34,043 bases of DNA from a bacterium (GTDB taxonomy: Bacteria; Pseudomonadota; Gammaproteobacteria; Methylococcales; Methylomonadaceae), in NCBI GenBank assembly GCA_030591965.1, contig JAUVAA010000014.1, forward strand, positions 1-34,043. Reading direction: 5' to 3'. The notes beneath the pieces were generated by a model. The model was not told the origin of the DNA, ran no database searches, and saw only the letters and a list, made by a program, of their open reading frames with translations. Each line of letters begins with the position of its first letter. Position 1 is the first letter of the stretch. Both the position numbers and the translations under genes were made by a program. This document shows positions 1 to 34,043 of the stretch, piece after piece.

Positions 1-87
1 AGGCCAAACCAACCCAGAGTTATCAAGCGAAGACCGAAGAGTTATTCTCTAATGACGAAGCCAAGAAATGAATATGCAACCAGCTGA
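1..87 (+). CDS. 3' end of a probable IS transposase (partial)
   Basis: The frame is open from the first base of the window and stops with TGA at 85-87, giving 28 residues. The peptide is very basic and contains RVIKRRPKSYSLMTKPR. A 'KRRPK-x-(Y/H)-x-L-(M/L)-x-(K/R)PR' tail is typical, as I remember it, of the extreme C terminus of IS4-type DDE transposases. The catalytic domain would lie outside the window, so the family call rests on the tail alone. The bases that follow hold an inverted repeat that could belong to the element end. It could instead be the end of an unrelated basic protein. Confidence 0.5.
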   Translation, partial: RPNQPRVIKRRPKSYSLMTKPRNEYATS

Positions 88-133
88 TATAAAAGGAGTT
101 AGCGTGACTGGTAGCGGCATTAGGGTCAGCCAG

Positions 134-177
134 CTTGATCCCTATAGTTTTCACTCTTCAGAATCAATAGGGTCAAG
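134..177. repeat. Inverted repeat, possible IS end
   Basis: CTTGATCCCTAT (134-145) faces ATAGGGTCAAG (167-177). The arms are complementary except for one unpaired T. They lie about 50 bases after the stop of the putative transposase tail, so they could be part of an IS end or a small hairpin. The rest of the gene-free stretch 88-434 shows only this repeat and the palindromic element at 301-403. Confidence 0.35.
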
Positions 178-300
178 ACTTGATCGATAGACTATAATTC
201 ACCAACTTATTGAAATTTAGATATTAAATTATGGCTCGGCTTCCTCGTTTTTGGCTGCCAATTTAAGACGAGACATGTCTTATTAATTTAAATAAACTTC

Positions 301-403
301 TTTCAAGCCCGTATGAAACGCTAGTGGGATACGGGGATCCGATTACTCCGGTTTCCCTTATTCCACTTTGTTACGAGCCTCAAAGCTTCATACGGGCTTG
401 AAT
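301..403. repeat. Palindromic element with perfect 16-bp inverted ends
   Basis: TTCAAGCCCGTATGAA (302-317) and TTCATACGGGCTTGAA (387-402) are exact reverse complements. The interior is also roughly self-complementary: GTGGGATACGGGGA near 325-340 faces TTTCCCTTATTCCAC near 351-365 with mostly transition-type mismatches. The whole 100 bp could therefore fold into one long imperfect hairpin. It codes for nothing. It lies just past the 3' end of the MscS-type gene and may act as its transcript end, although no U-run follows. A REP- or MITE-like element is the best description. Confidence 0.7.
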
Positions 404-434
404 ATGACGATTAGCTTAACGCTGCTAAACTGCT

Positions 435-2303
435 TTACTCGCTCAAGATCCCACCAAAATTAACATCCTCAGATACCTCATTCCTGTTAATCTGCACATT
501 CGTTGGATAAGCAAAAGATAAATTATTTTTTTGCAAAATATCTGCTATTTGAAATAGTACATCTTCTTTGACTTCCAGCCACTTTGCCCAATCTACTGTC
601 TTCGAAAAACAGTAAATTAATATATCTATCGAAAAGTCACCGTAGCGATCCAAGAAGACGAGCTGTGTCGATTTAATGCCGTGTAAATCTTCCTGCTTTA
701 AAAATTTATTACGCGCTCTACTTGAAGTATGTTCTTCTTTAGGACTTGCAATACCTGGGTGCTCTTCAAGCATCTGTTTAATATCCTCCACGGCTTGACG
801 AATATCATTTATATTACTCTCATAAGTTACCCCAACATGCATTTTAATCCGCCGCCCGACTGAGCGACGATTCCAATTTAAAACGCTGGCTGTCGAAACC
901 ATGGCATTAGGCATTGTAATCAGGGCATTATCAAAGGTTCTTACTGTGGTACTACGCAGCCCGATTTCAACTACTGTCCCTTCAACATCGCCTACTTTGA
1001 TCCAGTCGCCCATTTTAAAAATATGGTCGACCATGATATTTAAACCACCAAAGAAATTTGACAAGCTATCTTTCGCAGCCATTGCAAAGGCCAAGCCACC
1101 AATCCCTAAAGTAGAAAGAATGGCGGTAATATTAATACCAAAATGACTTAATATGAGCGTTAAAGAAAGTAAAATAACAATACCTTTCAAGCTCTTAGTC
1201 ATCAACAAAACCAACTCTCGACTTAACTCCTTATTTCTTTTATCCGCCCGATCAAATTGGACAGCAACCACACTATCAATTAAATTAAACAATAAATAAA
1301 CACAAAGGCCTTGATAAAAAATATAAATAAAATGATCAACAACCGCTTTATATTCAGTTTTATAAAGCAAAGCATTCATTGATAAATCAATACCAAAAAA
1401 GAATACCAAATACAAAAGAGGCTTGTGTAAGCTTATAAAAACAAGCTCCATATTTTCTACTTTGCCATCATTTAAAATAAAGCGTTCAATCAAACGATTA
1501 CTTGCCTGAAAAACAATAGGGTAAGTAATCATAGTCAATAGGAATATACACAAGGAAACAATAAGCCCCCCCATATCAATGCGTAAAGGTGCAATCACAG
1601 AATTTACACTCGTAAATACCTCGATATTATTGAAGTAAGAAATAGCAGAAATTAATGAAATATTGCTAAAAAAACTAGTGGAGACAACTTCTTCAGGGTT
1701 ATTTTTCACATAATCCAAAAAATCCAAATACACTGCATAAATACGCATTAAATCCTGATGGTTCTTAGTAAGCGTTTGATAAATTTCAGCCTCACCCTTC
1801 AGAGGCTCAACTGTCGTGTTTATCTTTTTCTTTAACTGTGCTATTCGGCTTTCTACTTCCTTGATGATTTGCTCTTTGGATTGAAATGTACGACTTGACT
1901 CAACCAAAAAAACCACAAACTGAGCTATGTCGCGTCTAGCTAAGTAAGAGTCAACACTGAACCGGTCGCGTTGTACAGCAAGCGTATTGCCTCTCGCTCG
2001 ATTTATCCTTATTTTCGAGTTGAGCATTTGCAATTCCGATTTATTGATTGATTCAATATCATAATCAATAGAAGAACCGCGTATCACCATCATTAGCCGC
2101 TTAAACAAAGCATCTTTATTTTTAATAAGCTGTGCTAATTTAGTTTCATCTTCATTCAGAAAGGTTTGCTGATTTAGCTCAGCCACCTCCACCAGAATAT
2201 CCGTAATAGAAACATATCGCTTGTCGGCTTCGGCAAAGGCTTGCAACGAGCAAAGCATTAACCCTAAGTATAAAAATATACGAACAAATTTCTTAACAAC
2301 CAT
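435..2303 (-). CDS. MscS-family mechanosensitive ion channel, long form
   Basis: Inner-membrane channel that would open under membrane tension to release solutes during hypo-osmotic shock. The 622-residue product starts with a signal-like hydrophobic segment (about 5-25, ending LQAFA). It continues with a mostly helical periplasmic region to about residue 215 and then several membrane segments between about 240 and 410. The MscS core follows: a Gly/Ala-rich pore helix (STLGIGGLAFAMAAKDSLSN), then the beta domain (MGDWIKVGDVEGTVVEIGLRSTTVRTFDN) and the alpha/beta vestibule. At more than twice the length of E. coli MscS, it fits the larger subfamilies with an N-terminal extension. GTG (2306) and ATG (2303) are adjacent start candidates behind AAGGA, and I chose the ATG. 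It lies 57 bases after darP and may be cotranscribed with it. Confidence 0.85.
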   Translation of the reverse strand: MVVKKFVRIFLYLGLMLCSLQAFAEADKRYVSITDILVEVAELNQQTFLNEDETKLAQLIKNKDALFKRLMMVIRGSSIDYDIESINKSELQMLNSKIRINRARGNTLAVQRDRFSVDSYLARRDIAQFVVFLVESSRTFQSKEQIIKEVESRIAQLKKKINTTVEPLKGEAEIYQTLTKNHQDLMRIYAVYLDFLDYVKNNPEEVVSTSFFSNISLISAISYFNNIEVFTSVNSVIAPLRIDMGGLIVSLCIFLLTMITYPIVFQASNRLIERFILNDGKVENMELVFISLHKPLLYLVFFFGIDLSMNALLYKTEYKAVVDHFIYIFYQGLCVYLLFNLIDSVVAVQFDRADKRNKELSRELVLLMTKSLKGIVILLSLTLILSHFGINITAILSTLGIGGLAFAMAAKDSLSNFFGGLNIMVDHIFKMGDWIKVGDVEGTVVEIGLRSTTVRTFDNALITMPNAMVSTASVLNWNRRSVGRRIKMHVGVTYESNINDIRQAVEDIKQMLEEHPGIASPKEEHTSSRARNKFLKQEDLHGIKSTQLVFLDRYGDFSIDILIYCFSKTVDWAKWLEVKEDVLFQIADILQKNNLSFAYPTNVQINRNEVSEDVNFGGILSE

Positions 2304-2359
2304 CACTTACAATTCCTTAAATCACTTATAATCCCAACAAAATATATTCACGCCTGACT

Positions 2360-2974
2360 TTAGTCTTCTTCAAAGTTTGAATCATCACCAAAGTCTTGTT
2401 CATCTTCAGTGTTTTGTGCGCCTTCAAATAGATCTTTTAAATATTTAAACAATAATCGTGATGATTTAACTGGCTTCTCAAGACTAATTTCTTTTTTTGC
2501 ATTACGAATTAATTGTCGTAATTGCTGTGTATCAGCACCTGGGTATTTATCTAATAACTCGGTTAACGCCTGTTTATCATCAGATAATAAACGTTCTCGC
2601 CAATGCTCCAACTGGTGCAATTCGCGAGTAGCATGCGCGCTTTTTGCTTTAATCTTATTGAGAGCTTCCTCAATAGGCTCAATATCAACTTTACGCATTT
2701 GCCCAGTAATAAACTTTAATTGCCGTTTACGCGCCGCTTTAAAAGGCATTTTAGCCGCGCTAGTAATAGCACTTACTATCTCATCAGGAAGGTTTAATTT
2801 TTCTATCTGCGCTGGTGCCAACTGAGTGATTTCCTCACACATATCATGTATAACGGCAATATCACGCTTTAGCTGCGTCTTATTAGGTCTAATCGCCCAA
2901 GTTTGCTCCTCATCTTCGTCATACTCTGCATGTCTTTGAAACTCGTCAAACTCTTCATCTGTAAAATCAGTCAT
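2360..2974 (-). CDS. darP: Ribosome-associated assembly factor DarP (YjgA, DUF615)
   Basis: Member of the YjgA/DarP family, which associates with late 50S precursors and promotes maturation of the peptidyl-transferase centre. The 204-residue product (about 20 longer than the E. coli protein) begins with an acidic stretch. The family's conserved stretches follow, with PNKTQLKRD near residue 30, LPAQIEKL-like text near 55, then KAARKRQLKFITGQMR and LEHWRERLL. The C-terminal helix (SSRLLFKYLKDLFE) is followed by an acidic tail rich in D and E. It sits one base downstream of a small membrane protein gene. The family match is strong along the whole length. Confidence 0.9.
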   Translation of the reverse strand: MTDFTDEEFDEFQRHAEYDEDEEQTWAIRPNKTQLKRDIAVIHDMCEEITQLAPAQIEKLNLPDEIVSAITSAAKMPFKAARKRQLKFITGQMRKVDIEPIEEALNKIKAKSAHATRELHQLEHWRERLLSDDKQALTELLDKYPGADTQQLRQLIRNAKKEISLEKPVKSSRLLFKYLKDLFEGAQNTEDEQDFGDDSNFEED

Positions 2975-2975
2975 A

Positions 2976-3161
2976 TCAAACCATCGTAATTAAAAAAATA
3001 ACAAACACCACCACCCCTGCAATAGGGATTAACGCACCTAACCAATCTGAAGGAACATCTTTACTTTGTTGCAGCGAAGATTTAATGCTCGGTCGCATCC
3101 AAAAAATTAAACCTAGCGCCACAGCTCCCAGAAAAACATTTTCCCATACAGATAACTCCAT
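2976..3161 (-). CDS. Small two-helix membrane protein, unknown function
   Basis: I do not recognise the family. The 61-residue product has two predicted membrane helices: about 8-22 (ENVFLGAVALGLIFW) and about 42-60 (LGALIPIAGVVVFVIFLIT). They are joined by a short polar loop with several Ser, Lys and Gln residues. ATG at 3161 is preferred over the GTG just upstream at 3164 because AGAGG lies five bases before the ATG. The stop is one base from the darP start, so the two genes are very probably cotranscribed and may be translationally coupled. It is transcribed divergently from the metA operon across a 288-bp intergenic region. Confidence 0.7.
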   Translation of the reverse strand: MELSVWENVFLGAVALGLIFWMRPSIKSSLQQSKDVPSDWLGALIPIAGVVVFVIFLITMV

Positions 3162-3305
3162 CACTACCTCTCTTTTTTATATTCAAGCATACGCGCTTGT
3201 TAAATTCGCCACCGTGGTTATGTCCACCTGGATTAGCCTACCTATAAAGATTATCTACTATTACAAGGCTTTAGATAGCGACCAAAAAACTTGTGGGGCT
3301 CAGTC

Positions 3306-3334
3306 TTGCAATCTACGCACCATAAGCATAATAT
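3306..3334 (+). promoter_or_regulatory. Candidate sigma-70 promoter of the metA operon
   Basis: TTGCAA (3306-3311) and TAATAT (3329-3334) are separated by exactly 17 bases. This is a good -35/-10 pair oriented toward the operon that begins at 3450. It predicts a transcript start near 3341 and a leader of about 110 nt. It was found by eye, so a chance match in AT-rich DNA is possible. Confidence 0.5.
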
Positions 3335-3346
3335 CCCTTTAACAAG

Positions 3347-3414
3347 GCGGATCAATGCCTAAACGGATAGGTACTATAAAAACCATCCGCTGTATTTTTC
3401 TTGCATAAAGCAAG
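3347..3414 (+). promoter_or_regulatory. Structured leader upstream of the metA operon
   Basis: The predicted untranslated leader can form an outer stem GCGGAT (3347-3352) with ATCCGC (3385-3390). This encloses a small CCTA/TAGG stem (3358-3371). A second hairpin follows, CTTGC (3400-3404) with GCAAG (3410-3414). No U-run follows, so it is not an obvious intrinsic attenuator. I do not recognise a SAM or other known riboswitch core. The stems are short and the function is unknown. Confidence 0.3.
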
Positions 3415-3449
3415 AGGGTTCACTAAATGTACACAACAAGGAGTTAATC

Positions 3450-3749
3450 ATGACTACCGTAACAGATCCCGTCATCGACCAATGGTACAAAGACGTAGAA
3501 AACAATCTCACCTTCAAAGTCGTCGCCATTGAGGAGAGTGATGATACCATTGATGTGCAATATAATAATGGAGATATTGGCGAATATGATAATGACAGCT
3601 GGTATAACTCAACCTTTGACTTCATTGAAGACCCAGAGGATTGGAGCGCCCCCTTTGATGATCTTGAATCTGACGATTTAGGTTTCTCTAACTCAGATAC
3701 CCGCCGTACCGATATGGACGACATGCCTTTAAAAGATTATCAGGATTAG
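3450..3749 (+). CDS. Small acidic protein, DUF6763-like
   Basis: A 99-residue, strongly acidic cytoplasmic protein (many Asp and Glu, no signal peptide or membrane segment). The first half reads like a small beta-barrel: DPVIDQWYKDVENNLTFKVV, then IDVQYNNGDIGEYDNDSWY. The second half is acidic and probably disordered. I associate the 'DPVI-x-QWY' opening with the gammaproteobacterial DUF6763 family, whose function is unknown. An AAGGAG ribosome site lies six bases before the ATG. It is the first gene of a tight operon with a P-loop NTPase, metA and guaD (12-bp gap to the next gene). Confidence 0.7.
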   Translation: MTTVTDPVIDQWYKDVENNLTFKVVAIEESDDTIDVQYNNGDIGEYDNDSWYNSTFDFIEDPEDWSAPFDDLESDDLGFSNSDTRRTDMDDMPLKDYQD

Positions 3750-3761
3750 GAAATACCCTGC

Positions 3762-4610
3762 ATGAAAATGAGTTCTCAAGAATTCCTAAACTGGGATTCT
3801 AAAAGCCTTACCTTACTAGGCATGTCTGGCGCTGGAAAAACGACACTCTCTAGCAAGTTACCCCAAGAAAAATGGTTTCATTATTCAGGTGATTACCGTA
3901 TAGGCACCAAATATTTAGGTGAGCCGATACTGGACAATATTAAGCAGCAAGCAATGGAAGTGCCTTTTTTAAAGGACCTTTTACTGTCTGATTCAATTTA
4001 TATTTGTAATAACGTTACAGTAGAAAATTTAGCGCCCGTTTCCAGCTTTTTAAGCAAGCTAGGCAACCCTAACTTAGGCGGCCTATCACTAGCTGAATTC
4101 AAACGCAGGCAAGCCCTACATTATCATGCTGAAGTTGCCGCCATGCTCGATGTCGGTGATTTCATTCATAAGGCTGAAGGCATTTACGGCTATAAAAACT
4201 TTATTAATGATGCGGGTGGCAGCGTTTGCGAATTAGATAATCAAGTCGTACTAGATCATCTAGCCGAGAAAACGCTGATTATTTATATAAGAACCTCGCC
4301 CGAACAAGAACAAACTATTATTAATCGTGCCAAGTCCTCACCAAAACCACTGTATTATCGAGAAGCTTTTCTAGATGAAAAACTTACCGAGTTTATGCAA
4401 GAAAATAATTACCCTGACACAAATAGTATTCCACCGGATGAGTTTGTTACTTGGGTTTTTCCTGAGCTATTTCGTTCACGCTTACCTCGTTACCAATCCA
4501 TAGCAGATCAGTATGGCTATACACTTGATGCCAGTGATGTTGCTCAAGTCAGTAACGAAGAAGAATTTATTCAGCTGATTGCCGCTGCAATAGATCAGCA
4601 AACCACTTAA
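3762..4610 (+). CDS. P-loop NTPase/kinase-like protein next to metA
   Basis: A 282-residue soluble protein with a clear Walker A motif at residues 20-27 (GMSGAGKT), directly after a hydrophobic strand (SLTLL). This resembles the start of small-molecule kinases such as shikimate or adenylylsulfate kinase. A second strand (KTLIIYIRT) near residue 178 and a basic stretch (INRAKSSPKPLYYREAF) could form a lid. I see no sure Walker B, zeta-toxin or named kinase signature, so no substrate can be assigned. It lies 12 bp after the DUF6763-like gene and 5 bp before metA. That spacing suggests coordinated expression and perhaps a role linked to homoserine or methionine metabolism, which is inference only. 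Confidence 0.7.
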   Translation: MKMSSQEFLNWDSKSLTLLGMSGAGKTTLSSKLPQEKWFHYSGDYRIGTKYLGEPILDNIKQQAMEVPFLKDLLLSDSIYICNNVTVENLAPVSSFLSKLGNPNLGGLSLAEFKRRQALHYHAEVAAMLDVGDFIHKAEGIYGYKNFINDAGGSVCELDNQVVLDHLAEKTLIIYIRTSPEQEQTIINRAKSSPKPLYYREAFLDEKLTEFMQENNYPDTNSIPPDEFVTWVFPELFRSRLPRYQSIADQYGYTLDASDVAQVSNEEEFIQLIAAAIDQQTT

Positions 4611-4615
4611 ACACG

Positions 4616-5680
4616 ATGCCTTTAGTTGCCCACACTCAATTACCCACGTTCCTACGCTTACAGGAAGAAGGTGAAGATATCCTTAACCCTGACCGCGCCA
4701 TGCATCAACATATTCGTGAATTGCACATTGGTTTTCTGAATATTATGCCTGATGCCGCGCTAGAAGCTACAGAGCGGCAATTTTTTAGATTAATTGGCGC
4801 GTGCAATCAAATTGCGCAATTTCATGTACATCCCTTTACAATTGAGGGTTTACCTAGAAGTGTAGCAGCACAAGCGCATATCGATCAATATTATGAAACC
4901 TTTGAGCAGCTTAAGCTCGATGGTCTAGATGCCTTAATTATCAGTGGCGCTAATGTCACCCACGCCCATTTACAAGACGAAGATTTTTGGCAACCATTAA
5001 CTGAAGTATTTGAATGGGCAAAAGAAAATGTCACCTCAATTCTCTGTTCATGCTTAGCCACACACGCACTTATTCAGTTTTGCTATGGTATTGAGCGCAC
5101 ACGTTTACCGGCAAAATGCTGGGGCGTTTATGCGCATAAAGTCATTGACCGCAAACATCCGCTGATCGCTGAAATTAATACACGCTTTGATGTGCCTCAT
5201 TCACGTTTTAATGCTGTATTTCAAGAGGATTTAGAGCAACATGGCGTACAAACTCTAGTTTCTAGCACTGAAGCTGGCTTGCATCTTGCAGTTAGCCCCG
5301 ATGGTTTTCGGATTGTCTTTTTCCAAGGACACCCCGAGTACGACAACATCAGCTTACTAAAAGAGTATAAGCGAGAAGTAATACGCTATATTAACCAAGA
5401 AATTGACCAGTACCCGCCTTTTCCAGAGCATTATTTTAACCACGAAGCACGGGCAATTTTTACTCGTTACGCTGAGCATGTGCAAGAAGCACTAAAAAAT
5501 CACGATCCTATTGAGGATTTTCCAGAGAAAGAAGTCGAGCCATTTTTAGACAATACCTGGCGTGATACTGCAAAAGCCGTGTTTAATAATTGGCTAGGAA
5601 AAGTGTATCAGATTACCAGTCAGGATCGTCGCATCCCCTTTATGGATGGCATAGACCCCAACAATCCACTGAATTTATAA
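4616..5680 (+). CDS. metA: Homoserine O-acyltransferase MetA (probably O-succinyltransferase)
   Basis: First committed step of methionine synthesis: transfer of an acyl group from acyl-CoA to homoserine in the cytoplasm. The 354-residue product (E. coli about 309) belongs to the MetA glutamine-amidotransferase-like family. The nucleophile is Cys146 (CSCLATHA) and the catalytic His239 and Glu241 lie in GHPEYD. PHSRF (194-198) matches the family's substrate loop, and FNNWLGKVYQIT near the C terminus is also typical. The position that separates succinyl (Gly) from acetyl (Glu) enzymes appears to be Thr115 in GANVT, so the acyl donor is uncertain. There is a 5-bp gap from the P-loop gene, no clear ribosome site, and the stop directly abuts the guaD start. 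Confidence 0.9.
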   Translation: MPLVAHTQLPTFLRLQEEGEDILNPDRAMHQHIRELHIGFLNIMPDAALEATERQFFRLIGACNQIAQFHVHPFTIEGLPRSVAAQAHIDQYYETFEQLKLDGLDALIISGANVTHAHLQDEDFWQPLTEVFEWAKENVTSILCSCLATHALIQFCYGIERTRLPAKCWGVYAHKVIDRKHPLIAEINTRFDVPHSRFNAVFQEDLEQHGVQTLVSSTEAGLHLAVSPDGFRIVFFQGHPEYDNISLLKEYKREVIRYINQEIDQYPPFPEHYFNHEARAIFTRYAEHVQEALKNHDPIEDFPEKEVEPFLDNTWRDTAKAVFNNWLGKVYQITSQDRRIPFMDGIDPNNPLNL

Positions 5681-6148
5681 ATGCACGCGCAATTCTTGCA
5701 ACAAGCAATCAACTTAGCCTCAGAAAATGTACGCACAAGAAATGGCGGGCCTTTTGGTGCTGTTATTTGTCAAGACAATAAAGTAATTGCCGCTTGCTCA
5801 AATATCGTAACTTGCAGCAATGACCCGACAGCTCACGCAGAAATCACTGCCATTCGGACAGCCTGCAAGCATTTAAACAACTTTCAGCTCACTGATTGCA
5901 CGCTTTACAGTAGTTGCGAGCCTTGCCCTATGTGCTTAGGTGCTATTTATTGGGCGCGCCTAGGGCAGGTCTATTTTGCCTGTAATCGCTTTGATGCCGC
6001 AAAAGCAGGCTTTGATGATAGTTTTATTTATGATGAAATCGCTGTAACGCCTGAAAAACGGACGATCAATATGCAGCATATTGAGGTAAATACTGCACTG
6101 CAGCCCTTTATCGCTTGGCAAGAACAAGAAGATAAAATTCGCTATTAA
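5681..6148 (+). CDS. guaD: Guanine deaminase-like nucleoside/base deaminase
   Basis: Zinc-dependent deaminase of the cytidine deaminase fold, most like the short B. subtilis guanine deaminase (guanine to xanthine, purine salvage). The 155 residues match that protein from end to end. They include GGPFGAVI near 22-29, the zinc and proton-relay motif HAE (His52-Glu54), PCPMC (Cys82 and Cys85) and the C-terminal AGFDDSFIYDEI segment. That segment forms the swapped active-site lid in the known enzyme. The ATG follows the metA stop with no gap, which suggests translational coupling. TadA is less likely because of the C-terminal segment. Its place in a metA operon is unexpected. Confidence 0.88.
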   Translation: MHAQFLQQAINLASENVRTRNGGPFGAVICQDNKVIAACSNIVTCSNDPTAHAEITAIRTACKHLNNFQLTDCTLYSSCEPCPMCLGAIYWARLGQVYFACNRFDAAKAGFDDSFIYDEIAVTPEKRTINMQHIEVNTALQPFIAWQEQEDKIRY

Positions 6149-6165
6149 CTCTCCAGCGAGCAAAC

Positions 6166-6218
6166 TAACCACAAAGTAATTGGAGGATTTCTATTTACTC
6201 CAAAAAACCTTGTGGTTA
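6166..6218. repeat. Nested inverted repeat between converging genes
   Basis: TAACCACAA (6166-6174) pairs with TTGTGGTTA (6210-6218), and TTGGAG (6180-6185) pairs with CTCCAA (6198-6203) inside it. The structure lies between the ends of guaD (plus) and the exported-protein gene (minus), so it may help end transcription. It lacks a proper U-run on either strand. Confidence 0.4.
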
Positions 6219-6230
6219 AAAAAATTGAGA

Positions 6231-6632
6231 TTACTCTACCCCTTCTGGCTTATCTCTAATTTTCAGCAGCCAGCCATCTTTTCCGGTACAACCCAACATA
6301 CCATCAGCTTGTAGGTGGATACGTGCATACTTACCCGTTAAGGAAGCAGGAAGTTTTGCTCTCACCTCATAAAAACTAACATTATTTTCAACACTTACTT
6401 TTAGCGGCACATTTTTAGCGGTAACATGAATTGACACTGGATCCGCATAACCAGAAACGGTAAACGAAATTTCTGATTCGGGATCTACTTCGGACTTATG
6501 CGCAGGCGTAAAAGTTTTAAACTTAGGTTTTTTACAACCGTTATTAGTTGCTGATGTCCCGTAGGCAAAAGCGGCCCCAGTAAAACCAACACTAACGATT
6601 AAACATACTAATTTTAAAGATTTCTTTATCAT
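6231..6632 (-). CDS. Small exported protein, unknown function
   Basis: A 133-residue protein with a clear Sec signal peptide: basic MIKK, a hydrophobic core, and a probable cut after AFA at residue 23. The mature part is rich in predicted beta strands (ISFTVSGYADPVSIHVTAKNV, VSFYEVRAKLPASLTGKYARIHLQAD). It carries two cysteines, Cys33 and Cys115, that could form a disulfide in the periplasm. This suggests a small immunoglobulin-like sandwich, but I do not recognise the family. GGGGAAA precedes the ATG. It stands alone between guaD and sspA, both transcribed on the other strand. Confidence 0.7.
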   Translation of the reverse strand: MIKKSLKLVCLIVSVGFTGAAFAYGTSATNNGCKKPKFKTFTPAHKSEVDPESEISFTVSGYADPVSIHVTAKNVPLKVSVENNVSFYEVRAKLPASLTGKYARIHLQADGMLGCTGKDGWLLKIRDKPEGVE

Positions 6633-6808
6633 TATTATTTCCCCTTTATTAGTCGACTTAACGAGAAAGTACGAGTGTACTGTGATTTACTTAATTCCTC
6701 CAGTCCAATTTACATATTTGAACCACACAAGCAAGCACGTAGTTAGGTTTATATATGGTACAATAAAGTTATTTTTCCTAATCTTTAACTACTTTGGAGT
6801 TACGATTC

Positions 6809-7450
6809 GTGGTAACTGTTAATACTCGTCGTTCAGTCATGACACTATTTTCTTCGCCTACTTGTGCCATGAGTCATTGCGCAAGACTTGCTTTACACGA
6901 AAAAGGTGTAACAGCTGAAATTGAATATTTTGACCCTACCGATCCACCAGAAAGCTTATTGGAGCTTAATCCAAATGGCACATCACCTACATTAGTTGAG
7001 CGTGATTTGGTTTTATATGATGCTCGCATCATCATGGAATACTTAGACGAGAGATTTCCACACCCTCCTCTGCATCAAATGGACCCTGTGTCGCGCGCTA
7101 ATGCACGGATGATTATCAAACGCATAGACCAAGACTGGTATCATCTATTAGGTGAAGTACTCAATTCGGGCGAGAAAAAATCGGCTCGTGCGAAAAAAAT
7201 GCTACGTGAAGGCTTAGTTGCCGCTGTGCCTTTATTTGCAGCACACGAATTTTTCATGAGTGATGACTTCTCTTTAATCGACTGCTCTTTAGCCCCTTTA
7301 TTATGGCGTTTACCTAGCATTGGCATTGAATTACCTGAGAATGCGCAAATAATCAACACATATGCTCAGAAACTATTTAGCCGCGAAGCTTTCGCTGAAA
7401 GCCTAAGCGAAGAAGAACATGAGATGGCTAAACTACCCAGCAAAAAATGA
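6809..7450 (+). CDS. sspA: Stringent starvation protein A
   Basis: RNA polymerase-associated protein with a glutathione S-transferase fold that lacks GST activity. In E. coli it helps stationary-phase acid tolerance and phage P1 late transcription. The product is 214 residues and aligns well with E. coli SspA: RRSVMTLFSSPTC, then the N-domain motif IIMEYLDERFPHPPL and the C-domain FSLIDCSLAPLLWRLP. I chose GTG at 6809. A TTG at 6794 would extend the frame, but it overlaps TGGAGT, which lies eight bases before the GTG and serves as its ribosome site. The end overlaps sspB by four bases. Confidence 0.93.
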   Translation: MVTVNTRRSVMTLFSSPTCAMSHCARLALHEKGVTAEIEYFDPTDPPESLLELNPNGTSPTLVERDLVLYDARIIMEYLDERFPHPPLHQMDPVSRANARMIIKRIDQDWYHLLGEVLNSGEKKSARAKKMLREGLVAAVPLFAAHEFFMSDDFSLIDCSLAPLLWRLPSIGIELPENAQIINTYAQKLFSREAFAESLSEEEHEMAKLPSKK

Positions 7451-7821
7451 CCTCATTAAAACCCTACCTACTTAGATCCATTTATGAGTGGATTATTGAT
7501 AATAATTTAACGCCTCACCTACTCGTTGATGCCTCGCATCCACATGCGGTATTGCCTGAAGATTATATTGATGACGGTAAAATTGTCCTAAACATGCGCC
7601 CAGAAGCAATTCAAAGCCTATCTTTAGGCAATACCACCGTTGAATTCAACACCCGATTTAATGGACAATCTATGCATATTATCGCGCCCGTACCTGCAGT
7701 ACTGGCTATTTATGCAAAAGAAAATGGAAAGGGCATGGTCTTTGACCAAGAAGATGAGGACGACAACGAGCCACCACCAGAAAACAAACCGCCACGATCA
7801 CACCTTCGTGTTGTAAAATAA
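7447..7821 (+). CDS. sspB: ClpXP specificity-enhancing factor SspB
   Basis: Adaptor that binds ssrA-tagged peptides and delivers them to ClpXP. The 124-residue product has the conserved N-terminal domain (KPYLLRSIYEWIIDNNLTPHL, then the strand VEFNTRFNG, then ap VPAVLAIYAKENG). An acidic and proline-rich linker of about 25 residues follows (DQEDEDDNEPPPENKPP). The last residues, SHLRVVK, are the ClpX-docking tail, as in E. coli (LRVVK). The ATGA overlap with sspA implies translational coupling. A strong terminator follows. Confidence 0.95.
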   Translation: MTSLKPYLLRSIYEWIIDNNLTPHLLVDASHPHAVLPEDYIDDGKIVLNMRPEAIQSLSLGNTTVEFNTRFNGQSMHIIAPVPAVLAIYAKENGKGMVFDQEDEDDNEPPPENKPPRSHLRVVK

Positions 7822-7840
7822 AATCTCGCTGTATAAAAAA

Positions 7841-7875
7841 AGCCTGAGTTTAAATAAATAAACTCAGGCTTTTTT
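7841..7875. terminator. Two-way intrinsic terminator between sspB and sodB
   Basis: GCCTGAGTTTA (7842-7852) pairs perfectly with TAAACTCAGGC (7859-7869) around the loop AATAAA. A run of A precedes the hairpin and a run of T follows it, so it can end the converging sspB (plus) and sodB (minus) transcripts. Confidence 0.93.
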
Positions 7876-7903
7876 ATGCTTCACATTATAAAATTCTTAA
7901 GTT

Positions 7904-8485
7904 TTATCCAGCAAAGTTTTGCCCTGCAAATTCCCAATTAACCAATTCCCAATAAGCTGCCAAATAGCTAGGGCGAGCATTACGGTAATCAATATAATAA
8001 GCGTGCTCCCACACATCACAAGTCAACAAAGGTGTTTGACCTTCAGTTAAAGGACATGCAGCATTGCTAGTACTCACTAGCTCAAGACTACCATCAGAAT
8101 TCTTTACTAACCACGCCCAACCTGAGCCAAAAGTTGTCACTGCACATTTAGTAAATGCTTCTTTGAATTCAGCAAATGACCCGAAAGCAGCATCAATTGC
8201 ATCAGCTAATGGGCCAGTTGGTTCGCCGCCGCCATTGGGTGACAAGCTATTCCAGTAAAAAGTATGATTCCAAACTTGCGCAGCATTATTAAAAATACCA
8301 CCAGAAGAGCGCATAACAAGACCTTCTAATGAAGCACCTTCAAACTCAGTGCCTGGAACTAAATTATTTAAGTTAGTGACATAAGTCTGATGATGCTTAC
8401 CATAATGGAATTCTAATGTTTCTTCAGAAATATGTGGCGCTAAAGCATCTTTTGCATAAGGTAAAGCAGGTAATTCATAAGCCAT
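7904..8485 (-). CDS. sodB: Iron superoxide dismutase
   Basis: Cytoplasmic enzyme that converts superoxide to hydrogen peroxide and oxygen. The 193 residues equal the length of E. coli SodB. All four metal ligands are at the standard places: His27, His74, Asp157 and His161. Gln70 in [13 protein letters not shown] is the outer-sphere glutamine position typical of the iron type. [19 protein letters not shown] is the family signature. AGGAGA lies a short distance before the ATG. The gene stands alone, with its own candidate promoter at 8563-8591 and a two-way terminator downstream. Confidence 0.95.
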
Positions 8486-8530
8486 TTATCTTTCTCCTAA
8501 TTATAACTTTCTAACAGTATTAACAGCAGT

Positions 8531-8557
8531 AAAAAGAAGCGCATTAAGCTGCGCTCT
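8531..8557 (-). promoter_or_regulatory. 5' hairpin of the sodB leader, or terminator of the upstream gene
   Basis: On the minus strand AGCGCA and TGCGCT pair around GCTTAA (8538-8555), followed by TCTTTTTAC. Read alone, this is a weak intrinsic terminator for the TPR-like gene ending at 8678. The candidate sodB promoter lies just upstream and predicts a start near 8556, so the hairpin would then be the very 5' end of the sodB mRNA. Confidence 0.4.
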
Positions 8558-8562
8558 TAATA

Positions 8563-8591
8563 TCTATAATGAGTATAAATTATTACATCAA
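8563..8591 (-). promoter_or_regulatory. Candidate sodB promoter
   Basis: On the minus strand TTGATG (8591-8586) and TATAGA (8568-8563) are 17 bases apart and point toward sodB. The predicted transcript start near 8556 gives a leader of about 70 nt. I saw no clear Fur box or other operator. Confidence 0.45.
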
Positions 8592-8677
8592 TAAAAACCA
8601 AGTATTTTACTAAAGTATTCTATTCCCTCTCCCACCAAATAAAATACTGTGGCCAGCTAAAGTTAAATCAAACAAGC

Positions 8678-9412
8678 TTATTTATCGTCGTACTTAACTT
8701 TATAACCATCCGTTTTTACTTGGTTTTTAGTATAGACTGTGCCTGTTTTTTTCGCCTCAGCATCTTCAGCACTTAATTCCTCAGTTTCAGCATCGGCTTT
8801 TACTGGCTCATTAATCGAAGCAATAAAGCCATCAAACCAACTTTGTGTTTTTGCCACTTGCATATCGGCATCATTTAAAATATCTTGCTCATCCGGTAAG
8901 TTTTTATAATCACGAGCAAGCTCTAATGCAACCTTACAGGCATCAAAATCGCCTTCGACTGCATGCAAACAAGCAAAATTATAAGAAGCAACGCCTTCAT
9001 GAATACTATCAGCAAGCGTCAACTTTTCTTTTGCCAATGCATAACTTGCCGCTTGTGCAGCACCCTTCTGTAGGGCAGCCAACTCTATTAAAGCGACACT
9101 CCAGTCTAAAGCAGCAGCCAAGTAGTCTGGTTTTGCTACTAAACAGAAAGAAAATTTCTTACCAGCCTCTTCATAAAGCGACATAGCTTCAGCCCCCTGC
9201 TTTAATCTAGCAGAATACAATAAAGCCATACCCCAGCTATACAAGGCATCCTTAAACACCGAACTATCTGAGCCAATAGACTGGTAAATAGTGATAGCGC
9301 CAGCTAGTGCCTTTTCCAGTGCTACTGGATCATTTGCCTCGCGCGCGGCCTTAACTTTTTTATTTGCTGCATTTACTTTTGATTTACCAAAAACTGAATC
9401 CAATAAGCCCAT
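8678..9412 (-). CDS. TPR-like helical-repeat protein, unknown function
   Basis: A 244-residue soluble protein made almost entirely of predicted helices. After a short start (MGLLDSVFGKSKV) it has repeated helix pairs with the spacing and Ala, Leu and Tyr pattern of tetratricopeptide repeats. Examples are near 50-75 (KDALYSWGMALLYSARL), 95-115 (PDYLAAALDWSVALIELAAL) and 140-165 (ASYNFACLHAVEGDFDACKVALELA). The last 40 residues are charged and probably disordered. Such proteins usually act as protein-protein scaffolds, and no partner can be named here. GAGGAT lies before the ATG. It is a single gene between rapA and sodB on the same strand. Confidence 0.7.
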   Translation of the reverse strand: MGLLDSVFGKSKVNAANKKVKAAREANDPVALEKALAGAITIYQSIGSDSSVFKDALYSWGMALLYSARLKQGAEAMSLYEEAGKKFSFCLVAKPDYLAAALDWSVALIELAALQKGAAQAASYALAKEKLTLADSIHEGVASYNFACLHAVEGDFDACKVALELARDYKNLPDEQDILNDADMQVAKTQSWFDGFIASINEPVKADAETEELSAEDAEAKKTGTVYTKNQVKTDGYKVKYDDK

Positions 9413-9489
9413 TTCTATCCTCTATACTGTGATTATTCTTATAATTATGTTCACACTCAGTGCAAGCACTGAAGCACAAAATCCATACC

Positions 9490-12246
9490 TTAACTAACTA
9501 TGATAAATCGAACTGCATCCAAGCGCAATTTAGCATCCCGAATATATCCATGAGAAGCAATAGTACGATCTTTCAATGCCTCTATTTCCTCCGGTTTTAT
9601 ACTCAGATTAACCTGTGACAAGGCCTCCATCCGCTTTATTTCTTCAGCAGATATTTTCAGCATACCCATATTAGCCTGAGAAATAACAGCCTGCATTGCA
9701 ATCTCTGCGCTACTCTCTGCGCAAGCAATCATAGCGTTAATATTTTTATGCTCACTGCCCATAAATGCCGTAATTTGTTCCACCTCAAACTTATGCACAA
9801 GCTCGACTAACTCTTCATGTGCAATTTGCTCAGTTAAATCTTTCTGTCCCTGATCAACCAAAACACGTATTGGGGTCGCAGGTAAAAAACGATTCAACTG
9901 CAAAGCTAAAGGTGCACTGCATTCAATTAAAAACAGACACTCCAACAAATACTGCCCCGACTTTAGTTGCTGGTGTTTAATGACACTTAATGCCGCACTA
10001 CCCACATTATCTGACACCACCAAATCCATAGCCGCAGCGACCATCGGATGTTCCCAACTCAAGTACTGCATATCCTCTCTTGCTAGCGCGACATCTCGAC
10101 TCACCGTTACAGTTACACCATCATCAGGAACATAAGGGAATTGCGAAACTCTTTGCGCCTGCCCTGCTTGTAAAATAGCGCAAGCTTTGGAATGATATTC
10201 AGAATCGACGCCAAAATATTCAAAAATATCTTCCATATAAGCCCATAAAACATCAGGCTGGGATAAATTCTCAATAGTATTGATTAGCTGCTCAGCAATA
10301 TCTTTACGACAAGAATTGAATTCCAACAATAAATCACGCGACTGATGCATTTCTGCCTCAACCTTGTGTATCAATGCATAACTAGAATCAATCACCCCCT
10401 GCAATCCTTGCTGCTCAACACTTGAACAGACCTGCCCAACCAAATCTTTTTGCACTCGATAGACTTCACTTGCCGCATTACTATTTGCTTGAAATAACCC
10501 CAAGCCCTCAGCATACCAGCGACACAAACTATGCTGTTTACTGCCAACTATATAAGGCACATGAATTTTAATCGCCTGCTTTTGGCCAATGCGATCAAGA
10601 CGCCCAATTCTCTGCTGCAATAAATCAGGATTTTCAGGTAAATCCAATAAAATTAAATGATGTACGAATTGAAAATTACGCCCTTCACTGCCTATTTCAG
10701 AGCAAAGCAAGATACGCACATGAGCCTCTTCATCAGCAAAGTAAGCAGCAGCCCTATCTCGCTCAATAATACTCATGCCCTCATGAAAGGCAGCGGCATT
10801 AATTGCATACTTCTCACGCAAGCTTTTTTGCAAACACAGCGCAGTTTCAGCTTGCTGGCAAATCAATAAAACCTGCTCATCGGCCAATTGTTTTATTTTT
10901 TCCACCAGCCAAGCAAGATAAGTAGCGTCACCCTCTTCATTCTCAGACTGTAATGGATATGCATAAAACTCGCGCACCGGAAAACCCTGCACTACATGCC
11001 GAGAATTTCTAAATAAAATACGCCCCGTGCCATGTCGGTCAATTAATTGATCAATAACATCCTGTTTTACACCGATAGCATTAGCATCTTGCAAAAATTT
11101 TGCGCATAGATTTTGGTCAATATAGGTAGACAAACTACTTTTATCTGCTTCATTTAAAATACGCTCATGCACTATTTTCTCAGCTAACTGGGCAATCGGT
11201 TCAAACTGCCGCCCTTCCTCTAAAAACAACTCAAAACTATGAAAGCGATCTGGATCCAACAAACGCAGCTGAGCAAAATGCGTTTGCTTGCCTAGCTGCT
11301 CAGGCGTAGCCGTTAATAACATCAGGCCATCGGCAAGCTGCGCCAACTGCTCAACAAATAAATAGGCATGACTCGGCATACCTTCACTCCACTGCAAATG
11401 ATGCGCCTCATCAACAACGACTACATCCCAGTTAGCTTGGATAGCTTGCGCTTGTCTATGAGGGTTTCTCTCAAAAAAGTCTAAACTACAGAGCACTAAC
11501 TGCTCACTCAAAAAAGGGTTATCTTCATCTATGGCCAAGCAGCGAGACTCATCGAAAAGACTAAACTTTAAATTAAATCGGCGCAACATCTCAACCAGCC
11601 ACTGATGCAACAAGCTCTCGGGCACCATAACCATAACGCGCGAGGACAAGCCCATTTGTAAACGATGATGCAAAATCAAACCAGCCTCAATGGTTTTCCC
11701 TAGCCCCACCTCATCAGCAAGCATTACACGTACCTTGTCGCGTCGTGCAACTTCATGGGCGATATAAAGTTGATGCGGAATTAATGAGGCTCGCGCGCCA
11801 AGCAACCCTTTCGCATCACTTTTATGCAGCTGATGTAAATAATTCCAAGTTTGATAACGCAACGAAAACCAACGCCCCGACTCAGCCTGGCCAATAAACA
11901 ATTTGTCTTGAGGCTTGTTAAATTGCGAATGACTACTTAATTCCATTTCATCAATCAACACAATATTACCGTCCTCAGCTATCGAATGATAGCGTAAAAG
12001 ACCCAACTCTTCAGTCACAGATTTAACCGTTAAATGATCACCATCTTCCGTCTCAATTTTATCATCCGGCAAAAAGCGCACACGCGTCAAAGGTGAGTTA
12101 TTCTGCGCATAGACCCTACGTTCACTACTCGCTAGAAACAAAATAGTCACCCGATTAGCATCTACCGCAAGTACCATCCCTAACCCTAACTCAGGCTCAG
12201 GAGCACTTATCCATCGCTGCCCGACCACAAATTCACTTATTGCCAT
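9490..12246 (-). CDS. rapA: RNA polymerase-associated Swi2/Snf2 ATPase RapA
   Basis: Recycles RNA polymerase from post-termination or stalled complexes using ATP. The 918-residue product is slightly shorter than E. coli RapA (968). The N-terminal Tudor-like region (VGQRWISAPEPELGLG) is followed by helicase lobe 1, with motif I LADEVGLGKT (177-186), motif II DEAH (279-282) and motif III LLTATPEQLG. Lobe 2 has SEIGSEGRNFQFVHHLILLD and the arginine-rich QQRIGRLDRIGQ motif. The RapA-specific C-terminal part follows (for example LSWEHPMVAAAMDLV). It is divergent from the ExeA-type gene across 237 bp, in which I see only AT-rich sequence. Confidence 0.95.
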   Translation of the reverse strand: MAISEFVVGQRWISAPEPELGLGMVLAVDANRVTILFLASSERRVYAQNNSPLTRVRFLPDDKIETEDGDHLTVKSVTEELGLLRYHSIAEDGNIVLIDEMELSSHSQFNKPQDKLFIGQAESGRWFSLRYQTWNYLHQLHKSDAKGLLGARASLIPHQLYIAHEVARRDKVRVMLADEVGLGKTIEAGLILHHRLQMGLSSRVMVMVPESLLHQWLVEMLRRFNLKFSLFDESRCLAIDEDNPFLSEQLVLCSLDFFERNPHRQAQAIQANWDVVVVDEAHHLQWSEGMPSHAYLFVEQLAQLADGLMLLTATPEQLGKQTHFAQLRLLDPDRFHSFELFLEEGRQFEPIAQLAEKIVHERILNEADKSSLSTYIDQNLCAKFLQDANAIGVKQDVIDQLIDRHGTGRILFRNSRHVVQGFPVREFYAYPLQSENEEGDATYLAWLVEKIKQLADEQVLLICQQAETALCLQKSLREKYAINAAAFHEGMSIIERDRAAAYFADEEAHVRILLCSEIGSEGRNFQFVHHLILLDLPENPDLLQQRIGRLDRIGQKQAIKIHVPYIVGSKQHSLCRWYAEGLGLFQANSNAASEVYRVQKDLVGQVCSSVEQQGLQGVIDSSYALIHKVEAEMHQSRDLLLEFNSCRKDIAEQLINTIENLSQPDVLWAYMEDIFEYFGVDSEYHSKACAILQAGQAQRVSQFPYVPDDGVTVTVSRDVALAREDMQYLSWEHPMVAAAMDLVVSDNVGSAALSVIKHQQLKSGQYLLECLFLIECSAPLALQLNRFLPATPIRVLVDQGQKDLTEQIAHEELVELVHKFEVEQITAFMGSEHKNINAMIACAESSAEIAMQAVISQANMGMLKISAEEIKRMEALSQVNLSIKPEEIEALKDRTIASHGYIRDAKLRLDAVRFIIVS

Positions 12247-12483
12247 ATCAACCTATTTATTGTTTTAGCCGTATTTTTAGAACATATATACAGTATTATA
12301 AGCTATAGATCATATGTTAAAATCAAAAAATACAGTACGGAGATAACACGCACACCCGCACTTTTATGCCCGATAAAAACACCACGATACAACTCTAACG
12401 CGCATAATCAATCCCTACACAAGGATATACGGTATAATAATTTCTCAATTACAAGCCCATAATCTCTAACCAGTAATTTATGT

Positions 12484-13410
12484 ATGTATACTAAGTTTTA
12501 CGGTCTTACAAAAAAACCATTTTCGCTAATTCCTGACCCTAGCTTCCTGTATTTAAGCGCGAAACACAAAAAAGCGCTGACCACACTACAATATGGCTTA
12601 GTAAGCCAAGCAGGATTCACCGTTATAACGGGTGAGATTGGCTCTGGGAAAACAACATTAGTACGTAGCTTATTAGAAAAAATTCAAGCCCAGTGCGAAG
12701 TTGGCCTAATAACTAATACACACAGCGCATTTGGTGATTTATTAACTTGGGTTTTAGCTGCCTTCAATATTGAATCCACAGCCTCTAATAAAGCGGAGCG
12801 TTATCGCGCTTTTGTAGATTTCATTACCGAAAAAAGCAACTCAGGAACCCGCGTAGTACTCATCGTTGATGAAGCACAAAATATGGACATCCAAACACTG
12901 GAAGAGTTACGCTTACTGTCCAACATTAACACCACCCAAGAAATCATGTTACAACTGGTCCTTGTTGGCCAACCTGAATTAGTAGACAAGCTTAACCAGC
13001 CTGAACTGGTACAATTCTCCCAAAGAATCTCAATAGAATATCATTTGAACCCATTGAGCTACGAGGAAACAGAAAAATATATTGATTTCCGATTAAAAGT
13101 AGCGGGCAGCACAGAAAAGATTTTCCACCCTTCCGCTTGTGCAGCTCTTTTTTATTATTCTGGTGGCGTACCGCGCTTAATTAACAATCTTGGCGACCTT
13201 GCCTTGGTGTTTGCTTTTGCTGCAGATAAAAAGAAAATTAATTGGAAGGTTATTGTCGATGTAGTTAGCGAACGCACTACCGGCGGCATCAAGCGCTTTG
13301 AAGGCAAAATATGCCTATCTCCGAATATCATTGAACGGGCTGCTGAAGCTGAAAAATTACGCCGCGCTTTATTAGAAGCCACAGGCGTGGATATTTCTAA
13401 GAGCCTTTAA
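12484..13410 (+). CDS. ExeA/MshM-type AAA ATPase
   Basis: A 308-residue AAA ATPase of the ExeA/MshM/GspA family. It starts with the hallmark MYTKFYGLTKKPFSLIPDP. Walker A is GEIGSGKTT (51-59) and Walker B is VVLIVDEAQN (124-133). A helical lid domain ends near SGGVPRLINNLGDLAL. ExeA-type proteins work with envelope machines such as type II secretion or MSHA pili. This one has no obvious C-terminal membrane helix or peptidoglycan-binding domain, so it is a short form and its partner is not visible nearby. It stands alone, with a strong terminator about 60 bp downstream. Confidence 0.8.
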   Translation: MYTKFYGLTKKPFSLIPDPSFLYLSAKHKKALTTLQYGLVSQAGFTVITGEIGSGKTTLVRSLLEKIQAQCEVGLITNTHSAFGDLLTWVLAAFNIESTASNKAERYRAFVDFITEKSNSGTRVVLIVDEAQNMDIQTLEELRLLSNINTTQEIMLQLVLVGQPELVDKLNQPELVQFSQRISIEYHLNPLSYEETEKYIDFRLKVAGSTEKIFHPSACAALFYYSGGVPRLINNLGDLALVFAFAADKKKINWKVIVDVVSERTTGGIKRFEGKICLSPNIIERAAEAEKLRRALLEATGVDISKSL

Positions 13411-13466
13411 ACACAACGCGTAGAAAAACACCAAAGCTTACTTAATTCACATTATAAAGCAGACAC

Positions 13467-13494
13467 AAAAAAGGCGCTATCAAGCGCCTTTTTT
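13467..13494. terminator. Two-way intrinsic terminator between the ExeA-type gene and rplS
   Basis: AAAAAAGGCGCT (13467-13478) and AGCGCCTTTTTT (13483-13494) are perfect complements around a four-base loop, ATCA. The A-run and T-run make it a good intrinsic terminator for both converging transcripts. Confidence 0.95.
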
Positions 13495-13520
13495 GGTTCA
13501 CTACAATAAAGAATAAGTCC

Positions 13521-13868
13521 TTATGATAGCTTCTCTTTAATACGTGCTGCACGACCTGACAAGTCACGTAAATAATACAATTTCGCTCTACGTACTGCAC
13601 CACGACGCTTAACTTGAATATCTCCAACTAAAGGGCTGTGTGTTTGGAAAACACGTTCAACACCTACGCCATGAGAAATTTTTCTAACTGTAAAAGCTGA
13701 ATTTAATCCACGGTTACGCTTAGCAATAACAACACCTTCAAATGCCTGCAATCTTTCGCGCTCGCCTTCTTTTACTTTTACTTGCACAACAACTGTATCA
13801 CCAGGGTTAAACACTGGAATATCTTTTTTAAGCTGCTCTGCTTCCAATTGACTAATAATATTACTCAT
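13521..13868 (-). CDS. rplS: 50S ribosomal protein L19
   Basis: Protein of the large subunit near the 30S-50S interface. The 115 residues equal the E. coli length. Typical stretches are [45 protein letters not shown] and the basic C-terminal [22 protein letters not shown]. It is the last gene of the rpsP-rimM-trmD-rplS operon, eight bases after trmD, and is followed by a strong terminator. Confidence 0.97.
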
Positions 13869-13876
13869 TACTGTAC

Positions 13877-14623
13877 CTATTTATACTTCAATTCAATTTT
13901 AAATTCGTTTAACAACGATTGCTGTTCCGCCGTTAATTCTTTATCAAACAACAAATCGGGTCTTTTCTGCCAAGTCCGCCCCAATGACTGTTTCAATCGC
14001 CATTTTGCGATGTCCTTATGATTACCGCCGAGCAAAACCCCCGGAACAGCTTTATCCTCAAACAACTCAGGACGTGTATAGTGCGGACAGTCCAATAAAC
14101 CATCCATATGAGAATCCTGCTTTGCAGACTCTTCATCACCCAATACTCCAGGCAGAAGTCTTGAGATCGCATCAATGACAACTAGCGCAGCTAACTCGCC
14201 ACCACTAATAACAAAATCACCTAACGACCACTCTTCATGACACTCATCTTGTATAAAGCGCTCATCAATCCCTTCATAGCGCCCCGCAATCAAAATCAAC
14301 TGCTCTAAAGCAGTATTTTCATTTAACAGTTGCTGTGTAATTGGCTCACCCTGGGGACTTAAATAAACAACTTTAACTCGCTCTTTACTAACTGATTTCT
14401 TAGCATTATCAACAGCATCCTTTAATGGCTTATATTTCATAACCATACCAGGACCACCGCCATAAGGGCGATCATCGACTGTTTTATGCCTATCTAATGT
14501 ATAGTCCCGAGGATTCCAAACAGCTAAATCAACTAAACCTTGCTTTATTGCGCGACCAGTAACCCCATTCATAGCGCAATCAAGCACCATTTCAGGAAAA
14601 ATCGTCACTACATCAAAGCGCAT
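13877..14623 (-). CDS. trmD: tRNA (guanine-37-N1)-methyltransferase
   Basis: Methylates G37 next to the anticodon in tRNAs reading CNN and some other codons, which prevents +1 frameshifts. The 248-residue product carries the SPOUT trefoil-knot SAM site: [16 protein letters not shown], the knot loop [14 protein letters not shown], and [20 protein letters not shown]. The substrate loop [10 protein letters not shown] is near residue 55. The start codon overlaps the rimM stop (TAATG), so translation is probably coupled. Confidence 0.97.
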
Positions 14624-15126
14624 TAAAATTCAGCATCCCAATCAACAACCATGACGCCAGCAAGTAAATCTATACTTTTTATCGTTTGCTCTTGCAAAAA
14701 AGGAATCAAGCGCTCCCTTTCTCCCATCACAACGACAACATCATTAGCCCCAGTTTCCAGCATCTGCTTAACAATACCAAGCTCGACACCATCAACGGTA
14801 CTAACTTGCAGCCCTATCAGGTCGCTCCAATAATATTCGCCTTTTTTTGCCTTAGGCAATTGTTCCGGACGAATTAATATTTCCCAACCATTCAGATCAG
14901 CCGCGTCATCCCTGTCATTAAGACCATCCAAGCATGCTACGACTGTTTTTCCATGCCGACGACCATCAACAACCTTAACTTCCTTGCTATCCTTGCCCTT
15001 TCTTAAGGTCCAAGGAGAGTAAGTCAGTATATTTTCACGGGGCTCTGTATACGAAAATACTTTTATCCAGCCTCGGACACCAAAGATACCGGAGACTAAG
15101 CCAACACTAATAAATTCCTCAGCCAA
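14623..15126 (-). CDS. rimM: 16S rRNA-processing protein RimM
   Basis: Assembly factor for the 30S head that binds protein S19. The 167-residue product (E. coli about 182) has the N-terminal RimM barrel ([22 protein letters not shown]) and the C-terminal PRC-barrel. The PRC-barrel includes the highly conserved [11 protein letters not shown], then [17 protein letters not shown] and [15 protein letters not shown]. It lies four bases after rpsP and overlaps trmD by one base, inside the classic rpsP-rimM-trmD-rplS operon. Confidence 0.96.
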
Positions 15127-15130
15127 CCTT

Positions 15131-15388
15131 TTAAGCAGCTACTGCTGCTTTTTTCGCATCTTTAATCAACTTAGCAACACGCTCAGAAGGCTGTGCACCC
15201 TTAGATTGCCAATGAGCAATACGCTCTTCATCTAATATCAATCTTTCTTCCGAGCCTCTTGCTAAAGGATTAAAATATCCTAAACGCTCAATATAACGTC
15301 CATCACGACTATTTCTACTATCAGTCACTACAACATGATAAAAAGGACGATTTTTTTGCCCACCTCTGGCAAGACGAATAACTACCAT
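15131..15388 (-). CDS. rpsP: 30S ribosomal protein S16
   Basis: Small-subunit protein that binds the 5' and central domains of 16S rRNA. The 85 residues (E. coli 82) begin [20 protein letters not shown] and include [19 protein letters not shown]. The tail is rich in Lys and Ala. TGAGG precedes the ATG. It is the first gene of the four-gene operon, with a good promoter about 45 bases upstream of its start codon. Confidence 0.97.
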
Positions 15389-15431
15389 CTAGATTCCTCA
15401 AAAATTACATTTAACCAAACTTAATCGAATT

Positions 15432-15459
15432 ATTTTACGCTTTTTAATCATTATGTGAA
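15432..15459 (-). promoter_or_regulatory. Candidate promoter of the rpsP-rimM-trmD-rplS operon
   Basis: On the minus strand TTCACA (15459-15454) and TAAAAT (15437-15432) are 16 bases apart, each one mismatch from consensus. The predicted transcript start is near 15425, about 37 nt before the rpsP ATG. Confidence 0.55.
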
Positions 15460-15517
15460 GCCAAAACTATAAAAAACATTTCTGCCCCTAAAAGTTTTAC
15501 CGGCAATCACCTAAAAA

Positions 15518-16873
15518 TTACATGCGCATACCTTTCATATTTCCTTTAATTCCGCGCATCATATTGGCCATATTGCCTTTTTTAAAGCGCTTCATCATTT
15601 TCTGCATCATCTTAAATTGCTTCAAAACACGATTAACATCCTGCAACTCCTGCCCACAACCAGCGGCAATACGCTTTTTACGATTGCCTTTAATTAGGTC
15701 AGGGTAACGCTTTTCTTGATTAGTCATAGAGCGAATGACTGCAATTTGTCGCGCCAATTCTTTATCATTTACTTTATCGCGCATTTCCTGCGATACATCA
15801 TTAATACCTGGCAACTTATCCATCATTGCGCCAACGCCACCCATACTTTCCATTTGCTCTAGTTGCTCAACAAAATCAGACAGATCAAACCCCTTGCCCT
15901 TCTGTAATTTTTTAGCTAATTTTGCCGCCTTATCCTTATCAACTTTTTGCTCAATATCTTCAATCAAGCTGAGCATATCCCCCATGCCCAAAATTCTTGA
16001 AGCAATTCGATCTGGATAGAACGGCTCTAGGGCATCGGTTTTTTCACCAACCCCAACAAACTTAATCGGCTTACCAGTAACATGACGAATAGATAAGGCC
16101 GCTCCACCACGCGCATCACCATCAGTTTTAGTAAGAACTACACCTGTTAGAGGCAGTGCATCATTAAAAGCTTTTGCAGTTGTCGCCGCATCCTGCCCCG
16201 TCATGCTATCTACAACAAATAAAGTCTCAACCGGATTAATAGCCGCGTGCAAAGCCTTAATCTCAGCCATCATTTCTTCATCAATATGCAAACGACCTGC
16301 AGTATCGACAATAACAACATCTAAGAATTGCTTCTTTGCCGCATCAATCGCTGAAGTAGCAATTTCCGCCGCTGTTTTAGTTACATCGGTGTCAAAAAAT
16401 GTGAGCGACAAATCATTAGCTAGCGTTTCTAACTGCTTGATCGCTGCTGGGCGATAAATATCCGCACTAACCACACCGACTGATTTCTTTTTATTCTCTT
16501 TTAGCCAGCGCCCTAACTTAGCAACCGTTGTGGTTTTACCCGCCCCCTGCAAACCCGCCATAAGAATAACTGCGGGAGGATTAGCTTTTAAGTCAAGTTC
16601 CTCATTCGCCTCACCCATAACACTGACAAGTTCAGCTTGAACGACTTTAATAAGCGCTTGCCCAGGAGAGAGACTCGCCTGCACTTCTTGGCCTAAAGCG
16701 CGCTCTTTCACCTTCTCAATAAAGGCACTAACAACAGGAAGCGCAACATCAGCCTCAAGCAAAGCCATGCGCACTTCACGCATCGTCTCTTGAATATTTT
16801 CTTCAGTCAGGCGACCTTGGCCACGAAGATTTTTTAAGGTTTTACCTAAACGATCGGTTAAATTATCAAACAT
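15518..16873 (-). CDS. ffh: Signal recognition particle protein Ffh
   Basis: GTPase that, with 4.5S RNA, brings ribosomes making membrane proteins to FtsY. The 451-residue product has the helical N domain and then the G domain. G1 is GLQGAGKTTT near 105, DTAGR forms G3, and TKTDGDARGG holds G4 and the closing loop. The methionine-rich M domain ends in a basic tail with many Met residues (MMQKMMKRFKKGNMANMM) that binds signal peptides and RNA. It lies 130 bp upstream of rpsP on the same strand, a common arrangement in gammaproteobacteria. The gap holds the rpsP promoter. Confidence 0.97.
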   Translation of the reverse strand: MFDNLTDRLGKTLKNLRGQGRLTEENIQETMREVRMALLEADVALPVVSAFIEKVKERALGQEVQASLSPGQALIKVVQAELVSVMGEANEELDLKANPPAVILMAGLQGAGKTTTVAKLGRWLKENKKKSVGVVSADIYRPAAIKQLETLANDLSLTFFDTDVTKTAAEIATSAIDAAKKQFLDVVIVDTAGRLHIDEEMMAEIKALHAAINPVETLFVVDSMTGQDAATTAKAFNDALPLTGVVLTKTDGDARGGAALSIRHVTGKPIKFVGVGEKTDALEPFYPDRIASRILGMGDMLSLIEDIEQKVDKDKAAKLAKKLQKGKGFDLSDFVEQLEQMESMGGVGAMMDKLPGINDVSQEMRDKVNDKELARQIAVIRSMTNQEKRYPDLIKGNRKKRIAAGCGQELQDVNRVLKQFKMMQKMMKRFKKGNMANMMRGIKGNMKGMRM

Positions 16874-17011
16874 AATCAGTACTAGAACTCACTATAAGGC
16901 CGGCTAAGATCCACTTAATTCTAATTAAATTAAACTCATCCCATCACAGCATCTAAAATTACTTTATCTTGCCATTATCCTGAAATTTAAGGGCACGGTA
17001 AACCATCAAAA

Positions 17012-18379
17012 CTATTCTTTTATATTTAGCGCATGTAATTTTCGGTACAAATGCGTACGCTCAACACCTACTGCAATCGCTAATTTAGCAACGTTCCCTT
17101 CATTTTTCTCAAAATGATATTCAAGGTAGGCTTTTTCAAACTGCTCCCTAGCCTCTTTTAATGACAACTGAAAAAAATCAGGCACATCACTTTGCGGCGC
17201 AACACTTGCCGCACCCAAAATCGCCCCTAAAGCCGCTTTCACCTCAGTTAACTCGATATCCTCTCCAGCCCCCAAAATCATTAAACGCTGCACTAAATTC
17301 TTTAATTCTCGCACATTACCAGGCCAAGTATAGTTACGTAAAAAATTCTGCCCCGCCATCAAAAACTTTCTATAAGCTAATTTTTCATGGCGCACAAAAT
17401 AATCTATATAAAAATGCAATAGAGCAGGAACATCCTCTCCATGCTCGCGCAATGGCAACACTTCCATCGTCACCTCATTGAGAAAATAATATAAATCTTG
17501 TCGAAAACGCCCAGCAACCACTTCGGCCTCTAATAAAGTCCGCGTCGTAACAATAACACGCACATCAACGCGCACCTGCGCCGTCCCCCCCACACGTAAA
17601 AATGAACGCGATTCTAAGGCGCTTAATAGCTTTAGTTGCGTTTGCACATCCATGCCCGCTATTTCAGCCAAGAACAACACACCACCATGCGCTCGTTCCA
17701 ATAGACCAGGATACACGACGCCATCAAGCTCCTTACCAAAAAACTCTACCGCTGCATTTTCGGGATCAATACTGCCCACTGACACATCAATAAAAGGCCC
17801 AGCTTTGCGCCCGCTATGCTCATGCAAGAAGCGCGCATACATTTCCTTACCGGTACCGCTTTCACCAACAAACATCACTTTGGTATCATGCTGAGCCAAA
17901 CGTTTTAATTGCTCTTTAATTCGTTCCGCAAAAGCACTTCGCCCAACAGGCTCATTCACATCAAGCAATTGCTGCTTCAACCCTGCATTTTCGCGCTGCA
18001 ACATATGCGCATCAATAGCATGATCAACAACCAATAACAGCCGTGCCAAGGACAAAGGCTTTTCCAAAAACTCATACGCGCCTAACTTAGTTGCTTCAAC
18101 GGCGGTTTCAATCGTGCCATGCCCTGACATCATAATTACTGGCGTGACAAATCCAGCATCCTGAGTCCACTCTTTTAGCAGCGTAATACCATCTGTATCA
18201 GGCATCCAAATATCCAACAAGATTAAATCAGGCTGATGCCGGCTCTGCACTTGTCGCGCTTCCTCAGCATTCCCTGCCATATAAACAACATAACCTTCAT
18301 CCTGCAGAATTTCCTGCACTAACTGTCGAATATCTGGCTCATCATCAACCACTAAAATATTTGCTTTATACCCACTCAT
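17012..18379 (-). CDS. ntrX: NtrX-like response regulator with a degenerate sigma-54 AAA+ domain
   Basis: Response regulator paired with the NtrY-like kinase encoded just upstream. The 455 residues comprise a receiver (acidic pair Asp12-Asp13, phospho-acceptor Asp56, Lys107), an AAA+ domain and a Fis-type helix-turn-helix at the end (GNVAKLAIAVGVERTHLYRKL). The receiver and Walker A (GESGTGKE, 172-179) are intact. The GAFTGA loop that contacts sigma-54 is absent: the matching stretch is FFGKELDGVVYPG (213-225). Walker B reads GGVLFLAEI with Ala238 where Asp is usual. It probably regulates as a DNA-binding switch without driving sigma-54 open-complex formation. It starts five bases after ntrY. 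Confidence 0.88.
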   Translation of the reverse strand: MSGYKANILVVDDEPDIRQLVQEILQDEGYVVYMAGNAEEARQVQSRHQPDLILLDIWMPDTDGITLLKEWTQDAGFVTPVIMMSGHGTIETAVEATKLGAYEFLEKPLSLARLLLVVDHAIDAHMLQRENAGLKQQLLDVNEPVGRSAFAERIKEQLKRLAQHDTKVMFVGESGTGKEMYARFLHEHSGRKAGPFIDVSVGSIDPENAAVEFFGKELDGVVYPGLLERAHGGVLFLAEIAGMDVQTQLKLLSALESRSFLRVGGTAQVRVDVRVIVTTRTLLEAEVVAGRFRQDLYYFLNEVTMEVLPLREHGEDVPALLHFYIDYFVRHEKLAYRKFLMAGQNFLRNYTWPGNVRELKNLVQRLMILGAGEDIELTEVKAALGAILGAASVAPQSDVPDFFQLSLKEAREQFEKAYLEYHFEKNEGNVAKLAIAVGVERTHLYRKLHALNIKE

Positions 18380-18384
18380 TTCAC

Positions 18385-20538
18385 TTAGTTTTTACCTTGC
18401 CTATCGAATACTGCTGGAAACTGCATAATAAAACCAGCACCCTGTGTATATTTGCTATCTAAGCGAATACTTCCACCCAATTCTTCAATCACTTTTTTCA
18501 CAATCGCCAAACCTAGACCCGTACCTTTTTGCTTGCTCGTCACATAAGGCTCAAAAATCTGCTTGGCCTGCTTAATATCAACACCGCAACCTGTATCATA
18601 TATAGCTAAGCGCACAAGCTCTGCGTTGTATTGCTGTACACTTTCTAGCTTTACGGTAATCATCCCTTTGCCGCCCATAGCCTCCGATGCATTTTTAAAC
18701 AGATTATGCAGCACTTGCCTAATATTAACCGCATCTGCCTTAATTAAGGAAATACGCCCCTCCACTTGCAAGTCAAAACGCACATTAGGATCGGAGCTAT
18801 ATAAAACCATAATCTCTTGTACCAAAGCCAACAAGTCCAACTTCTCTGCTTTATTGTGCACTGGCCGCGCATATTCAGCAAAGTCATTAACCATATGCTT
18901 CATAGCTTCTACTTGCTGAACAATAGTTCGAGTAGAACGTTGCAACATCTCAGCATCCCCACCTTCCAACTTAAACGCCAGCTTGTGCTGCAACCTTTCC
19001 GCTGATAATTGTATCGGTGTCAAAGGGTTTTTAATTTCATGCGCTAAGCGCCGCGCCACTTCAGACCACGCAGCATTCTTTTGAGCTTGAATCAAATCAG
19101 TTATATCATCAAAAACAACCACCGCACCAATATAACCGCCCTCAGTAGAAAATAACGGCGAGCCTTGACACAGCAACTCCTTACGCCCTTCTGGGCCATC
19201 GACCACAACATTACGCTGCCAAATATCAAATGATTTTTCCAATAAAGGCTGTACCACCTCAGTCAATCCCATTAAGTCTGGGCGACCTTCCGCCAACTGC
19301 ATTAAATCTTGCCCATAATAACGCATCACTTGAACATGCAAAATAATGCTCGCCGCTTGATTTGCTGTACGTATATTTAAACTCGAATCAAAACTCAAGA
19401 CACCTGATGTCAAACTGGTCAGCAAAGCCTCCAAATAAGCCCGCTGACGCTCAATTTCTTGTACGCTTTTTCGCGCTTCATCCTGAGCACGAGAGATTTG
19501 CGTCACCATCTCATTAAATGACTCCACCAAAAAACCCAAATCATCTAGGCGCTTTACCGGTAATAATTGCCCATAAAACCCTGCTGCTACAGCCTGCGTA
19601 CCGCGCACTAAATCACGAATGGGAGCAATAATTCCACGCACACTCACAAATGCAACTGAAATTGCCGCGAGCAAACTCATCAGCAACACCAAAGACAAAA
19701 CAAGAGAAAAGCTAGTCTTCAATGAATGCCGCAAATACATCATTTCTTGAAACCTAACATAAGCAAACTCAACCGAATCAGTTAAATCATTAATACGCTC
19801 AGGCACGGGGTAAATAACTTGTAAATAATGCGTGTTTTTCGGCTTAATCGCAACGACCGTCTGCACCACTAGCTCACCATTTACCGAAGCAAGAGCGACA
19901 TAATCATTACCTTGCTGCACTTGCAGGAATAAAGGAGACACTGGCAAACTAGGTAAAATATCACTCGGACTTAAACCACTAAAGCTGATGATTTTTCCTT
20001 TTTTTGACAACAGGCTAACTTCATTGACCCCAGCTATTTCACGAAAATGATCTAATTCTAGACTTATCTCCGCATCCGACTTACGACTTAAAGCTTCAGC
20101 TAAGCCCTGTGATTGCTTTAAATCCCAACGCAACCGCTGATCCAAAGAAGCACGACTTAATTCCAAAGAATCCTCCATCGCCCCATCTAACTCAACACTA
20201 AACCAACTATCAATACTTTGATGCAAAAACTGCAAGGAGAAATAAAACACCACCCCAGCAGGAACCAAAGATAAAACTATAAATAACAATACGATACGGG
20301 TAGTTAAGCGTGACCCAGCCTCGCGCTTCTTAAGTCGCCTAGCCAGCGAAACGACATTAAAACCTACCAACAAAAGCAAGATCACGGTCCCTACCGCATT
20401 ACTCAAAAGCAGCCAAGTATACATATCACCAAGCTGCGATGTATCCTGTATCGCCGAGCTCATTAACTGTAAAGACAGCACAATGAAACTCAGCAAGATA
20501 AGCATAAACATACTAAACGGAACCTTTATTCGCACCAC
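18385..20538 (-). CDS. ntrY: NtrY-like membrane sensor histidine kinase
   Basis: Inner-membrane sensor kinase, partner of NtrX. The 717 residues contain membrane helices near 10-27, 42-63 and 82-102, an extracytoplasmic domain to about 270, and another helix near 275-300. HAMP follows (about 300-350), then PAS (about 365-485). The dimerisation/phospho-acceptor domain has His500 in LAHEIKNPLTPIQLSAERL. The ATPase domain has N and G boxes ending GTGLGLAIVKKV. The start is GTG at 20538, with a second GTG at 20535 that has the better spacing to AGAGG. The gene overlaps the DUF4390 gene by 13 bases. In other bacteria NtrYX responds to nitrogen, redox or envelope cues. The signal here is unknown. 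Confidence 0.9.
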   Translation of the reverse strand: MVRIKVPFSMFMLILLSFIVLSLQLMSSAIQDTSQLGDMYTWLLLSNAVGTVILLLLVGFNVVSLARRLKKREAGSRLTTRIVLLFIVLSLVPAGVVFYFSLQFLHQSIDSWFSVELDGAMEDSLELSRASLDQRLRWDLKQSQGLAEALSRKSDAEISLELDHFREIAGVNEVSLLSKKGKIISFSGLSPSDILPSLPVSPLFLQVQQGNDYVALASVNGELVVQTVVAIKPKNTHYLQVIYPVPERINDLTDSVEFAYVRFQEMMYLRHSLKTSFSLVLSLVLLMSLLAAISVAFVSVRGIIAPIRDLVRGTQAVAAGFYGQLLPVKRLDDLGFLVESFNEMVTQISRAQDEARKSVQEIERQRAYLEALLTSLTSGVLSFDSSLNIRTANQAASIILHVQVMRYYGQDLMQLAEGRPDLMGLTEVVQPLLEKSFDIWQRNVVVDGPEGRKELLCQGSPLFSTEGGYIGAVVVFDDITDLIQAQKNAAWSEVARRLAHEIKNPLTPIQLSAERLQHKLAFKLEGGDAEMLQRSTRTIVQQVEAMKHMVNDFAEYARPVHNKAEKLDLLALVQEIMVLYSSDPNVRFDLQVEGRISLIKADAVNIRQVLHNLFKNASEAMGGKGMITVKLESVQQYNAELVRLAIYDTGCGVDIKQAKQIFEPYVTSKQKGTGLGLAIVKKVIEELGGSIRLDSKYTQGAGFIMQFPAVFDRQGKN

Positions 20539-21095
20539 AACCTCTCAGCAGCCGACAAATCCCACTCTGACTCAAAATAAGCAATAGGACGCAGAGGCGC
20601 AGGCAACATTTCCTTATCAAAAGAAACATTTAACACGCCAATAATACACAGCTTAGTGTCATATCCAGTTACAGATATATCGTCATAGGCAATCTTCCCC
20701 ATATAAGTCAACGCATCTTGAAGACTAGAAAAGCGCCTAATTTCATCTTTTTTCTCATCTTTGACACGATAATTATTCAACAAAGTATAATAAGCCAAGC
20801 GATAGCGTCGCACATGAGAAAACAAAACACTCCGCCATAACCCGCCCCAGCGCACTTGTTTAAGCTCAATAGAAACATCCCAATACAAAGGGATACCGCT
20901 ATGCAATGCATCCTGAGCGCTGCGACTTAATTGAAAAATCACATCAGCACGCAGTTGAGCTTTATTTTCAGCTAAAGTTAATTGCGCTTGCTCAATTTTT
21001 ACAAACCGATCATCAGCATAGCCATGCCCTGACAAGCCACTTAGCAACACAATCAAACCTAGCAATAGCGCTTTATTTTTTTTGTAAGCGCGCAT
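20526..21095 (-). CDS. DUF4390 exported protein upstream of ntrY
   Basis: A 189-residue protein with an N-terminal signal sequence (MRAYKKNKALLLGLIVLLSG, probable cut after GYA near residue 27). The mature part is beta-rich: ADDRFVKIEQAQLTLAENK, IPLYWDVSIELKQVRWGG, RRYRLAYYTLLNNYRV. It ends in FESEWDLSAAERLWCE, which matches the DUF4390 family usually found next to ntrY. I chose ATG at 21095, where the signal peptide begins. The frame extends to 21170, but that part lies inside rsmB. It overlaps rsmB by 23 bases and ntrY by 13. A periplasmic accessory role for NtrY is plausible but unproven. Confidence 0.8.
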   Translation of the reverse strand: MRAYKKNKALLLGLIVLLSGLSGHGYADDRFVKIEQAQLTLAENKAQLRADVIFQLSRSAQDALHSGIPLYWDVSIELKQVRWGGLWRSVLFSHVRRYRLAYYTLLNNYRVKDEKKDEIRRFSSLQDALTYMGKIAYDDISVTGYDTKLCIIGVLNVSFDKEMLPAPLRPIAYFESEWDLSAAERLWCE

Positions 21096-22356
21096 AATAA
21101 AAGCCATCCATAGAATCGCTACCAGTAAAAACCTGCCGCCCAAAGGAGCGCTTAACACCCCAATCAGCATTGATAATTAGCTCTTGGGCATCGTCATGTT
21201 GCTGAAGAAATGCCTCAATTTGCAACTCATTTTCTTGCTTTAAAATAGAACAGGTCGCATAAAGCAAAACACCTCCTGAAGCCAGCATAGTCCATGCAGC
21301 ACATAAAATTTCTTGCTGCAATTCCTGTAACTGGACTATATCTTCGGCACGACGCAATAGCTTAATATCCGGATGCCGCCTAATAACCCCTAAAGCCGAA
21401 CAAGGCGCATCCAGCAGAATACGATCAAATACCTCTCCATCCCACCATGTTTCTGGCTGAGCGGCATCCGCAGCTAATACATCAGCCTTAAGCTGCAAAC
21501 GCGTTAAATTTTCCTGCACGCGCACCAAGCGTTGCGCATCAATATCAATTGCCAGCAACTGCTTTAAATCAGGCTGCAATTCCAAAATATGCGCCGTTTT
21601 TCCCCCAGGCGCAGCGCACACATCTAAAATACGTTCACCTTGCCGCGCATCCAGTAATTGCGCTGCCAATTGTGCTGCCGCATCTTGAACGGATACCCAG
21701 CCTTGCGCAAATTTAGGCAATTTATCGACAACAACTGGCTCAGCCAACAGGACACCTTGTTCCGAACAAGCTAAAGCACAAGCCTCAATTCCCGCATCTG
21801 CAAGCATCGCCAAATAAGCATCACGCGTACAGAAGCGCGCATTGACACGCAAGCTCATCGGCGGAAGTTGATTATTAGCCAAAAGAATTTGCTTGGCGTC
21901 ATTACCCCAATCAGCCTTGATAGCCTTAATAATCCAATCAGGGTGCGCATAAGCCACATGCTTATCAGCCAAAGCCTCCAGCTCTTCCTGCTCGCGCAAA
22001 TAGCGCCGCAATACAGCATTCAGTAATGACTTAGCCCATTGCTTTTTCTTCATCACTGCCACAGTCTCAGACACTGCTGCATGATCCTTAACACGCATAA
22101 AATTCAGTTGATATAAGCCCAACAATGCCAACGCTTTGATTTGCACATCTTTATTCTTAATCGGCTTATTAACCAGCTGATTTAAAATAAATTCCAGCCG
22201 ATAATAATGGCGCACCGTGCCATAGCATAAAGCTTGAATAAACGCCCGCTCCTGCACATCAACAACCTGCGGCCACGCATCTTCAAGGGCGACAGTCAAA
22301 GATTTTCCAGCCAATACCTTGACGATAACATTTGCCGCCACTAATCGAGAATTCAA
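21073..22356 (-). CDS. rsmB: 16S rRNA (cytosine-967-C5)-methyltransferase RsmB
   Basis: Makes m5C967 in 16S rRNA using S-adenosylmethionine. The 427 residues (E. coli 429) include an N-terminal NusB-like helical RNA-binding domain (RAFIQALCYGTVRHYYRLEFIL, AVLRRYLR). The methyltransferase domain has motif I VCAAPGGKTAHILEL, motif IV LDAPCSALGVIRRHPDIK (catalytic-site Cys in APC) and motif VI YATCSI, which has the second conserved cysteine. It ends DSMDGFYYARLQKK. It lies about 75 bases after fmt in the def-fmt-rsmB series. Confidence 0.95.
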   Translation of the reverse strand: MNSRLVAANVIVKVLAGKSLTVALEDAWPQVVDVQERAFIQALCYGTVRHYYRLEFILNQLVNKPIKNKDVQIKALALLGLYQLNFMRVKDHAAVSETVAVMKKKQWAKSLLNAVLRRYLREQEELEALADKHVAYAHPDWIIKAIKADWGNDAKQILLANNQLPPMSLRVNARFCTRDAYLAMLADAGIEACALACSEQGVLLAEPVVVDKLPKFAQGWVSVQDAAAQLAAQLLDARQGERILDVCAAPGGKTAHILELQPDLKQLLAIDIDAQRLVRVQENLTRLQLKADVLAADAAQPETWWDGEVFDRILLDAPCSALGVIRRHPDIKLLRRAEDIVQLQELQQEILCAAWTMLASGGVLLYATCSILKQENELQIEAFLQQHDDAQELIINADWGVKRSFGRQVFTGSDSMDGFYYARLQKK

Positions 22357-22431
22357 TTCATTTGTCCTTTAAAACTTAAGAGAAACCGCATCACGCAGGC
22401 CATACAATTCATGCTTTAACTTTATTAATTC

Positions 22432-23355
22432 CTAACCTAAATGTAAACCCGACACCTTATGAGCATGCAAAAAAGCATCCACTTGCATACGTTTTTTCCC
22501 CGGCATTTGAATTTCCAACAAACGCAAGACACCCGATCCAGTAGCGACATCAATATGCTTGCTATCATCCAAAATTACCCCAGGAGCAAGCTGAGCCTCA
22601 ACATCAAGCGCCTCCGCACGCCACACACGCATAACCTTATCGTCTAACTTTGTTTGCGCCACCGGCCATGCATTAAGCCCCCGCACCTGCAACGCCAACT
22701 CACTCGCTGTCCGAGTCCAATCCAATTCAGATTCACTTTTTTCCAATTTATGCGCATAAGTCACCAAAGACTCATCTTGCACTTCCCGAGACAATTTATT
22801 TTCTTCCAGCAATACCAGAGTTTCTCGCAGGCCTTCTGCGCCCATCACCATCATACGGTCATGTAATTCACTGGCTGTTTCTTGCGCACCAATAGTACAT
22901 ACAGTTTTATGCAACATATCCCCAGCATCTAGCCGCTTAACCACATTCATAATAGTGACACCAGTCTCCTGATCACCCGCCATAATCGCTCGATTAATCG
23001 GCGCAGCACCGCGCCAACGCGGCAATAAAGAACCATGAATATTAATACAGCCTGTTTTAGGTATATCCAAAACGCGCTGACTTAAAATCAAACCATAAGC
23101 GACAACGACCATCAGGTCAGCATTCAAAGCAACAAGCTGCTCAATATCAGCCTCTGCTTTTAAGTTCTCTGGCTGAAATACTGGAATCCCTGCACTTAAA
23201 GCTAGCGATTTCACCGGCCCTGGCTGCAACTTACGTCCACGCCCTGCCGGTCGATCAGGCTGTGTATAAACTGCAACTACTTCATGATTAGAAGCCAATA
23301 ACATTTGCAGTGCTGGCACTGCAAACTCAGGTGTTCCCGCAAAAATAATTTTCAT
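22432..23355 (-). CDS. fmt: Methionyl-tRNA formyltransferase
   Basis: Formylates initiator Met-tRNA using 10-formyl-tetrahydrofolate. The 307-residue product has the N-terminal formyltransferase domain with the catalytic triad Asn105, His107 and Asp143. These sit in CINIHGSLLPRWRGAAPINRAI and RLDAGDML. The C-terminal OB-like tRNA-binding domain follows (LNAWPVAQTKLDDKVMRVWRAE). FAGTPEFAVPAL at the start is diagnostic. It begins four bases after the def stop, so the two genes act together: Fmt adds the formyl group and Def removes it. Confidence 0.97.
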   Translation of the reverse strand: MKIIFAGTPEFAVPALQMLLASNHEVVAVYTQPDRPAGRGRKLQPGPVKSLALSAGIPVFQPENLKAEADIEQLVALNADLMVVVAYGLILSQRVLDIPKTGCINIHGSLLPRWRGAAPINRAIMAGDQETGVTIMNVVKRLDAGDMLHKTVCTIGAQETASELHDRMMVMGAEGLRETLVLLEENKLSREVQDESLVTYAHKLEKSESELDWTRTASELALQVRGLNAWPVAQTKLDDKVMRVWRAEALDVEAQLAPGVILDDSKHIDVATGSGVLRLLEIQMPGKKRMQVDAFLHAHKVSGLHLG

Positions 23356-23359
23356 CTGC

Positions 23360-23863
23360 TTATTTTTCTCTCTTATGCATTTTTTCCATTTTCTTTTTAA
23401 TTCTTTGGCGCTTTAACGACGACAAATAATCAACGAATAATTTACCTTGCAAGTGATCCATTTCATGCTGAATACATACAGCCAATAAACCATCCGCCTC
23501 CAACTCAAAAGAAACACCGCGTTTATCTAATGCTTTTACCTTAATTGTCTCGGCACGTGTAACCGGTTCAAAAATACCTGGCACCGACAAACAGCCTTCA
23601 TCAGACTCCTCTTCGCCCAAACTATCAGTAATTTCAGGGTTGATTAAACAAATCGGCTGATCTTTTTCTTCACTGGTATCAATAACAATAATACGCTGAT
23701 GTATATTTACTTGAGTTGCTGCCAAACCCACACCATGCGCCTCGTACATGGTTTCAAACATATCATTAACTAAGTTTCCAATCACTTTATCAACTACTTC
23801 AACAGGCTTCGCTACTGTACGTAAACGATGGTCTGGAAACTCAAGAATTGACAGAATACTCAC
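23360..23863 (-). CDS. def: Peptide deformylase
   Basis: Metallo-hydrolase that removes the formyl group from new proteins. The 167-residue product has all three motifs: [17 protein letters not shown] and [12 protein letters not shown], giving Cys plus two His as metal ligands and the catalytic Glu. I chose GTG at 23863, whose product starts [15 protein letters not shown] like E. coli Def (MSVLQVLHIPDERLR). The GTG at 23875 overlaps TGGAG, which is placed as the ribosome site of the inner GTG. It is divergent from the LysM gene across 153 bp. Confidence 0.96.
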
Positions 23864-23955
23864 TAAACACTCCACACTTTAATTATTTATGACTGGAATT
23901 CTATCCGAAATCATCTAAACTTTATACTTTGCAAGCTCAGTGTTGCCCATTTTTT

Positions 23956-23974
23956 TGTGAAATTAATATTCACA
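23956..23974. promoter_or_regulatory. Possible operator palindrome between def and the LysM gene
   Basis: TGTGAA (23956-23961) and TTCACA (23969-23974) form a short palindrome with a seven-base centre, ATTAATA, in the divergent intergenic region. The half-sites recall CRP/Vfr sites, but the spacing is wrong for CRP. It could be a binding site for an unknown regulator or a chance palindrome. Confidence 0.22.
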
Positions 23975-24016
23975 GCAGCACTCATTCTATAAATTACGAT
24001 AGATCGGGATAAAATC

Positions 24017-25057
24017 ATGGCTTCTAAAGCAATTCTAGGACTTATTCTTGGCCTTACATTAAGTCTATCAAGTTGGGCTGATGTTATTAAACTAAACCCT
24101 ACTCACCCAACCAGTCATGTTGTGGTTAAAGGTGACACTCTATGGGACATATCGGCCAAGTTCTTACAAGACCCTTGGCAATGGCCTAATGTCTGGCGCC
24201 ACAATAACCAAATTAAAAACCCCCATCTAATTTACCCAGGCGATGTCATTACCCTTTGCTTTATTGATGGCAAGCCTATGCTCTGCGTTAATAGCCCAAC
24301 AAGTGACGAGCGCATGCTTTATCCACATATGCGCGCTAATGGTACCGATCAAGCCATAGACATGATTCCAAACGAAGCAATCAGGCCTTACCTAACATCA
24401 CCTAAAGTGGTTAGTGAAGATGAATTAGCCAATGCTCCTTATATTATCGATTTTTCTGGCGAACACATTATTGCGGCAGAGGGCGATAAGATTTTCGTAC
24501 GTTCTATTCTAAAGCCTGAGTTTTTGGCTTATACCACTTACCGTCCTGGGCAAACTTATACCGACCCAGATAACAATGAAATTTTAGGTTATGAAGCTGA
24601 ATATATTGCCGATAATGTGATTCTCGAGCTTGGCGACCCTGCAACACTGCGTATAACCAATACAGACAAAGAAGTTCGCCGCGGCGATCGACTTATGCCT
24701 AGCTCAGAAGAGGAGGTCGCATTCAATTTCTTCCCTACACCACCGGCCGAATTCATTAAGGGCTCTATTATTGCCGTGCTTAATGGCGTTCAAGAAATTG
24801 GCCAATACGATATCATCGTACTCAACAAAGGCAAGCAAGACGGCCTTAAACAAGGGCATTTACTAAGCATTATACAAAAAGGAAAGTTGGTCACTGACCC
24901 TTTTCATAAAAACAAAAATGAACTAGTCAAACTTCCTGATCAAGAAGCCGGCATCGCTTTAGTATTTCGCATCTTTGACCGCGTTAGCTACGGACTAGTC
25001 ATGCATGCCTCAAGAAATATTCGCGTTTTAGATATGGTACAAACACCTGAAAAATAA
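24017..25057 (+). CDS. Exported LysM-domain protein
   Basis: A 346-residue periplasmic protein with a signal peptide (hydrophobic 6-19, probable cut after SWA at residue 21). One LysM domain spans about residues 33-80 (VVVKGDTLWDISAKFLQDPW, then NNQIKNPHLIYPGDVITL) and would bind peptidoglycan glycan strands. The remaining 260 residues are beta-rich. They have no catalytic motif I can identify, although VRRGDRLMPS near 225 may form a second barrel. LysM genes of this type are commonly found just upstream of dprA in gammaproteobacteria. Its stop codon overlaps an ATG (TAATG) that is out of frame with dprA. Confidence 0.85.
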   Translation: MASKAILGLILGLTLSLSSWADVIKLNPTHPTSHVVVKGDTLWDISAKFLQDPWQWPNVWRHNNQIKNPHLIYPGDVITLCFIDGKPMLCVNSPTSDERMLYPHMRANGTDQAIDMIPNEAIRPYLTSPKVVSEDELANAPYIIDFSGEHIIAAEGDKIFVRSILKPEFLAYTTYRPGQTYTDPDNNEILGYEAEYIADNVILELGDPATLRITNTDKEVRRGDRLMPSSEEEVAFNFFPTPPAEFIKGSIIAVLNGVQEIGQYDIIVLNKGKQDGLKQGHLLSIIQKGKLVTDPFHKNKNELVKLPDQEAGIALVFRIFDRVSYGLVMHASRNIRVLDMVQTPEK

Positions 25058-25103
25058 TGTCTCAGAGCACACGGATAGCTCAACTAAATTCTGGCTTGCG
25101 CTT

Positions 25104-26165
25104 TTGCGCACGTCAGGCGTGGGCAGCAAAACTTTTTTAAAATGTTTAGATTACTATACCCCGGAACAACTCTTTTCTGAGTCACGTGAGACCTTACTTC
25201 AATTAGGATTACGCGACAAAAGCATAGACGCCATAAAAAAACCTGACTGGCAAACGGTGGAACAGGATTTAGCATGGCTAGAACAACCTGACAATCACAT
25301 CCTATTATTTTCAGATACTGATTACCCCACACAGCTAAAAGAAATTCCCGACCCGCCACCGATATTATTCGCGCGTGGCGACATAGACTTAATTCATTTC
25401 CCACAAATAGCTATAGTCGGTAGCCGAAACCCTTCAAGCTCAGGCATACAAATCGCAACGGATTTTGCCCACAGCCTAAGCACTGCTGGCTTCACCATTA
25501 CCAGCGGCTTAGCTCTAGGCATAGATGCAGCGAGTCACCGTGGCGCTTTGTCTGCGCACGGAAAAACTATTGCCGTCACCGGCACAGGTTTAGACCGGGT
25601 TTACCCAGCCACGCATAAGCTGCTTGCTACCGAGATCGTCAATAATGGCGTACTTATTTCGGAATTCCCCCCAGGAACCAACGCAAAAGCAAATCATTTC
25701 CCGCGCCGTAACCGGATTATCAGCGGCTTATGCGTCGGCTTATTAGTGGTTGAAGCAGCCAAACAAAGCGGCTCATTAATCACTGCGCGTATGGCGCTAG
25801 AACAGAATAGAGAAGTTTTTGCCATTCCTGGCTCTATATACAACCCGTTAGCACGCGGCTGTAACTCACTAATCCGCGAAGGCGCAAAACTGGTTGAGAC
25901 GACTCAAGATATATTAGAAGAACTCGCTCACCTATTTCAACCCTCAACAACACAAGCAAGCACACCACAGATAAGTACTCAAACCTCACTAGACCCTGAA
26001 CAACAAAAGCTATTGAATTACATACAATATAGCCCCACATCAATAGACCAACTAGTTACTGAAACAGGTTTTTCAGTAGAAAATATCGCGTCACACTTGC
26101 TCATGTTAGAAATACAAGGGTATATTAGCCCCATGAATGGCGGTAGTTTCACGCGAATAAAATAA
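25104..26165 (+). CDS. dprA: DNA-processing protein DprA (Smf); 5' end uncertain
   Basis: Loads RecA onto incoming single-stranded DNA during natural transformation. The Rossmann-like core is complete: IAIVGSRNPSSSG, TSGLALGIDAASHRGAL, FPRRNRIISGLCVGLLVVEAA and SGSLITARMALEQNREVFAIPGSI. A winged-helix-like C-terminal domain ends the 353 residues. The start is odd. TTG at 25104 is the first usable start codon, but the same frame upstream reads FWLALLRTSGVG from about 25089, which matches normal DprA N termini. No ATG, GTG or TTG lies in that upstream stretch. An ATG at 25057, overlapping the LysM-gene stop, would suit but is out of frame by one base. A one-base deletion near 25060 would explain this. 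Confidence 0.88.
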   Translation: MRTSGVGSKTFLKCLDYYTPEQLFSESRETLLQLGLRDKSIDAIKKPDWQTVEQDLAWLEQPDNHILLFSDTDYPTQLKEIPDPPPILFARGDIDLIHFPQIAIVGSRNPSSSGIQIATDFAHSLSTAGFTITSGLALGIDAASHRGALSAHGKTIAVTGTGLDRVYPATHKLLATEIVNNGVLISEFPPGTNAKANHFPRRNRIISGLCVGLLVVEAAKQSGSLITARMALEQNREVFAIPGSIYNPLARGCNSLIREGAKLVETTQDILEELAHLFQPSTTQASTPQISTQTSLDPEQQKLLNYIQYSPTSIDQLVTETGFSVENIASHLLMLEIQGYISPMNGGSFTRIK

Positions 26166-26191
26166 GTTAAACGCCCACTAATAGGCCCCTA

Positions 26192-26659
26192 ATGAATGAA
26201 GATATCTTTGATGTACTGATCTATCTCTTTGAAAATTATATGGATAGTGATATGGACATCGACGCTGACACAGATACATTAAAAACTGAACTTAAAGCTG
26301 CAGGCTTTAACTCAAAAAACATAATCCAAGCATTTGAATGGCTAGATACGCTCGTCCAGCAAGAAGAGCCCATGTTCAAATCCAATAAAAATTTCCGTAT
26401 TTTTTGCGCAGAAGAAAATCAAAAGCTAGATATAGAGTGCCGCGACTTTATTTACTTTTTACAGCGCTTAGACATTCTTACGCCGATCACGCGCGAACTC
26501 GTTATTGACCGTGCCATGGCAATAGATAGTCATCAGGTTTCGATAGAAAAAATCCAATGGATTAGCTTAATCGTATTATTAAACCAACCTGATGAAGAGC
26601 TTGCAATTGCTCACATGGAAAATATCATCTATCAAGAAGAATCAGCTTTTTTAAATTAA
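26192..26659 (+). CDS. smg: Smg family protein (DUF494)
   Basis: A 155-residue, acidic, mostly helical cytoplasmic protein. It opens NEDIFDVLIYLFENYMD and has the conserved AGFNSKNIIQAFEWLDTL and RIFCAEENQKLDIECRDFIYFLQRLDILT segments of the Smg (DUF494) family. The function is unknown. The family is nearly always found between dprA (smf) and topA in gammaproteobacteria, as here: 26 bp after dprA and 18 bp before topA. The last stretch (KIQWISLIVLLNQPDEE) is also typical. Confidence 0.93.
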   Translation: MNEDIFDVLIYLFENYMDSDMDIDADTDTLKTELKAAGFNSKNIIQAFEWLDTLVQQEEPMFKSNKNFRIFCAEENQKLDIECRDFIYFLQRLDILTPITRELVIDRAMAIDSHQVSIEKIQWISLIVLLNQPDEELAIAHMENIIYQEESAFLN

Positions 26660-26677
26660 TATTAGTTAATCCTTAGC

Positions 26678-28996
26678 ATGAGCAAAAACTTAATCATCGT
26701 AGAATCACCGGCAAAATCCAAAACCATAGAGAAATATCTAGGTAAAGATTTTCAAGTTCTCGCCTCTTACGGGCATTTACGCGACTTAATCCCCAAAGAA
26801 GGTGCGGTTGACCCGGACAATGACTTCGCGATGAAGTACCAAGTACAAGATCGCAACCAGCGCCATGTACAAGCCATTACTAAAGCACTCAAGGGTGCCG
26901 ATACTCTTTATCTCGCAACCGATCCTGATAGAGAAGGAGAAGCAATTTCGTGGCACTTATTGGAAATGCTTAAAGCAAAAAAACTGCTTAAAAATAAATC
27001 CGTACATCGTGTCGTATTCCATGAAATCACCAAAAAAGCAGTTACTCATGCGATAGAAAATCCCGGCGAAATTGCGATCAACCTAGTTGATGCTCAGCAA
27101 GCGCGTAGAGCCCTAGATTATCTAGTAGGTTTTAATTTATCACCATTATTGTGGAAAAAAATTCGCCGTGGCTTATCAGCGGGTCGAGTACAAAGTCCTG
27201 CCCTGCGCATGATTGTTGAACGTGAACTAGAAATCGAAGCCTTCAAAACACGCGAATATTGGTCAATTACGGCAAAGTTAAGCCAAGAAAAGCAAGAATT
27301 TAAAGCCAAATTAACACACTATAATGGCGAAAAACTCAGCCAATTTAGCATAGAGAAAGATGAGACAGCACAAGCAGCACAACAAACATTACTTGCTGCA
27401 GCCGATGGCAGTTTATTAGTTTCTAAACTAGAGAAAAAACAGCGCAAACGTAATCCCGCGCCCCCGTTTATCACTTCAACCTTACAGCAAGAGGCGGCAC
27501 GTAAATTAGGTTTCACCACTAAACGCACCATGATGGTTGCTCAGCAACTTTATGAAGGAATGGATATTGGTGGCGGCGAAGCAGCTGGTTTAATTACCTA
27601 TATGCGTACTGACTCGGTGAATTTAGCTGCAGAAGCACTGGAAAATATTCGCGCCTTAATTAGCGAAAAATACGGTACCGACCAAGCACCCAAAGAGCCA
27701 CGTTCATTTAAAACGAAATCTAAAAATGCTCAAGAAGCGCATGAGGCCATTCGCCCCACGCTAGCTCAACAAACTCCTGCTAGCTTAAAAAGTTTTCTAA
27801 GCAGCGATCAATTCAAATTATATGACTTAATTTGGAAGCGCACGATTGCCTGCCAAATGATCCATGCGACTATCAATACGGTCTCGGTCGATTTACAGTG
27901 CGGTAGTGAGCTGCATATTTTTCGATCAACAGGCTCCGTTATTGCCAAGCCAGGATTTATGGCCGTCTACTTAGAAGGCAAAGACGATAACAAAGAAGGC
28001 GATGACAAAGAAACCTTCTTACCGCCAATGAAAGAAGGTCAATCAATTCCCTTAGAAGACATTGTCACTAACCAACACTTCACAGAACCACCACCACGAT
28101 ACAGTGAAGCAAGCTTAGTGAAATCCTTAGAAGAGCACGGCATTGGTCGCCCTTCTACTTATGCGTCCATTATTTCCACCTTACAAAACCGTGAATATGT
28201 CACGTTAGAAACTAAACGCTTCTATCCTACCGATGTCGGGCGAATTGTTACCAAATTTCTGACCGAACATTTCACAAAATATGTGGATTATAATTTTACC
28301 GCTAATTTAGAAGATGATTTAGATGCTGTTTCGCGTGGCGAAAAATCATGGGTTCCATTAATGCATGACTTTTGGAAACCCTTTACCGCGCTTATCCATG
28401 ACAAAGAAGAATCAGTACAGCGTAAAGATGTCACCCAGGAAGCCATTGAAGAAAAATGCCCTGAATGCGGCAAACAACTATCGATACGCTTAGGCCGCAA
28501 TGGTCGATTTATCGGCTGTACAGACTACCCTACGTGCTCTTACACGCGCAATTTGAATGATGATGGCACGCAAGCCAATGAACCAGAAGTAGTTCCTGAC
28601 CGTAAATGTCCAAGCTGTGAATCTGATTTAGTCATTAAAACAGGAAAGTATGGGAAATTTATCGGCTGTAGCGCTTACCCAAAATGTAAGCACATCGAGC
28701 CCTTAGAGAAGCCGCTTGATACTGGCGTAGAATGCCCAAAATGTAAAAAAGGTAGTATTTTAAAGCGCAAATCACGTTACGGTAAGATTTTCTATTCTTG
28801 CTCAGACTACCCTAAATGCGACTATGCGCTCTGGAATGTCCCATTCAAGGAACCCTGCCCCACTTGCGACTGGCCTATCCTAACGCTAAAGACAACCAAA
28901 CGTCGTGGCCCAGAAAAAGTTTGCCCACAAAAAGACTGTAAATATGCGACGCCTTATGAAGGTGATCCAGAAGATGTGAATGGGCCAACGAGTTAG
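26678..28996 (+). CDS. topA: DNA topoisomerase I
   Basis: Type IA topoisomerase that relaxes negative supercoils. The 772-residue product has the Toprim domain (LIIVESPAKSKTIEKYLG at the start, DPDREGEAISWHL near 85). The catalytic Tyr308 lies in LITYMRTDSV, and EAHEAIRPT and EHGIGRPSTYASII are also conserved. The C-terminal part carries four zinc-finger-like Cys4 modules. Three have the form CPxC...GCxxYPxC or CPKC...SCSDYPKC, and the last (CPTC...CPQKDC) is shorter. It is shorter than E. coli TopA (865), the difference being in the C-terminal DNA-binding tail. It is last in the LysM gene-dprA-smg-topA series. Confidence 0.97.
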   Translation: MSKNLIIVESPAKSKTIEKYLGKDFQVLASYGHLRDLIPKEGAVDPDNDFAMKYQVQDRNQRHVQAITKALKGADTLYLATDPDREGEAISWHLLEMLKAKKLLKNKSVHRVVFHEITKKAVTHAIENPGEIAINLVDAQQARRALDYLVGFNLSPLLWKKIRRGLSAGRVQSPALRMIVERELEIEAFKTREYWSITAKLSQEKQEFKAKLTHYNGEKLSQFSIEKDETAQAAQQTLLAAADGSLLVSKLEKKQRKRNPAPPFITSTLQQEAARKLGFTTKRTMMVAQQLYEGMDIGGGEAAGLITYMRTDSVNLAAEALENIRALISEKYGTDQAPKEPRSFKTKSKNAQEAHEAIRPTLAQQTPASLKSFLSSDQFKLYDLIWKRTIACQMIHATINTVSVDLQCGSELHIFRSTGSVIAKPGFMAVYLEGKDDNKEGDDKETFLPPMKEGQSIPLEDIVTNQHFTEPPPRYSEASLVKSLEEHGIGRPSTYASIISTLQNREYVTLETKRFYPTDVGRIVTKFLTEHFTKYVDYNFTANLEDDLDAVSRGEKSWVPLMHDFWKPFTALIHDKEESVQRKDVTQEAIEEKCPECGKQLSIRLGRNGRFIGCTDYPTCSYTRNLNDDGTQANEPEVVPDRKCPSCESDLVIKTGKYGKFIGCSAYPKCKHIEPLEKPLDTGVECPKCKKGSILKRKSRYGKIFYSCSDYPKCDYALWNVPFKEPCPTCDWPILTLKTTKRRGPEKVCPQKDCKYATPYEGDPEDVNGPTS

Positions 28997-29016
28997 TTTA
29001 GCCGTCTTTATTAGCC

Positions 29017-29087
29017 CCGTAGGGCAGACTTCAGTCCGCCTGTTCTAATCAGCCACTGGCTTTAGCAGACTAAAGTCCGCCCTACGG
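29017..29087. repeat. Hairpin repeat (REP/BIME-like) after topA
   Basis: CCGTAGGGCAGACTTCAGTCCGC (29017-29039; 20 of its 23 bases pair) faces its complement at 29065-29087. All three differences are transitions. The loop is about 25 bases. A related half-unit, GGACTCCAGTCCGCCCTAC, occurs at 33725-33743, so this is a dispersed family. It may protect the 3' end of topA mRNA. Another short hairpin, GGGAAGAAA with TTTCTCCC, follows at 29104-29127. Confidence 0.75.
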
Positions 29088-29143
29088 AGTTACAAGCAAA
29101 GTACGGGAAGAAAAAAATTTCTCCCCGCTTAAAAAAGAGCCTC

Positions 29144-29404
29144 TTAATCTTGAATACGCTTAGCAATACGCTGATAAGCCTCTTTCAACTCTTCACCAAC
29201 AACTTTAGCTGCGGCAATAAAATCATCCGTTGTTTCTACTGAATCATCAGCAATCTCATTGGCTTTTTGCTTAACATACTGCCACTTTTCTTCAGCCTCA
29301 GAAAATTCTTCTTTAGCTTCCATTGAACCCAAATGCATTTTTAACTGCATTTCATCACGTTCAGTTTTTAATTTTTCTAATAATGCATCAAATTCTTGTT
29401 TCAT
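29144..29404 (-). CDS. Small coiled-coil protein, unknown function
   Basis: An 86-residue, highly charged, all-helical protein. MKQEFDALLEKLKTERDEMQ and EAEEKWQYVKQKANEI have the heptad pattern of a coiled coil, and the end (GEELKEAYQRIAKRI) is another amphipathic helix. It has no signal peptide, membrane segment or recognisable enzyme motif. It resembles small stress-related or structural coiled-coil proteins, but I cannot name a family. GGAG precedes the ATG. It lies 37 bp after the DUF4136-like gene on the same strand and converges with topA. Confidence 0.65.
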   Translation of the reverse strand: MKQEFDALLEKLKTERDEMQLKMHLGSMEAKEEFSEAEEKWQYVKQKANEIADDSVETTDDFIAAAKVVGEELKEAYQRIAKRIQD

Positions 29405-29441
29405 TCTCTAGCTCCAAGTATCAGTATTTAAGGTTATAGTT

Positions 29442-30023
29442 TTAATCCTTTTCAGGCAAAAACGCCAACAATTTTTTAACAAAAGCTTTAATCCTTGCTC
29501 TCCTCTCCTGCAAGGGGATCTCTTCCAAGCTTGCCAATGCCTGACCTGCCGTGCGCCATGCCAACTTATTTGTCTGCGGGTTAAGCACATCAAAAATCAA
29601 AGTTCCTTTTTCGTATCGCTTTGGGTTAAGCGGGTTAACCATTAAACCCGGCACTAAACCATATTTTTTCTGAATTTGCTGATCATCCAATGACGAAGTT
29701 AATGCCGCAGCAAAGCTTATATTAATATCCGCCTGCTCAGTTTGTCGCACTTGCCTGTAGCCTTTGCGCTGCATCTCCTGCTCTATCCCTTGCTTGAGCA
29801 AATCCCACATAGGCACATTTTTTATAACATCCGTACCCGATTGCTGCATAAACCCATCAGACCAGCGATAAGTCGCTGATACTGGAATATGAAAGATAGA
29901 ATGATGCACCGTCACAAATGCCGTTTGCCTACCATTTTCCGGAACAACTTCAGTCGTAACACAGCCAACAAGCAGCACTCCTAGCAATAAACCTTTACCT
30001 ATTAATGAAAATTTTCTAACCAT
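29442..30023 (-). CDS. DUF4136-like lipoprotein
   Basis: A 193-residue probable lipoprotein. The signal peptide (MVRKFSLIGKGLLLGVLLVGC) ends in a lipobox, LVGC, with the acylated cysteine at residue 21. The mature domain shows the DUF4136 pattern: TYRWSDG near the start, IKNVPMWDLLKQGIEQEMQRKGYRQV, then QADINISFAAAL, then GTLIFDVLNPQTNKLAWRTAGQA and a final helix pair. Such proteins sit in the outer or inner membrane facing the periplasm, and their role is unknown. It lies about 47 bases after miaA and may be cotranscribed with it. Confidence 0.82.
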   Translation of the reverse strand: MVRKFSLIGKGLLLGVLLVGCVTTEVVPENGRQTAFVTVHHSIFHIPVSATYRWSDGFMQQSGTDVIKNVPMWDLLKQGIEQEMQRKGYRQVRQTEQADINISFAAALTSSLDDQQIQKKYGLVPGLMVNPLNPKRYEKGTLIFDVLNPQTNKLAWRTAGQALASLEEIPLQERRARIKAFVKKLLAFLPEKD

Positions 30024-30070
30024 AATTCGAAACCTTTATAAAAAATATATGTATGAATCTTATGCAATAA

Positions 30071-31018
30071 CTAAAGCCCATTCATTTGCTCTTGCACCAA
30101 CGTCAATACCGCACTAAAAACATCCTGTTCTTCGGTATAAAAGCTGTGTGCATCAGTTTCACGGCGTAACCAAGTAAATTGCCGCTTAGCTAACTGTCGT
30201 GTCGCAATAATACCTGTTTCCTGCATTTCTTCAGCATTAATTTCACCTTCTAAATAAGACCATACCTGTCGATAGCCTACCGCTCGTACAGATGGCATTT
30301 GCACCGTTAAATCACCTCGCTGATATAGCGCCTCAACCTCAGCAACTAAACCCTGCTGCAACATTTGCTTAAAACGCAGTGCAATTTTCTCATGCAAAAC
30401 CGCCCTATCTCGCGGCGCAATAATCAGCTTAATTTTTTGATACGGAATTTCTTCGGCCTGCGCTTCAGCATGTAGCTGAGTCATCGACTTACCAGTCAAC
30501 TCGTACACCTCTAAAGCACGCTGAACACGCTGCGGATCATTCGGGTGAATGCGTACCGCGGCAACCGGATCAATTAATTGCAATTTAGCATGCATTGCCT
30601 CTTTGCCGATAGCTTGCGCCTGCGCATTAAGTTGTGCACGCACGGCATCATCGGCACTAGGCAGCTGAGCTAAGCCATGAAATAGGCCGTTAAAATAAAG
30701 CATTGTGCCACCGACCAATACAGGCAATTTACCCCGCGCCGTAATATCCGCCATTAATGCCAATGCTTGTCGCCTAAAAGCACCCGTAGAAAAACTTTCC
30801 GCAGGGTCTAAAATATCAATTAAATGATGCGGGATCCCCGCCCTTTCTTCTAAAGTCGGCTTAGCGGTGCCTATATCCATGCCTTTAAACACTAACACGG
30901 AATCAACACTAATGATTTCCGCATTTAATTTTTGCGCTAATTGCACCGACAAAGCAGTTTTACCGGAAGCCGTCGGCCCCATGAGAAAGATAGCGGGAGG
31001 GAGTGTAGTTTTCATCAT
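30071..31018 (-). CDS. miaA: tRNA dimethylallyltransferase
   Basis: Adds the dimethylallyl group to A37 of tRNAs that read UNN codons. The 315-residue product (E. coli 316) has the P-loop [15 protein letters not shown], the substrate motif [38 protein letters not shown] and [15 protein letters not shown]. The C-terminal part holds [16 protein letters not shown] and [10 protein letters not shown]. In most gammaproteobacteria miaA directly follows mutL and precedes hfq. Here a 539-bp RAYT relic separates it from mutL, and hfq is not the next gene. Confidence 0.97.
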
Positions 31019-31036
31019 TATTTAAGTAAACAGATA

Positions 31037-31575
31037 GGTTCGAATTTATTCGTACCCCAGTGCGCGAAATTTACAGCCATGCTGCATCCCATAAAGGGTA
31101 CTCACCAATTTTATGAGCAAGACCAGCTCGCAATATGGATTAGCGATAATATACCGCGCTGCACCTTGTATGTCCTCTTCTTACCGCAATGCATAGTCAT
31201 AATAAGCCTTCTGCCAAACCGTACCACTCCGTTTGAGATAGCAATTAACCCCATGTGCGCTGCGAGCTTTAAATCGTTGCGTAGTCTGCGCCAAAGTAAA
31301 AACATCATTAAGACCGAATAACCAGTGGACGAGGTCAGGCATAATCACCCATGCAAGAGACCTTAAAATACCTTCATCATGTAGCGCCTTCATTTCATAA
31401 ACAACAATCTTTGCACAGAAAAATCATGAAATAAAGGCTTACGCTGATGCAATACAGTGGTGATGAAATAAATTTGATTAGCTTGTGAGTAGCGACCTTT
31501 CTGTAAATCGTTATACGGCATTTTAAATCCGCCCCCTATAAATCACATCCGAACTGGTACGAATAAATTCGAACC
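31037..31575. mobile_element. Decayed RAYT element bounded by perfect 20-bp inverted repeats
   Basis: GGTTCGAATTTATTCGTACC (31037-31056) is repeated as an exact reverse complement at 31556-31575. Each end is itself an imperfect palindrome (GGT-CGAAT--ATTCG-ACC), which is the form of REP sequences. The 500 bases between hold a pseudogene of a REP-associated tyrosine transposase (Y1 family). The element sits between miaA and mutL, three bases from the mutL stop codon. I see no convincing target duplication. Confidence 0.88.
31071..31521 (-). pseudogene. RAYT (REP-associated Y1 transposase) pseudogene
   Basis: The minus strand encodes a RAYT in three pieces. From ATG at 31521 the first frame gives MPYNDLQKGRYSQANQIYFI and continues for 43 codons before a stop. 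A frameshift near 31400 moves to a frame with VYEMKALHDEG, LAWVIMPDLVHW, RFKARSAHGVN and VWQKAYYDYALR, which meets an in-frame TAA at 31181. The same frame goes on as EEDIQGAARYIIANPY. A second frameshift near 31131 leads to RAGLAHKIGEYPLWDAAWL and the stop at 31071. The HxH metal motif is also broken: PDHVH has become PDLVH. The gene cannot make an active transposase. Confidence 0.88.
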
Positions 31576-31578
31576 TCA

Positions 31579-33444
31579 TTACTGCCCACGCAAAAACAAT
31601 TTATCCAGCTCTTTTTTACTCAGTTCCACCCACGTTGGACGACCATGATTGCACTGACCACTGCGCTCGGTCTTTTCCATATCACGCAATAATACATTCA
31701 TTTCTGGCACCGTTAAGCGACGATTAGCACGTACCGAACCATGACAAGCAATAGTCGATAAAATTTCATTACAGCTTTGCTCAACACGCTGACTCATGCC
31801 ATGCTCAATAATATCCGCCAACACATCTTTCACTAATAAGGCGACATCAGTCCCCGATAACAAAGCGGGGATGGCACGAATAACAATCATCTCTTCAGCC
31901 ATACGATTCAACTCAAAACCCAAACTCATAAAAAATTCTTGCTGATCATCCGCTAAATCCGCCTCAGTGCTGTTGACCTGTACTTGTAAAGGCAGTAATA
32001 ACGGCTGTGAAGGCACAGAGCCTTGGTGATATTGAGTTTTAAATCGTTCATAGGTCACACGCTCATGTGCCGCATGAGCATCCACTAGAATGATGCCATT
32101 TTTAGTTTCCGTCAGAATATACACATCATGCAAATGCGCAACGGCATAACCTAATGGTGGCTCCAATTCGGTTTCGGTACTATTGATTGCTGGAACTCGC
32201 GGCTCTTGTATAACCGCTGAAACGCTAGGCGTAACTAATTTGGTATAAGCCTCAATCTGCGCATCAACATCCAAAGACAATGCCGATTGACGTGGCGCGG
32301 CAGACGGCTGATAACTTTGCCGTGGCACAGTAGGTTTAGCTTCAGTTGCTGTCGCGGGTAAGGGCTGGAAATCGACCACTTTTTGCACCGCAGGAGGCGT
32401 CATACCCATAGCACCTGACTCGACTTCCGGCTCAGACGCTTGCGGTCTGACATCCGCTAAAGAACGATGTAAGGCTTTAAATAAAAAGTCATGTACCGTA
32501 CGCCCTTCACGAAAGCGCACTTCTAATTTTTGCGGATGTGCATTAACATCAACAAAACTAGGATCCAACTCTAAATACAATACATAAACCGGATGCCGAC
32601 CATGATAAAGCACATCTTGATACGCCTGTTTAATCGCATGACTAACTAAACGGTCTTTCACTAAACGGCCATTAACATAAAAATACTGCATATCTTGCTG
32701 ACTACGTGAAAAAGTAGGCAAACCGACCCAACCATGCAAACGCATACCTGATGCAGAAAAATCCAGAGGCACAGAACTGTCTAAAAATGCAGAACCAAAA
32801 ATATGTGCAATACGCTGCTCTTGTTCCGCCTGTGTTTGAGCAATTTTAAAATTAAAAATTTCGCGCTGATTATGTTTTAACTCAAATGCCACGTCAAAAC
32901 GACTTAAAGCCATTCGCTTTAATAAAGTTTCAATATGCCCAAATTCAGTTTTATCACTTTTTAAGAATTTACGGCGCGCAGGTGTATTATAAAATAAATC
33001 ACACACCTCAATAGTTGTACCTAAGGGGTGTGGGTCAGGCTGCGGATCTAACTCCTCTTCCGTCCCATCGGCTTGCACGCGCCACGCGCACTCTTCACCG
33101 GCAACCCGCGAAATTAAAGTTAAACGAGAAACCGAACTAATACTAGGCAAAGCCTCACCACGAAAACCCATGGTCATGACCTCTTCTAAATCCTGTAAAG
33201 ATTGAATTTTACTGGTCGCATGGCGTGATAAAGCTAATGGTAAATCTTCTTTTTCGATACCACAACCATTATCTCTAATCTTAATTAAGCGCGCTCCACC
33301 CTGCTCCACTTCAACTAAAACGCTATTTGATCCTGCATCAAAACAGTTTTCCACCAACTCTTTAATCACCGAAGCCGGCCGTTCGACCACTTCGCCAGCG
33401 GCAATTTGATTAACTAATTGAGGCGGTAAAGCATGAATGCGCAT
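31579..33444 (-). CDS. mutL: DNA mismatch repair protein MutL
   Basis: GHKL ATPase that links MutS mismatch recognition to strand incision. The 621-residue product (E. coli 615) has the ATPase motifs in the N domain: IAAGEVVERPASVIKELVEN, DAGS, DNGCGI and TMGFRGEALPSI. FYNTPARRKFLK and YFYVNGRLV follow, then a Pro/Ala-rich linker (about 340-430) and the dimerisation domain. That domain contains DAHAAHERVTYE from residue 455, with ACHGSVRANRRLT and CNHGRPTWVEL further on. These fit the metal-binding set of MutL proteins with their own endonuclease, with Ala in place of Gln in the DQHA motif. No amiB is found upstream within the window. Confidence 0.96.
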   Translation of the reverse strand: MRIHALPPQLVNQIAAGEVVERPASVIKELVENCFDAGSNSVLVEVEQGGARLIKIRDNGCGIEKEDLPLALSRHATSKIQSLQDLEEVMTMGFRGEALPSISSVSRLTLISRVAGEECAWRVQADGTEEELDPQPDPHPLGTTIEVCDLFYNTPARRKFLKSDKTEFGHIETLLKRMALSRFDVAFELKHNQREIFNFKIAQTQAEQEQRIAHIFGSAFLDSSVPLDFSASGMRLHGWVGLPTFSRSQQDMQYFYVNGRLVKDRLVSHAIKQAYQDVLYHGRHPVYVLYLELDPSFVDVNAHPQKLEVRFREGRTVHDFLFKALHRSLADVRPQASEPEVESGAMGMTPPAVQKVVDFQPLPATATEAKPTVPRQSYQPSAAPRQSALSLDVDAQIEAYTKLVTPSVSAVIQEPRVPAINSTETELEPPLGYAVAHLHDVYILTETKNGIILVDAHAAHERVTYERFKTQYHQGSVPSQPLLLPLQVQVNSTEADLADDQQEFFMSLGFELNRMAEEMIVIRAIPALLSGTDVALLVKDVLADIIEHGMSQRVEQSCNEILSTIACHGSVRANRRLTVPEMNVLLRDMEKTERSGQCNHGRPTWVELSKKELDKLFLRGQ

Positions 33445-33498
33445 AAATAATAACTCGTGTGATATTTAAAAAAACGGCGTCTATTTTAAGACGGGGTG

Positions 33499-33576
33499 AA
33501 TATTAGGAGTGAAAGAGCTTTAGCTATTTCCGAGCCAGCAATAGCTAAAGCTATTGCACTCCATCAGCCTAATATT
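33499..33576. repeat. Imperfect palindrome upstream of mutL
   Basis: AGCTTTAGCTATT (33516-33528) pairs perfectly with AATAGCTAAAGCT (33540-33552). Outside these, AATATTAGG (33499-33507) pairs with CCTAATATT (33568-33576), with GGAGTG/CACTCC between. It starts the 599-bp gene-free stretch 33445-34043, which holds only palindromes and no credible gene. Confidence 0.8.
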
Positions 33577-33590
33577 TTAAGAAAACGCTT

Positions 33591-33613
33591 ATTCCTAAGC
33601 TCTGCTTAGGAAT
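33591..33613. repeat. Palindrome with TCT loop
   Basis: ATTCCTAAGC (33591-33600), loop TCT, GCTTAGGAAT (33604-33613). The stem is perfect. It is one of several short palindromes in this cluster whose loop is TCT or AGA. Confidence 0.8.
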
Positions 33614-33644
33614 ACATGTTTTAAACAGCTCCGCAGTGTGTTTC

Positions 33645-33661
33645 GGTAAGCAGAGCTTACC
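33645..33661. repeat. Palindrome with AGA loop
   Basis: GGTAAGC (33645-33651), loop AGA, GCTTACC (33655-33661). The stem is perfect, and TAAGC is shared with the palindrome at 33591-33613 in inverted form. Confidence 0.78.
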
Positions 33662-33670
33662 CTACATACA

Positions 33671-33691
33671 TTCCCAAATAGAATTTGGGAA
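33671..33691. repeat. Palindrome with AGA loop
   Basis: TTCCCAAAT (33671-33679), loop AGA, ATTTGGGAA (33683-33691). The stem is perfect and differs in sequence from its neighbours. It resembles the widespread TTCCCAAGC-type bacterial repeats as I remember them. Confidence 0.78.
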
Positions 33692-33724
33692 CAAGAAATG
33701 TCTTAACTTAATGGTAGTGAGGCT

Positions 33725-33743
33725 GGACTCCAGTCCGCCCTAC
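33725..33743. repeat. Half-copy of the post-topA hairpin repeat
   Basis: GGACTCCAGTCCGCCCTAC closely matches the outer arm of the repeat at 29065-29087 (GACTAAAGTCCGCCCTAC). The first 12 bases are a small palindrome, GGACT-CC-AGTCC. No matching second arm is nearby, so this is a solitary or truncated unit. Confidence 0.65.
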
Positions 33744-33808
33744 AACCATAGGTATCTACACAATTTTTTAGGCTAAAAACTTAACGTGAGATAAACAACA
33801 CCTTGTTC

Positions 33809-33823
33809 CCAATCTCTGATTGG
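33809..33823. repeat. Palindrome with TCT loop
   Basis: CCAATC (33809-33814), loop TCT, GATTGG (33818-33823). The stem is perfect, and the palindrome abuts the 162-bp element that starts at 33824. Confidence 0.7.
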
Positions 33824-33985
33824 CTGTGAAAGTATTCAGTATAATCCCCCTCCTTATCAAGGAGGGGCTAGGGGAGATTTTATATTTAATAAAAATCTAA
33901 ATAATATCAAAGACCTATGTTTTATAGATCCCCCCTCAATCCCCCCTTCTCAAGGGGGGAGGCTAAAATCACAATACTTTCACAG
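33824..33985. mobile_element. 162-bp MITE-like element with 13-bp inverted ends
   Basis: CTGTGAAAGTATT (33824-33836) and AATACTTTCACAG (33973-33985) are exact inverted ends. Inside, just within each end, is a strong GC-rich hairpin: CCCCTCCTT/AAGGAGGGG (33847-33867) and TCCCCCCTT/AAGGGGGGA (33940-33960). The AT-rich centre codes for nothing. It is therefore a composite of two inverted hairpins, like a BIME or a non-autonomous MITE. Confidence 0.75.
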
Positions 33986-34010
33986 TCTCTCTGCTTGTGA
34001 ATACATGCTC

Positions 34011-34028
34011 TCACAGCTCCGGCTGTGA
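34011..34028. repeat. Palindrome at the window end
   Basis: TCACAGC (34011-34017), loop TCCG, GCTGTGA (34022-34028). It lies in a second copy of the GAATACATG...ACAGCTCCG unit that is also present at 33610-33636. Confidence 0.65.
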
Positions 34029-34043
34029 CTAACACTCAAATCA

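What the first reader, a model, noticed from the sequence alone, without database searches (positions are those of the whole stretch)
31037..31575. REP-flanked RAYT relic inserted exactly between mutL and miaA
Perfect 20-bp inverted repeats, each a REP-like palindrome, bound 539 bp holding a RAYT pseudogene. One end lies three bases from the mutL stop. mutL and miaA are normally adjacent and cotranscribed, so the insertion may have separated their expression, or the REP hairpins may now act as a terminator or stabiliser in the operon.
Basis: partly seen in the sequence, partly recalled or inferred. Interest (0 to 1): 0.7.

Follow-up and report, generated by a model that had tools for sequence, protein, structure and literature searches.

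The report
Decayed REPtron between mutL and miaA
A dead copy of a small transposase-like gene, still bounded by a matching pair of short palindromes that recur elsewhere in this methane-eating bacterium, sits between two neighbouring housekeeping genes; it is a clear example of a known kind of element, caught in the middle of decay.

Summary
Window 31036-31576 is bounded by perfect 21-bp inverted repeats and holds a near-complete but broken RAYT gene (134 bits to the REP-associated tyrosine transposase model, cut-off 80): a decayed REPtron in a Methyloprofundus genome. The repeat recurs at 13 other sites within 3 mismatches, control 0; eight form four REPIN-like pairs. Intact RAYTs of this type in other Methylomonadaceae have a matching REP within 250 bp in 16 of 20 loci; none of 23 RAYT loci searched is beside mutL or miaA. 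A remnant of the insertion survives in G006, while G016, sister of G000 on flanking genes, has a 30-bp spacer: most simply one old insertion, lost in G016. The terminator idea fails. A transcript across the element could fold into a stem closed by the repeats, but this is only predicted. In relatives the same spacer holds other inserts. A new member of a known kind, of modest interest as a case of REPtron gain, decay and loss.

The parts
31036..31576 (-). Decayed REPtron: REP - RAYT pseudogene - inverted REP (541 bp)
   Evidence: Perfect 21-bp terminal inverted repeats; NF047646 REP_Tyr_transpos 134.4 bits over residues 8-144 of the read-through
31556..31576 (-). mutL-side REP; the four bases before the palindrome read TGAG, not GTAG
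31036..31056 (+). miaA-side REP, inverted relative to the RAYT sense strand; head reads ATAG
31071..31521 (-). RAYT pseudogene: two frameshifts (near 31414-31428 and 31129-31141), one in-frame stop (near 31177-31187), first His of the HuH motif lost (near 31325-31339)
   Evidence: three-frame translation, alignment to the intact G007 homologue, coordinates
31579..33444 (-). mutL (621 aa), upstream neighbour, open
   Evidence: open frame; name taken from the finding and from recall of the sequence, homologues in relatives
30071..31018 (-). miaA (315 aa), downstream neighbour, open
   Evidence: open frame; name taken from the finding and recall, homologues in 18 of 18 genus genomes

Best explanation
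This is a decayed REPtron. A RAYT gene bounded by two REPs with their heads facing outward landed directly after the mutL stop codon before G000, G016 and G006 diverged. Most likely the RAYT protein acted on single-stranded REP hairpins, moved REP/REPIN units around the genome, and moved at least this one REPtron as a REP-to-REP unit. The RAYT then died by frameshifts, a nonsense codon and loss of a metal-binding histidine. The remaining REPs and REPINs are orphans that are drifting away. In G006 most of the relic has been deleted; in G016 nearly all of it is gone. Shown: anatomy, family, repeats elsewhere, same-type REPs beside intact relatives, a like remnant in G006 at the same place, absence in G016. 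Inferred: one shared insertion, single-strand mechanism, movement as a unit, and that the relic now has no function in the operon.
For: Family: NF047646 134.4 bits, cut-off 80; the one PDB sequence matched at E 0.001 is TnpArep 4er8, E 7e-7. Repeats: 10 sites within 2 mismatches and 15 within 3 in G000, controls 0; four REP-linker-inverted REP pairs; 8 of the 13 other sites have GTAG directly before the palindrome by my reading. Same REP type beside intact RAYTs: 16 of 20 loci within 250 bp at 5 or fewer mismatches, 0 of 3 more distant RAYTs; 17 of 20 whole loci, 0 with the reversed pattern, 0 in each of 20 shuffled patterns. Insertion: none of those 23 RAYT loci has mutL or miaA in the up to 1.5 kb held on each side; the 20 fall into 11 neighbourhood groups. 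Like remnant in G006: same place, orientation and outer end, positions 413-541 of the element at 70%. G000+G016 together: 103 v 55 v 55, 30 v 12 v 6 and 49 v 20 v 19 sites in three flanking segments; tree support 100/100.
Against: Movement of the REPtron is not seen directly; transfer by recombination, or two separate insertions in G000 and G006, would leave similar traces. Next to the junction the first 300 bp of miaA do not resolve the quartet (6 v 5 v 5), though the last 300 of mutL do (11 v 1 v 3), so a short recombination is not excluded. The outer heads (TGAG, ATAG) are not GTAG. 4 of 20 intact relatives lack this REP within 250 bp, two of them with a flank cut short by a contig end. 5 of the 13 other sites in the genome lack GTAG. 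G000 is a draft (90.8% complete, 6.5% contamination), so an intact cognate RAYT could be missed.
Confidence: 0.9

Rival explanations
1. A degenerate ordinary IS200/IS605 insertion sequence rather than a RAYT.
For: Y1_Tnp Pfam match of 19.8 bits (cut-off 23) for the central piece; related catalytic fold (PMC8266576).
Against: The relic matches NF047646 at 134 bits and no IS200 model at E 0.01; the intact homologue in G007 scores 145 for NF047646 and 34 (cut-off 55) for IS200. The terminal palindromes recur as inverted pairs.
Confidence: 0.03
2. The remnant in G006 and the relic in G000 are two independent insertions at one hotspot, and G016 simply never had one.
For: The junction takes other inserts in related species; 5 of 30 chosen spacers elsewhere hold a GTAG-type hairpin v 0.6 expected, but three of the five share one sequence type and are not independent.
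Against: Same RAYT type, same orientation, same REP edge within a few bases of the mutL stop.
Confidence: 0.12
3. The relic has been kept because its inverted repeats now act on the mutL-miaA transcript, as a hairpin clamp or an RNase III-type processing site.
For: A 572-nt RNA folds at -171.5 kcal/mol, z -3.3, 0 of 100 shuffles as low, with the two arms paired; the interior alone has z +0.75. The arms are still identical although the RAYT has decayed.
Against: G006 has lost one arm and its other arm is altered; G016 has lost both. Local hairpins compete. No expression data.
Confidence: 0.1
4. The REP hairpins work as a transcription terminator between mutL and miaA.
For: Position directly after the mutL stop.
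Against: 0 terminator-like sites v a shuffle mean of 0.8; weak RNA hairpins without a T run.
Confidence: 0.03

Closest known systems
REPtron (RAYT/tnpA-REP gene with flanking REPs; PMC2817692, passages; PMC8266576, sections)
   Same: One RAYT gene between two inverted REPs close to its ends; cognate REPs and REP pairs elsewhere in the genome.
   Different: Gene is dead; heads are TGAG/ATAG; one REP each side with heads outward, whereas intact relatives vary: heads inward in some (such as G063, G007), heads outward in G085, REP pairs in others.
Pseudogenised RAYT with dwindling cognate REPs (PMC3686654, passages)
   Same: Frameshift and nonsense lesions in the RAYT, cognate REPs left in modest numbers; the paper proposes that REPs degrade once the RAYT is inactivated or lost, and reports a RAYT at a novel chromosomal site in three strains.
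   Different: Here relic, remnant and near-empty site can be compared at one junction in three species.
REPIN (PMC3116915, passages)
   Same: Four inverted pairs, 60-61 bp; 6 of the 8 arms have a GTAG outer head.
   Different: These pairs lie wholly or partly inside a longer repeat of about 160 bp with TAAGTACC/GGTACTTA ends in its better copies.
IS200/IS605 elements
   Same: Y1 transposase relationship, palindromic ends, no target duplication visible by eye at the outer edges.
   Different: Family model and REP association point to RAYT.

Membership tests
RAYT (REP-associated tyrosine transposase) | Matches the curated RAYT protein model | tested here: met
   NF047646 134.4 bits, cut-off 80, on the read-through of three frames
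RAYT (REP-associated tyrosine transposase) | Working gene: open frame, HuH motif, catalytic Tyr | tested here: not met
   First His of HuH replaced (PDLVHW, against PDHIHW in G007); frameshifts and stop: a pseudogene. The Tyr position was not examined.
[quoted passage not shown]
   Perfect 21-bp inverted arms, 34 and 14 bp from the gene ends
REP | Short palindrome, repeated in the genome | tested here: met
   13 further sites within 3 mismatches, control 0
REP | GTAG-type tetranucleotide 5' to the palindrome | tested here: inconclusive
   Met at 8 of 13 other sites by my reading; the element's own two heads are TGAG and ATAG.
REP | Cleaved as single strand by cognate RAYT | not testable with these tools
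   needs protein
REPIN | Two inverted REPs with a short spacer | tested here: met
   C163, C202, C88 and C115 pairs with starts 40-41 bp apart
IS200/IS605 insertion sequence | Matches IS200 transposase model over cut-off | tested here: not met
   no match for the relic at E 0.01; homologue 34.3 against cut-off 55
Intrinsic terminator | GC-rich stem followed by T run | tested here: not met
   0 found on either strand, 30900-31800

The most novel reading that the evidence does not exclude
The whole REPtron moved as a unit, REP to REP, into the mutL-miaA spacer, and was later lost almost without trace in G016. This would be evidence that RAYT genes themselves can transpose, where a 2021 paper says there is no evidence of tnpA-REP mobility (PMC8266576, introduction read).
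Probability: 0.35. Interest if true: 0.55.

Novelty: new member of a known kind. Interest (0 to 1): 0.3.

Why it matters
RAYTs are regarded as domesticated, vertically inherited genes (PMC8049555, passages) with no shown mobility of their own (PMC8266576). A site where the REPtron is a relic, a remnant and absent in three related species gives a case of gain, death and loss in relative order, with orphan REPs left behind. It also shows that the mutL-miaA junction in this genus has received varied DNA.

Tried and rejected
Terminator reading: rejected. Known structured RNA: no Rfam match at gathering score in the window, nor in five related loci, among them the G008 locus whose GNAT relic is interrupted. 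Plain IS200: rejected on family scores. Recombination of the whole mutL-miaA block between G000 and G006: not supported, both flanking genes favour G000+G016, though the first 300 bp of miaA are uninformative. An intact cognate RAYT in the own genome: nine Y1 matches listed (the relic is not among them); searched at up to 6 mismatches, the nine loci gave one site, 6 mismatches, in L023. Using the REP count as a measure of decline was dropped, because counts depend on distance from the query pattern. Dating the death of the RAYT by relative rate: 13 changes unique to G000 against 25 unique to G006 over 151 columns; the outgroup is distant, so this is only a hint. The hairpin scan of spacers did not flag the G006 remnant itself (L061 was among the 30), so it misses decayed REPs. 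Literature: no paper held has mutL, miaA and 'REP element' together or 'REP-associated tyrosine transposase' with Methylomonas; the six papers with 'repetitive extragenic palindromic' and methanotroph look unrelated from titles and abstract openings; Methyloprofundus with transposase gave three papers, seen in the listing only. Papers seen: PMC8266576 outline, introduction, part 1 of 2 of the discussion and its section on REPtron evolution; PMC3733652, PMC2817692, PMC3686654, PMC8049555 and PMC3116915 as passages.

Full report
What is there. Between mutL (31579-33444, minus) and miaA (30071-31018, minus) lies a 541-bp element, 31036-31576, closed by perfect 21-bp inverted repeats. Each arm is a short palindrome with one mismatch and folds weakly, but better than nearly all shuffles, as single-stranded DNA (3-6 of 200 shuffles as good). 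On the strand of mutL and miaA the interior reads, in three frames, as a RAYT from its start to its last codons. The central open frame alone gives a Y1_Tnp match of 19.8 bits, under the Pfam cut-off of 23. The read-through of the three pieces gives 134.4 bits to NF047646, REP-associated tyrosine transposase, cut-off 80, and one solved structure, TnpArep 4er8. Lesions are two frameshifts, one in-frame stop and loss of the first HuH histidine, while mutL and miaA next to it are open; so sequencing error is an unlikely cause.

The repeat elsewhere. In the own genome (G000, 223 contigs, 2.93 Mb) the 20-mer is found at 15 sites within 3 mismatches, two of them the element's ends, with 0 backward-control sites. 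Eight of the other 13 form four inverted pairs of 60-61 bp (C163, C202, C88, C115) and five are single in this list. Reading the flanks, 8 of the 13 have GTAG directly before the palindrome; the other five read GTAC, GCCC, CAAG, GTGG and no such motif. Among 18 genomes of the genus, 7 have a site within 2 mismatches: G000 10, G016 5, G010 2, G002 2, G013 2, G001 1, G006 1; controls 0 in all 18. In a sample of 301 genomes of the order, 61 have the GTAG-headed 23-mer within 3 mismatches; in the table I see the backward control hit in two, G003 and G026.

Cognate RAYTs. In a sample of 201 genomes of the family the closest intact homologue is in another genus (G054, 62%); within the genus it is G007 (56%). 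Of 20 same-type RAYT loci, 16 have a REP with the same core within 250 bp at 5 or fewer mismatches; G097, G129, G130 and G051 do not, and the flank of G129 and G051 is cut short on one side; the three more distant RAYTs tested (G002, G016, G001) have none. One further same-type row, G182:C162, had no locus and was left out. Over whole loci it is 17 of 20, against 0 for the reversed pattern and 0 in each of 20 shuffled patterns. None of the 23 loci shows mutL or miaA in the up to 1.5 kb held on each side. By shared neighbouring reading frames the 20 loci fall into 11 groups; short or cut flanks may overcount groups and shared domains may undercount them, but the gene clearly lives in several places. 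In the four-species clade around G000 no intact RAYT of this type was found: G016 has two at 50% and 48%, G010 only weak matches, G006 none at E 0.001.

History of the insertion. The junction could be read in 14 of the 18 genus genomes. Lengths from the last mutL codon to the aligned miaA start, stop codon included, are G012 2, G002 7, G014 11, G011 29, G016 30, G007 93, G013 94, G006 157, G005 171, G003 343, G000 563, G010 644, G009 778 and G001 1082. In the other four, mutL or the miaA start was not in reach. G006 keeps the mutL-side REP, altered, and the start of the RAYT, then almost nothing up to miaA; identity to the relic is 70% over the blast match and 66% over 152 aligned columns. The record L061 (Methyloprofundus isolate Kmv24) has the same spacer and a contig of the same length as the G006 contig, so I treat them as one genome. 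Flanking DNA places G000 with G016: 103 v 55 v 55 sites upstream, 30 v 12 v 6 in miaA, 49 v 20 v 19 in mutL; tree support 100/100. The order of G006 and G010 below that is open. The simplest history is one insertion before these species split, partial deletion in G006, near-complete loss in G016 and decay in G000. G010 carries a DUF3465 gene at the place. Two insertions at a hotspot remain possible.

Effect on the two genes. No terminator-like site lies in 30900-31800. The hairpins as RNA are weak. A transcript from the mutL end to miaA is predicted to close on the two arms (-171.5 kcal/mol, z -3.3), and this depends on the arms, since the interior alone has z +0.75. Whether such a transcript exists is unknown. 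mutL was found upstream of miaA in 68 of 80 fetched relatives, median spacer 37 bp; in the other 12 it was not found in the stretch held, which for some is cut by a contig end.

Known or new. PMC2817692 (passages) describes RAYTs always flanked by two inverted REPs. PMC3686654 (passages) describes pseudogenised RAYTs, the expected degradation of their REPs, and RAYTs at novel chromosomal sites in three strains. PMC3733652 (passages) reports that REPs between genes of one direction lie close to the 3' end of the upstream gene, as here. PMC8266576 (introduction, part of the discussion) states that there is no evidence of tnpA-REP mobility. The element is therefore a new member of a known kind. 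Its added value is that relic, remnant and near-empty site can be compared at one junction.

Noticed in passing
L030, L033, L034, L036, L039, L040, L042 (mutL-miaA spacers): The DNA between mutL and miaA, or directly before miaA, in this genus holds varied inserts: TacA1-like antitoxin (G003), GNAT pieces (G004, G008, where mutL was not in reach), HTH and Unstab_antitox (G009), DUF3465 (G010), a REP pair of another type seen by eye (G007), 1.08 kb with no Pfam match in the two frames scanned (G001).
   Followed up: partly
L009:800-972, L005, L006, L007, L193: REPINs in G000 and G016 lie inside a longer repeat of about 160 bp with TAAGTACC/GGTACTTA ends; whole or in pieces, 17 matches in G000 (some of them only the REP), 8 in G016, 1 each in G004 and G010, none in the other 14 of 18.
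   Followed up: partly
L188 (G000:C49:15059-15142): A copy of that longer repeat lacks the REPIN and about ten neighbouring bases: a possible empty site or a deletion.
   Followed up: partly
L021 and L158 (G000:C181): Another broken RAYT in the same genome, with REPs of a different type (GTGGGAGCGGCTTTAGCCGCGAT and variants).
   Followed up: no
L040 (G008, upstream of miaA): A GNAT relic is interrupted by a few hundred bases of structured-looking sequence; part resembles, by eye, DNA beside a RAYT in G002; no Rfam match at gathering score.
   Followed up: partly
L073, spacer before miaA: A GTAG-headed REP of the same type also sits in the mutL-miaA spacer of a Methylococcaceae MAG; 5 of 30 chosen spacers (of 68) have a GTAG-type hairpin, 0.6 expected, three of the five being one sequence type.
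   Followed up: no
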